From contig CABMIB010000074.1 of NCBI GenBank assembly GCA_902386135.1, forward strand, positions 1-64,000: 64,000 nucleotides of DNA, given 5' to 3'. The notes beneath the pieces are model-generated. The model was not told where the DNA came from and did no database searches. It saw only the letters and a program-made list of their open reading frames with translations. This stretch comes from an uncultured archaeon (lineage in GTDB: Archaea; Halobacteriota; Methanosarcinia; Methanosarcinales; Methanoperedenaceae). Positions 1 through 64,000 of the stretch are shown here, piece by piece. The translations under genes were made by a program, and so were the position numbers. How positions within the stretch are numbered: position 1 is the first letter of the stretch; the number at the start of each line of letters is the position of its first letter.

Positions 1-129
1 GTGTATCTGCTCAAGAAATTCCCGCAATGGCTGGGCGGGCAGATAAGGGAATATCAGGTGTGGTATAACGAGGAAAGGCTGCACAGAGGAATTGGAATAC
101 AGCCGGCAAAGATCTGTGAGAAGGTGTAA
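1..129 (+). pseudogene. C-terminal end of a DDE integrase-type transposase, cut by the window edge
   Basis: An open frame runs from base 1 to a TAA at 127-129 and encodes 42 residues. It contains YNEERLHRGIGIQPAKI, the C-terminal signature (YNxxRxHxxLgxxTP-like) of rve/DDE integrase domains in IS481- or IS3-type transposases. The start lies outside the window, so I cannot tell a complete insertion sequence from a remnant. No terminal inverted repeat is evident between 130 and 190. The family assignment rests on this short motif only. Confidence 0.6.
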
Positions 130-193
130 CGTTGGAAAGTTGACTTAACAGTATGCAAAGGTATAAACTCTCAAAATTTAATAGGGGAAAACG

Positions 194-508
194 GTGGTCT
201 CGCTGAGTACTGAAGGGAATGAGAAAATAAAAGCGCGTGTTACAAAGTATTTAACGCGCGATGAAACAGGCATACGGAAGTCTGTTTTGAAGCTATTCCT
301 GAACAGTAAGCCGTATACCACACAGGAAATATTTGATTCCCTCGTCAGGGAAGGCTTTGATGTAAATTACAGGGGCGTCTCGGCTATGGTAGGTCTGATG
401 AACACAAGGCTTGGCATCCTGAGAATAGATGTGAAAGGCGACCATAATGTCTATTCTCTTAAATATGAGTATAAAAATGCCGTAAAGATGGTCATGGATA
501 ATTACTGA
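194..508 (+). CDS. DUF2551 family archaeal protein
   Basis: A 104-residue soluble protein that I recognise as the DUF2551 family of methanogens and relatives. The conserved segment DETGIRKSVLKLFLNSK is followed by FDVNYRGVSAMVGLMNTRLG, which reads like a compact winged-helix fold. A DNA-binding role is plausible but unproven. The start is GTG at 194, with a purine-rich stretch (AGGGGAAAA) just upstream. The gene converges on hdrA, and its stop is only 12 bases from the hdrA stop. No partner gene is visible on its upstream side, where a transposase remnant ends. Confidence 0.75.
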   Translation: MVSLSTEGNEKIKARVTKYLTRDETGIRKSVLKLFLNSKPYTTQEIFDSLVREGFDVNYRGVSAMVGLMNTRLGILRIDVKGDHNVYSLKYEYKNAVKMVMDNY

Positions 509-520
509 GTGCCGGTTAAT

Positions 521-2884
521 TTATTCTTCGGCAGTCTCAGAGCTATCCCCTTTCTCCTTCTTGCTCCTCTTCTCTGCCTTGGTGCCGGCCTGCGTTGCGA
601 ACACGTTCAGGAGGTCTGTCATTTTTTCGTACTGCGCAGTCTCGATGTGCGAATACCGCAGCGGCTTCTTATGCTTTCTCGTCTCTTTTTTAAGCCTCTT
701 GTAAAGCTCATCCGAGCGGGATGTGAGTTTTTCATCAGTCGTACCTTCGATAAGCATAACGCCTGTGGCTCCGTACTCAAAAGCTGCGTTTACAACATCG
801 GCATCCAGGATATGGATTGACGGCACACTTACGAACCTGACGAGTGACGAGTACTGCTTCCTGTTCACGCCTGCAATATCTGCGGCGGCATAAGCATAAG
901 GGTCGAGGAACACGACAACACCGGGCGCTTCACCCAGTATGGCCTTAAGCTGTGCCTTCAACTGGTTGCGGGTGTAGTTCCGTATCTCAATGCCTTTTAT
1001 CGGGCATGCAGGCACGCATATTCCGCATCCGGTGCATGCAAGAGGCGACAGTACCGCTTTGCCGCCTTCAAGGTTAAGGGCATTATAAGGGCAGGCTTTC
1101 ACACAGTCTCCGCATCCGTTGCACTCCAGGATCATGGGTTTTTCGGGAGGGATGAGGATTATGCCTTTCCCGAGGAACTGCGAGGCCTTATGCGCCGCGC
1201 TTATGCCTTCCGTGACTGAGTCGTGTATATCCTTCGGACCGAGCACGCATCCCGCGGCAAATGCTGACTGGTTCAATGTATTCACCGGGTCAAGTTTTAC
1301 GTGCTTTTCTTCTACGAACCCGTCATCTCCCAGGGGCACGCCGAGTTTATCCGCAAGTTCTTTTGTTCCTGCGGACGGCACGAGAGCGGGGCACAGCACT
1401 ACCATGTCGAATACCTCGCGCCCTTTCATACCAAGGTTCGTATCCTCGTACTGCACCATGAGCGTGCCGTCGGGCTTAGGAATTATTTCAGCAATTTTTC
1501 CGCGTACGTAGTTCACGCCTTTTTCCTGCGTATGGTGATAGAACTCCTCAAACCGCCTTCCCGCAGAACGCATATCTATATAGAATATCCATGCCTCGGC
1601 GTCGCCTTTCATCTTCTTGACAAGCTGAGCCTGTTTCTGCGAGTAAATGCAGCATACCTTTGAACAGTATTTCTTTCCTCTTCCTGTGAAATCCCGGCTG
1701 CCGGCGCACAGCACAAAAGCTACACGGTTTGGGAATGAGCCGTCCGCTTTTTGCAACCTCATGCCGGTCTTGCTCTTTGCCGAGAGCATCTCTTCGAATT
1801 CGATCGCGGTCAGGAGATTGGGGGCAGGATAGTTGTATTCTTCAATAACCGAAAGGTCAAGAGGTTCAAAACCCGTGGCTATTGCAACAGCCCCGACGGA
1901 GATCGTGCTTGTCTCCTCTTTTGCTTCCAGGTTTATGGCATCGCGCGGGCATACCTTCACGCATGCGCCGCACTGTTTGCATTTTGACATATCAATCATG
2001 TATGCCTGCGGGACAGCCTGGGCAAAAGGCAGGAATATTGCGCCAGTGGGACATTTTCTGGCACATGCGCCGCAGGATATGCATTTTTTGATATCCACAT
2101 AGCGCGGGCTGTGTTTGAGGGTTATGGTATAATCCCCGGGGCTTCCCTTTACATCCGCAACCTCGGTCTGCGTGAGCAAAGTGATGTTCGGATGATTGTG
2201 CACTGCTACCATCTTTGGCGTGAGAATGCATTGCGAGCAGTCCAGAGTCGGGAAGGTCTTGGAAAGACCTATCATATGCCCGCCCAGGAAAGGCGCTTTT
2301 TCTATCAGTATCACTTCATGGTTATCGGCCATTTCAAGGGCTGTGGTTATACCTGCAATACCTCCGCCCACGACCAGTGTCCTGTCGACCAGCTTTTTCT
2401 CAAGCGGCACAAGAGGCTCTATGGAGCCGATGCGGGCTACTGCGCCTTTTATCAGGCCTTTGACCTTTGCGTCAATACCTGCTTTATCATGTACCCAGCT
2501 CGCCTGCTCCCGTATGTTCGTGATTTCAAGAAGGTTCGGATTGATACCTGCTTTCTTTGCCATGCTCCTGAAAGTCTCAAGGTGCAGCTTGGGCGAGCAT
2601 GAGCCTATAACGACCCTGTCAATTCTTCCCTTCTCAATATCGTTCTTGATCCTTTCCTGCCCCTGGCTGCTGCACAGGTAATCCTGGATATTGACAATCA
2701 GGTTTTTATCCGTTTTCAGCGAATCGGCAACGGCCTGGAGGTCAACGACGTCGCCTATGTTCCCGCCGCACCTGCACAGGTACACGCCGATCTTCTTTGG
2801 CTGTACATTCCCATTCTCTTTCTTGGGAGGTATTTCGTTTTCAGGCGTTGTCTCACCGGTGAGAGGTAATTCTTTCTCTGTCAT
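521..2884 (-). CDS. hdrA: Heterodisulfide reductase subunit A with fused MvhD-like C-terminal domain
   Basis: The flavoprotein subunit of soluble heterodisulfide reductase, which passes electrons between FAD, iron-sulfur clusters and HdrBC for CoM-S-S-CoB chemistry or related electron bifurcation or confurcation. Visible in 787 residues: an N-terminal Cys-containing domain (YLCRCGGNIGD near 36), a FAD dinucleotide fold VVGGGIAGIT at 171-180, DCSQCILTPK at 215-224, two ferredoxin motifs CxxCxxCxxxCP at 268-279 and 302-313, and two more near 590-640. After about residue 650 there is an MvhD-like domain (AADIAGVNRKQY), but none of the usual [2Fe-2S] cysteines is present. The tail is Lys/Glu-rich. 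It is the last gene of hdrCBA, starting 2 bases after the hdrB stop. The layout resembles the HdrA2 type of Methanosarcina (known fusion). Confidence 0.95.
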   Translation of the reverse strand: MTEKELPLTGETTPENEIPPKKENGNVQPKKIGVYLCRCGGNIGDVVDLQAVADSLKTDKNLIVNIQDYLCSSQGQERIKNDIEKGRIDRVVIGSCSPKLHLETFRSMAKKAGINPNLLEITNIREQASWVHDKAGIDAKVKGLIKGAVARIGSIEPLVPLEKKLVDRTLVVGGGIAGITTALEMADNHEVILIEKAPFLGGHMIGLSKTFPTLDCSQCILTPKMVAVHNHPNITLLTQTEVADVKGSPGDYTITLKHSPRYVDIKKCISCGACARKCPTGAIFLPFAQAVPQAYMIDMSKCKQCGACVKVCPRDAINLEAKEETSTISVGAVAIATGFEPLDLSVIEEYNYPAPNLLTAIEFEEMLSAKSKTGMRLQKADGSFPNRVAFVLCAGSRDFTGRGKKYCSKVCCIYSQKQAQLVKKMKGDAEAWIFYIDMRSAGRRFEEFYHHTQEKGVNYVRGKIAEIIPKPDGTLMVQYEDTNLGMKGREVFDMVVLCPALVPSAGTKELADKLGVPLGDDGFVEEKHVKLDPVNTLNQSAFAAGCVLGPKDIHDSVTEGISAAHKASQFLGKGIILIPPEKPMILECNGCGDCVKACPYNALNLEGGKAVLSPLACTGCGICVPACPIKGIEIRNYTRNQLKAQLKAILGEAPGVVVFLDPYAYAAADIAGVNRKQYSSLVRFVSVPSIHILDADVVNAAFEYGATGVMLIEGTTDEKLTSRSDELYKRLKKETRKHKKPLRYSHIETAQYEKMTDLLNVFATQAGTKAEKRSKKEKGDSSETAEE

Positions 2885-2886
2885 TG

Positions 2887-3729
2887 TTACCTCCCTATCC
2901 TGGCAACTAATTTATCGGTAGGAACAAGGTGTTTGTCCAGTCCCAGTTCTTTGGGACTCATGCCCATGGCAAGACCGATAAGCTGCGTGAAATAAATGAT
3001 CGGCATATCAAATTTAATATTGTATTTCGATTCCACTGCTTTCTGTTTGGCATCAAGCTGGAGGTGGCACATCGGGCATGTCACTACCATGCAGTCTGCA
3101 CCTGATTCCTTTGCCATGCCAAGCAGGTCTTTTGCAAGGCTCAGGGCTAAGTCTTCGTTGGTTATGAGAACCGGACCCCCGCAGCATTTTGTCTTATAAT
3201 AGTATTTTACAGGCTCCGCCCCCAGGGTAAAGATGAGGTTATCCAGCGATTTAGGATTCTCAGGGCTGTCGAATTTGTTCTCAGGTCGAGTGAGCAGGCA
3301 GCCGTAATAGGGCACGGCTTTTATTTTTAATGGTTTTTTGACATTTTCAGCCAGTTTTGCAAGCCCGTAGTCTTTTACTATGACCTCAAGCAGGTGTTTT
3401 GGTTTTGTGTTCCCATCGTATTTATTTGTGAGTTTTCCATTTATCATATTTTTTAAAGTCGCATCCTCAAGCGCTGTATTGGCGCGCATCAGGTTCGAAT
3501 AACAGAGATTGCACGGGGTTGCTATATCAAGCCCTTTTGCCGAGGCAAGCGTCCTTGATGAAAGAGCCGCTCTTACGTTCCTGTCGGGCACATGGAGAGC
3601 GCCGCAGCAGTTCCAGTTTTTGACCTCCTCAAGCTCAATGCCGAGGCGGCGGAATACCGCTTCTACCGACATGCGGTAGTCAATTGCAGTTCCGTGCTGC
3701 GCGCATCCGGGGTAATAAGAGTATTTCAT
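2887..3729 (-). CDS. hdrB: Heterodisulfide reductase subunit B (CCG-domain protein)
   Basis: The catalytic subunit of soluble HdrABC, which carries noncubane [4Fe-4S] clusters and reduces the disulfide CoM-S-S-CoB or performs the reverse reaction. Its 280 residues contain two cysteine-rich CCG modules: C9, NWNCCGALH and TPCNLC in the first, and YYGCLL, TKCCGGPV and VTCPMC in the second. This matches the family pattern C-x(31-39)-CC-x(35-36)-CxxC. There is no signal peptide or membrane segment, so it acts in the cytoplasm. Its start overlaps the hdrC stop by 4 bases (ATGA), indicating translational coupling, and hdrA follows directly. Confidence 0.96.
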   Translation of the reverse strand: MKYSYYPGCAQHGTAIDYRMSVEAVFRRLGIELEEVKNWNCCGALHVPDRNVRAALSSRTLASAKGLDIATPCNLCYSNLMRANTALEDATLKNMINGKLTNKYDGNTKPKHLLEVIVKDYGLAKLAENVKKPLKIKAVPYYGCLLTRPENKFDSPENPKSLDNLIFTLGAEPVKYYYKTKCCGGPVLITNEDLALSLAKDLLGMAKESGADCMVVTCPMCHLQLDAKQKAVESKYNIKFDMPIIYFTQLIGLAMGMSPKELGLDKHLVPTDKLVARIGR

Positions 3730-4385
3730 TTTTCAGCCTCCCCGCCTGTATCGGCTGCTTTTCCCTCATTCTTTTCCCCGGCTTCTGCTTTCGTTTCTGC
3801 ATTCTCTTTTGTTCCGCTCTCCGGCTTTTTCTCCTGTTTTTCCTCCCCGGTTTTGAAGATGGCATCCAGTTCGCGTACATCTTCCATCTTATCAGGCATT
3901 AGTGGCAGTTTTCCCCTGGACATAAGCGACAGGCCGAAAGGAGCCTGTTTTATCATTCCGGGTTCGGACAGGCTGTATTTTGAGATCAGCAGGAACTCCG
4001 ATGCTCTTCCGTTCTTTTTTACCACATCCGAGAAGATATTATCAAATTTGGAATTCTTGTTCTTTATGCCCTCGGCTATAGCTATAGGCTTTAACGTCTC
4101 CATAAGCTCGGTCGGGCGTATCCCCCGCGGGCAGCGTACCGAGCATGAAAAGCATGTTGTGCATATCCAGATGGTATTGCTGTTCAGAACCTCATGTTTA
4201 AGCCCAAGCTGGACCATGCGCACAAGCTGGCGCGGCGTGTAATCCATCTCATGACTTACAGGGCATGAGCCCGCGCATATCCCGCACTGCATGCACGTTG
4301 GTATTTTCTCGCCGACCGGTGTTTTTAGGATGAGGTCGCGAAAAGCAGTGTCTCTGGTTTCCGGTAGTATTGTTTCTTTTTTCAT
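3726..4385 (-). CDS. hdrC: Heterodisulfide reductase subunit C with charged C-terminal extension
   Basis: The ferredoxin-like electron relay between HdrA and HdrB. Two [4Fe-4S] motifs are visible: C31, C34, C37, C41-Pro and C75, C78, C81, C85-Pro. The recognisable HdrC domain covers roughly residues 1-170. After it comes a low-complexity Lys/Glu/Ala-rich tail of about 50 residues. HdrA has a similar charged tail, so the tails may be a lineage trait or a contact surface (inference). It is the first gene of hdrCBA; a TATA-like element lies at 4421-4431 on the minus strand. Confidence 0.94.
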   Translation of the reverse strand: MKKETILPETRDTAFRDLILKTPVGEKIPTCMQCGICAGSCPVSHEMDYTPRQLVRMVQLGLKHEVLNSNTIWICTTCFSCSVRCPRGIRPTELMETLKPIAIAEGIKNKNSKFDNIFSDVVKKNGRASEFLLISKYSLSEPGMIKQAPFGLSLMSRGKLPLMPDKMEDVRELDAIFKTGEEKQEKKPESGTKENAETKAEAGEKNEGKAADTGGEAEK

Positions 4386-4420
4386 TATTAATCCTGGAGG
4401 AAGGCGTATGAAGATTTCAT

Positions 4421-4431
4421 GCTATATAAAT
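4421..4431 (-). promoter_or_regulatory. hdrC: TATA box candidate for hdrCBA
   Basis: On the minus strand this reads AATTTATATAGC, close to the archaeal TATA consensus. It lies about 36-46 bases upstream of the hdrC ATG, which allows transcription to start 10-20 bases before the codon. The 12-bp tandem repeat at 4491-4548 begins about 60 bases further upstream. Confidence 0.5.
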
Positions 4432-4490
4432 TTTATTAGTGACACTTTACGCCTGTAGATACCCCCGCAATTTCGACAAAACACAATTTT

Positions 4491-4548
4491 TATCTCGCCT
4501 TTTATCTCGCCTTTTATCTCGCCTTTTATCTCGCCTTTTATCTCGCCT
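4491..4548. repeat. 12-bp tandem repeat, about 4.8 copies
   Basis: The unit TATCTCGCCTTT is repeated head to tail without a single mismatch: full copies begin at 4491, 4503, 4515 and 4527, and a partial copy begins at 4539. The array starts about 60 bases upstream of the putative hdrC TATA box and touches the last codon of the small gene at 4547. The perfect copies suggest recent slippage expansion. The unit is far too short and has no spacers, so this is not a CRISPR array. Confidence 0.95.
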
Positions 4549-4888
4549 ACTTTTTCATTATAAAAAATTTACTATTGTATTGAGGAACGAACTCCGGATG
4601 TTCCTCTTTCACTGCATCTATTGATTGTAATAATATATCTTCTTTTGTTGCATCGATTTGGGCTTTTTTACCTAAACTGTTCATTCTTAAAGGCTGGTAA
4701 TACAGTCTTAACATATTTTGCAGAGGGCTGCCCCTCGGTATATGTTCCATTTCTCCTTTCACTTGCTCTCTCATTTCTTTAAGTTTGTTTTTCGCCTCTG
4801 TTATTTTATTGTTCATGCAGCGTACGTATGCATGTATGTATCCATGGTATATAAACACTTTGGTGGGATTTTTCATGCCAGGGTACAT
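4547..4888 (-). CDS. Hypothetical small protein upstream of hdrCBA
   Basis: An open frame of 113 residues that I do not recognise. Alternative starts are at 4876 (MKNPTK) and a shorter form beginning MNNKITEAKNKLKEMREQV. The central part is rich in Lys, Glu and Met and predicts helices; no cysteines cluster and there is no membrane segment. It is divergent from cofC, whose ATG is 58 bases away. Its stop codon lies at the edge of a perfect 12-bp tandem repeat, so the C-terminus may have been reshaped by repeat expansion. It could be spurious, but codon usage and length make a real gene more likely than not. Confidence 0.5.
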   Translation of the reverse strand: MYPGMKNPTKVFIYHGYIHAYVRCMNNKITEAKNKLKEMREQVKGEMEHIPRGSPLQNMLRLYYQPLRMNSLGKKAQIDATKEDILLQSIDAVKEEHPEFVPQYNSKFFIMKK

Positions 4889-4945
4889 TAGAAAGGTCTC
4901 ATTTTTTCCAAAGCTTTTTATCGGTATACCCTGTCTTTTGGAGGT

Positions 4946-5590
4946 ATGAGAGCCGTCATCCCGTTCAAGAAGGGCAACGCCAAATCGAGGTTAGGAACGC
5001 TTCTCTGCGAAAAAGAACGAGAGGAGCTTGCGATGGCGATGCTCAATGATGTTGCAGAGGCGCTGCTCGGCTCGGGGTGTTTCAGGGTTATCGATTTACT
5101 GACAACTTCGATCATCGAGGTTAAAGGATTAAACACAGTATTAACAGAAAAAGGCCTGAACGAGGCATTGAACGAGTACCTCGGAAAAATGTCCTCGCAT
5201 TCGATGGACGAACCCGTTCTTATTATAATGGCAGACATTCCTCTTGTCTCGATGAAAAACATTAAGGAAATTACGGCATCCGCTGCAGATATCGTGATCG
5301 TGCCGGGGAGGATGGGCGGCACCAATGCCCTGTTTATCCGGCACCCTTCAAGCTTCCATGTGGATTACTACGGGGCAAGTTTCTTAAAGCACAAAGAAAT
5401 CGCAGCCGGAAGCGGCCTTGAAATTGAGGTTTTTGACTCATTTAACTTGAGTACGGATATTGATGAGGTTGCTGATCTTACAGAGATTTTACTTCATGGG
5501 AAAGGACATGCGGCGCGTTATCTCAAAAAACTTGGGTTCACGGTAGTAGAAGCGGAAAATGGTGGCAGGGTTGGATTAAAAAAGGTATAG
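4946..5590 (+). CDS. cofC: 2-phospho-L-lactate (or phosphoenolpyruvate) guanylyltransferase
   Basis: A 214-residue nucleotidyltransferase of the CofC family, which activates 2-phospholactate or PEP with GTP for coenzyme F420 biosynthesis. The N-terminus AVIPFKKGNAKSRL is the family signature for nucleotide binding, and IIMADIPLV is the conserved acidic metal-binding segment. The later NLSTDIDEVADL motif is also typical. GGAGG at 4940-4944 lies only one base from the ATG, an unusually short spacing, so the message may be leaderless or use an unusual site. The gene stands alone and is divergent from the hypothetical gene at 4547. F420 supply fits HdrABC-type metabolism. Confidence 0.9.
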   Translation: MRAVIPFKKGNAKSRLGTLLCEKEREELAMAMLNDVAEALLGSGCFRVIDLLTTSIIEVKGLNTVLTEKGLNEALNEYLGKMSSHSMDEPVLIIMADIPLVSMKNIKEITASAADIVIVPGRMGGTNALFIRHPSSFHVDYYGASFLKHKEIAAGSGLEIEVFDSFNLSTDIDEVADLTEILLHGKGHAARYLKKLGFTVVEAENGGRVGLKKV

Positions 5591-5622
5591 AGCTTGAGTT
5601 TAATACCCTAATCGATAACTAT

Positions 5623-5641
5623 ATTTGGAGTCACTCCAAAT
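5623..5641. promoter_or_regulatory. Perfect 19-bp palindrome, candidate metal-regulator operator
   Basis: ATTTGGAGTCACTCCAAAT is a perfect inverted repeat with 9-bp arms and one central base. It lies just downstream of a TATA-like stretch (ATAACTATAT, about 5615-5624) and 8 bases before the GTG start of the DtxR-like regulator. That is the position expected for an autorepressor site covering the transcription start of the metal-uptake operon. Confidence 0.7.
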
Positions 5642-5649
5642 TTAGAGTT

Positions 5650-6084
5650 GTGAAAGGTATAAATGGACTGGAACTATCCCCGAAAAAGATAGACTATCTG
5701 AAATTCATTAAGGATAAGAGAAGGACAAAGACCACGGAAATATCCGATGAGTTCAAAGTCGATCCTTCCACGACGACCAAGATATTACTTGAACTCGCAA
5801 AAACAGATCTGATAACCTATACACCCTATCACGGCTGTTCTCTTACGGAAAAAGGTATCAAGTATGTAGAATTCCTGAACAGGCGGCATGGACTTATAGT
5901 ATGCATGCTGGTAGGCATGGGAATGGACGCAAAAACCGCATGCGAAGCCGCTGGAAGATTCGAATATTTCGTCACGAAAGATGTGGTGGACATACTGTGC
6001 AAGAATTTCTCCCACCCTGACCACAGTCCATGCGGGACAAAGATAAGTCGCGACACCTGCTGTTGCTGTCCGGGAGGTCGCTGA
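5650..6084 (+). CDS. DtxR/MntR-like metal-dependent regulator with Cys-rich tail
   Basis: A 144-residue protein with an N-terminal winged helix (about 1-70, RTKTTEISDEFKVDPSTTTKILLELAK) and a C-terminal helical domain. Toward the end HPDHSPCGTKI lines up with the HPExCPHGxPI signature of DtxR-family repressors. It is extended by DTCCCCPGGR, four consecutive cysteines that I do not know from the family. The start is GTG at 5650. It is the first gene of an operon with a zinc/manganese ABC transporter, beginning 2 bases before the binding-protein gene, so it probably represses metal uptake through the palindrome at 5623-5641. The metal cannot be told from sequence. Confidence 0.8.
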   Translation: MKGINGLELSPKKIDYLKFIKDKRRTKTTEISDEFKVDPSTTTKILLELAKTDLITYTPYHGCSLTEKGIKYVEFLNRRHGLIVCMLVGMGMDAKTACEAAGRFEYFVTKDVVDILCKNFSHPDHSPCGTKISRDTCCCCPGGR

Positions 6085-6085
6085 G

Positions 6086-6991
6086 ATGAACTCTGTAAAG
6101 TCTGCATTTACTCTCATTTTACTCATTGTATTGCTTGTGAGCCTCACAGGATGTGTTGAGCAACCAAAGTCAAGTGGAAAAATCAATGTCGTTACTTCCT
6201 TTTATCCTCTTTATGAATTTTCAAAGCGTATAGGGGGTGAAAAGGCCGATGTATCGGTACTGGTTCCTGCGGGCGCAGAACCACATGACTGGGAACCCGG
6301 CCCACAGGATATTATCAAAGTAGAGTCCGCTCAGATATTTGTTTATAATGGAGCGGGGCTTGAACCTTACGTTGATAAAATTATAACAAAGACCGAATCC
6401 CAGAAATTAATTGTTGTGGATTCAAGCGAAGGGATTGAATTAATTAAAGAAGGGGGAACGCCGGATCCCCATATCTGGCTTGACCCGGTGCTGGCAAAAC
6501 ACCAGGTAGATGCTATAGAGACAGCGTTTATAAAAGCCGACCCGAAAAATAGTGATTATTACACGGCAAATGCCCGGGCACTTAAGCAGGATCTGGACGC
6601 ACTGGATGCAAATGTTTCAAAAGAATTAGCTCCTGTCAAAAAGAAGGTATTTATAACTGCCCACGCCTCATTCGGCTATTTTGCCAAAAGGTATGGTTTA
6701 ACGCAAATCGCAATTGCAGGGCTCTCCCCTGACATAGAGCCCAGCCCTGCAAAAATAGCCGAGATCGTCAGGCTTGCACAGGAGAATAAAGTGAAATACA
6801 TTTTCTTTGAGACTTTAGTAAGCCCGAAGCTATCTGAAACTATTGCAAAAGAAGCGGGAGCGCAAACACTGGTGCTTAACCCTATAGAGGGACTTTCTGA
6901 AGATCAGATCAAGCAAGGAGAGAACTACTTTACTATAATGCGGGAGAACGTGAAAAACCTTAAACTAGCGCTGGAGCCTGAGAATGGATGA
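6086..6991 (+). CDS. znuA: Zinc/manganese ABC transporter substrate-binding lipoprotein
   Basis: A cluster A-I metal-binding protein of 301 residues. A lipoprotein signal ends in LTGC (Cys23), so it is anchored outside the membrane. Likely metal ligands are the His of AEPHDWEPG, the His of PHIWLDP and the His of TAHASFGYF, plus a late acidic residue, as in ZnuA/TroA proteins. There is no long His-rich loop, which some zinc-specific members have, so manganese or iron remain possible. Its 3' end overlaps the ATPase gene by 8 bases. Confidence 0.88.
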   Translation: MNSVKSAFTLILLIVLLVSLTGCVEQPKSSGKINVVTSFYPLYEFSKRIGGEKADVSVLVPAGAEPHDWEPGPQDIIKVESAQIFVYNGAGLEPYVDKIITKTESQKLIVVDSSEGIELIKEGGTPDPHIWLDPVLAKHQVDAIETAFIKADPKNSDYYTANARALKQDLDALDANVSKELAPVKKKVFITAHASFGYFAKRYGLTQIAIAGLSPDIEPSPAKIAEIVRLAQENKVKYIFFETLVSPKLSETIAKEAGAQTLVLNPIEGLSEDQIKQGENYFTIMRENVKNLKLALEPENG

Positions 6992-7721
6992 AAAAATCAT
7001 TGAAATGACAAGTATAAGTTATAAGCAGGATGCTTCGCGCATTCTTGAAGATATTAATCTGGAAATAAAGCGGGGAGAATTTTTAGGGATTATAGGTCCT
7101 AATGGTGCGGGTAAGACCACGCTGCTGAAAATAATGCTGGGTCTGATTAAACCAACGAGCGGTACAATAAAGCTGTTTGGGGAGGATATACATCACTTTA
7201 AGGACTGGTATAAAATAGGATACATTCCCCAGCATGCCTTGAATTATGACGCAAATTTTCCTGTAAACGTGTTTGAAGTGGTCTCCATGGGCAGATTCTC
7301 AAAAAAAGGCCTCTTCAAAAACCTTGGAAAGGAAGATATGCGGGTGATTGATGACGCGCTGGAAATAGTGGGCATGAAAGAGTATAAAAACAGGCGGATA
7401 GGCGAACTGTCTGGTGGTCAGCAGCAACGAGTATTCATCGCAAGGGCCCTGGCGAGTCAACCGGAATTATTGATTTTGGATGAGCCTACAGTAGGTGTGG
7501 ATATCGCGGGGCAAAAAGAATTCTATGATTTTTTGGAGAAATTAAATAAGGAGAAAAAAATCACCCTGGTGATTGTAACCCATGATATAGGGAATATAAG
7601 TTCCCGCATCGGAAGGCTTGCCTGCATCAATAAAAAGATGTTCTCCGGATGCCACCCCGAAGAACTGTTCGGCTATGCTCCTGAAGGTATGAAGTTCGTG
7701 CATCACTTACATGGGGAATAA
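6984..7721 (+). CDS. znuC: Metal ABC transporter ATP-binding protein
   Basis: A 245-residue ABC ATPase that powers metal import with the neighbouring permease. Walker A is GPNGAGKTT, the signature motif is LSGGQQQR, Walker B is LLILDEP, and the switch histidine is in VTHD. Length and order are standard for ZnuC/TroB-like proteins. The start overlaps the znuA-like stop, and the permease start follows the TAA at 7719-7721 by one base. Confidence 0.92.
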   Translation: MDEKIIEMTSISYKQDASRILEDINLEIKRGEFLGIIGPNGAGKTTLLKIMLGLIKPTSGTIKLFGEDIHHFKDWYKIGYIPQHALNYDANFPVNVFEVVSMGRFSKKGLFKNLGKEDMRVIDDALEIVGMKEYKNRRIGELSGGQQQRVFIARALASQPELLILDEPTVGVDIAGQKEFYDFLEKLNKEKKITLVIVTHDIGNISSRIGRLACINKKMFSGCHPEELFGYAPEGMKFVHHLHGE

Positions 7722-7722
7722 C

Positions 7723-8523
7723 ATGCTTGAAGTGTTCCAGTACGGTTTCATGCAGCGGGCATTTATTGCAGGCATTATGATAGCAATCATCTGTTCGGCA
7801 ATAGGCACGTTCATAGTACTAAAAAGGCTCTCAATGATTGGCGACGGGCTGTCACATATTGCCCTGGGGGGGATAGCTCTTGGCCTGTTTTTAGGAGTTT
7901 ATCCTGTTATATCAGCCCTGATATTCTCAGTATTGAGTGCTGTTGGTATTAACAGCCTGAAGAGGGCGAAAATTTATGGGGACGTGGCAATAGCTATATT
8001 CTTTTCAGCCGGACTTGCAGTGGCTGTGGTTATTTTAAGCCTTGCAAAGGGTTTTAATGTGGATCTATTCAGCTACTTGTTTGGAAGCATTCTTACGGTA
8101 AACGAAACAGATTTGCAAGTAATGACAGGGCTGGGAATATTTACTCTGGGGGCTGTAGTCATCTTTTATAAAGAGCTTTTTTATATCACTTTTGATGAGA
8201 TATCCGCAAGAGCAAGCGGGATTCCTGTAGAAAAATTGAACACTCTGCTTGTTGTATTAACTGCAATAACAGTTGTAATCTCACTAAAAATAGTCGGCAT
8301 CCTGCTGGTTTCTTCCCTTCTTGTCGTTCCGGTTGCCACAAGCCTGCAGATTTCCAGAAATTTTAAGGAAACCATTTTAATCTCAATGATCTTTGCGATA
8401 CTTTCAGTGGTGGTCGGCTTGATTATCTCCTTCTATTTCAATTTAGCTTCTGGCGGGGCAATAGTGTTGACCTCTGTGATCGTATTTCTAATAGTGATGA
8501 TTTATAAAAACCGTATTGGTTAA
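7723..8523 (+). CDS. znuB: Metal ABC transporter permease
   Basis: A polytopic membrane protein of 266 residues in the ABC-3 family (ZnuB/TroC), with about eight hydrophobic segments. The early motif LKRLSMIGDGLSHIALGG is the conserved coupling region. I chose ATG 7723 rather than 7711 because GGGGA at 7713-7717 sits at good Shine-Dalgarno spacing. It is the last gene of the regulator-znuA-znuC-znuB operon; pdxS follows after 69 bases. Confidence 0.9.
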   Translation: MLEVFQYGFMQRAFIAGIMIAIICSAIGTFIVLKRLSMIGDGLSHIALGGIALGLFLGVYPVISALIFSVLSAVGINSLKRAKIYGDVAIAIFFSAGLAVAVVILSLAKGFNVDLFSYLFGSILTVNETDLQVMTGLGIFTLGAVVIFYKELFYITFDEISARASGIPVEKLNTLLVVLTAITVVISLKIVGILLVSSLLVVPVATSLQISRNFKETILISMIFAILSVVVGLIISFYFNLASGGAIVLTSVIVFLIVMIYKNRIG

Positions 8524-8592
8524 ATCCTATGTGGGAAAAGGATTAAGGGCGCAAAGTATAATATCTCAGATTATAAGGAAGAATAACAATTT

Positions 8593-9489
8593 ATGCAGCT
8601 TGAAAAACTCAGACACGGCACAGAACTTCTAAAGCGCGGCTTTGCCAGCATGCAAAAGGGCGGCGTAATAATGGACGTCACCACCCCGCAAGAGGCGCAG
8701 ATAGCAGAAAGAGCAGGCGCGGTGGCTGTTATGGCACTCCACGCAGTACCCGCAGATATCAGGAAAGCAGGCGGGGTCGCAAGAATGGCAGACCCGCAGG
8801 TGATAGCAGAGATAATCGACGCAGTAACAATACCTGTCATGGCGAAAGCCAGGATAGGTCATTTTGTTGAGGCTGAGATCCTTGAGGCGCTCGGTGTGGA
8901 TATGGTTGATGAGTCCGAGGTGCTCACGCCTGCGGACGAGAATTTCCATATCGACAAGACCGGGTTCACGATACCTTTCGTATGCGGCGCACGCGATCTC
9001 GGAGAGGCGCTCCGGCGGATACATGAGGGCGCAGCCATGATAAGGACAAAGGGCGAAGCAGGCACGGGAGATGTGAAAGAGGCTGTAAGGCACATGCGCG
9101 CCATCATGGGTACAATAAGAGAACTGAAAGGCAAAAGTTCTGGAGAACTCTCAGTGGTAGCACGCAAGATAGAGGCATCTGTTGAACTTGTGAAAGAAAC
9201 CGCAGAGTTACAGAGGCTTCCCGTGGTGAACTTCGCAGCAGGCGGCATTGCTACGCCCGCGGATGCTGCGCTGATGATGCGCCTGGGCGCGGACGGGGTT
9301 TTTGTGGGTTCTGGGATATTCAAGGCAGAGAACCCTGAAAAGATGGCATCAGCAATAGTGGAAGCTGTGAATAATTACGATAATGCAACGGTGCTTGCAC
9401 AGATCTCAAAGGGGCTCGGCGGAGCTATGAAAGGGATCGATATCAGGAATCTGACTGAGAAGGAAGTGCTGCAGGCGAGAGGATGGTAG
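8593..9489 (+). CDS. pdxS: Pyridoxal 5'-phosphate synthase subunit PdxS
   Basis: The 298-residue TIM-barrel synthase that makes PLP from ribose 5-phosphate, glyceraldehyde 3-phosphate and ammonia. The N-terminus ([16 protein letters not shown]) and [13 protein letters not shown], carrying the Schiff-base lysine, are diagnostic. [11 protein letters not shown] and the C-terminal end are also conserved. The glutaminase partner pdxT is not in this window. It appears to be a single-gene unit between the metal operon and the minus-strand ATPase gene. Confidence 0.96.
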
Positions 9490-9494
9490 GCGGG

Positions 9495-10886
9495 CTAAAA
9501 TAGCTCTTCAAGCTCTTTCAATGTAATAAGTGAGAAATCGTTTTGCTTAGCAAACTTCTCGGCTTTTTCAGTAAAACCGGATTTTGAGACAACCATAAAA
9601 TACTCTTTTCTTGTATCATCGTTCCACTCTACTGATTTTACTTTATCCAATAATTCCACCAGAACACCAGTATCTATTTTCTTATTCTGCCACTTGCACT
9701 CACAGAAAAGAATTTCTTTTGTATTTTCATTCAACGCAACGATATCGATCTCCTCATCTTTATACCACCACTTTCCAATCCTTGTGTATTGAAATATATC
9801 CAGATGCGGGATTAGTTCCATTACTGCGCTCTCGAACTTTTTCCCAAGATATTCTGAAAAATCTTTTTGTATCGCTTTTGCAATGGAAGCTGAATTTCCC
9901 CTCTCAAGCTCCGGCAGGTTGGTATAAACGAACCTGAACCAGAAATCAAAGAAATTGTCTTTTATCGAATACCGCGCGCCTATTGCCTTCAATTTGGGCT
10001 TAAAACTCAATGTTACAGGCTGTATTTTCTCGATTATGCCAAGCTTTTCAAGAACAAAAAGGTACTTTGATAGAAAGCTTTTGTCCAGTTTCGTTTTGTT
10101 ATAAATCTCGTTAAAATCCGTCAATCCGCCGGCAACAGCAGACAGTATCGACATGTAATTGGAGGGGTCGCGGAACTCTTCCCTTAGAAGGATTTCAACT
10201 TCCTCATACAGGAACTCGCCTTTGGATAATACCTTATTCTCGATATTTTCCCACACAGGCAAACTGCTGTCAAACCTGGCTAAATATCCGGGTATGGTAT
10301 CTATTACCGAATATACGGTTAAAATCTCCTCAAAGTTGTATTTCGGGAAAAAGTCCTTCAGATGAACTATATCAAGCCTATCAACCATCCATTGTCCCGT
10401 GCGCCTGCCGTAAATAGGGCTCCTGTAGTCAAGCGTGTATTTTTCCATCATGCTGATCGAGGAACCGCAGAGCACGAGCATTATTTTGCTCTCCCTGAGC
10501 AGGGAATCCCATTTATCCTGAAGTATGGAGAGTATTTCCGGGAATTTTTCAACAATGAACGGGAACTCGTCAATGATCAAAACAATCCTGGTTTTCGCTT
10601 TTTCGGCGAGGTACTCAAAGAAGTCATCCCACCGTGAGAGGGGCGAGCGCGCCAGTGAAATGTCATTAAAAGACTCCATCAAAAGCATATTGAACCTGCG
10701 AAGGGTATCTTCTTTTGATTCTGCCCTGCCGAGAAAATATAACGGCTTTTTGTGCTTTGAAAACTCGTTTAAAAGCTCTGTTTTTCCTATGCGGCGCCGG
10801 CCGTAGAGTACGATGAGTTCTGCTTCGTTTGAGTGGTATTTTTTTTGCAGGAATTCTAATTCTCTGGTTCTGTTGATGAATTTCAT
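9495..10886 (-). CDS. Archaeal AAA-type ATPase with nuclease-like C-terminal (DUF234-type) domain
   Basis: About 463 residues. The N-terminal P-loop ATPase has Walker A LYGRRRIGKTEL and Walker B IVLIIDEF. A winged-helix middle section follows, and the C-terminal region contains IDIVALNENTKEILFCECKW, which fits a PD-(D/E)xK core (Asp followed by E-x-K). This matches the archaeal ATPase/DUF234 family, whose role is unknown; some members sit in mobile or defence islands. I chose ATG 10886 (MKFINRTRELEF), where similarity normally begins, over the upstream 10913. It lies on the same strand as the HEPN-like and UPF0175 genes, 118 bases below the former. Confidence 0.85.
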   Translation of the reverse strand: MKFINRTRELEFLQKKYHSNEAELIVLYGRRRIGKTELLNEFSKHKKPLYFLGRAESKEDTLRRFNMLLMESFNDISLARSPLSRWDDFFEYLAEKAKTRIVLIIDEFPFIVEKFPEILSILQDKWDSLLRESKIMLVLCGSSISMMEKYTLDYRSPIYGRRTGQWMVDRLDIVHLKDFFPKYNFEEILTVYSVIDTIPGYLARFDSSLPVWENIENKVLSKGEFLYEEVEILLREEFRDPSNYMSILSAVAGGLTDFNEIYNKTKLDKSFLSKYLFVLEKLGIIEKIQPVTLSFKPKLKAIGARYSIKDNFFDFWFRFVYTNLPELERGNSASIAKAIQKDFSEYLGKKFESAVMELIPHLDIFQYTRIGKWWYKDEEIDIVALNENTKEILFCECKWQNKKIDTGVLVELLDKVKSVEWNDDTRKEYFMVVSKSGFTEKAEKFAKQNDFSLITLKELEELF

Positions 10887-11004
10887 TATGAGTATATACT
10901 TGTGATTCAACAAATTTAAGGGTATCGGAAGATTTTAGAAAGGAACAGATGATGAACACGCTCACTGAAATCCAACGTTTATGATAATAGTTCAGTGCTT
11001 GCAT

Positions 11005-11778
11005 CTATGGAGGGGGATGATTTAATAGTAAAAGTGCAAGGCTACGCATGATTGGTAATGCAGTCCTTACTTCTCGAATTGATTTAAGGTTTTCTGAATT
11101 AACGTGTCCATAATGCGCTAGTGGGTGAACACAACGATTTCTTAATTCCCTCAGGTATTTTATTTTGGCTTGATTATACTTCGAATCATACTGTAAAACA
11201 TATTGGCTAACGGCAGCATCCAACTTTACTCCGTCCATCTTACCAAAGAAATGCTCGATAACTTTGTAGAATTGTTCATATTGCAAAAATGGGCTGGATA
11301 CTCTTAAGCCATCTGCATAACTTGCGGCTGCTGATGAATGATTAAATCCAACTGGGTATTTCATAGGCAGGAACTCTCCACGAATAAAGGTATCTATAGT
11401 GAATGAGATACCAATTGTCTTTCTGCTGTTTGCGAACTCTTTTTCTTCATCGGGCGTTTCTGGAAAGATTTTTGGTGATGCGTGAAGCACCTTTTCAGGA
11501 TCTATAGCGTCGAAACCTGTTTGAATCAAAATACTATTGGCTATGTATGCTGCTAAGCGAAAGGCTAAATCTTCAAATTCTGGGTAACTTGAGAGTATGG
11601 CTCCAGTAGATTCATGCCTAATTTGCATACCCGAAATCGTAATTATTACGAATTTTAGATGATTATTATCATCCACCTCCCACCTTACTTCGGTACTTTC
11701 AATAGCGATTGGGTTAGTTCCAATTGGAACAGGAATAACTAGCCCTTGTTTAACTGGCAACCGATATACTGCTCTCAT
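11005..11778 (-). CDS. Protein with HEPN-like C-terminal RNxxxH motif
   Basis: A 257-residue protein of uncertain family. The first 150 residues are mixed sheet and helix without a motif I know. The C-terminal part is helical and contains LRELRNRCVHPLAHYG, which has the R-N-x3-H motif of HEPN domains, many of which are ribonucleases or nucleic-acid-binding modules. Some proteins annotated as MauJ have a similar layout, but I cannot confirm the match. It lies between a UPF0175-type gene and an ATPase gene on the same strand, with gaps of 132 and 118 bases. Confidence 0.55.
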   Translation of the reverse strand: MRAVYRLPVKQGLVIPVPIGTNPIAIESTEVRWEVDDNNHLKFVIITISGMQIRHESTGAILSSYPEFEDLAFRLAAYIANSILIQTGFDAIDPEKVLHASPKIFPETPDEEKEFANSRKTIGISFTIDTFIRGEFLPMKYPVGFNHSSAAASYADGLRVSSPFLQYEQFYKVIEHFFGKMDGVKLDAAVSQYVLQYDSKYNQAKIKYLRELRNRCVHPLAHYGHVNSENLKSIREVRTALPIMRSLALLLLNHPPP

Positions 11779-11910
11779 GGATAATCTCGTTCTCTATAAC
11801 AGGATATATAAATTAATTTTCATTCAATTTCAGATGCATTTATCTCCCTCATTGCCATCACTATCTCCGCATACAACTCCGTCGAACACCTCCATCCCAT
11901 GCATATTATC

Positions 11911-12129
11911 TCATTCAGACCTGCCAGCGCCGTATCGAAGTGCCTTTTTAATGTCAGAGGATACAAATTTTTCAGACCTCACCCAGACTATTTCTTTTTC
12001 ATGCATAATTTCAGCGAAATTCCATACAGAAAGCCCTGCCATTTCCGCAGCCTTTAAAAAAGTTACATTTCCTCCTTCAAGTGATTTCAGCGCTCGCTGC
12101 TCCTTCCAACGTTGTAATTCATCTGCCAT
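11911..12129 (-). CDS. UPF0175 family small protein (antitoxin-like)
   Basis: A 72-residue protein. ALKSLEGGNVTFLKAAEMAGLSVWNFAEIM is the UPF0175 helix-turn-helix signature (AAELAGLSxWEF). Members are often encoded with PIN-domain (DUF3368-like) toxins, but no PIN gene is adjacent here. The next gene downstream on the strand encodes a HEPN-like protein. The orphan state, or a pairing with HEPN, is an inference from position only. Confidence 0.7.
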   Translation of the reverse strand: MADELQRWKEQRALKSLEGGNVTFLKAAEMAGLSVWNFAEIMHEKEIVWVRSEKFVSSDIKKALRYGAGRSE

Positions 12130-12213
12130 TTATATCTTTTTTAAAATTTAGGACATAGACATTCAATACCAATCTTCAGATTCAATCAACTGCCACTAAG
12201 AGTTAGCTTAAGT

Positions 12214-12223
12214 CCTTATAAAT
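12214..12223 (+). promoter_or_regulatory. dinB: TATA box candidate for DNA polymerase IV gene
   Basis: CCTTATAAAT resembles an archaeal TATA element and lies about 67-76 bases upstream of the chosen ATG at 12290. No inverted repeat that would suggest a damage-responsive operator is seen between it and the gene. Confidence 0.4.
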
Positions 12224-12289
12224 CTTTAGTGCAGAATAGCATACTTCCGATGAGTTCTGTTTATATTGCCCAGATGCCATTTCTTATAT

Positions 12290-13384
12290 ATGCCAGATGA
12301 AAAACCTCACCCCAGAATCATCCTCCACATCGACATGGACTACTTCTTTGCCCAGTGCGAGGAAAGAGAGCATCCCGAAATAAAAGGCAAGCCCGTGGTG
12401 ATTTGCGTCTATTCCGGGCGCGGCGGCGACAGCGGCGCGGTAAGCACGAGCAACTACGAGGCGCGAAAGCTGGGAGTAAAAGCCGGAATCCCAATATACC
12501 GCGCGAAGAAGCTGGCTCCTGATGCAGTATTCCTGCCTGTCAATATGGAGCTTTACCGCAGCATCTCTGATGAGATAATGGAGATATTAAAGAGTTATTG
12601 CGAGAAGTTCGAGCAGGAAAGTGTGGATGAGGCTTTCTGCGAACTCACAGGAAAAGTTTCTGATTTTGATGAGGCGCGGTCGCTTGCGGCGCGGATAAAA
12701 GATGAGATAAAACAGAAAACAGGATTGACATGTTCAGTCGGGGTAGCGCCGAATAAACTTGTTGCAAAGGTTGCATCGGATTTCCGGAAACCCGACGGGC
12801 TGACAGTCGTGAAACCGGAGGAAGTATTGCAATTCTTATCACCCTTGAAAATCACAGACCTCATCGGCGTAGGGAAAAAGACAGGAGAGAGATTGAACGA
12901 ACTTGGAGTGAAAACCATCGGGGACATATCAAAGCTATCAAAAGATGACCTCATAAAGGAATTCGGGCAGGCAAAAGGAGTATGGTTAAAGCAGGCATCG
13001 CAGGGGGTAGATGATTCACAGGTAGAAGAGCGCGAAGGCACAGATCAGATAGGGCGGATAATCACATTGAAAGAAAATACAAGGGAACTCCAAGTCATAC
13101 TTGATGCCGTCGATAAGCTTTCAGAGGATGTGTACAGAAAACTGGAAGCGCGGAAACTAAGTTTCAAATCCGTTTCATTTATCGCTATCTCTACCGACCT
13201 TAAAACCCGCACCAAAAGTCACACCCTGGGCGCGCCTGCAAAAGACTTGGATATCATCAGGTCAACAGCCCGTGAGCTTGCGCAAGCCTTTCTTGCCGAG
13301 AATCCTGCCGCCCTCCGAAGAATAGGGATAAGGGTAGCAAATTTAAAGGAAGAAAAGGGTCAGAAGACGCTGGGAGAATTTTAG
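12290..13384 (+). CDS. dinB: DNA polymerase IV (Y-family, Dbh/Dpo4 type)
   Basis: A translesion polymerase of 364 residues from ATG 12290. The catalytic acidic residues are visible: D15 and D17 in HIDMDYFFAQCEERE, and D113-E114 in SVDEAFCEL. The thumb helix-hairpin-helix lies in ITDLIGVGKKTGERLNELGV, and the little-finger domain fills the C-terminal third. The protein ends in QKTLGEF, a PCNA-interacting (PIP) box of the form QxxLxxF. The upstream start at 12266 would add eight residues with no family support. It is a single-gene unit. Confidence 0.95.
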   Translation: MPDEKPHPRIILHIDMDYFFAQCEEREHPEIKGKPVVICVYSGRGGDSGAVSTSNYEARKLGVKAGIPIYRAKKLAPDAVFLPVNMELYRSISDEIMEILKSYCEKFEQESVDEAFCELTGKVSDFDEARSLAARIKDEIKQKTGLTCSVGVAPNKLVAKVASDFRKPDGLTVVKPEEVLQFLSPLKITDLIGVGKKTGERLNELGVKTIGDISKLSKDDLIKEFGQAKGVWLKQASQGVDDSQVEEREGTDQIGRIITLKENTRELQVILDAVDKLSEDVYRKLEARKLSFKSVSFIAISTDLKTRTKSHTLGAPAKDLDIIRSTARELAQAFLAENPAALRRIGIRVANLKEEKGQKTLGEF

Positions 13385-13411
13385 CGGTATCCTCATTTGC
13401 AAATATTCATA

Positions 13412-13428
13412 TATTAGAATATCTAATA
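13412..13428. promoter_or_regulatory. 17-bp perfect palindrome, candidate ArsR operator
   Basis: TATTAGAATATCTAATA has 7-bp arms and a 3-base centre. It ends 8 bases before the ATG at 13437, the first gene of an operon that encodes an ArsR regulator. An imperfect further half site (CTAATATG) overlaps the start codon. Position and symmetry fit a repressor site, and the message is probably leaderless or nearly so. Confidence 0.6.
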
Positions 13429-13436
13429 AGCCTAAT

Positions 13437-14156
13437 ATGGATAGCACCAAAAAAACCGAGAACTGTATGATATGCGGCGGGGAACTTGCATATTTAACTA
13501 CACCCGTTTCTGTAACGTGTATATATTGCGGAAAAGCTGAACCTGCTTATATTAACTGCCCGGCAGGTCATTACGTTTGTAATGAATGCCATGCAGGCGA
13601 TTCAATTAAGGTAATTACCCAGTTCTGCCTTTCTTCAGGCTCCAAAAATCCCATGGAAATGGCAAAAACTATCATGAAGCATCCGACTATACCCATGCAC
13701 GGTCCTGAGCATCATGCCATGATCGCGGCAGTACTGGTCACTGCCTATAAAAATCTCACAGGCAAGGTGACAGATGAGGATATCAAGGAAGCCATACGGC
13801 GCGGCGCTACAGTACCGGGCGGCTACTGCGGTTTGTATGGCACGGATGCTGCGGCAATAGCAACAGGAATAGCCCTCAGCGTCGTATTGAAAGCAAGCCC
13901 GCTATCGGACCATGAGAGGCGGACTGCCAATATGATGACATCAAGGGCACTTTCGGCTATAGCAAGCAATAGAGGAGTACGGTGCTGTAAACGGAGTACC
14001 TTTGCCTCAATAGAGGCTGCAACCCAGTATTTCAGGGAGGTGCTTGGGGTAGAGCTTGAGCATATTCCTCTATCGAAACTCAAATGTGAACACAGCCATA
14101 GGAATAAGCAGTGCTCCTATGCGGAATGCAGGTATTATGCCGGAAAGACGGATTAA
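13437..14156 (+). CDS. DUF5714 family cysteine-rich protein
   Basis: A 239-residue protein with an N-terminal rubredoxin/zinc-ribbon-like part (CMICGG, CIYCGK, then CNECHAGD) and a helical domain containing MHGPEHHAMIAAVLV and GATVPGGYCGLYGTDAAA. This matches DUF5714, known as a stand-alone protein or attached to radical SAM enzymes in anaerobes. Many His and Cys residues suggest a metal or cluster site. It is the first gene of the ArsR/DsrE/OsmC operon and lies directly behind a palindrome. Confidence 0.75.
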   Translation: MDSTKKTENCMICGGELAYLTTPVSVTCIYCGKAEPAYINCPAGHYVCNECHAGDSIKVITQFCLSSGSKNPMEMAKTIMKHPTIPMHGPEHHAMIAAVLVTAYKNLTGKVTDEDIKEAIRRGATVPGGYCGLYGTDAAAIATGIALSVVLKASPLSDHERRTANMMTSRALSAIASNRGVRCCKRSTFASIEAATQYFREVLGVELEHIPLSKLKCEHSHRNKQCSYAECRYYAGKTD

Positions 14157-14158
14157 TT

Positions 14159-14443
14159 ATGGATAATAAAGATTCAACATTGTGGATACTCATCGCACTA
14201 CTTGTGGCAGTGATATTGGTGTCTGGAGGCGGAATGATGGGTTTCGGCATGGGCTTTGGAGCCATCATAATGGTATTATTCTGGGGAGCAATAGTCTGGC
14301 TTGTGATTTCACTTATAAATGCAGGAACAAAAAAATCAGAAGAAATGTCTGAATCCGCTCTTGCAATCCTGAAAAAGAGATATGCCAGGGGCGAAATAAC
14401 AAAAGAGCAGTATCTTGAGATGGAGACGGAACTGACGGGGTAA
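14159..14443 (+). CDS. Small membrane protein with C-terminal SHOCT domain
   Basis: A 94-residue protein from ATG 14159, two bases after the previous stop. Two hydrophobic segments (about residues 8-27 and 31-50, the first followed by GGGMMGFGMGFG) precede a short helical SHOCT domain, ALAILKKRYARGEITKEQYLEM. SHOCT domains are oligomerisation or regulatory tails. The upstream in-frame start at 14111 lies inside the preceding gene and was not used. Confidence 0.8.
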   Translation: MDNKDSTLWILIALLVAVILVSGGGMMGFGMGFGAIIMVLFWGAIVWLVISLINAGTKKSEEMSESALAILKKRYARGEITKEQYLEMETELTG

Positions 14444-14465
14444 AATATGAACTGGAGTACATAAA

Positions 14466-14786
14466 ATGGATAAGAAAATTTATGAAATGCACGCAGAGAT
14501 ATGTAAGGTCTTTACAAATCCCAAAAGACTGGAAATAATAAGCCTTCTCAGGGATGGGGAGAAAACAGTGAACGAGCTGACCGAACAGGCTGGTGTCCCG
14601 CAGGCAAACGTCTCGCAGCATCTCACAGTCTTGAGGCAGAATAATGTTGTCACCACAAGAAGGAATGGAGCAAATATTTACTACAAAATAGCAAACCCGA
14701 AAATCTTGCAGGCATGCGATTTGATGAGGGAAGTACTTTTAGAAAAATTGTCAGAGAATGAAAAGTTAGTAAAGAGGATGTTATGA
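14466..14786 (+). CDS. ArsR family regulator with two cysteines
   Basis: A 106-residue winged-helix repressor. The recognition helix is in QANVSQHLTVLRQNNVV, and the wing in RRNGANIYYKI. It has exactly two cysteines, C13 in the first helix and C84 in the last helix. A pair in roughly these regions recalls redox- or persulfide-sensing ArsR proteins of the BigR/SqrR kind, though the positions are not the same. It overlaps the next gene by 4 bases and likely regulates the operon through the palindrome at 13412-13428 (inference). Confidence 0.88.
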   Translation: MDKKIYEMHAEICKVFTNPKRLEIISLLRDGEKTVNELTEQAGVPQANVSQHLTVLRQNNVVTTRRNGANIYYKIANPKILQACDLMREVLLEKLSENEKLVKRML

Positions 14787-15106
14787 AGTTTGGAATAATA
14801 ATAAACACAAACGAGCCAGAGACAGTATGGAACGCCTTTAGATTCGGCACCACTTCTTTACTTATGGAGCACGAGGTAAAAGTGTTTCTCCTCGGAAAAG
14901 GTGTTGAGAGTGAAAATATTCAGGATAAAAAATTCAATGTTCAAGAACAGATTGGGCTGTTTGTAGAGCACAAAGGTCAGATCTTCGCATGCGGAACATG
15001 CCTGAAAATAAGGCAGATGAAGGGGAGCGAGGTTTGCCCGATCTCTACAATGCATGATATGCTCCATATAGTTGAAGAATCGGACAAGGTTTTAGTATTT
15101 GGTTAA
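14783..15106 (+). CDS. DsrE-like sulfur-relay family protein
   Basis: A 107-residue protein of the DsrE/DsrF/TusD-like fold. MKFGIIINTNEPETVWNAFRFG is the family N-terminus, and the reactive loop FACGTCLKIRQ carries a CxxC pair, with a further Cys in SEVCPIS. Such proteins bind or pass on persulfide sulfur. It is translationally coupled to the ArsR gene (ATGA overlap) and precedes the OsmC gene by 12 bases, suggesting a joint role in thiol or sulfane-sulfur handling. Confidence 0.82.
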   Translation: MKFGIIINTNEPETVWNAFRFGTTSLLMEHEVKVFLLGKGVESENIQDKKFNVQEQIGLFVEHKGQIFACGTCLKIRQMKGSEVCPISTMHDMLHIVEESDKVLVFG

Positions 15107-15118
15107 AAAGGTGAAAAA

Positions 15119-15646
15119 ATGATAGTAAACAGAGTTGATGTAGACAAATTCAAGGAAACAGTTGAAAATGCAAGAAAAGACCCTGCTAGTGGCAAGAAAA
15201 CAATGGAAATTGAAGGTGAATGGAGGATTGGCAAAACCGGTCCCCAGTTTGAATCAAAAATAAAGACTGAAAAGGGAGGAGAGATAACACTTCAATCTGA
15301 TGAGACGCTGATTCTGGGTGGCAGCGGCACAGCCCCTAACCCTGTGCAGTACTGTATATACGGCCTTATTGCCTGTTACGCAGCCACCTTCGCAAAATGG
15401 GCTGCGATGGAGGGAATTGTACTTAAAAGCTTTAAGATAAAGGCTACTTCGAACATGGATCTGACAAGGGCATTCGGTGTCACTCAAAACCCTATATTAG
15501 AGCATCTCAAATGGGAAATGATAGTAGATACAGATGCAAACATGGAAAAGCTAAACAGGCTGAATGAAATCGCCAAGGAGAGATGTCCTGGCTACTACTG
15601 CGTAACGCATGAGATATTCCCTGAAATCAAAATAATAAAGCAATAA
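15119..15646 (+). CDS. OsmC family protein
   Basis: A 175-residue protein of the OsmC/Ohr fold. The central helix region PNPVQYCIYGLIACYAATFAK holds two cysteines in the position of the peroxidatic/resolving pair of OsmC proteins. A third Cys sits in ERCPGYYC. OsmC members reduce organic peroxides or act on persulfides; the specific substrate is unknown. GGTGAAAAA precedes the ATG. It belongs to the ArsR operon. Confidence 0.85.
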   Translation: MIVNRVDVDKFKETVENARKDPASGKKTMEIEGEWRIGKTGPQFESKIKTEKGGEITLQSDETLILGGSGTAPNPVQYCIYGLIACYAATFAKWAAMEGIVLKSFKIKATSNMDLTRAFGVTQNPILEHLKWEMIVDTDANMEKLNRLNEIAKERCPGYYCVTHEIFPEIKIIKQ

Positions 15647-15651
15647 CAGAG

Positions 15652-15978
15652 ATGAGAGTCGCAGTTGTTTCAAGTGACGGCAAGGTTATCAACCAGCATT
15701 TCAGAAAAGCTTCTCGCTTTCTGATATTTGAAGTTGATTGCGGCAAAATGCGATTCATAGAAGTTAGAGAGACTACACCTCTATGTGGTTCGGCGGATTA
15801 CGGGCATGCAGATGATGCTTTGAGCAGAACAATCTCTTTGATCGCAGACTGTGAGGCTGTGCTCTGCGCCAGAATTGGAAGCGGCGCAGAAGAGGAACTA
15901 AGAAAAAATGGGATCAAACCAATAGAAGCTCCGTATTTTATTGATGAAGCTTTAAAAATATATAATAGCCAACAATAG
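15652..15978 (+). CDS. NifX/NafY-like dinitrogenase FeMo-cofactor family protein
   Basis: A 108-residue protein with the fold of NifX and the NifB C-terminus: MRVAVVSSDGKVINQHF at the N-terminus, then CEAVLCARIGSGAEEELRKNGI. These small proteins bind metallo-cluster precursors in nitrogenase assembly, but orphan members occur in many anaerobes without a nif role. The stop of the OsmC gene lies 5 bases upstream. No nitrogenase genes are seen in this window. Confidence 0.85.
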   Translation: MRVAVVSSDGKVINQHFRKASRFLIFEVDCGKMRFIEVRETTPLCGSADYGHADDALSRTISLIADCEAVLCARIGSGAEEELRKNGIKPIEAPYFIDEALKIYNSQQ

Positions 15979-15994
15979 GCATGAAGCAATACCA

Positions 15995-16324
15995 ATGAAC
16001 GATCAAATCGATGAACTAAGGGCTGAGATTGAACGAGAAAAGATTGCAAGGGACATACTTGGAATAGCTGATACAGCGGATGAAACTGAGATAAAGAGGA
16101 TATATTGGTTGCTGGCGATGGAAAACCATCCTGATCTTCATCCACATGATAGGGAAAGAGAGAACAGATTTAAATTAATAAGTGAAGCATATGACTATCT
16201 CACTACACGGAGAAGTGGAAGTCGCTATACCTTTTTCAGGAATGGAACTGTAGGAAATAAAGGCTCTTCGAGCATATATTGTGAATCAGGTTACTTCAAA
16301 TGGTGGAAGATGACATTCTTCTGA
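15995..16324 (+). CDS. Short J-domain protein
   Basis: A 109-residue protein with an N-terminal coil (1-18) and a J-domain around 20-75 that contains the essential HPD tripeptide at H45-P46-D47 (MENHPDLHP). The tail of about 35 residues has no zinc-finger repeats, so it is not a full DnaJ. It could stimulate an Hsp70 ATPase on a specific client, possibly cluster assembly given the NifX-like neighbour 17 bases upstream (inference). Confidence 0.75.
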   Translation: MNDQIDELRAEIEREKIARDILGIADTADETEIKRIYWLLAMENHPDLHPHDRERENRFKLISEAYDYLTTRRSGSRYTFFRNGTVGNKGSSSIYCESGYFKWWKMTFF

Positions 16325-16337
16325 GGAGGCTGTTTAG

Positions 16338-17301
16338 TTGCAAAAAAGAATTAAGGAAACGGATATTCTGCAAACTGCCAGAAAGATCTTAGAAGTTAAT
16401 ATGGGTGTAAAGCCTGATGAATCACTACTCATAATAACTGACACTGCAACATCACCTTTGATAGCTCAGGCAATTTTTGATGCCGCCTCCAGCATCGGAT
16501 GTGAGGTTATGCTTATAGAGATGCTTCCTCGTGCCCACTCAGGCATGGAGCCTCCCAAAGCCATTGCAGAGGCTATGAGAAATGTTGATGTTGTGATTGC
16601 ACCGACCAGCAAATCTCTCTCGCATACGCAAGCGCGTACAAAATGCGGCTGCGGTGGAGCGCGTATGGCTACAATGCCTGGAATAACAGAAGAAATGATG
16701 GTCAATGGAGGGATTACTGCTGACTACAAAAAAGTAAGCAAGCTTGTTCTGAACACGCGTTCCATTCTCAGTTCAGCAAAAGAAATCAGAGTGACCACGA
16801 ATCTTGGAACTGACGTTGCTTGAAGTCCGTGGATGCAAGTGGAAAGCTGATACCGGCTTATGCTGAGCTCCCGGATGCTGTATAAATCTTCCTGCCGGCG
16901 AGGTATATGTTGCACCCAAAAATGCAGAGGGAAAAATTGTGGTGGATGGAACCATAAGCGGATTGGGACTTCTTGGTTCCCCGATAGAGATAACAGTGGA
17001 AAATAGGTGCATCAGTGAAATAAAGGGAGAACGTGCAGACGCGCTTATAACACTGATTGATAGTGTCGGGAAATTGGCTTATAATATAGCGGAACTCGGT
17101 TTTGGGCTTAATCCCGATGCAAGAATGATTGGAAATTCGCTTGAAGATGAAAAAGTTGGAGGAACGATACACGTTGGGCTGGGTGACAGCAGCACCATTG
17201 GCGGCGATGTTACGGCTGGGATTCATCTGGATGCTGTTATAACAGAACCGAGGATATTGGATGGCATAGAATTAAAGCTTGAGCACGATGAGAACGGATA
17301 A
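16338..17301 (+). pseudogene. Broken M29-like leucyl aminopeptidase gene
   Basis: Two frames encode consecutive parts of one aminopeptidase-like protein. 16338-16823 gives the N-terminal half (161 residues, ending RVTTNLGTDVA then TGA). The rest continues in the +1 frame: LEVRGCKWKADTGLC, an in-frame TGA, then NLPAGEVYVAP and VVDGTISGLGLL to the stop at 17301. So at least one frameshift and one further stop, or two frameshifts, lie at about 16815-16885. The family is metal-dependent, and both halves are otherwise well preserved. This suggests recent decay or a sequencing or assembly error in this short stretch. Confidence 0.8.
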
Positions 17302-17334
17302 CAGGAACTTCCCACAACCTTAATTAACCAAGCA

Positions 17335-17345
17335 AATTATATAAG
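17335..17345 (+). promoter_or_regulatory. purP: TATA box candidate for purP
   Basis: AATTATATAAG is a good archaeal TATA element 23-33 bases upstream of the purP ATG at 17368, which implies a leaderless or very short-leadered message. Confidence 0.6.
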
Positions 17346-17367
17346 TGTTGCACTACATGGGTGCACA

Positions 17368-18438
17368 ATGGTCGAAACGAAGGAGATACTTGATATTTTA
17401 GAGAACTACGATAAAGATAACATAGCCATAGCCACGGTCTGCTCGCACAGCAGCCTACAGATATTCGATGGCGCACGAAAAGAGGGATTCAGAACCATCG
17501 GTATTTGCATGGGCGCGCCTCCGAAGTTCTACGACGCTTTCCCGAAAGCAAAGCCTGATGAATTTTTTGTCGTAAAAGATTATAAAGAGATCCTGTCAAA
17601 AGCTGATGAACTTGCAGCGAAAAACGCCATAATCATCCCCCATGGCTCTTTTGTGGAATACCTGGGGCCGGAGAATTTCCAGGAACTGCGTCTCCCCACA
17701 TATGGCAACCGCAAGGTGCTTGAATGGGAATCAGACCGGGATATGAGCCGTAATTGGCTTGAGTCTGCTGGGATAAAAATGCCAAAACAGATAAAAAATC
17801 CTGAAGATATCGATTCTCCCATGATGGTGAAATATTACGGAGCGAAGGGCGGCATGGGTTTTTTTGTTGTTAAGAACTACTCGGATTTCAGGAAAAGGAT
17901 CAATCCTGCCGAGAAGTACACGATACAGGAATTTGTCCTTGGGACCCGCTATTACATGCATTATTTTTATTCGCCTATAAAATCGGATGGTTATCAATTG
18001 AGCAAGGGCACGCTTGAACTTCTGGGTATAGACAGGCGCGTGGAATCAAATGCCGATGAGATATTCAGGATAGGTTCGCCTACTGAGCTTGCTGAGGCGG
18101 GGATATATCCCACGTTCGTAGTAACAGGCAACCTGTCCCTTATGATCAGGGAATCTCTCCTTCCCAGGATATTTGAGATGGGAGAGCAGGTGGTTGAAAA
18201 GTCACTTGAGTTGTTCGGGGGCATGATCGGTCCGTTCTGCCTTGAAACGGTAGTGACCGATTCACTTGAGTTGAAGGTGTTCGAGATATCGGCGCGCATA
18301 GTAGCGGGAACGAACCTGTTCATTTCAGGCTCACCGTATTCCGATCTTGTCGATGAAAAACTCTCTATGGGACGGCGTATCGCCCGCGAGATCAGGATGG
18401 CGCGGGATATGGATATGCTTTCAGAGGTGATATCGTGA
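17368..18438 (+). CDS. purP: 5-formaminoimidazole-4-carboxamide ribonucleotide synthetase
   Basis: An ATP-grasp enzyme of 356 residues. It makes FAICAR from AICAR, formate and ATP in archaeal purine synthesis and replaces the folate-dependent PurH transformylase. Family features: TVCSHSSLQIFDGARKEGF near the N-terminus, PMMVKYYGAKGGMGFFVVK as the nucleotide-binding loop, and the metal-binding GPFCLETVVTD and FEISARIVAGTN. The length is standard. It overlaps the next gene by 4 bases, a pairing I would not have predicted from function. Confidence 0.95.
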   Translation: MVETKEILDILENYDKDNIAIATVCSHSSLQIFDGARKEGFRTIGICMGAPPKFYDAFPKAKPDEFFVVKDYKEILSKADELAAKNAIIIPHGSFVEYLGPENFQELRLPTYGNRKVLEWESDRDMSRNWLESAGIKMPKQIKNPEDIDSPMMVKYYGAKGGMGFFVVKNYSDFRKRINPAEKYTIQEFVLGTRYYMHYFYSPIKSDGYQLSKGTLELLGIDRRVESNADEIFRIGSPTELAEAGIYPTFVVTGNLSLMIRESLLPRIFEMGEQVVEKSLELFGGMIGPFCLETVVTDSLELKVFEISARIVAGTNLFISGSPYSDLVDEKLSMGRRIAREIRMARDMDMLSEVIS

Positions 18439-19826
18439 AACCGCAAAAAAATGAATACGATGTTCTAATCGTGGGTGCCGGGCCTGCCGGCATGTTCGCA
18501 GCGGATGAACTTGCAGGAAGAAAGAGTGTACTCGTCATAGACCAGGGACGCGATATAGATGAGCGCGAGTGCAAGATGAAACGCCGGGGAATATGTACGC
18601 ACTGCGACCCGTGCGATATCATGTGCGGCGTCGGCGGGGCAGGGACTTACTCCGATGGCACGCTGAACCTTCGCCCCGACATAGGGGGTGACCTTGCCGA
18701 GCAAACCGGAGACCCCGAATATGCCTGGGAGCTGGTCGACCATGTGGATAAGGTTTTTGTGAAATACGGTGCGCCTGAACAATTGTACATTCCCAAGGGC
18801 GACCAGGTCGAGCAGTTAAAACGCAAAGCTGCGGCTTTCGGAGCAAGGTTCATTGAAATAACCCAGAGGCATATGGGGTCTGATAATGCGCCGAAAGTGA
18901 TAGCTAACTTTGAGAAAGACCTCAAAGACAGGGGTATCGAATTCCTGTTGGATACAATGGTGGAGGATCTAATCATTGAGAAAGGTGCCTGCACGGGAGT
19001 GATACTGAAAGATGGCGGCCAGATAAGATCCAGTTTTACAATAATTGCGCCCGGCAGGGTTGGCGCAAAATGGGTTGACGAAGTTGTAAAGAAACATGAA
19101 ATAAGGGCAAAATACGCCCCGATCGACGTAGGTGTGAGGGTCGAGGTCCCGGGGATTATCATGGACCCGATAACAAAGATCAACCGCGACCCGAAGTTCC
19201 ATATCCAGACAAAGACCTACGATGATTTCGTCAGGACATTCTGTACTAACGAGCATGGCTTTGTTGTCAAGGAAGAGTACGAGGGTTTCATAGCTACTAA
19301 CGGGCATTCCCTGAGGAATTTGCAATCCGAAAATACGAATTTTGCCTTTCTCGTAAGGATAGAACTCACGGAACCCATGGAGAATACCGTGCGCTACGGC
19401 AGGTCGATCGCGAAGCTTGCCACCACCATCGGCGGAGGGAAACCGGTCCTCCAGAGGATGGGCGACCTGCGAAGAGGAAGGCGCAGTACCGAAGAGAGGC
19501 TCAAGAAAAATTCTGTTATCAATACCCTGAAGGACGTTACGCCGGGTGATATTTCAATGGCTCTTCCGCACCGTATTGTTACCGATATCAAGGAAGGGCT
19601 TGAGGTACTGAACGAGATAATTCCCGGAGTGGCATCTGATTCCACGCTCCTCTATGCGCCTGAGGTCAAGTTCTATTCCATGCAGGTGCTGGTTGACAGG
19701 AACATGGAAACCTCGGTCGGGAACCTGTTCGCTGCAGGTGACGGCGCGGGTTTATCGAGGGATATCGTGAACGCGGCGGCGACCGGGGTTATCGCGGCGC
19801 GGGGGATCTTGAAGAAGGGGGGTTGA
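18435..19826 (+). CDS. FAD-dependent dehydrogenase (COG2509 type)
   Basis: A 463-residue flavoprotein with an N-terminal dinucleotide fold VLIVGAGPAGMFAADEL and a second FAD segment LFAAGDGAGLSRDIVNAAATG near the C-terminus. The Cys-rich piece CTHCDPCDIMCGVGGAGTYSDG after residue 50 is typical of this uncharacterised family. The start is GTG at 18435, overlapping purP, so the two are co-translated. The substrate is unknown. A small fragment resembling its last 45 residues occurs again at 20993-21076. Confidence 0.85.
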   Translation: MKPQKNEYDVLIVGAGPAGMFAADELAGRKSVLVIDQGRDIDERECKMKRRGICTHCDPCDIMCGVGGAGTYSDGTLNLRPDIGGDLAEQTGDPEYAWELVDHVDKVFVKYGAPEQLYIPKGDQVEQLKRKAAAFGARFIEITQRHMGSDNAPKVIANFEKDLKDRGIEFLLDTMVEDLIIEKGACTGVILKDGGQIRSSFTIIAPGRVGAKWVDEVVKKHEIRAKYAPIDVGVRVEVPGIIMDPITKINRDPKFHIQTKTYDDFVRTFCTNEHGFVVKEEYEGFIATNGHSLRNLQSENTNFAFLVRIELTEPMENTVRYGRSIAKLATTIGGGKPVLQRMGDLRRGRRSTEERLKKNSVINTLKDVTPGDISMALPHRIVTDIKEGLEVLNEIIPGVASDSTLLYAPEVKFYSMQVLVDRNMETSVGNLFAAGDGAGLSRDIVNAAATGVIAARGILKKGG

Positions 19827-19839
19827 ACCCGAACGGTTT

Positions 19840-20898
19840 TCACCAGCTATAGTCGCCTACAATATAATTTGCATAATAAAGTTTTAAGTATTTTGTATAG
19901 AAAAGAACCGCAACAATATAGGACATAGCGCCGTCATATTTGACAAACGGGTTCATATGATTTGAAATTTCTTCGGTGTTCATTTGCTTGAATTTTTCAA
20001 ACATGTACTTTGATAATTTCGAGTTAAACTTCGAACTTGACCATTTTCTCCTGTACAAATCGGGATTGGCATTTATGACCGCTTCAGCCGCCCATTTACC
20101 GGCGTTCATGCCCGGTCTGATACCACCTTTTGAAAAAGCATTTGCCTGACCCGCAGCCTCACCAACCAATAAAATATTCCCTTTCACAATGTCCCGAACT
20201 CCTCCGAAAGCAATGCTTCTTGATTGTTTTTGCAGTATTTTCCCATCAATCTCTTCTTTATTTAATGACCCGGCAAGTACTCCGATCTTGGTAGTATTTC
20301 CGTTCGCAAAAATCCATTTATAATTACTTTTATAATTTTTATCAAAATAAAATTCCAGTACTCCGTGCACAGGTTCTTTATCGATTATATACTGTGTGGC
20401 AAAGCATATGCTCGGGTCCGGGATGTTAAGCATTTTCCTGACGGTTGAATGCGCACCGTCAGCGCCAATTAGATATTTTGTGCGTAACATGCCTTCATTT
20501 GTTTCTACGATGATTTTATCATCCTTTACCTCAAGACCGAGGAATCTTGAGTTTTTATATTCACCGCCCAATCTTTTGAACTGCTCTATAATGGATTTTA
20601 ACATAATAACGCGGTTCACAAGAAGCCCATGCGCGGGCAGCTCAATCTTGTTCCTGCCAAAAATCTCTCGCACTAAATATATCCTTTCCACAATTCCGTC
20701 AATTACAAGTGGGCTTAATTCGTCTATAGTTATGGCTCGTATAGCTTCACCGCATATTCTATGATATGTATTGTATCGTTCACCTTCCAGTTTATCGATT
20801 AGCAGAACCCTTTTTGATTTGTCGTGATATTTTATGAAGAATGCTGCCGTAGCTCCGGCAGGTCCTGCTCCGACTACAATAACATCGTATTCGTCCAT
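19840..20898 (-). CDS. Geranylgeranyl reductase family flavoprotein
   Basis: A 352-residue FAD enzyme. VIVVGAGPAGATAAFFI is the FAD-binding loop, YLIGADGAHSTVRKML the conserved mid-segment, and ILLVGEAAGQANAFSKGGIRPGMNAG the C-terminal FAD motif. Relatives saturate isoprenoid chains of archaeal lipids, menaquinone or dolichol; the exact substrate cannot be read here. It converges with the preceding FAD gene (13 bases between stops). It lies between that gene and a degenerate fragment of the same family, so it may have been inserted. Confidence 0.85.
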   Translation of the reverse strand: MDEYDVIVVGAGPAGATAAFFIKYHDKSKRVLLIDKLEGERYNTYHRICGEAIRAITIDELSPLVIDGIVERIYLVREIFGRNKIELPAHGLLVNRVIMLKSIIEQFKRLGGEYKNSRFLGLEVKDDKIIVETNEGMLRTKYLIGADGAHSTVRKMLNIPDPSICFATQYIIDKEPVHGVLEFYFDKNYKSNYKWIFANGNTTKIGVLAGSLNKEEIDGKILQKQSRSIAFGGVRDIVKGNILLVGEAAGQANAFSKGGIRPGMNAGKWAAEAVINANPDLYRRKWSSSKFNSKLSKYMFEKFKQMNTEEISNHMNPFVKYDGAMSYIVAVLFYTKYLKLYYANYIVGDYSW

Positions 20899-20992
20899 AG
20901 AATTCTCCGATTTGTTTTATACTTCTTTTCTTATATTTTTTCCGGTATGCAAATAAGCATAGTATCGTTATCCTGACCCATATATTCGAGTA

Positions 20993-21076
20993 ATGGTTGA
21001 TAGGAACATGGAAAATATGATCAATAACCCGTTTGCGTCTGTAGCGGCGCAAGAAATTTTGAAAAAGTCGGGTTAA
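20993..21076 (+). pseudogene. Remnant of the C-terminus of the FAD dehydrogenase at 18435
   Basis: A short frame reads MVDRNMENMINNPF followed by ASVAAQEILKKSG and a TAA. It parallels the end of the 18435 protein, which has LVDRNMETSVGNLF and ends with ATGVIAARGILKKGG, with the middle FAD motif deleted. The match at both ends and in order suggests a decayed partial duplicate. There is no sign of expression. Confidence 0.6.
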
Positions 21077-21130
21077 CAAATCTATTTAGAAACTAGAAAA
21101 ATCTATTCTAATAAATGATGCTATAGAAGA

Positions 21131-21164
21131 TATATAACAAAAATGTTATATAACAAAATTGTTA
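21131..21164. promoter_or_regulatory. Two overlapping palindromes upstream of the CitG-like gene
   Basis: TATATAACA at 21131-21139 and TGTTATATA at 21144-21152 form a perfect 9-bp inverted repeat with a 4-base centre. TAACAAAATTGTTA at 21151-21164 is a second palindrome that shares the end of the first. They end 9 bases before the ATG at 21174 and include a TATA-like core, so they may be an operator for an unidentified regulator. Confidence 0.55.
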
Positions 21165-21173
21165 GATGACCTC

Positions 21174-22073
21174 ATGATTTTATCTCATCCTAAAATAATA
21201 TCATCCCTAATGTCCCCATCCCACATCGCCCGATGCGCGCAGCTCGCAATGCTGCTTGAAGTCTCTGCCACCCCGAAGCCCGGCAACATCGACAGAGACC
21301 ATAACTACACAGACACCCGCTTCGAGCATTTCCTCGCAAGCGCCGTGGGCGTATATCCAGTGCTTGAGAAGGCAGCGCGCTCAAAATCCGGCGTCGGCGC
21401 GCTCATACGTGAAGCCGTAGCAGAAAGCGCGCAGTGGCAGAAAGGCGGCAACACACATTTTGGCGCGTTTATATTGCTCATCCCGCTTGTGATGGCTGCG
21501 GGTAAGTGTGAAAATAAAACATGCCTGAAAGCGCAGGTTAAAAAGGTTGTGAAAGAAACGACCGTGGAGGATGCGATTGAGTTTTACAGGGCTTTCTCCG
21601 AAGCCAGGGTAAAAGTTAAACCTGTGGACGACCTCGATCTTGGCGATGCTGCATCCCTTGACAAAATACGGGCGCAGGGTTTGACTCTTTTTAACATGAT
21701 GGAAATTTCCGGCAGTTATGACATGATAGCGAACGAATGGGTAAATAATTTCCAGAAAACGTTTGAATGCGCCGAGTCGATCAGGAATAAAATCAAAAAG
21801 TATGGCATTAATGACGCCGTAGTTCTCACGTTTATGGAGCTTTTATCCGGCAATAAAGATACCTTTATCCAGACCAAATTTGACAGCAAAAAAGCAGAAG
21901 AGGTCTCCATGCGCGCCAGGGAAATCCTGCAAAATGGTGACATTGATGATATAAGGGATGAGATTCACTCTTTTGATGAGGAACTGTTAAAGGAAGGCAT
22001 CAACCCCGGCTCAACCGCAGATATAATTATTGCAGGATTGTTCGTTGCACTTTTTGAGGGGATGAGATTTTGA
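21174..22073 (+). CDS. CitG-like triphosphoribosyl-dephospho-CoA synthase family protein
   Basis: A 299-residue protein from ATG 21174 (the TTG at 21159 lies inside the palindrome and is unlikely). It has the family motifs ATPKPGNIDRDHNYTDTRFEHF near the N-terminus and QKGGNTHFGAFILLIPL. Archaea lack citrate lyase, and in methylotrophic bacteria this family sits in tetrahydromethanopterin biosynthesis clusters, so a role in methanopterin synthesis is likelier than prosthetic-group synthesis (established gene context, function inferred). It overlaps the DUF447 gene by 4 bases. Confidence 0.85.
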   Translation: MILSHPKIISSLMSPSHIARCAQLAMLLEVSATPKPGNIDRDHNYTDTRFEHFLASAVGVYPVLEKAARSKSGVGALIREAVAESAQWQKGGNTHFGAFILLIPLVMAAGKCENKTCLKAQVKKVVKETTVEDAIEFYRAFSEARVKVKPVDDLDLGDAASLDKIRAQGLTLFNMMEISGSYDMIANEWVNNFQKTFECAESIRNKIKKYGINDAVVLTFMELLSGNKDTFIQTKFDSKKAEEVSMRAREILQNGDIDDIRDEIHSFDEELLKEGINPGSTADIIIAGLFVALFEGMRF

Positions 22074-22645
22074 TTGATATCGAGGAATACGGGATACATG
22101 AAGGGATATCCGAGATTATCCTTACGACCATCTCTCCTGATGGGGTGCCCAATGCTGCGCCAATAGGTTTACACAGGAAGAGCGGAAGGCTTTTTGCCAG
22201 GATTTATAACTCAAAGACATTAGATAATATACTTAGCAAGCCCATCGCTGCAGCGAATATAGTGGATGACCCGGTTTTGTTCGTGCAATCCGCGCTTTCC
22301 AATATTGAACCTGAAAGATTCAAGTTTATTGATGGCTTTCCTTTGCTAAAAGATGCGCTGGGCTGGATTGTTTTTGATTGTATTTGTAAAAAAGGCGGGA
22401 ATCTTTCAGTCGTTGGGCTATCACCTGTAAAAGGAAAAATAATTGAGCGAAAGCTCCAGCCGATAAATCGCGGTTTCAATGCCGTTATAGAGGCTGCGAT
22501 CCATGCCACGAGATATGTGGTCTTGAAAGACCAAAAGTACCTTGATTGCATTGAATATTACAATTCTATCGTCAAAAAATGCGGCGGGGAACGAGAAAAG
22601 GATGCAATGATGTTACTGTACGAGCTTATCGGAAATCCAAAATAA
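22070..22645 (+). CDS. DUF447 family protein, flavin-reductase-like fold
   Basis: A 191-residue protein. GISEIILTTISPDGVPNAAPIGLH is the split-barrel FMN-binding-type N-terminus, and GFNAVIEAAIHATRYVVLKD the conserved later helix. DUF447 proteins recur with CitG-like proteins in methanopterin gene clusters. TTG at 22070 overlaps the previous stop, supporting co-translation. The reaction is not known. Confidence 0.85.
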   Translation: MIDIEEYGIHEGISEIILTTISPDGVPNAAPIGLHRKSGRLFARIYNSKTLDNILSKPIAAANIVDDPVLFVQSALSNIEPERFKFIDGFPLLKDALGWIVFDCICKKGGNLSVVGLSPVKGKIIERKLQPINRGFNAVIEAAIHATRYVVLKDQKYLDCIEYYNSIVKKCGGEREKDAMMLLYELIGNPK

Positions 22646-22655
22646 AATTATAACA

Positions 22656-22733
22656 GAACACGGAATGCACGGATGCGTTTTACAGATGACAAAAATCTGT
22701 GCGCATCCGTCGGATCCGTGTCATCCGTGTTCC
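22656..22733. repeat. Compound hairpin repeat (ATCCGTG-type), possible terminator
   Basis: The left arm GAACACGGAATGCACGGATG is mirrored by CATCCGTGTCATCC-type sequence on the right, ending CCGTGTTC at 22732. Inside, ACAGAT at 22682 pairs with ATCTGT near 22695. The element fills the gap between the DUF447 and secY stops, which converge. It looks like a dispersed intergenic repeat of the kind known from many microbial genomes. No coding potential was seen. Confidence 0.8.
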
Positions 22734-22756
22734 TTTTCCTATCCTACCTTTCTATC

Positions 22757-24241
22757 CTATTCTTTCCCGAAGAAGCTCCTCATCATCGGATGCATCTCCA
22801 TCATCTGCTGGCTGGCGATATCCTCGTACAGCCTGTACATGATGCTCACTGTCAGCAGCAATCCTGTTCCGCCCGCGCCTCCCAGAGTACCGAGAAGGCT
22901 GGCTATGAGTGTGAGAAGCCCTATGAACGCGCCCCCGATAACAGTTACCTTGGGGATGTACCGCAGCATCACACGCTCAAGAGTTCCGCTGCTTCTTCTG
23001 TAGCCTGGTATCTGCATTCCTGACTTCTGTATCTTTTCAGCCACGCTCTTTGCACCCATGCCCGTGGTCTCTATCCAGAACAGGGCGAATATTATTCCGC
23101 CGAATATGAGCATTGCAGCATCAACGAACACATGGAGTCCTATCTGCCAGATTGGAGGCTCCGGCACTCCAAGGCTTGTGAACTTCGATGATACAAGAGA
23201 AGGTATCCAGTCGTTCGGGCTGTTTATCGGAGAGAGATAGTACATAAGACCGCTCACGGGCGTAGCCTGTTTATATTGCCCGAGTAGCGTAATGCCCCTG
23301 CTTGAAAGTATAAGTCCGAGCAGCTGGATATTCGCCTGCAGTGCCCGCACCAGGATCATGGGCAGGACGCTTGCATATATGAGTTTCACGGGGAACCTGC
23401 CTCGTGCGCCCCTTACGGCTGCATGGGCAAGCGGTATTTCAATGCGTGTGCTTTCCACGTACACTACCATGAGGTAGATTATAATAGTACTTATAAGCGC
23501 CAGGATGCCGCCTTTTACAAGTAAAAAGAGTATACCCTGACCTGAAAGGATATAATCAAGCCCGATATTGGATGACGGGCTGGCGATATAAATCCACTTG
23601 GGGATAAGTCCTATCGGGAACCCTGTTTCATCGGCTTTCCAGTTGAATATGCCTGTGACTATCTGCTGCGATACACCCGCGATGATGAACAGTCCTACAC
23701 CTGAGCCTATGCCCCATTTGGAGACGACTTCATCCATGTACAGGATAATAACGCCTCCGATGAATATCTGGATGAACAGTAATAAAGTTATAAAACTCAC
23801 GCTTACGCCAAGCTGCGCAGCAAGCCCGGCATCAGGTCTCATATACCCACCGAGTATCTGCGGCAGTGCTTCAACAGCTACCATTACGAACACAAGCAAC
23901 TTTTGCAGCCCCTGGAATAAAGCCTGTTGATGCGGGTCGCTGAGATCCATTTTAATGACGTTCGCTCCCACAAGTAACTGCAGCACTATTGAAGCTGTTA
24001 CGATCGGTCCTATGCCCAGTACCATCAGCGAGCCTGATGCGCCGGCAAAGAAGGCACGATACAGTTCAAAAAGGTCAATGGAGCTTTTATCCAGCCCGAA
24101 CAAAGGTATGTTCGCAAGAGCAAAATACAGAACAAGGATAGCTAATGTCCATCCTAACTTCTTCTTGAAATGGACATGACCTTCGGGGCGTTTTACTGCT
24201 GGCAGTCTATTCAGCAGGGGTGCAAGACTTTCAAATGCCAT
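22757..24241 (-). CDS. secY: Preprotein translocase subunit SecY
   Basis: The channel-forming subunit of the Sec translocon, 494 residues with about ten transmembrane segments. The N-terminus RLPAVKRPEGHVHFKKKLGWTL, the plug-region sequence and the cytosolic loop near PGYRRSSGTLERVMLRYIPKVT match archaeal SecY. It is the last gene of the ribosomal operon in this window, 5 bases after L15; adenylate kinase, which often follows, is absent here. Confidence 0.96.
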   Translation of the reverse strand: MAFESLAPLLNRLPAVKRPEGHVHFKKKLGWTLAILVLYFALANIPLFGLDKSSIDLFELYRAFFAGASGSLMVLGIGPIVTASIVLQLLVGANVIKMDLSDPHQQALFQGLQKLLVFVMVAVEALPQILGGYMRPDAGLAAQLGVSVSFITLLLFIQIFIGGVIILYMDEVVSKWGIGSGVGLFIIAGVSQQIVTGIFNWKADETGFPIGLIPKWIYIASPSSNIGLDYILSGQGILFLLVKGGILALISTIIIYLMVVYVESTRIEIPLAHAAVRGARGRFPVKLIYASVLPMILVRALQANIQLLGLILSSRGITLLGQYKQATPVSGLMYYLSPINSPNDWIPSLVSSKFTSLGVPEPPIWQIGLHVFVDAAMLIFGGIIFALFWIETTGMGAKSVAEKIQKSGMQIPGYRRSSGTLERVMLRYIPKVTVIGGAFIGLLTLIASLLGTLGGAGGTGLLLTVSIMYRLYEDIASQQMMEMHPMMRSFFGKE

Positions 24242-24246
24242 ATTTT

Positions 24247-24717
24247 TTACTCGGGTTCAGGCGTTTCTGTAGTCTCTGCAGCTTCTCCTGCCGGTTCTAC
24301 TGCTTTCCCTCTGGCTTCATCGATCTTCTGCTTCGCTGTAGATGAGAATTCACTTGCTGTAATAAAGAGCGGTTTTGTCACTTTTCCGCTGCCGAGCACC
24401 TTTTCGATGCCGAGGTTTGCAAGATCGATATGGAACGCATCTCCCTTCTTCTCTGCAACACCGTCTGCCACCAGTTGTTCGATGGCTTCGTCGAGCTCAC
24501 CTACGTTGACAATGGTGCAGTCTTCCGTCATAGCCAGGGGTCTCTTAAAGCCGTGTTTCCCGAAGAGAAGACCGCGCTGCATCGACCTGACAAAGTGATG
24601 CTTACATGTCCCTGCGTTCCCGCGTCCACCGCGGCTTCCTCCGCCCCGCCTGTTCTTATGCGTGCCGTTGCCGAATGTTCTCTTTCCCCTGAACTTCTTT
24701 ATTTTTTGTTTTGCCAT
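24247..24717 (-). CDS. rpl15: Ribosomal protein L15 (uL15)
   Basis: A large-subunit protein of 156 residues. The basic glycine-rich N-terminus ([20 protein letters not shown]) is the long rRNA-binding extension of archaeal L15. The last 15 residues are acidic (Glu/Thr/Pro), an extension shared in style with S3 of this operon. It lies 5 bases from both neighbours, L30 and secY. Confidence 0.95.
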
Positions 24718-24722
24718 GATTA

Positions 24723-25184
24723 TTACCTCATCCTGTTCAACAGCGAATTTATTTCAGTGCCGTGGTTTCCCAGGTCCCCTCCTTCAAGGAAGGTTCTCTT
24801 GGTACCCCGCAGACCTTTTCTTGCAGGATGCAGCCTGAACACCGGTTTCAGTTTCGGAACTTCGGTTATCAAGGCTTTTCCTTCACAGACAGCCTTAGCA
24901 AGTTCTTCAAACGATTTGAACTTTGTGTTCTCTTTCAGGTACTCTTCTGTCAGGGCTTTCCTGCCTTCGAGTTTTCCCCTGTTCTTCAGCATCTCCGCAA
25001 GGGTTTCAGGATTAACTGTACCCCATGCGATGTAATCCTTTGCTTTACGGATCATGCCCTGGTAATTTGGCGTTTCCGGAATGAGCACACAGTGGTTTAT
25101 CCTGTCAAGGCGCAGCATACTGAGCGTGTCCCTGATATCCTGCCGCGTCTTCACGCCTCCCCTGAGGCGAACTGCTGCGTACAT
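24723..25184 (-). CDS. rpl30: Ribosomal protein L30 (uL30)
   Basis: A 153-residue archaeal L30. The N-terminal ferredoxin-like core [24 protein letters not shown] is followed by the archaeal/eukaryotic C-terminal extension, ending in [17 protein letters not shown]. It directly abuts S5 upstream and L15 downstream in the usual order. Confidence 0.95.
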
Positions 25185-25808
25185 TTATTTCACCTTCATA
25201 GTAGTAGTTTTCATAAGCGCATTATAGGTGGCTTTTGCAAAGTTAAGGGTTGTTCTCGTCTCTCCCTCTGCTCTTGCCCATACGTCCTTTATGCCTGCCA
25301 TCTCAAGCACCTTCTTGGCAGTTCCGCCTGATGCCAGTCCGAGTCCGCGCGGGGCAGGTTTAAGCTCTACCTTTACGCTTCCGGCTTTACCCTCTACCCC
25401 GAATGGAACAGTATGTCCAAGACCGCAGCCGCATTCCCATGAGCCGCAGCCTCTTTTAACACCTATGATGTTCATCTTGGCATTGTCTATGGCTTTCCTT
25501 ATCGCGATACCTACCTGGACATCCTTGCCTTCCCCCAGGCCTAAAAAGCCATCTCCATTGCCGACTATCACGGTGGCTCTGAATTTCACTCTTCTTCCTG
25601 AGTAAGTCATTCTCTGGACCATGTTTATATCCAGGACCTCATCCCGTATATCCGGGATCAGGGCATCGACAATCTGAGCCTCTCTGATGGGCAGCCCTGA
25701 TTCGACGGCTTCGCCCATAGTTGTTACCTGCCCTTCCTTGACCAGCTTGCCCAGTCTTGTCTGTGGCATCCATTCTACTTTTTCTTCTTCGAATCCTCTG
25801 TCTCTCAT
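25185..25808 (-). CDS. rps5: Ribosomal protein S5 (uS5)
   Basis: A small-subunit accuracy protein of 207 residues. It contains the double-stranded RNA-binding part [22 protein letters not shown] and the C-terminal domain [19 protein letters not shown]. The length fits archaeal S5. It starts 4 bases after the L18 stop and ends one base before the L30 start. Confidence 0.96.
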
Positions 25809-25812
25809 GTTA

Positions 25813-26331
25813 TCACCTGAACTCGCCCTGAATCTTTTGCTTTGCTGCCTGGAATTGCTCTGACACGCTGGTCTTTCTGTATTTATCTATATGTTTGCCT
25901 GTGATCCTGTCTTCCTTTGGCAATATCTCCGGGTCGTGAGGTATTTCAAGCCCGGCATCTACTGCGCCTTTTAAAGCAGCGTATATTCGTCCGCCGCCGG
26001 TTGAATGATACAATCCCATGTCAAGGATCGCTTCAGCCTGTCCTACTTTCTTGGCGCGGTATCCAAGTAACAATCCTGTAAGGTAAGCCGATGGGAGATT
26101 TCCAGTCCCGCCCGTGTACCCGTATTTCTTCAGGTCAGCGGTGTTCGCGGAGGCTATGGTCACATCCCCTTTTGTTGCAGGCTTTACTAACTGTATGATC
26201 GTGTGCTTCAGACTTTTCCTGACAACGAGCCTGGGTATTCTTGATATGAGCAGTTGCTTTCTTGCCCTGTAATCCGTTCTACCCATTCTTGCCCGCCTGA
26301 ACCGCACCCTGTATCTTGCACCTGTCGCCAT
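25813..26331 (-). CDS. rpl18: Ribosomal protein L18 (uL18)
   Basis: A 5S rRNA-binding protein of 172 residues with the archaeal pattern [20 protein letters not shown] at the N-terminus and [21 protein letters not shown] in the middle. The C-terminal extension has the archaeal [17 protein letters not shown] segment. It lies 2 bases after the L19e stop. Confidence 0.95.
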
Positions 26332-26333
26332 GG

Positions 26334-26783
26334 TTATGCCTCCTTGCCCAGTTGCTCTATATGGGACTTAAGATGCGCACGGCTTCGATATTCTCCGCCT
26401 TTGGCTTTAACGTATAATTTCCTGTATGTCGACACATCAATTGTCTTGTTATCTCGCAGTTCTCTGAGCATGCTTCTTAAGGCACGTATTTTTTTCATCC
26501 ACATCTCTTTCTTGGGTCTGCGTGCGCCTTTTGCGCCGCCCCTTGAGCCGTGGCCTTTCCTGTGCCCGTAAGCGCGCGCCTCATGGAGTTTGCGTGCTCT
26601 TACACGGCTTACCCCCTTGACCGGGTTTTTACCGACCTTGCCTTCTTCGATCAATTTGCGGATATCCTCCCGTGTCAAAGCCGCTGCTATATCCTTGGAG
26701 GCCTCCGGGTTAAGCCATACCCGGTTTACTCCTATATCCATTACTTCCGCAGCCATTCTTCTCTGGTTTGCCAGGTCTGTCAT
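26334..26783 (-). CDS. rpl19e: Ribosomal protein L19e (eL19)
   Basis: An archaeal/eukaryotic large-subunit protein of 149 residues. [20 protein letters not shown] and the basic hinge [20 protein letters not shown] are diagnostic. The long C-terminal helix is Lys/Arg-rich. One base separates it from the L32e stop. Confidence 0.95.
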
Positions 26784-26784
26784 T

Positions 26785-27438
26785 TTACTCTTCCCTCCTT
26801 GTCGGGTTCAGTATCTTCAATCCAAGCTCGGCCGCCTTTGCTTCTATCAGGCTGCGCTTCCTTGACCCCACTGTATGGGCTATCCTGGCTGCCTGCCTGT
26901 CAGTCTTCAGGGATTCAAGGTCTTTTGGATTATTCACAATGACCTCTTCGCATCCTGAGGGATGAAGTCCCCTGACAAGTACCGGGCTTCCGTAGCCAGC
27001 CTCGACGCGCGGACATTTTCCTTTAAGATGATACCGTGTCTTGTTATGGATACCATCAGGTCTTTTCCAGCGGTCTTCAAGCTTCTTTTTCTTGTGGGAG
27101 TCGGTCTGGAGAAATGTCGGTTTCTTGCTTTTCTGTATCGTCCTGACATTCAGGAGCCGCTTTGTTTCATTATCAAGAGCTATGATGATCGGCTGGGCTT
27201 CTACTTTCTCTTCCTCTGCCGGCTTTTCTTCTTCAATTACCATTTCATCGGCAGATTCCTTAATCTTCTTTGCAAGCTTATCGCCTATACCTTTGATTTC
27301 AGCGATATCATCAACGCTTGCTTTTTTTATCGAATCTACGGTTTTGAACCCTGCGCCGTAAAGTATTTTCGCCTTTGATTTGCCGACACCGTTCAGTTTT
27401 GTAAGCTGATCGATTTCATTATCTTCCATGTTTTTCAC
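26785..27438 (-). CDS. rpl32e: Ribosomal protein L32e (eL32) with N-terminal helix-hairpin-helix extension
   Basis: 217 residues, longer than the roughly 130 of minimal archaeal L32e. The first 60 residues form a helix-hairpin-helix unit ([20 protein letters not shown] and [12 protein letters not shown]), then an acidic linker, then the L32e core ([19 protein letters not shown]). Similar extensions are known in some euryarchaea, including haloarchaea. It overlaps the L6 stop by 4 bases. Confidence 0.94.
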
Positions 27439-27965
27439 CGCCCTGACCGTTCAACAATATAAACACCATCCTGGAACACCCTGGGATCGAATCTTCTTAT
27501 CTTGGTGGCCTGCTGGATGTTGGCTGCCGTCTGTCCTACATCCTCCTTGTTTATCCCGTTGACGATTACCTGGTCTCCTTTTATCGTGACCTTGGTATTA
27601 CCCAGGATATTGGCTTTTCTTGATTTCTTTTCACCAAGGAAATTGCCTATTAACAAACTGTTCCCCTCCGCCTTCAACTGGATAGGGAAATGTGAATAAA
27701 CCATTTTCATTTTATACTCGTATCCTTTGGTTACACCGGTAATCATATTTTTCAGATGGGACTCAAATGTACCCAGCATAGCAAGCTGTTCTTTTCTCTG
27801 GTCCCCGGATTCCACAACGAGTTGCGAATCAGTCTTTTTAATCGTGATCCCCGGATACCACAGCTCTCTCTGGAGCGATCCGAGGGGTCCCGCCACCGTC
27901 ACTTTTATATGGTCGATAGCGATGTTCACGCCTTCGGGGATTTCTACGGTTCTTTTCGTTTCCAT
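27435..27965 (-). CDS. rpl6: Ribosomal protein L6 (uL6)
   Basis: A large-subunit protein that starts best at ATG 27965 (METKRTVEIPEG), since AGGTG lies 6-7 bases upstream; GTG 27974 is the alternative. The second domain holds VYSHFPIQLKAEGNSLLIGNFLGEKKSRKA, the conserved archaeal L6 stretch. It lies between S8 and L32e in the standard order. Confidence 0.94.
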   Translation of the reverse strand: METKRTVEIPEGVNIAIDHIKVTVAGPLGSLQRELWYPGITIKKTDSQLVVESGDQRKEQLAMLGTFESHLKNMITGVTKGYEYKMKMVYSHFPIQLKAEGNSLLIGNFLGEKKSRKANILGNTKVTIKGDQVIVNGINKEDVGQTAANIQQATKIRRFDPRVFQDGVYIVERSGR

Positions 27966-27974
27966 GATATTCAC

Positions 27975-28364
27975 CTAATAAACGTATGCGAGTAACTGTC
28001 CGCCGATGCCGTTCTCTCTGGCTTCGGAGTGAGTCATAACGCCATCCGGGGTGGTCAGGATAATCGAGCCAAAGCCCCTGGCCGGCAGGAACCGCTTTTC
28101 CCATTTCTCAAATTCCGTATTCTTGACAGCATGCCGCGGTCTGATTACTCCGCACCTGTTGATATTTCCTTTAAGCTGTACCTTGAACAAACCGGATTTT
28201 CCGTCGTCGATGAATTCGAAATCTCCGATGTATCCTTTATCCTTCATGACTTTAAGCACGCTTCCTATAAGTTTTGAAGCAGGGCTGATCGTACATTCCG
28301 GTTTGCCTACATCTTCCGCATTTTTTAGTATTGATAATGCATCTGCTAATGGATCTAATAACAT
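27975..28364 (-). CDS. rps8: Ribosomal protein S8 (uS8)
   Basis: 129 residues from ATG 28364 ([17 protein letters not shown]), preceded by TAGGTG at good spacing; a GTG three codons upstream is less likely. The C-terminal [22 protein letters not shown] is the conserved 16S rRNA-binding signature. S14 precedes and L6 follows. Confidence 0.95.
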
Positions 28365-28373
28365 TAAAATCAC

Positions 28374-28526
28374 CTAAGTATATTTTTCAAAACCCATGTT
28401 ATATGCAATTTCACGGAAGCACTGCCTGCAAAGGTATATGTCGTACTTTCGAACAAGCCCCTGCTTTCTGCCGCAGCGTTTACAAGCGTTTGCGCCTCTT
28501 CCGAATCTCTTTTTACTTCTCTCCAT
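28374..28526 (-). CDS. rps14: Ribosomal protein S14 (uS14, zinc-binding type)
   Basis: A 50-residue protein. The sequence [20 protein letters not shown] continues with [20 protein letters not shown] and ends MGFEKYT. Zinc ligands are C15, C18, C33 and C36. It sits exactly where archaeal operons place it, between L5 and S8, with the L5 stop directly upstream. Confidence 0.96.
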
Positions 28527-29033
28527 CTAAACTACCTCCACGCTGTACTTACTTTTTACAAAAGAAATTGCATCTTCTTTTGTTAACCTGTGGTTTTGCG
28601 GTATCTTATGCTGCTCGATTTTCCGCCTGGTTATCCTGTATCCAGCTCTTTTCAGAGCCACGTTAACATCCATTCCGAAAATCCCTATCGACGGATCGTA
28701 TTTCATTCCGGGGAAATCGGTGTGTTCTTCAATCCCGAATGAAAAATTGCCATCCTTATCGAACTGGGATGCGTTCAGCTTGTTTTCAAGTATATTAAAC
28801 GCGGTCTTGAGGAACTCATTAGCGCGCTTACCCCGCAATGTTACCTTGCAGCCGATAGGTTCTTTTTTCTTTATAGAGAATGCGGGTATGGTCTTCCTGG
28901 CGTTCGCACGGATAGATTTCTGTTTGACAATCGTCTCAAGCAGCTTCTCTGCGGTTGTAAGCCTCTCGCCGCTTTCTCCTGTGCCGATATGAACCGTGAT
29001 CTTTTCGATAGAAGGTGTTCTCATCGTGTTCAT
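28527..29033 (-). CDS. rpl5: Ribosomal protein L5 (uL5)
   Basis: A 168-residue 5S rRNA-binding protein. [20 protein letters not shown] at the N-terminus and the segment [20 protein letters not shown] are characteristic. It starts at the ATG immediately after the S4e stop and abuts S14 downstream. Confidence 0.95.
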
Positions 29034-29726
29034 CTAAATCACCTTGATCTCCGGTGCTGATTCACCGATGACGAATACATAATTTTCAACGGTCTCGAAC
29101 TCCCTTTCGTTGGCAAGTGCGACCATGTTCGTTCCAGAGCCTCTGACCTTGCGGATCTGTTTTATCTTGGCGAGTTCTCCGGAATGCTCGCCCCCCACGA
29201 CCATGGCGAGATTGCCGGGTTTATAGGGTATATGTTTTGCAATCTTCCGGTCAGGCAGCGATAGTAAGACCGTATCAAAAGTCTTGTAATCATTGGATGC
29301 AAGGATGTTCGTCCCATCATGCAGGTTAAGCTGCACAGCGCCTTCTCTCACAATGGTCTTGTTATTGATCCTGCATAACTTGGATGCGCCCGGGTTCTCT
29401 TTATACAGTTTGAACCTGTTATTGGCATCCAGCAGGACGCGGTAATACTCATTAAACGCAGGAAAAGAAACTATGTCGAAAAGACCTGTTATATATTTAT
29501 AGTCCTTTCTGGCTATGCCATCAACGAAAACATTCCCTTCGTTAATAATCCTCTTGGCTTCCCGTGCATTGTTCGCGAATTTAAGTAAATCCCTGACTAC
29601 TATAAGTAATGGTATTCCGGTTTCCATGGAATGATGCCCGGCATTGCCTCCAACTACCCATGCATGGGTCTTCCTTGTGACTGGCCATGATGTTGGAGCC
29701 GCTACTCTTTTCTGATGTCTTCCCAT
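29034..29726 (-). CDS. rps4e: Ribosomal protein S4e (eS4)
   Basis: An archaeal/eukaryotic small-subunit protein of 230 residues. The N-terminus HQKRVAAPTSWPVTRKTHAW, an S4-like RNA-binding part (EGNVFVDGIARKDYKYITGL) and a C-terminal KOW-like part (GNLAMVVGGEHSGELAKI) appear in order. No base separates it from L24 or L5. Confidence 0.95.
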   Translation of the reverse strand: MGRHQKRVAAPTSWPVTRKTHAWVVGGNAGHHSMETGIPLLIVVRDLLKFANNAREAKRIINEGNVFVDGIARKDYKYITGLFDIVSFPAFNEYYRVLLDANNRFKLYKENPGASKLCRINNKTIVREGAVQLNLHDGTNILASNDYKTFDTVLLSLPDRKIAKHIPYKPGNLAMVVGGEHSGELAKIKQIRKVRGSGTNMVALANEREFETVENYVFVIGESAPEIKVI

Positions 29727-30068
29727 TTAATCACCTATGCGCTTTTCATCTTTAACTTCTAATTTGGTAATCATTACATTTGACGGGTGGACTGGTCTTG
29801 GTACTTCGGTACCATCTGCTTTTGTTACTGTTACACCGTCGATGTTGATCGCTGTTTTCTTAAGGTCAACAGCAGCTACCTTCCCTTCCGTGCCTTTATG
29901 GTCCCCGCGAAGTACTTTCACGGTATCGCCCACCCGTACCGGCAGGCTTTTTACTCCGTGTTCTTCCCTGAGTTCGCTGCTCAGCATGGAGCCCATGAAT
30001 TTATGCCTTATGTGGAGCGGTGCCTGATACCTGGATTTTCTCTGTTTTCTTGGTTGCGATGATGTCAT
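29727..30068 (-). CDS. rpl24: Ribosomal protein L24 (uL24)
   Basis: 113 residues. [20 protein letters not shown] is the archaeal N-terminal signature, and [20 protein letters not shown] is the KOW motif. L14 lies 7 bases upstream and S4e follows without a gap. Confidence 0.95.
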
Positions 30069-30075
30069 AATCCAC

Positions 30076-30474
30076 CTACACTATAATCGAGGCTGCGGAT
30101 GCTATTTTTGTATATCTCTCCGCTGCTTCCCTGGCGACAGGTCCTTTCACTTCAGTGCCTTTCGGGACGCCTTCATCATCCACTATCACACAGGCATTGT
30201 CTTCAAACGAGACGCGCAAGCCGTCGGGTCTCCTGAACTCTTTTTTCTGTCGTATCACGACCGCCTTGAATACCTGTTTTCTCATTTCAGGAGAGCCTTT
30301 CTTGACGCTTACGATAAGGGTATCTCCTACACCGCCTCTGGGGTATCGGTTCTTCACACCGCGGTATTTTAATACTGATATAACTTCAACAACACGTGCG
30401 CCGGTATTATCCGCGCATTCCATTCGGGTCGCTGTGTTTATCGAGCGCGGAATTTTTGCTTTCATCCCTCTCAT
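30076..30474 (-). CDS. rpl14: Ribosomal protein L14 (uL14)
   Basis: A 132-residue protein with the conserved [20 protein letters not shown] and [21 protein letters not shown] 30474 is preceded by GGAGGTGTCG at good spacing, and an internal ATG three codons later is possible. The 79-base gap before it holds a perfect hairpin (30503-30525), unusual in this otherwise tightly packed operon. Confidence 0.95.
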
Positions 30475-30502
30475 AAAGCGACACCTCCCTTTATGCGGTA
30501 TC

Positions 30503-30525
30503 CACGTATGGCGAAGCCATACGTG
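30503..30525. repeat. Hairpin in the rps17-rpl14 spacer
   Basis: CACGTATGGC and GCCATACGTG form a perfect 10-bp stem closed by GAA. It lies 28-50 bases upstream of the L14 ATG on the operon transcript. It might be an RNA processing or regulatory stem, or an inserted small palindromic repeat. Confidence 0.75.
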
Positions 30526-30553
30526 TCTGCGAAGTAAAGTGGCGCAACGGTTT

Positions 30554-30877
30554 TCATTTCGCCACCTCTATCACAACATATGCTTTGGTCTTGCTGAGCG
30601 GTCTGCATTCTGCAACAGTTACATTATCGCCCTCTTTTGCATTGATGCAGGGGGGATTGTGGGCATGTACTTTTGTTTTCCTTTTCTCGTACCGCTCATA
30701 TTTCGCTATCTTTTTCTCAAACGTTCTCTGCACGACCACTGTCTTATCCATTTTATCGCTCACAACGACTCCACTGAGTACCTGTCCCCTTACGGGCAGC
30801 ACCCCGTGGAATGGACAATTGGGGTCTGTGCATTCTTTTGTTGGTGGCTGAACATCCAGCCCTATATCACGTGCCAT
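30554..30877 (-). CDS. rps17: Ribosomal protein S17 (uS17)
   Basis: 107 residues from ATG 30877 ([12 protein letters not shown]), with GAGGTA 7 bases upstream; the ATG two codons earlier leaves no spacing. The core [20 protein letters not shown] and the archaeal insert DPNCPFHG with two cysteines (D-P-N-C...) are seen. Rnp1 precedes it. Confidence 0.94.
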
Positions 30878-30888
30878 TATCATTACCT

Positions 30889-31200
30889 CTATTTCCTGAA
30901 TTTCTTTTTGAATTTTGTCTGGATTCGGTTTTCGGGTTGCGAGAGCAATAATCTTCCATCGACTTTTATTTTCAGCGGTAAGTAACGTTTACCGTCAAAT
31001 GATGGAATTATGAATACAAAAGATGAGCAGGATTTCGGAATCTTTTTCTCCTGCGCATCAGTTTCTACTGTCAATATGTTTTTAGTTTCATCAACTATCC
31101 GTCCCTCTGTTCCGATGAGGGATTTGTTCGTGCTGTCCACTACTTTTGTATCAATGCCTATGAGTTCATGGTGAATGATATTGTGTGGTGACAGCTTCAT
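30889..31200 (-). CDS. rnp1: Ribonuclease P protein component 1 (Rpp29/Pop4)
   Basis: A 103-residue Sm-like protein of archaeal RNase [21 protein letters not shown] and [16 protein letters not shown] are family motifs, and the C-terminus is basic. The usual archaeal position between L29 and S17 is kept. It overlaps L29 by 4 bases. Confidence 0.93.
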
Positions 31201-31400
31201 TTCTCTTTTATCTCCGTCTGGATTGTTTTTATCCTGGCGATCGTCCTTCTTATCTCTCTTATCCTGCCGGGATTCTCAGGAGCGCCGCCTGCCGAAGCAA
31301 TCGCACGCTCGCGGATCAGCTCAAGTTTGAGTTTGTCAAGTTCCTCCTGCCTCTCGGTAGGGTTCATGTTCCTGACTTCATCAACACGCAGTATTGCCAT
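31197..31400 (-). CDS. rpl29: Ribosomal protein L29 (uL29)
   Basis: 67 residues forming a helical hairpin. [20 protein letters not shown] and [17 protein letters not shown] are diagnostic. It begins on the last base of the S3 stop and overlaps Rnp1 by 4 bases. Confidence 0.94.
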
Positions 31401-32302
31401 CAGCTTTCCTCCTTCTTATGCACACGTGAGGCGGGATGCCAGTAATCATATCCGGCATGTTTGTGCTCGACCACATCGCCGTGATTCCGTTCTTCGATTT
31501 CACCGGTATGACCTTCAGACTCAGGAGACTGTGCAGATTGTGTTTCCGTCTCAGGGGTGATAGCCTCGGGTTTGATCTCCACAGGTGTTGCCTGCGCCTG
31601 GATCTCGGCTTTTGGCTGTGCGGGAGCCTCGGGTTTGGCTTCTGTTGGTGCTTTTACAAGCTCCCCGATGCCTTCCTTTCTCGCTTCCCTGGCAGCTTCG
31701 GGGGCTGCAACCTCCACCGTCTTGAACCTGCCAGGGAGTTTGATGTTCGGGGGAACTATTCGCACACGGCATCCGATGATACCTAATTTTTTGATAGCAA
31801 TGGCAAATCCCTTATCCACGAGTTCCATTGCAGGATTGCCTGCATGGAGCATATTGCCTGCAACGAACTTCTCAGTCCTCTTCCTCGGACCTGTCAGTTT
31901 GCCCGCGATATCGATCTCGCATCCGAGCGCGCCTGATTCCATTATCCTGCGAAGCATGTTATGACCTGCCTTCCTGAAATAAAGCCCGCGCTCTATCGCA
32001 GCAGCAAGCCGTGAAGCCATCATCTGCGCGTTCAGTTCGGGGATTTTCACTTCCTGGACATCTATCTGCGGATTATCAATATGGAATATTATTTCAAGGT
32101 CATGGGTAAGCTTGTGTATGGTCTTTCCGCCTTTTCCGATTATCATGCCGGGTTTTTCTGCAAATATCGTGACCTGCGTGCCCATCGGCGTCCTGTTAAT
32201 ACTCATGCCGCCATAGCCTGCCCGCTCCAGCTGTTTACCGAAATACTCAGCCATCTGCGCTTTATCAAGACCGTTCTTGACGAATTTCCTTTCTACTCCC
32301 AT
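31400..32302 (-). CDS. rps3: Ribosomal protein S3 (uS3) with long acidic tail
   Basis: A 300-residue S3. The KH domain has the GxxG loop in [13 protein letters not shown] (about 53-65), and the C-terminal domain reads [20 protein letters not shown]. Beyond about residue 215 is a tail of some 80 residues rich in Pro, Ala, Glu and Gln, longer than in most archaeal S3. It probably projects from the head of the subunit (inference). It abuts L22 and L29. Confidence 0.95.
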
Positions 32303-32748
32303 TATTGCGCCTCCAGTATCATCTCAACACTGACCGTTTCATGGTTTTTCGGTGTGGTTCTTCCCTGCGCCCTTGGAAATATGCCCCTGAAAGTGTGACC
32401 TGTCTTTGTGACGATATGTGATATCCTCAGGTTATCAGAATCAAGCCCTTTATACCTGGCGTTATTCTCGGCGTTCTTCAATACCCTGAGAAAGTCCTTG
32501 GCGGCTTTCTGCGGATATCTTCCGGTACACATACCCCTTCTGTGCGGGATATTTCTTTTGTACCTCTTATAAGGTACAGCCTGCTTCAGCACAGAGACAT
32601 CCTCAAGAAATTCCCGTGCATCATCAACCTTCATGCCTTTTATTGCGGTTGATATTTCATGCGCGTGTTTTTTTGAGATGTGAAGCTCTTTTCCAATGGA
32701 CTTTGATGTTTTCTCGGAATCGGGTTCAATAGAGTAATTTAATTTCAT
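32302..32748 (-). CDS. rpl22: Ribosomal protein L22 (uL22)
   Basis: 148 residues from ATG 32748 ([12 protein letters not shown]), preferred over 32757 because AAGTGATG lies at better spacing. The archaeal features [20 protein letters not shown] and [20 protein letters not shown] (exit-tunnel loop region) are present. S19 precedes with slight overlap and S3 follows. Confidence 0.94.
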
Positions 32749-32753
32749 GTGCA

Positions 32754-33167
32754 TCACTTCAATGGGATGAATTTACTTGATCGTGTAGCTCCTACGCCTG
32801 CCGCACCGTGAGAAACTTTCTTGCGCGTCAGGACAAACTCTCCGAAATAATGACCCAGCATCTCGGGAATCAGTTCTACGGGGGCGAACTCCTTACCGTT
32901 ATGGATATTTATTTTCGTCCCTATCATCTCGGGAAGTACTATCATATCCCGCAGGTGCGTCCTGATATTCGGGTCTTTGATCCTGATCTTATGTAATAAT
33001 TTCTTATGCTCTTCGGAAAATCCACGCTGTATGGTGCGGCGCTGCCTTGCAGGTACAAGAGTTGCAAACTCCTCAATGCTTAACTTTTTGAGATCCTCAA
33101 GCGGCTTCCCGCGATATGTGAATTCACCTTTTCTTTTGGGTAATTTTGATAATATTTTCTTTGCCAT
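32754..33167 (-). CDS. rps19: Ribosomal protein S19 (uS19)
   Basis: A 137-residue protein of the small-subunit head. [19 protein letters not shown] is the archaeal N-terminal extension, and [20 protein letters not shown] is the conserved core. The C-terminus ends in basic residues. It lies 3 bases after L2. Confidence 0.95.
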
Positions 33168-33170
33168 GAC

Positions 33171-33884
33171 TCACCTCCTTCCGGTCCTTCTTGCGGCAAT
33201 AGAGCCGACCTTTCTGCCTGGCGGTGTACCCCGGGCAACGGTCTTGGGTCTGCCAGGATGCTGCTGTCCGCCGCCTCCGAAGGGGTGGTCAACGACATTC
33301 ATAGCTACGCCCCGGACTTTGGGCCATTTGGTGGCTCTCACTTTCATCCTGTGAAATTTTTTACCTGCTTTGACAAAGGGTTTCTCTGTACGCCCGCCTC
33401 CCGCAACTACTCCTATAATAGCCCTGCACTTCGGGTTGAGCCATTTCATTTCACCGCTCGGGAGCTGGACAACGGTCTTCCCTGTATCATGCGCTATAAG
33501 AATCCCGTACATCCCTGAGGCTCTTGCAAACTTTCCGCCGTCGCCAGGCTGTGATTCTATATTGCAGACGGGTATACCTTCGGGTATCTCGGCAAGCGCC
33601 AGCGTGTTACCCGGTTCTACAGGAACAGAGATACCGCACTGGATGGTCTGGTCAACCTCCACGCCTTCGGGGATCAGCACAAGCCGTTCCTCCCCGTTGC
33701 TGAAAGAGACGCGAGCTATCGGAGCCGACCGTGCCGTATCGTGAATTATTTCAAGTACTTTCCCGCTGACTACTACTCCCTCCTCTACCTTCAGATGCTC
33801 AAGATTTGCCTTAAACTTATGAGAGGGGGCTTTATATGTCGGAGAACCTTTTCCCCTGCTTTGAGAACGAATTCTATGTCCCAT
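33171..33884 (-). CDS. rpl2: Ribosomal protein L2 (uL2)
   Basis: A 237-residue protein at the peptidyl-transferase region. The conserved loop VDHPFGGGGQQHPGRPKTV holds the functionally important histidine, and YLI-type KOW folds precede it. The N-terminus GHRIRSQSRGKGSPTYKAPS is archaeal. Order L23-L2-S19 as expected. Confidence 0.96.
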   Translation of the reverse strand: MGHRIRSQSRGKGSPTYKAPSHKFKANLEHLKVEEGVVVSGKVLEIIHDTARSAPIARVSFSNGEERLVLIPEGVEVDQTIQCGISVPVEPGNTLALAEIPEGIPVCNIESQPGDGGKFARASGMYGILIAHDTGKTVVQLPSGEMKWLNPKCRAIIGVVAGGGRTEKPFVKAGKKFHRMKVRATKWPKVRGVAMNVVDHPFGGGGQQHPGRPKTVARGTPPGRKVGSIAARRTGRR

Positions 33885-33893
33885 ATTATCACC

Positions 33894-34139
33894 TTAAAAT
33901 ATCCCAAGCCTGGAGGCAAGTTCTGTCGCGGCGTTCGGCTCTTCGAATACCACGATGGCTTTCTTCTTTCCTTTGGGCGTCAGCATCGTATTAACGCTTA
34001 GCACCTTCACTTTATAGAGCGCCTCAAGCTCTTTTTTCACCTTGTCTTTAGTATCGTTGACATCAACTATGAACTGGAGAACATTATTCTGTTCAGCCAT
34101 GAGCGTTGCTTTTTCTGTTACGTACGGATGCTGGATCAT
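33894..34139 (-). CDS. rpl23: Ribosomal protein L23 (uL23)
   Basis: 81 residues. [20 protein letters not shown] and [20 protein letters not shown] match the compact archaeal L23 at the tunnel exit, where SRP docks. It overlaps the L4 stop by 4 bases. Confidence 0.95.
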
Positions 34140-34888
34140 TGCATTGCCTCCTCGAGTTTTGCAATTGCGGATTCCGTATATATCGTCAGGCGTCCTGCGG
34201 ATGCTCCAGGGGCTAACAATTCTGCGCTAAGCTTATCGGGAGTAACGATCTCCACTCCTGCAAGGTTTCGCGCCGCTTTAACTATTCCTTTATCTTCAAC
34301 CGTGACGATCAGAATGCTTTTGGCCTTCTTGTATTTCCTGCCGCGGAGTTTGCCTTTCCCTGCGCGGATCGTCTTGTCTTTCGCCCTTTCTACATCGTCC
34401 CATACCCGGGCTGCTTCCATGAATGCCTTAACATCCTTTGTCTTTGTAAGGGCTGAAAGTTCATCCGCAGCGACTAACGGCAACTGGGCAGAGAACTGGT
34501 GTCCTCTTTTCTTTACAAGCTGTTCATTGCCTGTCGCAGCGATCGCAGATTTAATGGCTTTGTTGCGCTCCTTGTCATTGATCTTCTCGGTCCTGTCTGT
34601 CTCAGGTTTCGGGGGATGCGCTTCCCTGCCTTTTACTGCCTGAGGGATCCTGGCTGATTTGCTGCTGTTCTTGAGCCTTGCTACTCTTGATACGCCGCGT
34701 CCCGGTCCCCAGCCTTCGGCTGATGTTCTCATGCCTGCGTACATATGCGGACCGTACGGCTGCTGGCGGTTCGCCTGCGCTGCAAGTACGGCTCTTTTGA
34801 TAAGGTCGGGGCGGAAAGGCTCATCAAAGATCGCAGATGTGATCTTTTTTGTAGAATTTCCTGATAAGTCGATTATATTTACTTCCAT
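34136..34888 (-). CDS. rpl4: Ribosomal protein L4 (uL4)
   Basis: An archaeal L4/L1e of about 250 residues starting at ATG 34888 ([10 protein letters not shown]), with AAGGGTG upstream; a GTG three codons earlier is less likely. The tunnel-lining loop [20 protein letters not shown] is conserved, and [12 protein letters not shown] follows. It lies 5 bases after L3. Confidence 0.95.
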
Positions 34889-34893
34889 TGGAA

Positions 34894-35901
34894 TCACCCT
34901 TGTTTTGACTCGAGGCTTAAATATGTTATCTCCGGGACTGGCATTTGTTTCGCTGATCTGATAGCGGGGCGCAGCCGGATAAGTCTTTTAACATGACCCG
35001 GTACGCTGCCCTTGATGATTATATAATCATTCCTGATAATACCGTAATTTAAAAATCCCCCTTCAGGTGTTACGGTCTTGCCATCTTTGCCTATCTGCAT
35101 GACCCTCTTGTTGAATTCCGTCCTCTGATGGTAGCCCGTCTGGCCGAGCTGCGGGACTCTCCAGCTCACGTGTGCTGGATGCCACGCACCGAGGGTGCCT
35201 ATCTCACGCACGCTCCCTGCCCTTGAGTGTTTGGATTTCTGTATCTGTATGCCCCAGCGCTTCACCGGTCCCTGCAACCCTTTACCTATAGTAATCGCAA
35301 GAACATCGATAATATCCCCATTGTTGAACACATCGCCTATACCGATGGATTTCCCAAGAAGGTTCTTGGCATACTCAAAGCGCGCCTTTAAATCGGTGCC
35401 CCCGATGTTATTCTCCATTATTTCAGGTTTTTTCTTGGGGATGCCAGTCACCTTTTCCGGTAACGTATACATTATGACCCTCAAATCCCTTGCAATGCCA
35501 TCCTTGATAAGCTGCTCGATCTTCGCGATTGCCGCCGGCAGATCGTGTTTCTTTGGGACAACTATCGCACGGTTGAGTTCTTTATCAAGCTCGGTCGTCC
35601 ACGCTTCGGCTATTGCGTGAGATCCATTCGTGGTCCCGTTGTAAACCCTGATGCCTGCGACCTTCATGGGTGGAGCTTCCAGGATCGTAACAGGTACTGA
35701 GATCTCCATTCCGGAGGTCAGGCTGTTGGGCACGTCGTCGGTCATGACCACATGCGTCATACCGGCTTTGTAGCCCGCAAAACCCATTAGCTTCGGCTCT
35801 TTCTTCATGGGCCATGATCTCACCCGCGGGATTTCGCTTCTCGCTCTTACTCGCGGGCTGTATGCAATAGACCCGCGCCTTGGTCTGTGAGGATGTGACA
35901 T
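34894..35901 (-). CDS. rpl3: Ribosomal protein L3 (uL3)
   Basis: 335 residues, first gene of the operon. [18 protein letters not shown] is the archaeal N-terminus, and [20 protein letters not shown] is the long central finger. The start is ATG 35901 behind AAGGAGAAAG. A 10-bp hairpin sits 25-46 bases upstream (35926-35947), and TATA-like elements lie 240-300 bases upstream, so the leader may be long. Confidence 0.95.
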
Positions 35902-36336
35902 TTTCTTTCTCCTTGATATCCTTGAAGACCCCGCAAATGCGAGGTCTGATGAACACTAATACGGAGGTTTTTTTACAAGTTGCGAACGTTGATGAACTGC
36001 TGTACTGTTCTTTTTAGACAGGTTCAGGTGTTCGCAGATAGGTCTTCAAAAATAGATTTTGACTTACATGCGCTTACGGGCATACGATAACCGCATTGGC
36101 CCTGCACTTCATCAAATCCGACTTTGATCGACTTCAACTTGCGTTATATTAACGCTTCGTACTTTGCACTTTAAAAGAGGAGGTAGTATATAAACGCTTT
36201 GGAGAGCTTGCCATAAAAGCCTCTCAAGTTGCGTACTGCATTTCTCTGGTAAGGAGCCGTTAGCCTGCATGAGAATCACACAGAAACATCAATAAACGAA
36301 CAGGATTATATGGTATATAAGAAGTGGGGTTTAGAA
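35902..36336. promoter_or_regulatory. Divergent promoter region between the ribosomal operon and the PHP gene
   Basis: No gene is supported here. Elements seen: a leader stem AGACCCCGCA/TGCGAGGTCT at 35926-35947 with one G-U pair; a TATA-containing palindrome GCGTTATATTAACGC at 36141-36155; a near-symmetric TATA element at 36187-36194 usable in either direction, preceded on the plus strand by AAAAGAGGAGG; and a motif at 36203-36242 repeated upstream of glnA. Transcription of the ribosomal operon from either TATA would give a leader of about 220-270 bases. Confidence 0.6.
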
Positions 36337-37227
36337 ATGCAGAAACTTGGGGTTGCAGATATACATACACATACGATGTATTCAGGGTTCGCCAGCTACT
36401 CGCATCTTTCATTCCCGGATTGCGTGACCACGCCCGGGAAATCTGTCAGGATTGCGCAGAAGCTGGGGCTGGATGTTCTCTGTATAACAGACCATGACAC
36501 GATCAAAGGCGCAATTGAAGCCCGGAAGTACGATAAGCAGTTAGTGGTGATCGGGGAAGAGATCTCATCGGAGAGCGGGGAAATAATAGGGCTGTTCCTC
36601 CAGGAAGCTGTAAAACCCGGCCTCGGAGCCGAGGAGACCATCGAAAAGATACACGAGCAGGATGGGATCACCATTGCTCCGCACCCTTTTAGCGAATATT
36701 GTCCCTCTGTGGGACAAATGCTCAATAAGCTGCGGCTGGACGGGGTTGAAGTATTCAATGCATTGCACAGGCATGGATACTCAAATGCTATTTCCTGTGA
36801 GCGCTGTAACGGAAATGCAAAGCTTGGAGGCAGTGATGCGCACGCCAGTTACATGATAGGGAATGGCTACACTATATTTAGTGGAGATTCCCAGGAAGAG
36901 CTAAGGGCTGCTATAAAAAAAAGACAGACATCGTATGGAGGGAGGGAGGCTTCTCTTGGCGATTTTATTAAATATAGCATGCGTGTGGCGTTTGAATCAT
37001 CAAAGATCCTACTGAATTTTAATAATGTAAAATGTCCGATGTCAGCCAGGATATCCAGGATGAGTAATTCACGCAAAATGCTGTATCTGCTGGGCGGCAT
37101 TGCATATGCATTTACGCCTTTGTCCGTAGCCGCGGCCCTTATTGGGGACAGGATGATAAAAAATAAAGGTCGCAGGATGTGGAGAGAACAGAACTTGCAG
37201 TCCCACCTTTTTAAAGAAATGAGATAA
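36337..37227 (+). CDS. PHP-domain metal-dependent phosphoesterase with C-terminal membrane patch
   Basis: 296 residues from ATG 36337. The PHP domain is clear: ADIHTHTMYSG at the N-terminus, LCITDHDTIKGA, a conserved EE in VVIGEEISS, IAPHPFS and GGSDAHA, which together make the three-metal site. Substrates in the family include nucleoside bisphosphates and phosphosugars. The last 60 residues hold one hydrophobic stretch (LYLLGGIAYAFTPLSVAAAL), unusual for the family and possibly a membrane anchor. It lies 30 bases upstream of the copper ATPase. Confidence 0.87.
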   Translation: MQKLGVADIHTHTMYSGFASYSHLSFPDCVTTPGKSVRIAQKLGLDVLCITDHDTIKGAIEARKYDKQLVVIGEEISSESGEIIGLFLQEAVKPGLGAEETIEKIHEQDGITIAPHPFSEYCPSVGQMLNKLRLDGVEVFNALHRHGYSNAISCERCNGNAKLGGSDAHASYMIGNGYTIFSGDSQEELRAAIKKRQTSYGGREASLGDFIKYSMRVAFESSKILLNFNNVKCPMSARISRMSNSRKMLYLLGGIAYAFTPLSVAAALIGDRMIKNKGRRMWREQNLQSHLFKEMR

Positions 37228-37257
37228 TAAGAGAAAGAACATAACCAGCCGGAGAAT

Positions 37258-39291
37258 ATGGATAGCGGAAAACATGATGCGCACAATATGCCTGTGGCGC
37301 CCCCTGTGAGTATGGCACACGAAAAAATGGCGGTAAACGACCATCTTGACCACCATGCCATGATGGTGGCTGATTTCAAAAAACGATTCTGGATATCGCT
37401 GGTTATTACCATACCGATCCTGATACTTTCCCCGGTAATCCAGAAGTGGTCGGGTATTGGTATAAGGTTCACGGGCGATTCTTATATCCTTTTTATCCTC
37501 TCCTCCGCCGTCTATTTCTACGGCGGCTCCCCGTTCCTGAAAGGGCTGTTCGACGAACTAAGATCAGCAAAGCCCGGCATGATGACGCTCGTGGCTACGG
37601 CGATCACCACGGCCTATGTTTACAGCAGCGCGGTCGTGTTCGGTTTGAAAGGCGAGGTATTTTTCTGGGAGCTTGCCACCCTTATCGACATAATGCTTCT
37701 CGGTCACTGGCTGGAAATGAGATCGGTCATGGGAGCCGGAAGGGCGCTTGAGGAGCTTGCGCGGCTCATGCCCCTTGAAGCACACAGGCTGATGCCTGAC
37801 GGCAGTGTAAAGAATGTGCCTTTAAATGAACTTAATATAGGCGACAGGGTCCTTGTAAAGCCCGGTGAGAAAATCCCTGCTGACGGCATGGTGGCAGAAG
37901 GAAAGAGTTCTGTTAATGAAGCAATGCTCACAGGCGAATCAAAACCAGTGCCCAAATCTCCCGGCGGCAAAGTCATTGGGGGCTCTATCAACGGCGAGGG
38001 CTCGATTACGGTTGAGGTTAAAAAGACCGGCAGCGACTCATTCCTTGCTCAGGTAATAGCGCTTGTTAAAGAGGCGCAGGAAAGTAAATCAAAAACCCAG
38101 GATTTAGCGAACCGGGCAGCATTCTGGCTTACGGTGATAGCACTCGCTGGTGGGGCGATAACGCTCCTTGTATGGCTTCTGCTATTGAACAAAGATCTTG
38201 CATTTGCTCTGGAGCGAACCGTAACCGTGATGGTAATTACCTGCCCCCATGCACTCGGGCTTGCGGTCCCTCTGGTTGTCGCGATCTCAACGACATTATC
38301 TGCAAAGAACGGTCTTTTGATAAGGAACAGGGCAGCCTTTGAGCGGGCAAGGAATATCCAGGCAGTAGTATTTGATAAAACGGGGACGCTTACCGAGGGG
38401 AAATTTGGCGTTACGGATATAATCCTGTTTAATGGCACTACAGGCGAAAGGGAACTTCTTAAGTATGCAGCATCCGTGGAAGCCCGCTCCGAGCATCCTA
38501 TCGCAAAAGGCATTGTCTCATCTTCAGAAGAGACTTTTCCTGTTGAGGGATTCAGGGCAATTCCGGGCAGGGGGGCAGAAGGGACAGTTAAAGGCAGGAA
38601 TGTAAAGGTCGTAAGCCCGGGTTACTTGAGGGAACAGAATATCCGGGCTGCAGACGAACGCATCGGGAAACTGGCTTCTCAGGGAAAGACGGTGGTATTT
38701 GTAATAATGGACGGGAAGTTAAAAGGCGCGATCGCGCTTGCCGATATCATCAGACCCGAATCGAAAAGAGCGGTCATGAAGCTCAAAGAGATGGGCATCA
38801 GATGTATGATGCTCACCGGAGATAACAGGCAGGTCGCGAAATGGGTTGCAGAAGAAACAGGCCTTGATGAATATTTCGCCGAGGTTCTGCCGCAGGAAAA
38901 GACGGCAAAGATAAAAGAGATACAGGCAAGGGGGCTTGTCGTTGCCATGACAGGCGATGGTGTGAACGATGCCCCTGCTCTTGCGCAGGCTGATGTGGGC
39001 ATAGCCATTGGCGCCGGGACAGATGTGGCTGTTGAGACCGCGGACATAATACTTGTAAGGAGCAATCCTCTTGATGTAGTTGCTGTTCTTGGTCTTGCAC
39101 GCGCAACGTATAGAAAGATGGTGCAGAATCTCGTATGGGCGACAGGATACAACGCCTTCGCCATTCCCCTTGCGGCAGGAGTTCTATATCAATCGGGCAT
39201 ACTCCTCACCCCTGCGATGGGTGCAGTGCTCATGTCTGTAAGTACTATGATTGTTGCTATAAATGCGAGGTTTTTAAGGGTAAAGAGGTAG
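37258..39291 (+). CDS. copB: CopB-type copper-translocating P-type ATPase
   Basis: A P1B-ATPase of 677 residues. It has a His/Met-rich N-terminus (HDAHNMPVAPP, HLDHHAMM) instead of a CxxC heavy-metal domain. The transmembrane ion motif is C329-P330-H331, as in CopB (P1B-3) rather than CPC as in CopA. Other motifs: TGES, the phosphorylated aspartate D373 in DKTGTLT, an HP dipeptide in SEHPIAKG, and GDGVNDAP near 567. It exports copper (Cu+ or Cu2+) across the cytoplasmic membrane. No copper regulator is adjacent. Confidence 0.93.
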   Translation: MDSGKHDAHNMPVAPPVSMAHEKMAVNDHLDHHAMMVADFKKRFWISLVITIPILILSPVIQKWSGIGIRFTGDSYILFILSSAVYFYGGSPFLKGLFDELRSAKPGMMTLVATAITTAYVYSSAVVFGLKGEVFFWELATLIDIMLLGHWLEMRSVMGAGRALEELARLMPLEAHRLMPDGSVKNVPLNELNIGDRVLVKPGEKIPADGMVAEGKSSVNEAMLTGESKPVPKSPGGKVIGGSINGEGSITVEVKKTGSDSFLAQVIALVKEAQESKSKTQDLANRAAFWLTVIALAGGAITLLVWLLLLNKDLAFALERTVTVMVITCPHALGLAVPLVVAISTTLSAKNGLLIRNRAAFERARNIQAVVFDKTGTLTEGKFGVTDIILFNGTTGERELLKYAASVEARSEHPIAKGIVSSSEETFPVEGFRAIPGRGAEGTVKGRNVKVVSPGYLREQNIRAADERIGKLASQGKTVVFVIMDGKLKGAIALADIIRPESKRAVMKLKEMGIRCMMLTGDNRQVAKWVAEETGLDEYFAEVLPQEKTAKIKEIQARGLVVAMTGDGVNDAPALAQADVGIAIGAGTDVAVETADIILVRSNPLDVVAVLGLARATYRKMVQNLVWATGYNAFAIPLAAGVLYQSGILLTPAMGAVLMSVSTMIVAINARFLRVKR

Positions 39292-39307
39292 GAGAGTATG
39301 AAAATAT

Positions 39308-39796
39308 TCAGAACTCCGGAAGTATCCTCTGGTACGGGTCATCTACCACGTCCTGAAGCACCTGGAATTGTTTCTTGATCCGCTTCATCAGGTTAGCCCT
39401 GAACCCGGGGTCGGGGAATAGGTACGCAGGGGGTTTTATGACCGTCATCTCTGTTAAATCAAACAGCCCGATATCTTTAATGTTAAGGGTGCTTTTTGAG
39501 AAATGTTTGGCTGCAAGATAGAAGTATTCGCACGTGCGCCCGTACGTCTCAAGGTATTCCAGAGCGGTTTTCGGGTTCACGTATGCTTCCCATTCTTTTA
39601 TCTCGATGCCAACAACGTAGAATCTCCGGGAGTTTTTGAAGATCGCAATTATGTCCGCCAGGTTACATACGCTCTTCCGGCACAGGAAGGGTTTGATATA
39701 CATCTCGCACGTATGGAAGACAGGTGTGCCGTGCTGGTGGATAGCATCGACTATCTGATGGGAGTTTATAGTGGCTCCGAAGCTTGAGAACTTCAT
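39308..39796 (-). CDS. Hypothetical protein, possible PD-(D/E)xK nuclease fold
   Basis: A 162-residue protein I do not recognise by name. The arrangement CNLADIIAIFKNSRRFYVVG followed by IEIKEW (Asp, then E-x-K on the next strand), then a helix and YGRTCEYFYLAAKHF, fits the core of PD-(D/E)xK nucleases of the MmcB/VRR kind. The prediction rests on pattern only. It converges with the copper ATPase, with 16 bases between the stops. Confidence 0.6.
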   Translation of the reverse strand: MKFSSFGATINSHQIVDAIHQHGTPVFHTCEMYIKPFLCRKSVCNLADIIAIFKNSRRFYVVGIEIKEWEAYVNPKTALEYLETYGRTCEYFYLAAKHFSKSTLNIKDIGLFDLTEMTVIKPPAYLFPDPGFRANLMKRIKKQFQVLQDVVDDPYQRILPEF

Positions 39797-39859
39797 CGCC
39801 TGTCAGCACGCAGTATTATGGTAAAAATGTTAGGTAAGCGGGGTGGGAAAGTGTTCTTC

Positions 39860-40708
39860 CTATCCCAGCGGTCTTGGCTGCTTATGCCCGGGCAGAACAG
39901 GCAGTTTCATGGTGTTCACAAGGACGGATGAGTCAACTTCCTTTGCTCTCTCGCATAGCAATTCTTTCCCCTTCTGCGTTATCGCGAACAAGGGAACGGA
40001 GGTGCCGACCTGAAGTATGGGTTTCACAAGGTCGCGTACCGTCCTTGAGGCGCATCCTGTGACTATGTCCATCGCCCCGATAAGCTCCTTTGCTTCACCG
40101 CATTGTATCCCTGTAAGATGAGCCCCGACCAGGATTAGATTAATATTTCGTTCTCTCTCGATGTTGCGAAGTTCCTTTGCATCGTGCGAGTTCACAACGC
40201 TGACCGCGATGTTCCTGTATCCCAGGTCGCAGGCTTTTTTGAGCCCTCCCGCCTGGTCTATCCTTGCGGTCTCTTTATCAAGCACAATGCCTCCCCGTAC
40301 CTCAATTCCGGCTATTATCTCAGGTATCGGCTCGGTCTCAATAAGCCCTGACATGAGAGCGCCCATACCCTGCACAAGTTCAGGGTTGTTCGTGATCACC
40401 GTGCCTGCGCCGTCGCATACCGTAATCGTGGTATCGATGATGCCGCGGCGCAGAGCTGTCATCATGATCTCACTTGCGCCGAAATTAACAAAAACGCCGT
40501 GGTCAAACCTCCTTTGCGGGGTGAACATCCCGATCTCCCGGATACGGTATTCCATGTTCTTCCTTGCTTCCTCCGCCGTGAGCCGCAAAACACCGGCGAC
40601 CTTATTGAACACGGGGCACCAGTCGGCTGCAGGTTCGCCCACCTCTACGACCTTACCGTCCCTGACCACTACCCGCGTTTTCCCGAACAGTTCCATTACA
40701 TGGGGCAT
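39860..40708 (-). CDS. Methanogenesis marker protein 8 (DUF2099)
   Basis: 282 residues matching the DUF2099/marker 8 family, which is confined to organisms with methyl-coenzyme M reductase metabolism. Typical segments are FDHGVFVNFGASEIMMTALR and VTGCASRTVRDLVKP. The function is unknown. Conserved cysteines (C31 in DWCPVF, and in TVCDGAG, QCGEA, TGCASR) suggest a metal or cluster site. It directly follows the 112-residue gene with one base between, so both are probably co-expressed. Confidence 0.9.
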   Translation of the reverse strand: MPHVMELFGKTRVVVRDGKVVEVGEPAADWCPVFNKVAGVLRLTAEEARKNMEYRIREIGMFTPQRRFDHGVFVNFGASEIMMTALRRGIIDTTITVCDGAGTVITNNPELVQGMGALMSGLIETEPIPEIIAGIEVRGGIVLDKETARIDQAGGLKKACDLGYRNIAVSVVNSHDAKELRNIERERNINLILVGAHLTGIQCGEAKELIGAMDIVTGCASRTVRDLVKPILQVGTSVPLFAITQKGKELLCERAKEVDSSVLVNTMKLPVLPGHKQPRPLG

Positions 40709-41047
40709 TCAATCACCTGCGAACTCATAGAGTTCAAGAAGTTCGGCCGCTTTCACCTTTGAGAGCCGCGCGCTTACTACTTCAGCAAGGGCGTCAACAT
40801 GCTCTTTCTTGACGCAGTGAAGGCTTTCCATGCCTTCGAATACCAGGCTGACAAGATAATTCAGTTCACTGTCAGATAGTTTCAGGAGACGTTCCCTGAA
40901 ATCTCCGGAAGATTTAGAGATATGCTGGGATACGGGCGGAAGTACTGACCTGAATTCATGCCCTGAATGCGCACACGTCGGATCGGCCAGTTCCGGTGCA
41001 AGCTTTTTGAGAATCAGTAGGTCATCGGTGCTCAATTTTCGTGCCAT
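40709..41047 (-). CDS. Conserved small protein upstream of marker 8
   Basis: A 112-residue, mostly helical protein that I cannot assign to a named family. CAHSGHEFRSVLPPVSQHIS near residue 25 holds a Cys and His residues. The C-terminal part (LNYLVSLVFEGMESLHCVKKEHV) is regular helix. No membrane segment. Its stop is directly adjacent to the marker 8 start, suggesting a functional link in MCR-associated biology (inference). Confidence 0.7.
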   Translation of the reverse strand: MARKLSTDDLLILKKLAPELADPTCAHSGHEFRSVLPPVSQHISKSSGDFRERLLKLSDSELNYLVSLVFEGMESLHCVKKEHVDALAEVVSARLSKVKAAELLELYEFAGD

Positions 41048-41156
41048 TATCAGCTCATTTGTTCCTGTCTATAATAAATTTCTCTACGTGCCGGATGCAT
41101 CAAAAAATCTAAATCTATATATATCCAAAAGTAGATTGAGCAATAGAGGTGTACTA

Positions 41157-41474
41157 ATGGAAGTTAAAGATATCGGGCTGGCTGCGGTGATGATAATTTC
41201 TTCGATGGTAATAACGTATAAATGGCTTACCCGCCTCGGGGATTCCGATCCGGTCATTATCATATCCTCTATGCTGCTTGTAGGTTCTCTTGCGATTATG
41301 ATAATATTGCTCGACGCCAGGCTGCGGAGCCTTGAAGAGGCTCTCGACTCAAAAGAACGCTCGATAAGGATAAATATCAAAGGCGTTGAGGAGAACCTTG
41401 AAAACAAGATGGAAGAATTATCTAAAAATACAACCAGTACAATAGGCGAGTTCTCTAAGAGGTTATATCGCTGA
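41157..41474 (+). CDS. Small membrane protein with coiled-coil tail
   Basis: 105 residues from ATG 41157. Two hydrophobic segments (about 7-25 and 36-54) precede a charged helix (LRSLEEALDSKERSIRINIK then a heptad-like stretch), likely a coiled coil in the cytoplasm. A TATA-like ATCTATATATATCC lies about 37-50 bases upstream. The upstream start at 41007 lies in the opposite gene and was not used. No family recognised. Confidence 0.65.
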   Translation: MEVKDIGLAAVMIISSMVITYKWLTRLGDSDPVIIISSMLLVGSLAIMIILLDARLRSLEEALDSKERSIRINIKGVEENLENKMEELSKNTTSTIGEFSKRLYR

Positions 41475-41757
41475 GAGCATCTTTTGCCATATCCGTTATT
41501 TGCTCCATTACCCCTCTTGCCTCATCAGTATTGCGGATTCTCCTGATATCCACCCTGCCGCTCTGGTATATCATCACGCTTCTTCCTTCAAGCTCGAACC
41601 GTGCCACGCCAAGCCGCACAGAACATTTCAACTCTTTTACATCAGTGCCGCGCAGGATATCACATAGCTTCCCGATATCCACTTTTTTTCCGAGATGGCA
41701 CTCTGCGATATAGCGGGTGGGGTCTTCGATGCAGGGGCGTGACAGGCGTATATCCAT
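41455..41757 (-). CDS. Conserved hypothetical protein, remotely TBP-half-like
   Basis: 100 residues, no known family name. RFELEGRSVMIYQSGRVDIR followed by an EEA-type helix recalls half a TATA-binding-protein repeat (sheet strands with LIFSSGK-type sequence then a helix). This is a weak pattern match. It contains three cysteines. It converges on, and overlaps by 20 bases, the membrane protein gene. The IS element is inserted 47 bases upstream of its start. Confidence 0.55.
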   Translation of the reverse strand: MDIRLSRPCIEDPTRYIAECHLGKKVDIGKLCDILRGTDVKELKCSVRLGVARFELEGRSVMIYQSGRVDIRRIRNTDEARGVMEQITDMAKDALSDITS

Positions 41758-41799
41758 GGGGGTTAGAAAGGGATACGATGATTAAAGGTTTTTCATAAC

Positions 41800-41804
41800 G
41801 TTTA
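41800..41804. repeat. Target site duplication GTTTA (left copy)
   Basis: GTTTA directly flanks the left inverted repeat of the insertion sequence. The same five bases lie at 43169-43173 on the right. Confidence 0.85.
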
Positions 41805-43168
41805 CAGTACTTCCGTAAGTAATCATTAGTTTTTAAATTTTTATTGTAAATTTGCAGTTTGGCTCTCCTTTCTGAAAAATACAGCTTGATTCAGGAATAA
41901 TAGGGCTATGTTTATGGGGTTTTTAATAAAAAATCGATAGCTTACGCTGTTCTGATTTCCGGTCGAATCTGCAATTAATTCTTTATTGATAATATCGCTA
42001 AGATAGATTCCGATGTAGAGTTTCATAATTCGTGTTGTTATTTTTTGTGTTCCCAGTTCAATTCCATGTTCACGACAATATATCAGGTTGCATAGCAGCC
42101 AAAAGTTATACAAAATTACGGAAACCATGAAGTAGAGCACCCGAATAACATAGCATTCTGTTGTAGTAATTGCTAGAAAATCTTTTTTTACACGGTATCC
42201 TGTTTCTATCCCCCATCTTTTTCTATACATTTCTGCAATGCTTTTTATATCATCTTTATATACAATTTCAAAATTGGTTGCGAACGTGTAATATTCTTTG
42301 TCTTTTTCATCATACTTTACCATCAGATTGAATGTGGCGTTCTTCTTTCCCGACCGCATAGTATATTTTAGAAAATAGGTTGTTTCATTGGAATTATCCT
42401 TTAAAATCTGCTTTATTGTATCGTTTTTAACGGCAGGCATGATATATTTGAGTTTCAAGCTCTCAAGAGCTTTTATCACATCTACAGAAAAGAATCCGCG
42501 ATCAAGAAGCACATATTTAACGTGCACATATTTCATGGCATGTTGCAGTAAATCAGTGACTATAGTTGCGTTATTATTTGAAAGCGGTGTTAATGGTATT
42601 GCTTTTAATGTAAACCTCTGGTTTTTCTCGACTATGTCAATGGTTGCATATTTATAACAATAAGAAGTCCCATTTTTGTGTTTACAGCCCATTATGAAAG
42701 GATTATTCACTTCTCCGTAATATGGAATCTCATGAATATCTATGGCTACGGCAACGCATTTTATGCTCCCAAAAAGCCTTCTTTTCTCGGCCATTTGGTA
42801 CGATGAATTAACGACTTGCTCTAATTGATATCGAAGCTCTTTTAGGTTTTGTCTTTCAATGTGATAAAAAACAGTATCCGCTGAAGGAATATCTATCTTA
42901 TTTTTAACAGTTTTCAATTCAATGACGGAACTTTCAATCGAAGTAGTATTTATCGATGCTGTCAGGATCAGATTGAAAATATCTTCCTGATGATACCTTG
43001 AATTGATACCAATTTTAAGGTCAATATGCCTATCCAACTCCCGAAAAGTATCTTTAAGTAATATCCCCACTAAATTATTCAATGCCCATCCCTTCTGAGT
43101 TTTTGTGTGCAAACTAAAACTTCAGTAGGGATGGCTATTATAACTTATCTACACCTGCGGAAGTACTG
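41805..43168 (-). mobile_element. Complete ISH3-type insertion sequence, 1364 bp
   Basis: Terminal inverted repeats: CAGTACTTCCGTAAGT at 41805-41820 and the complement of CAGTACTTCCGCAGGT at 43153-43168, 14 of 16 matching. They enclose one intact transposase gene and are flanked by perfect 5-bp duplications GTTTA. Length, repeat length and 5-bp duplication agree with the ISH3 group. The intact gene and perfect duplication indicate recent, probably still active, insertion. It lies between the 100-residue gene at 41455 and glnA, 14 bases upstream of the glnA TATA box. Confidence 0.93.
41841..43112 (-). CDS. ISH3-family DDE transposase
   Basis: A 423-residue IS4-superfamily transposase. Acidic positions are visible in AVAIDIHEIPYYG (first Asp), VLLDRGFFSVDVI (second Asp) and in the YREK-like block MYRKRWGIETGYRVKKDF (the Glu). 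The length is normal for ISH3. The frame is undisturbed. It lies 36 bases from the left end and 40 from the right end of the element. Confidence 0.92.
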   Translation of the reverse strand: MHTKTQKGWALNNLVGILLKDTFRELDRHIDLKIGINSRYHQEDIFNLILTASINTTSIESSVIELKTVKNKIDIPSADTVFYHIERQNLKELRYQLEQVVNSSYQMAEKRRLFGSIKCVAVAIDIHEIPYYGEVNNPFIMGCKHKNGTSYCYKYATIDIVEKNQRFTLKAIPLTPLSNNNATIVTDLLQHAMKYVHVKYVLLDRGFFSVDVIKALESLKLKYIMPAVKNDTIKQILKDNSNETTYFLKYTMRSGKKNATFNLMVKYDEKDKEYYTFATNFEIVYKDDIKSIAEMYRKRWGIETGYRVKKDFLAITTTECYVIRVLYFMVSVILYNFWLLCNLIYCREHGIELGTQKITTRIMKLYIGIYLSDIINKELIADSTGNQNSVSYRFFIKNPINIALLFLNQAVFFRKESQTANLQ

Positions 43169-43173
43169 GTTTA
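43169..43173. repeat. Target site duplication GTTTA (right copy)
   Basis: The right copy of the 5-bp duplication made by the insertion sequence. Removing the element and one copy restores a continuous sequence, CATAACGTTTAATAGAAAAC, leading into the glnA TATA box. Confidence 0.85.
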
Positions 43174-43348
43174 ATAGAAAACTATATAAGTAGGCAAACG
43201 GTAGCTTATGGTCGGTCTCGCAGAGCTTCCTTTGGATCGTCTCTCAAGTTGGGAATACATTGTAAACAGTTGATTCAAGCTATTAGCAAGCGAATCTAAG
43301 ATTCAAAAAGCTTTGCGCAGACCAATAAATTTGATAGGAGATAGGATA
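43174..43348 (+). promoter_or_regulatory. glnA: glnA promoter and leader, with motif shared with 36203-36242
   Basis: The TATA box TATATAAG lies at 43183-43190 with a BRE-like AGAAAAC before it. The long leader to the ATG at 43349 contains AGAGCTT at 43222-43228 and CTCTCAAGTTG at 43241-43251, repeated at nearly equal spacing upstream of the PHP gene. AGGAGATAGGATA before the ATG holds the ribosome-binding site. I found no GGAA-N6-TTCC NrpR operator. Confidence 0.6.
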
Positions 43349-44809
43349 ATGGCAACACCGACACCCGAAAAGCTTCTGGAATTTATTAAAGAAAAGAATG
43401 TAAAATGGGTAGACCTGCAATTCATGGATATCCCCGGCTATATCCAGCACATCACGATCCCCTCATATACTCTTAGAGAAGAGGACTTCACGGATGGCAT
43501 AGGAAAGCTGGACGGCTCTTCTATCAAGGGCTTTAAGTCCATATTCGAGTCGGACATGAGGATGTTCCCGGACCCGAACACATGCGCGATTCTTCCCTGG
43601 ACCGATAACACCCCCCATAGAACACTTCGTCTCATCTGCGACCTCTACGACGCATTCGGAGGACCGCGCTTCACGCGCGACCCGAGGTACATTGCACAGA
43701 AGGCTGAGGAAGCGGTAAAAAAAGCGGGTTTTGACTTTTCGTACTGGGGGCCTGAACTTGAGTTCTTCGTGTTCGATTCATTCAAGCTTCTTCCAAGTTT
43801 CTCCACAGCACGCGATGCCTGGTCAGGCACAGGATACGAAATACAGTCCAAAGAAGCGCCGTGGTCCCAAACAAGCGGCATCAACCACCCGATCCGCTTT
43901 AAGGAAGGCTATTATCCTGCTCCGCCACAGGATACTCTCGTGGACCTGAGGAACGAGATAACAGGACAGCTTTACGATTATTTCAACATCATATGCGATG
44001 CGCACCACCACGAGGTAGCCACAGCAGGGCAGTGCGAGATCGATATGAAATACGACACCCTTACAAAGATGGCGGATAACGTGCTGACGTACAAGAACGT
44101 TGTCAAGAACGTGGCGTACAATATGAAAATGGTCGCCACTTTCATGCCAAAACCCATATTCGGGGACAACGCCTCTGGAATGCACATCCACCAGTCGCTC
44201 TGGAAAGGGATGAACGGGAAATCACGCAATACTTTCTATGACCCCGATGATGAATACGCTGAAATATCGCAGACCTGCCGCTACTACATAGGCGGTCTCA
44301 TGGAGCACTCAAGGGCTCTTTGCGCCATCACATCGCCGACAACGAACTCATACAAGAGGCTTGTGCCCGGATACGAGGCGCCTGTTTATATCGCGTGGAG
44401 CAAGCGCAACAGGTCAGCAAGCATAAGGGTGCCTGTATACGAGAAAGGCAAGGAAGCTCCCAAGAGGATAGAGTTCAGGCCGCCCGATACCAGCTGCAAC
44501 ATCTATTATGCCTTTGCCGCGCTCACAGCAGCAGGGCTTGACGGCATTAAGAAAAAGATGGATCCGGGGAACCCGTGCGATGAGAACATCTACCACCTCA
44601 CTGCCGAGAGAAGGCGTGAGATGGGCATCAAGGAATGTCCGGGTTCGCTGCAGGAGGCACTTAATGAACTGGAATCGGACAGGAAGTTCCTTGAATCGAT
44701 ATTCCCGAAAGATGCCATCGATATGTGGATAGAGCTAAAATCCGAGGAATACAAGCAAAACTCAATAAGACCCACGCCTTTTGAGTTTTATCAATATTTC
44801 GATATTTAA
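43349..44809 (+). CDS. glnA: Glutamine synthetase type I, first copy
   Basis: 486 residues from ATG 43349 (MATPTPEKLLEFI), chosen for its ribosome-binding site. It condenses ammonia and glutamate with ATP. Motifs: LDGSSIKGF, the metal-binding glutamates in GPELEFFVF, the HHHEVATAGQCEID segment, the ATP-binding KPIFGDNASGMHIHQSLW and the glutamate-binding EFRPPDTSCN. It is longer than the second copy and differs in many positions, so the two are paralogues of different subtypes, not a recent duplicate. The IS element lies just upstream of its promoter. Confidence 0.94.
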   Translation: MATPTPEKLLEFIKEKNVKWVDLQFMDIPGYIQHITIPSYTLREEDFTDGIGKLDGSSIKGFKSIFESDMRMFPDPNTCAILPWTDNTPHRTLRLICDLYDAFGGPRFTRDPRYIAQKAEEAVKKAGFDFSYWGPELEFFVFDSFKLLPSFSTARDAWSGTGYEIQSKEAPWSQTSGINHPIRFKEGYYPAPPQDTLVDLRNEITGQLYDYFNIICDAHHHEVATAGQCEIDMKYDTLTKMADNVLTYKNVVKNVAYNMKMVATFMPKPIFGDNASGMHIHQSLWKGMNGKSRNTFYDPDDEYAEISQTCRYYIGGLMEHSRALCAITSPTTNSYKRLVPGYEAPVYIAWSKRNRSASIRVPVYEKGKEAPKRIEFRPPDTSCNIYYAFAALTAAGLDGIKKKMDPGNPCDENIYHLTAERRREMGIKECPGSLQEALNELESDRKFLESIFPKDAIDMWIELKSEEYKQNSIRPTPFEFYQYFDI

Positions 44810-44818
44810 TTTCGGTCA

Positions 44819-44844
44819 CATTCCAGCTTTAACACGCTGGAATG
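44819..44844 (+). terminator. Hairpin with T-rich tail after the first glnA
   Basis: CATTCCAGC and GCTGGAATG form a perfect 9-bp stem with an 8-base loop, 9 bases after the glnA stop. CTCTTTTATATTTTTCC follows. This fits a terminator between the two glutamine synthetase genes, so the second likely has its own promoter. Confidence 0.6.
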
Positions 44845-44941
44845 GCTCTTTTATATTTTTCCTATTTTTATTCCACCTGTTTTTCCCGAATGATTTATTA
44901 CTACATATCGTAATTAGAGTGGGTTGGAGTTACTGATTACA

Positions 44942-46294
44942 ATGATAAAAACAAATGAAGATGTATTAACCTCAATAGAGGAAAACCAAGTACGATTTTT
45001 GAGACTCCAGTTTGTTGATATCGGTGGCATGGTCAAGAACGTGGGCATCCCCGTATCACAGGCAGAAAAAGCCCTGAAATCCGGAATAGCCTTTGACGGC
45101 TCTTCCATCGAGGGATTTGTCAGAATCGAAGAATCCGACATGATACTGAAGCCTGATATTAACACATACAGGATACTTCCCTGGGATGTGAGCGGCGGCA
45201 AGGTCGCAAGGATGATATGTGACGTTCACAAGCCCAACGGGGAGCCTTTTGAAGGTGACCCGCGCTATGTCCTGAAGAGAGCGATTAAAGAAGCCGCAAA
45301 ACACGGTTTTGTCATGAACACTGGCCCTGAGATCGAGTTCTTTTTATTCGAACGTGAGGACGGTAAAGTCCAGCTGGAATGCAAGGATGATAAGAACGTA
45401 CCGATCCCGCATGATTTAGGCGGTTATTTCGATTTCCCGCCCATCGACAGGGCCGAGGAAGTCCGGCAGAACATGGTCGGGGCGCTTGAGAACATGGGGT
45501 TCAACATAGAGGCTTCCCATCATGAAGTTTCAAACGGCCAGCACGAGATCGATTTCAAATACGCGGATGCACTGACAACTGCCGATAACGTCATAACATT
45601 CAAATTCGTTACAAGGACAATAGCACTTAAGGATAACCTGCATGTATCTTTCATGCCAAAACCCATTTTCGGGATAAACGGCTCGGGCATGCATACCAAC
45701 ATCTCCCTGTTCAAAAACAATAAGAACGCTTTCTATGACGAGTCAGAGGACATGGAAGTGAGCGATACCCTGCGGTACTTCATTGGCGGGTTAAAGAAAC
45801 ATGTCAAGTCTTTCACAGCGGTCACGAATCCGATAGTGAACAGCTACAAGAGGATCGTACCCGGATACGAGGCGCCCGTGTATATAGCATGGTCCGGAGC
45901 GAACCGCTCATCCATGATCCGCATCCCTGCGGCAAGAGGAATGAGCACGCGCGTGGAACTCAGGAGCCCTGACCCGTCATGCAACCCGTATCTTTCATTT
46001 GCAGTAATTCTAATGGCTGGTCTTGATGGCGTTGCGAACAAGATAGACCCCGGTGAGCCAACTACACTGAACCTCTTCCACCTGACTGATGAGGAGAGAA
46101 AGAACCATGGTATCGAATCCCTGCCCGGCAGTCTGAAGGAAGCACTGGATTACCTGGAGACCGATGATATTATACGTGGAGCACTCGGTGAGCACGTATA
46201 TGCGGATTTCATGAGGCTCGGAAGGGCGGAATGGGATGCGTACAGGATAAGTGTACATGATTGGGAAATTAACCGCTATCTGAATACGATCTAA
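44942..46294 (+). CDS. glnA: Glutamine synthetase type I, second copy
   Basis: 450 residues from ATG 44942 (MIKTNEDVLTSI). All GSI motifs are present: AFDGSSIEGF, GPEIEFFLF, ASHHEVSNGQHEIDFKYADA, KPIFGINGSGMHTNISLF, NRSSMIRIPAARG and ELRSPDPSCNPYL. The size is that of archaeal GSI-alpha enzymes, and the residue in the place of the adenylylation loop tyrosine cannot be judged safely. It is followed at 30 bases by nrpR, so nitrogen control and assimilation are linked. Confidence 0.94.
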   Translation: MIKTNEDVLTSIEENQVRFLRLQFVDIGGMVKNVGIPVSQAEKALKSGIAFDGSSIEGFVRIEESDMILKPDINTYRILPWDVSGGKVARMICDVHKPNGEPFEGDPRYVLKRAIKEAAKHGFVMNTGPEIEFFLFEREDGKVQLECKDDKNVPIPHDLGGYFDFPPIDRAEEVRQNMVGALENMGFNIEASHHEVSNGQHEIDFKYADALTTADNVITFKFVTRTIALKDNLHVSFMPKPIFGINGSGMHTNISLFKNNKNAFYDESEDMEVSDTLRYFIGGLKKHVKSFTAVTNPIVNSYKRIVPGYEAPVYIAWSGANRSSMIRIPAARGMSTRVELRSPDPSCNPYLSFAVILMAGLDGVANKIDPGEPTTLNLFHLTDEERKNHGIESLPGSLKEALDYLETDDIIRGALGEHVYADFMRLGRAEWDAYRISVHDWEINRYLNTI

Positions 46295-46323
46295 TATAAT
46301 AAAGCAAAATATAGTAAAGTGAA

Positions 46324-47316
46324 ATGGTAACAACTACAATCGATTCGCAGGTACAGAGAAAACTCATAGAGATACTGAGAATACTCCATGAGAACCATGA
46401 GCCTATCGGGGCGCGGCTGATAGCCGACAGGATGAACGAGCGCGGATACCCAATCGGAGAGAGGGGCGTCCGCTACCACCTCCGTATCCTGGATGAGCGC
46501 GGTCTCACCCAGCGCCAGGGATATGACGGCAGGATAATTACCGAGCGCGGGATTAACGAACTGAACAATGCCCTGGTAGGGGACAGGCTTGGCTTCATCA
46601 TTACCAGGATAGAGAAACTCATTTATGATACCACTTTTGACCTGAAGACCGGGGAGGGCAAAGTAATAATCAATACATCGATTATTGACAAGAAAGACCT
46701 TGATAAGACCACCGAGATACTGCGGCAAGTGGTGTACAACGGTTATCCCATCAGCCCGTATATCAAGCTGATAGATGAGGGGACAATGACCTCTGACATT
46801 AAGGTCCCGGAGGGCAAGGTCGGGATAGCGACCATGTGCAGTATAACCATCGACGGGATTTTGCTGAAGAACGGTATCCCGGTAAATACCAAATACGGCG
46901 GAATACTGGAGGTCAAAGATAAAAAACCGGTCTGTTTTGATGATCTCATTGTCTATAACGGGACTTCCATCGACCCGATGCGGATTTTCATCTCACGGAA
47001 AATGACGCGGGTGATGGATGCTGTGAACACGGGAACAGGCAAGCTTCTTGCCAACCTGAGAGAGATCCCTGCATCTGCGCTGCCTGAGGCTGTAAAAGTC
47101 CTGCGCTCTATCACTGACTCCAGGATAGGAGGTATAACCGAGATCGGAAAACCCGGAAAGCCAGTGCTTGATGCGCCTGTTGATAACGGCAAGGTCGGTA
47201 TCGTGGTGTACGCAGGCGTGAATGCCATGGCAGCAGTGGAAGAGATGGGGATAAAGGTGAACACTTATCCGATATCTACGGTTGTGGATTTCAAGGAACT
47301 GAAGAAACTGGAGTAA
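46324..47316 (+). CDS. nrpR: Global nitrogen repressor NrpR (HTH plus one NrpR domain)
   Basis: A 330-residue repressor of nitrogen-assimilation genes that responds to 2-oxoglutarate in methanogens. A winged helix fills about residues 8-78 (GARLIADRMNERGYPIGERG and RYHLRILDERG), and one DUF128/NrpR effector domain fills the rest (VGIATMCSITIDGILLKNGI, GIVVYAGVNAMAAVEEMG). M. maripaludis NrpR has two effector domains, so this is the single-domain type also found in Methanosarcina. Its location behind two glnA genes suggests they are its targets, though no canonical operator was found. Confidence 0.92.
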   Translation: MVTTTIDSQVQRKLIEILRILHENHEPIGARLIADRMNERGYPIGERGVRYHLRILDERGLTQRQGYDGRIITERGINELNNALVGDRLGFIITRIEKLIYDTTFDLKTGEGKVIINTSIIDKKDLDKTTEILRQVVYNGYPISPYIKLIDEGTMTSDIKVPEGKVGIATMCSITIDGILLKNGIPVNTKYGGILEVKDKKPVCFDDLIVYNGTSIDPMRIFISRKMTRVMDAVNTGTGKLLANLREIPASALPEAVKVLRSITDSRIGGITEIGKPGKPVLDAPVDNGKVGIVVYAGVNAMAAVEEMGIKVNTYPISTVVDFKELKKLE

Positions 47317-47387
47317 GTGGGAGTCCAGGGGAGATCAGGGAACAAAAAGGGGAGCATGCACTCTATGTTAGATGGGAATGGTTACAA

Positions 47388-47585
47388 ATGAACGGCGAGA
47401 AAGAGATAGTGGTTAAATGCTGGAATTGCCAGAAAAAATTCACAATGACGGCGCCAGGCGATAATGTAATAACAATATATAAGAGTCTGCCTCCATCAGT
47501 TAATCCCGCCGAACCCGAGCCGGAGAAAACGCGCCTCCTCAAAACCTGCCCCTACTGCGGCAAGGATAATGAGATCGAGCTATGA
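47388..47585 (+). CDS. Small zinc-ribbon protein
   Basis: 65 residues with two CxxC pairs, CWNCQKKF at about 11 and CPYCGKDNEI near the C-terminus, forming one zinc ribbon around a Pro-rich middle. It overlaps the next gene by 4 bases (ATGA), so it is co-translated with a membrane protein. The function is unknown. Confidence 0.75.
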   Translation: MNGEKEIVVKCWNCQKKFTMTAPGDNVITIYKSLPPSVNPAEPEPEKTRLLKTCPYCGKDNEIEL

Positions 47586-48040
47586 ACGGAGAAATAAGCG
47601 GAAAGCCGCCTCAGGCCGCAGACGTGTTCTGGAGAGACATCATCCTGCAGATGGCGAAAGAATCCATATCCTCAATAGAGGACAGCGCCAAGAACCTGAT
47701 AGCAGCGGTGAGCTTTCTTGAAGGTGTGTATTTCCATGCAATATCTTTTGCAGACATGAGGGTTGTATTTGGTTCAACAAGATATTTTGATTATCACTGG
47801 CTTCTCGTCTCCCTTTTCTCAGCGCCGATCTTGCTATGGTTCGCAGTTCTTGGCTGTGCAACATTAGTACTTACAACAAAAATATACAAGGTTCACCCTG
47901 AGGAACCTGAGGACGCAAAACACGTCTTTGAGGAAATAGCGAGTGCAAAGCAGCGCTGGCTCATGCGCAGTCTGTATACTCTCATGGTCAGTTTTGTGGT
48001 GCTTTTTGTGGATATATACATCTTTCTGGGCGCAAGATAG
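47582..48040 (+). CDS. Small polytopic membrane protein
   Basis: 152 residues. Hydrophobic stretches near 76-98 (LLVSLFSAPILLWFAVLGCA) and 128-149 (LYTLMVSFVVLFVDIYIFLG) suggest two transmembrane helices, and the N-terminal 60 residues are amphipathic. Its start overlaps the zinc-ribbon gene. I know no family for it. Confidence 0.65.
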   Translation: MNGEISGKPPQAADVFWRDIILQMAKESISSIEDSAKNLIAAVSFLEGVYFHAISFADMRVVFGSTRYFDYHWLLVSLFSAPILLWFAVLGCATLVLTTKIYKVHPEEPEDAKHVFEEIASAKQRWLMRSLYTLMVSFVVLFVDIYIFLGAR

Positions 48041-48075
48041 ATAGACGATATTTCTTTTACTCTTTACAACTTTCC

Positions 48076-48504
48076 TCACATCAGGCCAAGCTGCCTCATC
48101 ATTCCCATCAGGTCATAGAATAGCCTCTCCTCAACGATTTCCCCGTTCTTCCAGTGGGCGACGGTACAAAACTCAAGTCGGAACTTTTTGTTCGTAGGAG
48201 GAATCATTTTGCCTTCAGGACCTTTCATGGGCCCCTTCATGGTGCCTGTAAATTCGGCTACTGAACAGGTATAGTCACCCTGACCGAAAAGGATCTTATA
48301 CGGATCGTTCCCGACACGGTTGTCAGGAAATGTCTTGAAAAATTCCACGGCTTCCTTTTGATGCGCCATTCGTCCCCTCGTTGGCTCCGGCTGGCCCGGC
48401 CAGTACACGGCGACATTCTCAGCATGGCGCTTGTTGAACGTATCCCAGTTCTGGGTATTCCATGCGTCATCCAGCGTTTTCATCAATTGCAGGTTTTCGT
48501 CCAC
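48076..48504 (-). CDS. SnoaL-like ester cyclase family protein
   Basis: A 142-residue NTF2-like fold. The N-terminus LMKTLDDAWNTQNWDTFNKRHAENV and the ending GEIVEERLFYDLMGMMRQLGL are the SnoaL signature; repeat GTMKGPMKGPEG in the middle. Family members are polyketide cyclases or simply bind small hydrophobic ligands, so the role is unclear. It converges with the membrane protein gene. Such genes are often transferred between bacteria and archaea. Confidence 0.8.
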   Translation of the reverse strand: MDENLQLMKTLDDAWNTQNWDTFNKRHAENVAVYWPGQPEPTRGRMAHQKEAVEFFKTFPDNRVGNDPYKILFGQGDYTCSVAEFTGTMKGPMKGPEGKMIPPTNKKFRLEFCTVAHWKNGEIVEERLFYDLMGMMRQLGLM

Positions 48505-48681
48505 ACTCTTTTGTTGTACCGTAATTTACCACTCCCATTTTTCTATAGGGGTGCAGATGAAATAAAACTTATGGGCTGATAGACGGTGGATACTGTTAGC
48601 TTGAAGGATATTTACCGAGATAATCCTTCACTCAAATTCTGTACACTTATCAGGAGACGAAATCATTAAAAAATTCCAAAT

Positions 48682-48756
48682 GCTCCGACTGGGATTTGAA
48701 CCCAGGTCGTCAGAGTGAGAGTCTGACATGATTGGCCGTGCTACACTATCGGAGCG
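48682..48756 (-). tRNA. tRNA-Glu (anticodon CTC)
   Basis: On the minus strand GCTCCGA pairs with TCGGAGC in the acceptor stem. The anticodon stem GTCAGA/TCTGAC encloses the loop with CTC. The T arm contains GGTTCAAATCC. The discriminator is A. There is no intron and no encoded CCA. The 75-base form and D arm TAGTGTAGCACGGCCAATCA fit archaeal tRNA-Glu. Confidence 0.93.
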
Positions 48757-48962
48757 CGGTTATCTGAAAGTCTTTATGTGGTTATTAAAGTTTCGTTTGT
48801 GACTGGAACTTTAATAATTTAGTTGCCATGTTATTGTTTAATATCCAGTGAAAGCATATCTATAGACTACTCTTTTAATTTATTATCCTGACAAATTTTA
48901 TCATGTTTAATCGTGATAATCTTTAAGTACTATGACGTTTATGTAGACGTAGGAGGAGCTTT

Positions 48963-49379
48963 ATGAGCGAAATCGTAAACGTGGTTTCTCGCGAAGGCGG
49001 GAAAATAGACCGAAAAAAAGTGAAAGCATCGCCGTACGAATTCACAATAGCCACGCGGGCTAAGTGGGAGATGGTAATCGCGGATGAGGACGTTACTATC
49101 GGGGCAGGCAAACTTGAGCGCGTAAAGGTAAAAGAGATCAAAGTACAGAAAGACATGCTTGCAATGCCCTGCGCTTTCAGCCACCACCCGCTGGTATCGG
49201 TCATAAAGGTGGGGGCTAAAAACGGTCCGGCGCCTGTGGAGACGGACAGGATCATCAACAGCGCTTACGTACTCGGACAGGAAGCAGGAGAGATCAAAAA
49301 AGGAGACCTGCTGTCCGTGCTTAACCTGTATCCTATAATGTTCACGCGTGAGGCTACAAAACCAGTGCAAATAGGGTGA
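48963..49379 (+). CDS. DUF22 family archaeal protein
   Basis: 138 residues of the DUF22 family, found in euryarchaea including methanogens. The later part AKNGPAPVETDRIINSAYVL and AGEIKKGDLLSVLNLYPIMF are the conserved elements, a compact beta fold. A good ribosome-binding site AGGAGG lies 6-11 bases before the ATG. The function is unknown. It overlaps the longer in-frame alternative start of the next gene by 4 bases. Confidence 0.8.
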   Translation: MSEIVNVVSREGGKIDRKKVKASPYEFTIATRAKWEMVIADEDVTIGAGKLERVKVKEIKVQKDMLAMPCAFSHHPLVSVIKVGAKNGPAPVETDRIINSAYVLGQEAGEIKKGDLLSVLNLYPIMFTREATKPVQIG

Positions 49380-49384
49380 TAGGG

Positions 49385-49891
49385 ATGGAAACCTGCAAGA
49401 TATGCAAGGGTGACCAGGACTCAAAAAACTACGAAGGATACAATATATGCACCGAATGCTCCGATATCATGGAAGACCTGATGAGCGAATACTTTCTGAG
49501 AACGCTGAAGTATGAAGGCTCGAACACAAAAACAGGCTACATGAAATACCTTGAGAGCGGAAGGCAGTTCATCAGCGACTACCAGCGTATAAGAAAACAC
49601 AGCAAGAGCCATATAAAGCACATGGAAGAGCATGTTCGCGAGGAGATGCAAAAAAATCCGGAAGGCGGAAAGCAGAGGTACCTGGAAAGACTCCTGCAGA
49701 CCATCAACTGGCTTGAGCGCTGCCCTGAGTTCTACAACTACTATTTCAAGGAATACTACATCTGTCCGGGCTGCGGTGCGTCCATATTCGACCACTATAA
49801 CAAACAGGACGTAGGCGACTGGCTCATGATAACGTGCAGTAAATGCGATACGGTCATCAAGAAGTATTTCTCACCTAAATTCGTGAACTAG
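49385..49891 (+). CDS. Two-zinc-ribbon protein
   Basis: 168 residues from ATG 49385 (METCKICKG); GTG 49376, which overlaps the DUF22 stop, is the alternative. The N-terminal CxxC pairs (CKICKG and CTECSD) and C-terminal pairs (CPGCGASIFD and CSKCDTVIKK) can each bind zinc, around a helical middle of about 90 residues. Coupled to the DUF22 gene. No specific function is evident. Confidence 0.72.
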   Translation: METCKICKGDQDSKNYEGYNICTECSDIMEDLMSEYFLRTLKYEGSNTKTGYMKYLESGRQFISDYQRIRKHSKSHIKHMEEHVREEMQKNPEGGKQRYLERLLQTINWLERCPEFYNYYFKEYYICPGCGASIFDHYNKQDVGDWLMITCSKCDTVIKKYFSPKFVN

Positions 49892-49979
49892 TCGTTTTAT
49901 TTTTTGCGTTAATGATGTTAACTTAAGTTATTATTGCACAACATTTCTGAGTTCTGTCAGAGTGATGAGTTATATGAAA

Positions 49980-50051
49980 CACCGCAAAGGGCGCAAAGAA
50001 CGCAAAGGACAGAAATAGAAACTCTTTGCGGCCTTTGCGTTCTTTGCGGTG
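49980..50051. repeat. Inverted repeat built from CGCAAAG heptamers
   Basis: The left arm starts CACCGCAAAGGGCGCAAAGA, followed by ACGCAAAG, and the right arm mirrors it (CTTTGCGGCCTTTGCGTTCT and TTGCGGTG), joined by about 15 bases. The arms are nearly complementary over 28 bases. This type of element is dispersed in many microbial genomes. It fills most of the gap between the genes at 49891 and 50148; the remainder shows no coding. Confidence 0.85.
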
Positions 50052-50147
50052 AGCGCTCATGGTTTACCTAGTATGCCGCCGAAAATTATGTTAACATCTT
50101 TATGTTCTTCGAAATCTTTATCGGATGGAACAATGTAGTATTTTCCC

Positions 50148-50627
50148 ATGCCAGAGATACTGATAGTCTATTACTCGCGGGCAGGAAATACCGAAAAACT
50201 CGCAAAAGCGATTGCTCAGGGCGTACGCGATGGCGGCGGGAACCCGACGCTCAAAACTGTGGATGAAGTCGATATCAATGAGCTTCCTGAGTTCGACGGC
50301 ATTATTGCAGGCTCCCCCGTATATTTCGGGATTATGGCAGCAGAACTGAAAAAGTTCTTTGAGAACACCGTCACGGTCAGGAGAAAGCTTTTTAATAAAG
50401 TAGGCGCCGCCTTTACCACGTCTGCGCACAGGACGGGCGGCAAAGAGACTACGATAATGTCCATACTCCAGGCAATGCTCATATGCGGCATGACAGTTGT
50501 GGGCGACCCGTTCGAAACAGGCGGTCACTACGGCGCCGCGGGCTCTGATGAGGCAGGACTGAAAGAAGGAAGAGCGCTTGGGAAAAGAGTAGCTGAACTT
50601 GCCGGGCTGATACACGGGAAAAAATGA
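50148..50627 (+). CDS. Flavodoxin-like FMN protein (WrbA type)
   Basis: A 159-residue flavodoxin fold. ILIVYYSRAGNTEKLAKAIA is the FMN phosphate-binding loop, IIAGSPVYFGIMAAELKKFF the second loop and FTTSAHRTGGKETT the third, as in WrbA quinone reductases. It is shorter than typical WrbA (about 200) and lacks its insertion, so it may serve as an electron carrier. Its stop overlaps the hydrolase gene start by 4 bases. Confidence 0.87.
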   Translation: MPEILIVYYSRAGNTEKLAKAIAQGVRDGGGNPTLKTVDEVDINELPEFDGIIAGSPVYFGIMAAELKKFFENTVTVRRKLFNKVGAAFTTSAHRTGGKETTIMSILQAMLICGMTVVGDPFETGGHYGAAGSDEAGLKEGRALGKRVAELAGLIHGKK

Positions 50628-51583
50628 GCAAAAAAAAGAACCAGCGTAAAGCAGAACCAAAAATATCTGTAAAAAAATTACCTGAGAAGCGGTCGTATTT
50701 TAATTCAAAGACCATTGCTGTCGTGCTCTGTATATTTATCCTGCTGTTTATTATTTACTCTATTATGCCGCAAGGAAGCGACCAGTGGAGCGTGGGGAAA
50801 GACGGAGTTCTCTCCTATCCTGAGAACAGGGGCAAGGTTGATGTCAATGTTCTCAAAACAGAATCCGGCGGTAACTACACGCTTGAGAACATTTCTTTTG
50901 CGAGCAAGGACTACACGGTAGAAGGGCTCCTCCGCATCCCGTCATCTGATAAAAAAGTGCCCGCTCTCGTGATCCTGCCTGGCGCCACTGTCCCGAAAGA
51001 AGGTACGCAGGCGCTGGCTGAGATATTCTCCAGCCTGGGATACGCAAGCCTGGGTATCGAGCAGCGCAACCGCGGAGGCGTGAATTCTAATTACGATTAT
51101 AATTTGTTCAAAGAAGGCAAAGAGCCTGTAGAGCACAAAATGGTGTTCGATGCCCTCCGCGCAGTTGATGTCCTGAAGCAGGATCCAAGGATCGACCCAA
51201 AAAGGATTGCAATAGTCGGGGAAAGCAACGGTGGGCGTTTTGCCATTATAGCGACAGCGATTGACCCGGATATCAAAGGAGTCATCGGCATCAGCACAAG
51301 CGGTTATGATACTGAATCCGAGATCGCAGGTATCCAGGATGAGACTCTTATCAGGTTCTACCGTTCCATAGACCCGGATACATACCTCGGGCTAATCCCG
51401 CCGCGCAAGCTCGTGATGATGCATTCTGTCAACGACAGCATTATTCCAATCGACATAGCCGTGAGGACGTTTAAAAAAGCGAACGAGCCGAAACAGTTTT
51501 ATAGTGTAACGACCGGCAGTCACGGGTTCAGCAGTGGCATGCGGATACCTCTTGAAAATGAATTGAGGCAGATGTTACAATGA
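50624..51583 (+). CDS. Membrane-anchored alpha/beta hydrolase
   Basis: 319 residues. A basic N-terminus precedes one transmembrane helix (TIAVVLCIFILLFIIYSIM, about 29-48), so the catalytic domain is likely outside the cell. The catalytic triad candidates are the Ser of IVGESNGGRFA, the Asp in SVNDSIIPID and the His in TGSHGFSSG. Peptidase S9- and acetyl-esterase-like hydrolases share this layout. The substrate is unknown. Co-translated with the flavodoxin gene. Confidence 0.82.
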   Translation: MSKKKNQRKAEPKISVKKLPEKRSYFNSKTIAVVLCIFILLFIIYSIMPQGSDQWSVGKDGVLSYPENRGKVDVNVLKTESGGNYTLENISFASKDYTVEGLLRIPSSDKKVPALVILPGATVPKEGTQALAEIFSSLGYASLGIEQRNRGGVNSNYDYNLFKEGKEPVEHKMVFDALRAVDVLKQDPRIDPKRIAIVGESNGGRFAIIATAIDPDIKGVIGISTSGYDTESEIAGIQDETLIRFYRSIDPDTYLGLIPPRKLVMMHSVNDSIIPIDIAVRTFKKANEPKQFYSVTTGSHGFSSGMRIPLENELRQMLQ

Positions 51584-51610
51584 GGCTTCAATGAACTTTC
51601 AAATCTTTTT

Positions 51611-52810
51611 TCAATAAGGGGAGAACTCTTTTCCCAGAAGTTCCCTGCCTATTATCAGTCTCATGATATTTTGCGCCCCCTCAGCCCCGATTATATAGGA
51701 TGCCACGCCCCTTAAACCCCGCTCAAGCCCCGCTTCCTTTGTGTAGCCGTATGCCCCGTACCATGTTAATACATCTTTGATAATATCGAATGCTGCCGTG
51801 GGTGCATTAAGCTTAGCCATCGCCACTGCCCTGTTTAGTTCAGTATGGCTGAACCTGCCCTCGGTGTACATCAGGTCAAGCATCCAGGCAGCCTTATAGA
51901 CAAGCATTTTTGCAGACTCAAGCTTCATATAATCCTCTGCAAGCTGGAACTGGATCCCTTCAAATTTAGCAAGCGGGGTGTTGAAGACCTTTCTTTTCTT
52001 CAAATGCTCGATCCCCGACTCCAGGGCCTTCCCGGCAGCGCCGATGCAGGCAGCAGCGACCAGCGTCCTTGCACAGTTAAAGCCCTCCAGGGCGTAATAA
52101 AATCCGTTGTTCCATTCCCCTATGAGATTATGTTCAGGTACCTCTACATTGTCCATGATTATTGTTCCCGTGGATATGCCTTCCCTGCCCATTTGTTTAA
52201 AGACGCTGGTAGTTATCCCCTGTGTATCTTTTACGGGGATATAACAAAGCGAGAGACCTTTATGCTTAAGCTCAGGGTTTGTCTTAACGATGGTCACATA
52301 CCCTCCTCCAAGCCTGGCAGCTTCCCTGACACCGCTTATGAAGGTCTTCGCACCCTTCACTATGAATTTGCCGTCTCTTTTTTCCATCCTTGTTGAAATA
52401 GATGCAACATCAGAACCCCCTGAAGCCTCTGTCGATGCTATCCCCAGGAATTTTTTACCTGCGGTAACATCTGGCAGTATTTCGTCCCTGGCTCTTTCAG
52501 TCGCATATCTCTCCATCAGGAAGCCCCAGCCCGCCTCCACCAGATAATAAACAGCAGCAGCCATGCTTATGTCGGCTCTTGCTATTTCTTCTGCGGCTAT
52601 CGCAGCCGTGGTAAAATCCGCCCCTCTCCCCCCGTACTTTTCTGAAATCGTTATGCCAAGAAGACCGAATGCCGCCATGTCTTCAAGGACATCGTAAGGG
52701 ATCTCTCCGTTCTCATCTATTTCACGTGCTCTGGGCGCAAGCTTCCTTTCGCAGAACTCTCTGACCGATTTCCTGAAAAGTTCCTGTTCTTCGGTAAACG
52801 AAAAATCCAT
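51611..52810 (-). CDS. Acyl-CoA dehydrogenase
   Basis: A 399-residue FAD enzyme of acyl-CoA oxidation. MDFSFTEEQELFRKSVREFC is the N-terminal helix, FLGIASTEASGGSDVASIST the substrate- and flavin-binding middle, and GAEGAQNIMRLIIGRELLG the C-terminal segment whose Glu fits the catalytic base of the short-chain group. It is divergent from 3-hydroxyacyl-CoA dehydrogenase, 207 bases apart, and the three acyl-CoA genes could form part of butyryl- or crotonyl-CoA metabolism. Such genes are more usual in bacteria, so transfer is possible. Confidence 0.92.
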   Translation of the reverse strand: MDFSFTEEQELFRKSVREFCERKLAPRAREIDENGEIPYDVLEDMAAFGLLGITISEKYGGRGADFTTAAIAAEEIARADISMAAAVYYLVEAGWGFLMERYATERARDEILPDVTAGKKFLGIASTEASGGSDVASISTRMEKRDGKFIVKGAKTFISGVREAARLGGGYVTIVKTNPELKHKGLSLCYIPVKDTQGITTSVFKQMGREGISTGTIIMDNVEVPEHNLIGEWNNGFYYALEGFNCARTLVAAACIGAAGKALESGIEHLKKRKVFNTPLAKFEGIQFQLAEDYMKLESAKMLVYKAAWMLDLMYTEGRFSHTELNRAVAMAKLNAPTAAFDIIKDVLTWYGAYGYTKEAGLERGLRGVASYIIGAEGAQNIMRLIIGRELLGKEFSPY

Positions 52811-53017
52811 AGTTCCCCGTATATAATCTGAATTTCAGGTTATAAAAACCTTTTCAACGATAAGAGATTACCCGTTAAGTTTCCAATTTATTGATGTCTG
52901 ATTGTTAAGTTAATGTTCTTCCCATCCAAAAATTGATATGTAATCAATAGCTATGGTTCTCTATTAGGAAAAAATAGCTTTGAGGGGTAAAACACAAAGA
53001 TTGTGGAGGGATTTAGC

Positions 53018-53866
53018 ATGGACATAAAGAAAATCGCCGTAATAGGTGCTGGGACTATGGGGGGCGGCATAGCCCAGGTGGCAGCCCAGAGCGGATATGA
53101 AGTAATTCTGGCAGCTACGAAAGAGGAACATGCGAGAGCCGGATTTGAGAAAATAAAGGAAAGACTGGAAAAAAGGGTTGGCGAAGGGAAGCTTGAGAGC
53201 AAAGAGAGGGATAGAATCCTCTCCAATATAAAAACCACCGCAAGCCTGGAAGATTGCAGAGATGCTGGCTTGGTAATCGAAGCGGTGGTAGAAAAAGAAG
53301 ATGCAAAGAAACAGATTTTTAAAGAGCTTGATAAGATATGCCCGGCGGGAACCATCTTTGCATCAAATACCTCTTCTATCTCCATAACACGGCTTGCCCA
53401 GGTAACAGGAAGACCGGAGAAGTTCACGGGCATGCATTTCATGAACCCTGCCTATATAATGAAACTATTGGTAATCGTTCAGGGCATGCGCACATCGCGA
53501 GAAACAGTAAATACAGTAGCTGCTGTTGCGCAAAGAATGGGAAAGACCCCGGTCACCATCAATGATTATCCCGGCTTTATCATAAACCGTTTACTTATAC
53601 CTATGATAAACAACGCTGTTTATTGCCTAGAGGAAGGAGTTACCTCCCGTGAAAACATAGACAAAATCATGAAGCTTGGTGCAAACCATCCTATGGGTCC
53701 GCTGGAACTTGCGGATTTTATAGGCCTGGATATATGCCTTGATATACTTGAGGTTCTTCATGCCGAGCTGGGTGAGAAATATATGCCCTGCCCACTGCTG
53801 AGGAAAATGGTAGCAGGCGGAAAGCTGGGGAGAAAAAGTGGGGAAGGATTCTATGGCTACAGGTGA
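53018..53866 (+). CDS. 3-hydroxyacyl-CoA dehydrogenase with altered active site
   Basis: 282 residues from ATG 53018, which has GGAGGG at 53005-53010; the upstream GTG is less likely. The NAD fold is VIGAGTMGGGIAQVAAQSGY. The catalytic His is in GMHFMNPAYIMKLLVIVQG. In known enzymes the catalytic glutamate lies 12 residues after this His (HFFNPVPVMKLVEV), and here that position is Val. The C-terminal domain (GFIINRLLIPMINNAVYCLE) is normal. It overlaps the enoyl-CoA hydratase gene by 14 bases. Confidence 0.9.
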   Translation: MDIKKIAVIGAGTMGGGIAQVAAQSGYEVILAATKEEHARAGFEKIKERLEKRVGEGKLESKERDRILSNIKTTASLEDCRDAGLVIEAVVEKEDAKKQIFKELDKICPAGTIFASNTSSISITRLAQVTGRPEKFTGMHFMNPAYIMKLLVIVQGMRTSRETVNTVAAVAQRMGKTPVTINDYPGFIINRLLIPMINNAVYCLEEGVTSRENIDKIMKLGANHPMGPLELADFIGLDICLDILEVLHAELGEKYMPCPLLRKMVAGGKLGRKSGEGFYGYR

Positions 53867-54626
53867 ACAGGTAAAGGTAGAGAGAAAAGAAGAGATAAGC
53901 ATAATCATTTTGAACAGACCGGAGACCATGAACGCCCTGGATACAGAAATGTTCCAGGAACTGAGAGATGTGCTTACCGGCCTTGGGAAGGATAGCAGGA
54001 CAAGGGCTATAATCATAACCGGGTGTATAAATTTCTGCGCAGGGGCTGATATTAATGAGCTTAAAGAAATGCACCCCATAGAGGCAGAGGTGTTCTCGAG
54101 GCTCGGTCATAATGTCTTCGATCTTTTGGAGAACATAGGGAAGCCTGTGATCGCAGCAATCAACGGATATGCCCTGGGCGGCGGGTGCGAATTAGCTCTT
54201 GCCTGCGATATAAGGATAGCTGGCGATAATGCAAAATTCGGCCAGCCTGAAGTGAACCTCGGTCTTATTCCGGGTTTTGGAGCCACGCAGAGACTTACAA
54301 GGCTTGTGGGCATAGGGTGGGCAAAGGAACTTATCCTGTCAGGCAGGACTATAGATGTAATAGAAGCTGAATCCATAGGGCTTGTTAACAGCGTTGTGGA
54401 CGATGATAAAGTGATGGACAAAGCAGAGGAAACGGCGAAGGTTCTGGCGCAAAAAAGTCCTTTAGCTATAAAAATGGCCAAGAATTTAATTAACAAAAAT
54501 CTGGATATAAAAAAGGGGCTTGAGGTGGAAGCTATTTCGTTTTCCGAGTGCTTCGCCTCAGAGGACCATGTAGAGGGTATAAATGCATTTCTGGAAAAAA
54601 GGAGACCGAAATTTAAAGGCTCTTAG
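53853..54626 (+). CDS. Enoyl-CoA hydratase (crotonase family)
   Basis: 257 residues from ATG 53853, inside the end of the dehydrogenase gene. Both glutamates of the crotonase active site are seen, in GGGCELALACD and FGQPEVNLGLIPGFGATQ. The oxyanion hole residues lie in FCAGADINEL and NGYALGGGCE. It likely hydrates crotonyl-CoA or a similar enoyl-CoA. Partner of the dehydrogenase by overlap; no thiolase lies in the window. Confidence 0.93.
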   Translation: MATGEQVKVERKEEISIIILNRPETMNALDTEMFQELRDVLTGLGKDSRTRAIIITGCINFCAGADINELKEMHPIEAEVFSRLGHNVFDLLENIGKPVIAAINGYALGGGCELALACDIRIAGDNAKFGQPEVNLGLIPGFGATQRLTRLVGIGWAKELILSGRTIDVIEAESIGLVNSVVDDDKVMDKAEETAKVLAQKSPLAIKMAKNLINKNLDIKKGLEVEAISFSECFASEDHVEGINAFLEKRRPKFKGS

Positions 54627-54800
54627 GACAGGCCGGACATTGTGACTTTGATTAGATAACTTTAATAGTAATCGAATCGAGTATAGCGATACCTTTTGCT
54701 AACCCTGGTAAAGAAAATATCCGGGTTACCAGAACCAGGGGCTGTGGCCTAGTCCGGCATGGCGACGGGCTCCAGCGGAAACCGGAGCAATCCGGGTGTT

Positions 54801-54867
54801 ATGATGAGCAACGGGTCTGCCGAGCGAACCGGACGCGGTAAGCGATGAGGAGCCGTTGGAGCACTGA
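54801..54867 (+). ncRNA. C/D box guide RNA inside the tRNA-Trp intron
   Basis: Box C ATGATGA 54801-54807, box D' CCGA 54820-54823, box C' GCGATGA 54842-54848, box D CTGA 54864-54867. The D' guide (CGGGTCTG) pairs with C35-T43 of the spliced tRNA, placing the fifth base opposite C39. The D guide (TTGGAGC-type) pairs with G31-A36, placing the fifth base opposite C34. In Haloferax volcanii the tRNA-Trp intron is known to guide 2'-O-methylation at C34 and U39; here the second site is C39. Confidence 0.85.
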
Positions 54868-54877
54868 ACGTGCTTAA

Positions 54878-54899
54878 ACCCCCGAATTAATTCGGGGGT
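54878..54899. repeat. 22-base perfect palindrome in the tRNA-Trp intron
   Basis: ACCCCCGAATT followed by its exact complement AATTCGGGGGT. It lies after box D and before the 3' splice site. It probably folds as a strong stem in the intron and may be an insertion of a small palindromic element. Confidence 0.9.
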
Positions 54900-55210
54900 C
54901 GGGAAGCCAAAAACCTGGCGTTTTCGGAGAGACCCGTCGATCGTGAGTTCAAATCTCACCAGCCCCATATCAATATCTTGAAACGAACTCGTATGTCTTT
55001 TTGATTAATTATGGTGGCAGCCGGTTCATTGGTCTGGTGCTTAATTTTAACTTTTTTACAAGAGTAACTGTTATAAATTAAGAGGGATATACTATAACTA
55101 CCCGGGGTTTAGTGAAATGAAATATAAATAACTGCAAATAAAAAGTATCGCTATCCTGAGCATGCATTTACGGCATACTGGCTGTATATAAAAAAGGAGT
55201 GAGTCGGAAA

Positions 55211-55249
55211 ATGGGATCAAATATCGAGCGTATCTATGTGTACGCATAA
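55211..55249 (+). CDS. Possible 12-residue upstream peptide
   Basis: ATG at 55211 opens MGSNIERIYVYA and stops at 55247-55249, one base into the ribosome-binding site (AAGGAG) of the glycosyltransferase gene. A purine run AAAAAGGAGTGAG lies about 12-25 bases before its ATG, and a TATA-like CTGTATATAAA at 55182-55192. It might couple translation, or be a chance frame or remnant. Confidence 0.3.
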   Translation: MGSNIERIYVYA

Positions 55250-55257
55250 GGAGAAGC

Positions 55258-56469
55258 ATGAACATAGCATTCCTTGCGCCTGAATTTTTGCCGAACTGGG
55301 GAGGGGCGGGAACTTATGCGATTGAGCTTGTGAAATATCTTTCAAAAAAACATAATGTGCATGTTATTACTCTCCGGAGGAAAATCGATAATGGATCGGC
55401 ATATAGTGATGAAAAGATCCTTGATTTTTTCGACAATAAAATCCATCTGCATACTATTTCAGATGCCAATGATACCTTTCTTTATAATGCAGCCTTCCAG
55501 TATTCGTGTTTTAAGCGCCTCCCGAAAATCTGCAGGGAAAATAAAATAGATATTATCCATGCCGATGTTCCACATATGTCTGATGTTATGCTGAGATTGA
55601 TAAAATCAAATAAGAACATGGTGACCACGGTACATACTGTCATCGAAGGGCATAAACAGGGGATCCAGGCATCAGGCCTTGATTTCCGGGACATGGACGC
55701 ATCTGAAAAGTATACTCTTGCCCTTTTCCCGATGCTCAAGCTTATCCAGAGATTGTATTTGAAAAGATCCCCGACAATAATAACCGTTTCGAACTGGATG
55801 AAAAAGCTACTTGAGCAAAATTATGGAATTAATAATATAAATGTAATATATAATGGGGTAGATACTGAATTGTTCTCACCAGAGGTAAAAAGTGACTTGG
55901 TTAAAGGCCTGGATACAGATAAGCCTATTGTACTTTTTTCATCAAGACTGACGGTTGCAAAAGGAGCACATTACCTGATTAAAGCGATTCCGGAGATCAT
56001 CAAAGAAAACAGGGATGTGCATTTTGTATTCTCCGGTGCCGGAGCTAAGGAACCCTGGATAAATATTCTGGAAAAAGAGGGTGTGGAACAGAAATATTAT
56101 AGCTTTTTGGGTTATCAGGATTATTCCGAACTGGCAGGGTTATACGCACTAGCAAGTGTGTTTGTTGTCCCGAGCCTGTATGAGAATCTTCCCATACGGA
56201 TACTCGAAGCAATGAGCAGCCAGACTGCTGTTGTAGCTACTAATATATGCGCTATTCCGGAAGCTATAACTCATGATGAGAACGGAGTTCTTATACCTCC
56301 CGGAGATTCAGAGGCAATAGTAGAAAGTATAACTAATCTGCTTCTGGACAAAGACTATTCGGAGAAACTGGCAGTGAATGCAAGAAAAACTGTAGTTGAG
56401 AAATTTAGCTGGGAGAAGATAGGGAAAGAGACCGAGAGGGTATATGAAGATGTTATACAGATTTCTTAG
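55258..56469 (+). CDS. GT4 family glycosyltransferase, copy A
   Basis: 403 residues, GT-B fold. The N-terminus MNIAFLAPEFLPNWGGAGTY is the acceptor-side domain and the C-terminal half carries the donor site with IRILEAMSSQTAVVATNICA (E-x7-E type). It transfers a sugar from a nucleotide sugar. Its first 190 residues are almost identical to those of the gene at 58754, but the C-terminal halves differ. It is the first gene of a glycan cluster extending to the edge of the window. The AAGGAG before the ATG is strong. Confidence 0.88.
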   Translation: MNIAFLAPEFLPNWGGAGTYAIELVKYLSKKHNVHVITLRRKIDNGSAYSDEKILDFFDNKIHLHTISDANDTFLYNAAFQYSCFKRLPKICRENKIDIIHADVPHMSDVMLRLIKSNKNMVTTVHTVIEGHKQGIQASGLDFRDMDASEKYTLALFPMLKLIQRLYLKRSPTIITVSNWMKKLLEQNYGINNINVIYNGVDTELFSPEVKSDLVKGLDTDKPIVLFSSRLTVAKGAHYLIKAIPEIIKENRDVHFVFSGAGAKEPWINILEKEGVEQKYYSFLGYQDYSELAGLYALASVFVVPSLYENLPIRILEAMSSQTAVVATNICAIPEAITHDENGVLIPPGDSEAIVESITNLLLDKDYSEKLAVNARKTVVEKFSWEKIGKETERVYEDVIQIS

Positions 56470-56484
56470 CAACCAGGGGTTTTT

Positions 56485-57498
56485 ATGAAATTACCTACTG
56501 ATGCGGTTATTGCGGTCACTTATAAATGTAATAGTAAATGCGTAATGTGTGACATCTGGAAGAAGCCAGCTTGCGAGGAAGTAGATCCCCAATTATATGC
56601 AAAATTGCCATGTTCACTTAAGTATATCAATATATCCGGAGGTGAACCTTTCCTGAGAAAAAATCTTCCAGAGGTAATTGCCGTCTTAAGTGAAACCTGT
56701 AATGAACCGAGAATAGGGATTTCTACAAATGGTCTATTCACTGATAGAATTAAAGAACATATGGAAACAATACTCTCAAATGGTATAAGAAATGTAAGCG
56801 TGAATGTTTCCATTCACGGGATAGGGGAGTTCCATGACGCTGTAGAAGGCATAAAAAATGCATTTGATAGGGCGATCAATACGGTACATGTCTTAAAAGA
56901 AATAGGAGTTAAGGATATAGGGATTGCTTACACTGCTACCAACCATAACATCAATCAGCTCTCTAATGTCATAGAGTTAGCAAAGGAATTAGATGTCCAG
57001 TATACCTTTTGCGGGATAGCTCACAGTTCCGAATTAATGTTTAAGTCGACTAATGAACCTATAGCAGACCTGGAAGAGCTGCGTGCTCAGCTTGAGAAGC
57101 TGACAAAAAACCATTTAAGATCATTTTATCCAAAGGATTGGTTCAGGGCTTATATAGACAGCGGCAATTATTATTATGCTAAAACAGGGAAACGAAAAAT
57201 TCAATGTGGTGCAGGGACTGATTTTTTCTTTATGACCCCTGATGGGAATATACACCCGTGCAATGTATTAGATTGGAATTTTGGAAATATAACGAACCAG
57301 ACATTTGATGAAATATGGCGTTCCGGGAAAGCTAACGAATTCAGGGATAAAGTAAATATCAATAACTGCCCAAATCCATGCTGGATGCTTTGTACAGTAT
57401 TTCCGCATATGAGGCATAATGCGTTAAACTGTATAAAGTGGGTACTGATTAATAAGTTTAAAGTTAATGCAGGTATGAACTTCAGTCCTGTTCAATAG
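56485..57498 (+). CDS. Radical SAM protein with SPASM-like C-terminus
   Basis: 337 residues. The cluster-binding CxxxCxxC motif is YKCNSKCVMCDIW (C15, C19, C22), followed by INISGGEPFLRKNL, the SAM-binding GGEP. The C-terminal part has CGAGTDFFFMTPDGNIHPC and NNCPNPCWMLC, which are the cysteines of a SPASM/twitch auxiliary cluster. Such enzymes modify sugars, peptides or lipids. It lies 15 bases after the glycosyltransferase gene. Confidence 0.85.
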   Translation: MKLPTDAVIAVTYKCNSKCVMCDIWKKPACEEVDPQLYAKLPCSLKYINISGGEPFLRKNLPEVIAVLSETCNEPRIGISTNGLFTDRIKEHMETILSNGIRNVSVNVSIHGIGEFHDAVEGIKNAFDRAINTVHVLKEIGVKDIGIAYTATNHNINQLSNVIELAKELDVQYTFCGIAHSSELMFKSTNEPIADLEELRAQLEKLTKNHLRSFYPKDWFRAYIDSGNYYYAKTGKRKIQCGAGTDFFFMTPDGNIHPCNVLDWNFGNITNQTFDEIWRSGKANEFRDKVNINNCPNPCWMLCTVFPHMRHNALNCIKWVLINKFKVNAGMNFSPVQ

Positions 57499-57939
57499 GA
57501 AGAATAGGTGAGCGATAAGTAAGAAAGGCTTAAATAACCAGACATAGATATAATAGACATAGATATCACTTAGAAGGGAGGAAAAATAACACCGGGTAAC
57601 AGGTTGAATTCCTTGGGTGTGGAAGCTCATTGAATTACCAAAAAGGTAACCTGTAGATAAAATGCGTGGGAATTCTTCTCTGGAAATGGGGGTATTAGTA
57701 TTGAATCTTATGGGCAGGAAAGGATAGAGAAAAAAATCAGCGCAGTAAGACCTGCGCTTATTAAAAAAACGGGGCTGAAAATCAAAGAAGGCATTTCTTT
57801 GAAGGGAGAGGGAAGAATGGAATTCCAATCTCAGCTCATTCAGGGACAGGTATAGTATCCGGAATATTATAATCAAACAGTATTTAAAAAATCTTGAAAA
57901 GGTAAAAAAGGATAAAAAAAACCAGTATTTGCACAAGAG
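57499..57939. other. Intergenic stretch with a coding-like fragment and short direct repeats
   Basis: No intact gene. AGACATAGATAT occurs twice, at 57540-57551 and 57555-57566. GGGAGG follows at 57575-57580. From 57661 to the TAG at 57853-57855 a plus frame of 64 codons has no early start and no stop; part reads RPALIKKTGLKIKEG. It looks like the end of a protein, possibly degenerate, but I cannot name it. A TATA-like TATTTAAAA at 57880 may drive the next gene. Confidence 0.45.
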
Positions 57940-58779
57940 ATGGTATTCATGAAGAATGAAATAAGAACAATATTAGTATCCCCGCATTCGGACGATATCG
58001 CATTTTCCTTGGGGGGAACTTTATTACAGGATTTCTTCCATGGGCCGTCTTTGATGGTGACTATTTTTACAAAATCTAATTTCTCACCATGCATTAAAAT
58101 ACCGGGCCCTGAAAAAATATCAAAATTAAGGCATTTAGAGGACGTTGAATTCGCTGAGAGATTGGAAATTAAATTCCAGAGTTTCGGTTTCTCGGAACCG
58201 CCACTTAGAGGGTATTCACACCGGGATATATTTGCGAACAATGATCCTGCTTCAGACCCCATATATACAGAGGTATATCATGCTTTATCAAAACTAATAA
58301 GATCATCTGAATGCGAATTGATAGTATCGCCTATGGGTCTTGGGAACCATATCGACCATATTATTGTATGTAATGTTTGCTGCAGGATTGCCAGGGAAAA
58401 TAACATAAAAATTGTTTTTTATGAAGATCTTCACTATGCATCGCAGCTAACTTTTAAGCAAATAAAAGTAAGAGCGAACTCTATCAGTCCGGATCTCCAG
58501 CCATGGAAAATAAATATTACACCTAAATTTAATGATAAAATTGAGAATATAAAATTATATAAGACGCAGGCAAGAAGGATTTTCCAGACCATGATCAAGT
58601 CGCATGCTCTGCGTCTTGGCATAGAGAATAAAAGTTTGAAAGAACTGGTAGTGCCATATAACTTATTTAAATACTTATTATTTTTGTTTACCAACAAATG
58701 CGTACAGGTTCCATTATATGAACGTATATGGCATATGAGTATGGGGGGACAGGATGAACATAGCGCTTATAGCACCTGA
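57940..58779 (+). CDS. PIG-L family deacetylase
   Basis: 279 residues. The zinc-binding motif PHSDDIAFSLGGTLL (PHxDD) and NHIDHIIVCN (HxxH) mark the LmbE/PIG-L N-acetylglucosaminyl deacetylase family. It probably deacetylates a sugar or sugar-lipid intermediate. ATG 57949 is an alternative start after AAGAGATGG. It overlaps the next glycosyltransferase gene by 26 bases. Confidence 0.85.
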   Translation: MVFMKNEIRTILVSPHSDDIAFSLGGTLLQDFFHGPSLMVTIFTKSNFSPCIKIPGPEKISKLRHLEDVEFAERLEIKFQSFGFSEPPLRGYSHRDIFANNDPASDPIYTEVYHALSKLIRSSECELIVSPMGLGNHIDHIIVCNVCCRIARENNIKIVFYEDLHYASQLTFKQIKVRANSISPDLQPWKINITPKFNDKIENIKLYKTQARRIFQTMIKSHALRLGIENKSLKELVVPYNLFKYLLFLFTNKCVQVPLYERIWHMSMGGQDEHSAYST

Positions 58780-59971
58780 GTTCCTGCCGAACTGGGGAGG
58801 AGCGGGAACATACACGATCGAGCTTGCGAAATATCTCTCAAAAAAACATAATGTACACGTTATAAGTTTGAGGAGAAAAATAGATAACGGATCTGCGTAT
58901 AGCGATGAAAAGATCCTTGATTTTTTTGACAACAAAATCCATTTGCATACCATTTCAGATGCCAATGATACTTTTCTTTATAATGCAGCCTTCCAGTATT
59001 CGTGTTTTAAGCGCCTCCCGAAAATCTGCAGGGATAATAAAATAGATATTATCCATGCTGATGTTCCACACATGTCTGATGTGATATTGAGATTGATAAG
59101 ATCAAATAAGAACATGGTGACCACGGTACATACTGTCATTGAAGGGCATAAACAGGGGATTCTGGCGTCAGGTCTTGATTTCCGGGATATGGATGCATCT
59201 GAGAGATACACGCTCGGACTTTTTCCCATACTGAAGCTTATTCAGACACTCTATTTGAAGAGGTCCCCGACAATAATAACGGTCTCGAACTGGATGAAGA
59301 GGTTACTGGAGCAGAACTACGGGCTCCAGGGGGTAAATATGATCCACAACGGGATAGACCACGAGCTATTTTCACCGGAGAAAAAAAATCATGCGGTGGA
59401 AGGGCTTGATACAAATAAACCCGTTGTGCTCTTTTCCGGGAGGTTCATCGCATTGAAAGGGATTAATATTCTGATAAAAGCTATGCGGCAGGTGATAAGC
59501 GAAACAAGAGATGTTCATTTCGCTTTTGCCGGGCCGGAGGCGAACAGCAAATGGGTAAGAATGTTCGAGCATGAGGGCATCCCCTCACACAGCTATTCTT
59601 CCCTGGGATATATTCCGCATGCCGAAATGCCTGAAATATATGCAAACTCATCGATTTTTGTTCTTCCGAGTTTAATAGAAAGTTTTCCTTTTAGTATCCT
59701 TGAAGCAATGAGCTCCGGGTCCGCCGTTATAGCATCCAATGTCGGGGGAGTTCCTGAAATCATAGATGATGAAGTTGACGGGCTGCTGGTACAGCCCGGT
59801 AACCCGGAAATATTAGCAAAAAAATTGTTATATTTATTGGACAATGAGTCCGAAACAAAAAGGTTATCAAAAAATGCCCGTGAAAAAATATTGGGGGAAT
59901 TTACGTCTGAAATTATGTCTAACAGGACAGAGAAGATATACGAACAAATATTAAAAGAGGAGATAATATGA
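58754..59971 (+). CDS. GT4 family glycosyltransferase, copy B
   Basis: 405 residues, same fold as copy A. Residues 1 to about 190 match the first copy almost letter for letter, and the DNA also matches over long runs. The C-terminal domain (FSILEAMSSGSAVIASNVGG) has diverged much more. It may therefore use a similar acceptor but another nucleotide-sugar donor (inference from the GT-B domain roles). It overlaps both neighbours, the PIG-L gene and the B12-type radical SAM gene. Confidence 0.88.
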   Translation: MNIALIAPEFLPNWGGAGTYTIELAKYLSKKHNVHVISLRRKIDNGSAYSDEKILDFFDNKIHLHTISDANDTFLYNAAFQYSCFKRLPKICRDNKIDIIHADVPHMSDVILRLIRSNKNMVTTVHTVIEGHKQGILASGLDFRDMDASERYTLGLFPILKLIQTLYLKRSPTIITVSNWMKRLLEQNYGLQGVNMIHNGIDHELFSPEKKNHAVEGLDTNKPVVLFSGRFIALKGINILIKAMRQVISETRDVHFAFAGPEANSKWVRMFEHEGIPSHSYSSLGYIPHAEMPEIYANSSIFVLPSLIESFPFSILEAMSSGSAVIASNVGGVPEIIDDEVDGLLVQPGNPEILAKKLLYLLDNESETKRLSKNAREKILGEFTSEIMSNRTEKIYEQILKEEII

Positions 59972-61386
59972 AAGTGTTATTGGTGAACCCACCAAGGTTT
60001 AAAAAGGTATCTGTTATCAGGGAAGATAGGTGTGAGATCATAGAGAAGAACTCGGTTCTACCTCCGTATAGTCTGCTCCAGATAGCATCTCTTTTGAGAA
60101 AAAGGGGGCATGAAGTCAGCCTTATTGATGCTAACGGAGAGAATATCGATTACCCGGCTTTTGAAAAGATGGTCTCAGGGATGGATTACGGGGCGGTTAT
60201 TTTCAGGTTTATTCCTGCAACATTTGACTGGGATATGCAGACCGCAACAATTTCAAAGAAGCATTCCGATGCCCCGACGATCGGTATCTGCTGGACTCTT
60301 GGCAGTTCTGTGAAGACCGTTCTGAATGAGGCAAAGGATCTTGATATTTACTTAATGGACGAATACGAGGCAGTGGCTCCGGAGCTCATTGACAGGCTCT
60401 CAGCCGGGGACGGGCTTTCGGACTTGGCTGGTATTGCATACCGTCATGAAGGTGAAATAATAGTCAACAAAGATGCATCTCCTTTGAAAAATTATGACGA
60501 CATACCTATACCTGCGTATGATCTGCTAAAATCCTTTGATTTTTATTATGCGGATACTAAACACGGCCAGCCTTTCACGATAATGTATACGAGTAAGGGT
60601 TGTCCCAACTCCTGCATCTACTGTACGATGGCTAATACGAAATGGAAAGCAAAATCTGCTGAGCGCGTGCTTGAGGAACTGCGGCACCTTAAACAAAATT
60701 ATGACATTAAAACCATAATGTTCTTTGATGAAGCCTTCACTATAAACAGAAAACGGGTTGAGAAGATCACCCAGGCAATTATAGATGAAAAGCTGGATAT
60801 CCATTGGTATTGTAATTCCAGGGTCGACCTTTTAGACAGGGATCTTCTTGAAAAAATGAAGCAGGCCGGATGCAAAGCGGTTTGCATGGGGATAGAATCC
60901 GGGAGCCAGAAGGTTATAGCTGAGGCGAATAAGAGAATATCCGTCGAAAAATCGGCTGAAGCAATAAAAATGGTCAAGGATGCGGGACTTAAAGTCTACT
61001 GCAGTTTTATTTTCGGATTACCGGGTGAAAACCAGGAGACGGTTAACGAGACAATCGAGTTTATCAAGCGAACTCTTCCCACAGGCGGTGAATTCAACAT
61101 TGCAACGCCCTACCCGGGGACAAGGCTGCATGAAATCGCCCTGGAAAAAGGGTGGATAACAGGACAAAGTGATTTCAGGACCATGAACCAGAATAAATCG
61201 ATAATGAGAACAGAGGAATTAACATCCGAAGAGATCGAGAGGGCCAGGAGACAGGCACATCATGCGCTATTTTTGAATCCTAAGTGGTGGGCTCAGAACA
61301 TCGGATACGTTATCAAGAATCCGGAAGATTTTAGTCTTGCCAGTAAATACGCTCTCGGGGCATTAAAAATAGCTTTTGCACATTAG
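59968..61386 (+). CDS. B12-binding-domain radical SAM protein
   Basis: 472 residues. The N-terminal Rossmann part (MKVLLVNPPRFKKV, YSLLQIASLLRKRGHEVSLI) resembles a cobalamin-binding domain, though no DxHxxG motif for the lower axial histidine is visible. The radical SAM motif is TSKGCPNSCIYCTMANTKW. SAM-binding GIESGSQKVI follows. Such enzymes often methylate unreactive carbons or rearrange lipids. Its place between glycosyltransferases points to a glycolipid or glycan product. Confidence 0.86.
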   Translation: MKVLLVNPPRFKKVSVIREDRCEIIEKNSVLPPYSLLQIASLLRKRGHEVSLIDANGENIDYPAFEKMVSGMDYGAVIFRFIPATFDWDMQTATISKKHSDAPTIGICWTLGSSVKTVLNEAKDLDIYLMDEYEAVAPELIDRLSAGDGLSDLAGIAYRHEGEIIVNKDASPLKNYDDIPIPAYDLLKSFDFYYADTKHGQPFTIMYTSKGCPNSCIYCTMANTKWKAKSAERVLEELRHLKQNYDIKTIMFFDEAFTINRKRVEKITQAIIDEKLDIHWYCNSRVDLLDRDLLEKMKQAGCKAVCMGIESGSQKVIAEANKRISVEKSAEAIKMVKDAGLKVYCSFIFGLPGENQETVNETIEFIKRTLPTGGEFNIATPYPGTRLHEIALEKGWITGQSDFRTMNQNKSIMRTEELTSEEIERARRQAHHALFLNPKWWAQNIGYVIKNPEDFSLASKYALGALKIAFAH

Positions 61387-61399
61387 AGGGTGGAAATTA

Positions 61400-62599
61400 A
61401 TGGAGACAAAAACCTTTTTAATGACATCCTCTTACTATCCACCCCATCACATCGGAGGAGACGCTACCCACGTTAGGTATCTCTCGGAAGAACTGGTTAA
61501 GCTCGGACATGAAGTGCATGTGATGTTCAGCCTTGATGCTTACAGGTACAAAAAACCGGATTTCAAGGGGTCTTTAAAAGAAACAGAAGAAGTTAATGGT
61601 GTTTTCCTTCATCCGCTGCAATCGCCTTTAGGAAAGGCTGACCTGTACCTTACATATCTTCTGGGAAGATCGGCGTACGTTAAAAAGAATTTTGAAAGGC
61701 TTTTGGGAGAATTCAAACCTGATATTGTCCACCATCACAACATCTTCTTTCTCGGGTATGATATCCTGAAAAAGCAGGGGAGCTATACCAATCTTTACAC
61801 AGCCCATGATTACTGGCTGATATGCCAGAGATTCGATCTGATGAGATACGGCCAGAGTGAGTGTACTCAGAAAGACTGTCTTTCGTGTACCTTCAAGTCA
61901 AAAAGGTTACCCCAGACATGGCGGAGAAGCAAAGGATTCAGGGAAGCAGTAGAAGATATTGATACTGTTATTGCTCCAAGTAACTTTATGGAAAAAAAGC
62001 TCTCAGAAGGGCTTCCTGTAAAGGCTGATATCGTACATATCCCCAACTTTGTCCCTTCTTTATCCAGAGACATAAAAGCCTCCGGCTATTCAAACTATTT
62101 TTTATACGTCGGGGTTCTTGAAAAGCACAAAGGGATTTGCAATCTGTTAAAAATATTCAAGGAACACGGCAGGCAAATAGATGCAAAGCTTATAATCGCC
62201 GGAAAAGGCAGACTTAAAGAGAAAATCGTAGATTATATAGCCAGAAACAAACTGGAAGATAAAGTTACAGTTCTGGGCTGGGTGAGTGATGAGATGCTCT
62301 GGTCACTCTATAACGATGCTCTTGCGCTTGTGGTTCCCTCGATATGGCCTGAAAATAACCCTATTGTCGCGCTTGAGGCCCTGTCGGTGGGTACTCCTGT
62401 GACCGGAACTGATGCAGGAGGGATCGGGGAGATCATTGAAAAGGTAGATAAAAATCTTATTTTTAAGGAAAATGGATTGGATAAAATCGGAATGGTTTTG
62501 CGTAATAAGGATATTTACTCAAAGGAGAAAATCAAGCAGGTCTATACCAGGTGGTATTCTTTGGGAGGGTATCTGAGAGAATATGAAAAAACATTCTGA
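61400..62599 (+). CDS. GT4 family glycosyltransferase, third type
   Basis: 399 residues from ATG 61400 (METKTFLMTSSYYPPHHIGG), chosen over the upstream start that lies inside the previous gene. The C-terminal domain has LVVPSIWPENNPIVALEALS and DAGGIGEII. A cysteine-rich insert (CTQKDCLSCTF around residue 155) occurs in several GT4 proteins. It differs from copies A and B over its full length. Confidence 0.86.
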   Translation: METKTFLMTSSYYPPHHIGGDATHVRYLSEELVKLGHEVHVMFSLDAYRYKKPDFKGSLKETEEVNGVFLHPLQSPLGKADLYLTYLLGRSAYVKKNFERLLGEFKPDIVHHHNIFFLGYDILKKQGSYTNLYTAHDYWLICQRFDLMRYGQSECTQKDCLSCTFKSKRLPQTWRRSKGFREAVEDIDTVIAPSNFMEKKLSEGLPVKADIVHIPNFVPSLSRDIKASGYSNYFLYVGVLEKHKGICNLLKIFKEHGRQIDAKLIIAGKGRLKEKIVDYIARNKLEDKVTVLGWVSDEMLWSLYNDALALVVPSIWPENNPIVALEALSVGTPVTGTDAGGIGEIIEKVDKNLIFKENGLDKIGMVLRNKDIYSKEKIKQVYTRWYSLGGYLREYEKTF

Positions 62600-62634
62600 T
62601 ACTTATCATAAATCTTATTTTGAGGTTGTGGTTT

Positions 62635-64000
62635 ATGCCGGAAAAAATAATAACTGAAATCAATCACAGAACACACGAAGAACTTAAAAATTCGCAGCCG
62701 GAAAATAAGTTTACTTATATGGGGTCCTGGTTCTCATCTCCCTTAGATCCAAAAATATACATATTTTTTGCTGTGATCAGCCTGGTATTTTTATTTTACG
62801 GTATCTGGCAAATAAAGCCTGTTGTAGTCAATGTGGACGATTTTCTTGGATTGTTATCTCACCTGACTCCGGCATATTGGATTGGATATGTATTGATTGT
62901 GTTATCTTCCATCAGACTATATTTAGACAAAAAAACAAAACATGATGGTATATATTTAATATACCTGGTTATTATCGGGCTATTCCTTTTTGGAGTGCCG
63001 ATATTTGCAGAAGATAACGCACGATTTGCCTGGTCTTACTATCCCGCAGGAGAAGTTAAGACAGTTTTAGATACAAAGTATGTGGACTCCGAATCAAATT
63101 ATCCTCTAATGACCTATCGTTCCTGGCCGGCTATGCACCTTATTTCCGCATTTGTTTTATATTTAACAGATATTAAAATAGAGAATTTATTGAGATATAT
63201 GCCGTTATTTTGGGTATTCTCAGTTACCTTAATCACCTTCAGCATCGGAAAACGCCTCAGGTTGTTATCGAGCCAATCCTTTATGGCGTCTTTTCTTATC
63301 CTGGCATCGCTCTGGACAGGTCTTTACTACTATGGGCCCCCATCTCTTGCATATTTATTGTATCTATTGTTATTTATGTTTATAGTTGTATTCAGTAAAT
63401 TTAACCCCGGTACGTCTCCGGCAGAAGCTAATAAACATGAAAATATTGACCACATAAAAGATAAAATCATAAACATAATACTGATATCCCTGACTTTTAT
63501 TGCCCTGGTAATAACACATATATTAACTCCTATAGCGGTGATCTCTTCGTTTATATTCTCATCACCATTTATTCAGACGTTCCGTAAAAAACGCACTAAA
63601 TTTATAATTGTTCTTTTAATTTTATTTGTCGCCTGGTACGTTTATCTTGCACCTGTTATGTTCGAGACCGGTATAAAAGAGTTCATAAGACAAGCTACGC
63701 AACTGGATGTTTTGAGCTTTTTCAAAACCGAAAAATATAGCCCGGGCGCGTTTTTAACACGATGGATAGTACATTACAGCCGTCTTTTCTTCCTGGGGAT
63801 ATACGCTATTGCTATGATTGTTGCGTATACTTTTTATATGACCGGCAGGACTAAAGTGGAACATATAGAACTGACTAAAATTTGTTTTTTTTGGCTCGTC
63901 GGTGTTTTGGCACTTTTTGCATTAAAGTACGGACGAAATGAAATAGATGACAGGATTTTTCTATTTTCATTACTGCCAATGGTGTATATCCTGACTTTCA
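62635..64000 (+). CDS. Polytopic membrane protein, truncated at the window edge
   Basis: An open frame runs from ATG 62635 to base 64000 without a stop, at least 455 residues. It has around ten hydrophobic segments, for example IYIFFAVISLVFLFYGIWQI and FIIVLLILFVAWYVYLAPVM. An extracellular-type loop reads SNYPLMTYRSWPAMHLISAF. The layout with acidic VNVDDF near the start resembles GT-C glycosyltransferases (family 39 or 85-like) that use lipid-linked donors. It ends the glycan cluster here; the C-terminus is missing. Confidence 0.75.
   Translation, partial: MPEKIITEINHRTHEELKNSQPENKFTYMGSWFSSPLDPKIYIFFAVISLVFLFYGIWQIKPVVVNVDDFLGLLSHLTPAYWIGYVLIVLSSIRLYLDKKTKHDGIYLIYLVIIGLFLFGVPIFAEDNARFAWSYYPAGEVKTVLDTKYVDSESNYPLMTYRSWPAMHLISAFVLYLTDIKIENLLRYMPLFWVFSVTLITFSIGKRLRLLSSQSFMASFLILASLWTGLYYYGPPSLAYLLYLLLFMFIVVFSKFNPGTSPAEANKHENIDHIKDKIINIILISLTFIALVITHILTPIAVISSFIFSSPFIQTFRKKRTKFIIVLLILFVAWYVYLAPVMFETGIKEFIRQATQLDVLSFFKTEKYSPGAFLTRWIVHYSRLFFLGIYAIAMIVAYTFYMTGRTKVEHIELTKICFFWLVGVLALFALKYGRNEIDDRIFLFSLLPMVYILTF

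Follow-up and report, generated by a model that had tools for sequence, protein, structure and literature searches.

In the solved complexes that contain HdrA (PDB 5odc, 7bkb and 8rvu), MvhD is a separate subunit and its [2Fe-2S] cluster links the donor module to HdrA. This cluster was described as a station beside the bifurcating FAD, placed in a mobile arm together with the HdrA termini, and by a rotation HA3, the shuttle cluster, comes up to the FAD (PMC12350162). The HdrA2 proteins (MA2868 type, NCBIfam NF040770, 'type Ia' of Lyu et al. 2025) are HdrA-MvhD fusions, and HdrA2 of Methanosarcina acetivorans exchanges electrons with F420 itself (PMC5296606). A C-terminal extension homologous to MvhD was ascribed to HdrA2, unlike HdrA1 (PMC6019823). 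In ANME archaea, an 'HdrA1' was grouped with MA3128, the HdrA1 type of Methanosarcina, and was paired with HdrB2C2 except in ANME-3 (Chadwick et al. 2022). A Methanoperedens genome was reported to have no mvhABG hydrogenase and three expressed hdrABC copies, for which confurcation was proposed in general form (PMC4683180), and the BLZ2 genome note counts two hdrA genes fused with mvhD.

The hdrCBA operon and the HdrA core

The window, i.e. the whole stretch of 64,000 nucleotides analyzed here, was taken from an uncultured archaeon of the Methanoperedenaceae (GenBank assembly GCA_902386135.1, contig CABMIB010000074.1, positions 1 to 64,000), and the hdr genes described below and their parts lie on its minus strand. 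This Methanoperedens genome carries a complete operon in the order hdrC-hdrB-hdrA. The first gene, hdrC (3726..4385), encodes 219 aa with two [4Fe-4S] motifs, while hdrB (2887..3729) encodes 280 aa with both CCG cluster motifs and hdrA (521..2884) encodes a 787 aa protein consisting of a bifurcating-type HdrA core and a fused C-terminal MvhD-like domain. Among named relatives, Ca. Methanoperedens nitroreducens Mnv1 is the closest, with an HdrA of 96% identity. Directly upstream of hdrC, a perfect 12-bp tandem repeat TTTTATCTCGCC was found in 5.1 copies (4488-4548). Elsewhere in the window, an open frame at the edge (1-131) resembles the C-terminus of an integrase/transposase (WYNEERLHRGIGIQ), and a small regulator-like ORF with the tail DTCCCCPGGR (5650-6084) adjoins a znuA/znuC-like metal transporter operon.

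Residues 26-652 of the window HdrA align with the solved HdrA chains (E 4e-157), and every cluster site of this core is intact: the N-terminal site C37, C39, C71 and C96 (2597..2776), the pair C216/C219, the inserted 2[4Fe-4S] ferredoxin domain with eight Cys (residues 268-313, 1946..2083), the flavin-domain FeS site C393, C407, C411 and C412 (1649..1708) and the C-terminal 2[4Fe-4S] ferredoxin domain, again with eight Cys (residues 588-628, 1001..1123). Wherever all compared HdrAs have an FeS cysteine in the core, the orthologs have one too, except for one residue in one sequence. The K409/E356 pair of bifurcating HdrA, whose role has been described (PMC12054007), is also present, with K417 (1634..1636; K in 54/54 aligned HdrAs) equivalent to the FAD-stabilizing K409 and E362 (1799-1801) as its partner. 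The protein resembles HdrA2 in domain order, FAD, core clusters and MvhD fusion at about 36-42% identity. The best NCBIfam model was HdrA2 (NF040770) with 695 bits and the HdrA1 model (NF041778) gave 569 bits; since the cut-offs are 1100 and 1400 respectively, the window HdrA was rejected as a standard equivalog of either family.

The C-terminal MvhD-like domain

The MvhD-like domain occupies residues 641-765 (590..964), and the stretch 521-940 corresponds to residues 649-787 plus the stop codon. An earlier note, made from the sequence, had claimed that the MvhD backbone continues beyond about residue 650, and three kinds of evidence bear this out. The Pfam FlpD/MvhD family PF02662 matched residues 656-763 with 43.9 bits (E 2.8e-11), above its cut-off of 22.3. 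A profile search of the PDB with the cysteine-less domain gave MvhD chains as top matches (5odc, 9sfi, 8rvv, 8rvu, 9sw2 and 7bkb, E 2e-5 to 1e-4) and nothing significant beyond them. Modeled with AlphaFold2, the domain (pLDDT 94.1, pTM 0.89) had 5odh_D, 5odc_D, 8rvu_F and 7bkb_F, all MvhD, as its sole PDB matches with E < 0.001, at TM 0.67-0.75 by query length, and in the full-length HdrA model the domain showed a pLDDT of mostly 86-96. The HdrA core and the MvhD fold are thus shared with the solved complexes, but here the MvhD part is fused and free of ligands.

The reference HdrA2 and MvhD sequences hold five cluster cysteines, in the motifs CxxC, MC[AS]GR and GCxxGxC. At these five positions the window HdrA has a gap/D661, Y663, S689, G714 and a gap/K719. 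DPYAY (residues 661-665, 890..904) replaces CNWC at cluster site 1, VSVPS (residues 685-689, 818..832) replaces VMC[AS]GR at site 2 with S689 in place of the Cys, and at site 3, which is shortened by about 6 residues, EGTTDEKL (residues 713-720, 725..748) replaces GCxxGxCHY. The pairings proposed before (LDPYA, SVPS and TTDEK) were therefore right within a residue or two. At the position of the MvhD motif EWIS[AS]xEGEKF, the domain carries RYSHIETAQYEK (residues 743-754, 623..658), which is near-invariant in the orthologs. In the same genome, contig C101 encodes a paralog that is a true HdrA2 with 1300 bits and whose domain aligns gap-free to the 5odc MvhD with all cluster cysteines present.

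No cysteine was found elsewhere in the MvhD-like domain of the window protein, and since all five ligands are missing, no [2Fe-2S] cluster can form there, as the earlier note had stated. Relocation of the cysteines within the domain was considered and rejected, the few sporadic ones in some orthologs being unconserved. A sequencing or assembly error was likewise rejected, because the separate assembly of Mnv1 and all other compared Methanoperedens orthologs have the same state. In the alignment, none of the MvhD cluster cysteines occurs in about 40 orthologs, whereas every HdrA2-type sequence has 5/5; close relatives thus share the loss. We are highly confident that the protein carries a cluster-free but retained MvhD domain fused to HdrA. 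No earlier mention of the missing cysteines was found in the main texts of the literature, which were the scope of this search, and the observation is provisionally regarded as new.

Distribution, relatives and operon context

Searched across the whole class, the domain profile gave sharply bimodal scores: full-length matches of the ANME type reached 225-265 bits, and fragments and all other sequences stayed at or below about 80 bits. ANME-type HdrA was found in 29/31 genomes of the genus of the window and in three related families (f2, f3 and f4). Within a further family, f5, it was found only in genera g18 and g27, and it was absent from several f2 and f3 genomes and from other f1 genera. 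Family f5 is presumably Methanosarcinaceae, judged from genome G150, which we take to be M. acetivorans C2A. Two proxies served for naming the lineages, namely whether the methanol methyltransferase MtaB is missing and whether multihaem cytochromes of very large size are encoded. Among 31 genomes checked, MtaB was absent from 25/25 of the lineages bearing the ANME type (one of these genomes, G085, belongs to another f5 genus) and present in 6/6 f5 methanogens, and multihaem cytochrome frames of > 2000 aa occurred in several genomes of the MtaB-free lineages. From these two features we infer that the carriers are ANME-2, ANME-3 and alkane oxidizers. In an ANME-like genome (G039, locus L106, 5992-8274), a TAG breaks the HdrA frame where the MvhD-like domain begins; this may reflect a genuine truncation or a fault in the assembly.

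The cysteine loss is common to all orthologs compared, in Methanoperedens as well as in related ANME-2-, ANME-3- and alkane-oxidizer-like lineages, and its confinement to Methanoperedens was accordingly rejected. Nor is it a peculiarity of this HdrA, a point on which the earlier reading was corrected. HdrA1 of M. acetivorans (L185, G150) and other Methanosarcinaceae HdrA1 proteins have an MvhD-like domain with 0 cluster cysteines (PF02662 at E 2.1e-15 and 2.1e-8 in the two that were scanned with Pfam). Since HdrA1 was denied an MvhD extension in PMC6019823, this domain seems to have gone unnoticed. The cluster cysteines are also missing from L203, L208 and L209 (family f15), which we read as Methanocellales-like, and from L204-L207, L214 and L224. 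In an unrooted tree of the HdrA core, from which the C-terminal domain was excluded, a branch with support 96/95, recovered in 94% of bootstrap trees, had 27/27 cysteine-less proteins on the same side. The domain tree including free MvhDs, also unrooted and with long branches meeting at this point, set the cysteine-less proteins apart with 100/100. The window HdrA thus very probably belongs to a wider cysteine-less class including Methanosarcina HdrA1, and one ancient loss is the simplest reading; it is read as loss and not gain because free MvhDs and all HdrA2s carry the cysteines.

Methanosarcina HdrA1 shares with the window HdrA the cysteine-less domain, a complete operon (hdrACB) and the side of the core tree, but it is 35-38% identical, forms a separate clade (100/100) and has another gene order. 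One ANME-3-like genome (G186) holds both ANME-type HdrA and HdrA1. In a Methanoperedens genome (G019, L116, 6001-8364), an extra cysteine-less HdrA with its own hdrCBA operon was observed on a long branch near HdrA1.

The two kinds of HdrA also differ in their neighbors. The cysteine-less HdrA has hdrB and hdrC as neighbors in 27/30 loci, whereas the fusion with all five cysteines had them in 0/20, these being counts over related and hence non-independent loci, some with flanks of 1.5 kb only. A neighboring gene with repeated ferredoxin motifs (polyferredoxin) was found in 15/20 of the cysteine-bearing loci and in none of the cysteine-less ones. In the genome of the window, the gene that follows the cysteine-bearing HdrA2 (L002, 3837-5114) is polyferredoxin-like and has seven ferredoxin motifs, an arrangement seen in many lineages. 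Adjacent hdrBC is missing at L105, L107 and L114, where ANME-type HdrA is solitary; these loci are of family f4, to which the one-contig genome G036 belongs. The HdrB encoded next to HdrA at ANME-2 loci shares 66% identity with M. acetivorans HdrB L233, which we take for HdrB2; the loci fit the HdrA1/HdrB2C2 pairing of Chadwick et al. 2022. In Methanoperedens, the HdrB of this operon differs (33% identity to L233) and a separate HdrB2-type copy lies on contig C63, so that the HdrBC partner of this HdrA seems to have been exchanged relative to other ANME-like lineages.

Electron routes without the MvhD cluster

Our leading but tentative reading is a soluble HdrABC in which the MvhD domain would have been converted to a cluster-free structural or docking module and mid-potential electrons would bypass the [2Fe-2S] cluster. 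The FAD itself would take up or give off the electron pair, most plausibly by hydride exchange with F420; ferredoxin would be served by the inserted ferredoxin domain and CoM-SH/CoB-SH by HdrBC. In a methane oxidizer, the net reaction would be a confurcation of reduced ferredoxin + CoM-SH + CoB-SH to F420H2 + heterodisulfide. The direct F420 route at the flavin is the more speculative part, a possibility that we hold with some reserve: the M. acetivorans HdrA2 that reacts with F420 still has its MvhD cluster, so that carrying this reactivity over to the flavin of an HdrA without the cysteines is an extrapolation. Two points count against the leading reading as a whole. The energetics of the thiol-oxidizing direction need ferredoxin co-oxidation. 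In the solved complexes, the MvhD cluster has the C-terminal ferredoxin domain on its donor side, and the eight cysteines that this domain retains here suggest that some donor or carrier still uses it. The earlier proposal that this HdrA would take electrons by a different route is a fair inference, and the protein does differ from Methanosarcina HdrA2, which has its five cysteines kept.

That the domain is a decaying, functionless relic could be argued from the loss of every cluster ligand and the shortened third site, but the selection data already contradict this very improbable idea. Median dN/dS (Nei-Gojobori) over 20 Methanoperedens orthologs, with synonymous sites close to saturation, was 0.038 for the MvhD-like domain and 0.045 for the core, against 0.256 for the adjacent charged 22-residue C-terminal tail (residues 766-787 plus stop codon, 521..589); moreover, 55/134 domain columns are invariant across 11 diverse orthologs and the cysteine-less state has persisted across several archaeal lineages. 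Such strong purifying selection makes a docking or structural role, as suggested in the earlier note, reasonable. Retention of a donor-arm part after cofactor loss is also seen in the non-catalytic Molybdop/ElpA subunits of Hdr complexes (PMC12054007, PMC12350162), although there another subunit and cofactor are concerned and the FdhB/ElpB partner still supplies electrons. The high conservation of the domain and the kept C-terminal ferredoxin clusters of the orthologs would also suit a platform on which a separate donor or acceptor docks, e.g. a free, cluster-bearing MvhD or a dehydrogenase with direct access to those ferredoxin clusters, and the genome of the window does have free cysteine-bearing MvhD genes, next to the HdrA on contig C62 (L003). 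We consider such a platform improbable, since these free MvhDs sit in another hdr cluster and no donor gene was recognized in or adjacent to the operon among the relatives examined. A little less probable still is that the fold gained a new site for a ligand or partner, e.g. a nucleotide, a flavin, F420 or a carrier dedicated to it, which would give anaerobic methane and alkane oxidizers a second substrate port of their own; the candidate motifs for this long shot are DPxAYAAAD, PSIHxLD, EGTTDE and RYSHxETAQYEK, all near-invariant in the ANME-type orthologs.

The main rival to the leading reading dispenses with the mid-potential port altogether. The complex would then be a plain ferredoxin:CoM-S-S-CoB oxidoreductase with no bifurcation, in which electrons pass from ferredoxin through the ferredoxin domains and the HdrA clusters to HdrC and HdrB. 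Both ferredoxin domains are intact, the NCBIfam family of Methanosarcina HdrA1, which is also cysteine-less, is named ferredoxin:CoB-CoM heterodisulfide reductase, and the deletion of hdrA1B1C1 in M. acetivorans was interpreted as decreased ferredoxin redox cycling (PMC9963511). However, the window HdrA retains the bifurcation-linked K/E pair, and in a methane oxidizer a downhill flow from ferredoxin to heterodisulfide would undo thiol oxidation. We regard this ferredoxin-only complex as unlikely, though it deserves serious weight.

For the cysteine-less class, an MvhD relay cannot exist, since it is impossible without the cluster, and models routing electrons from H2, formate or F420H2 through MvhD do not apply to these proteins. 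Cysteine state and operon context together give a simple rule that splits the fused HdrAs into two functional classes, which domain-based annotation lumps. As M. acetivorans HdrA1 has the same loss and the organism is genetically manipulable, the question is directly testable there.
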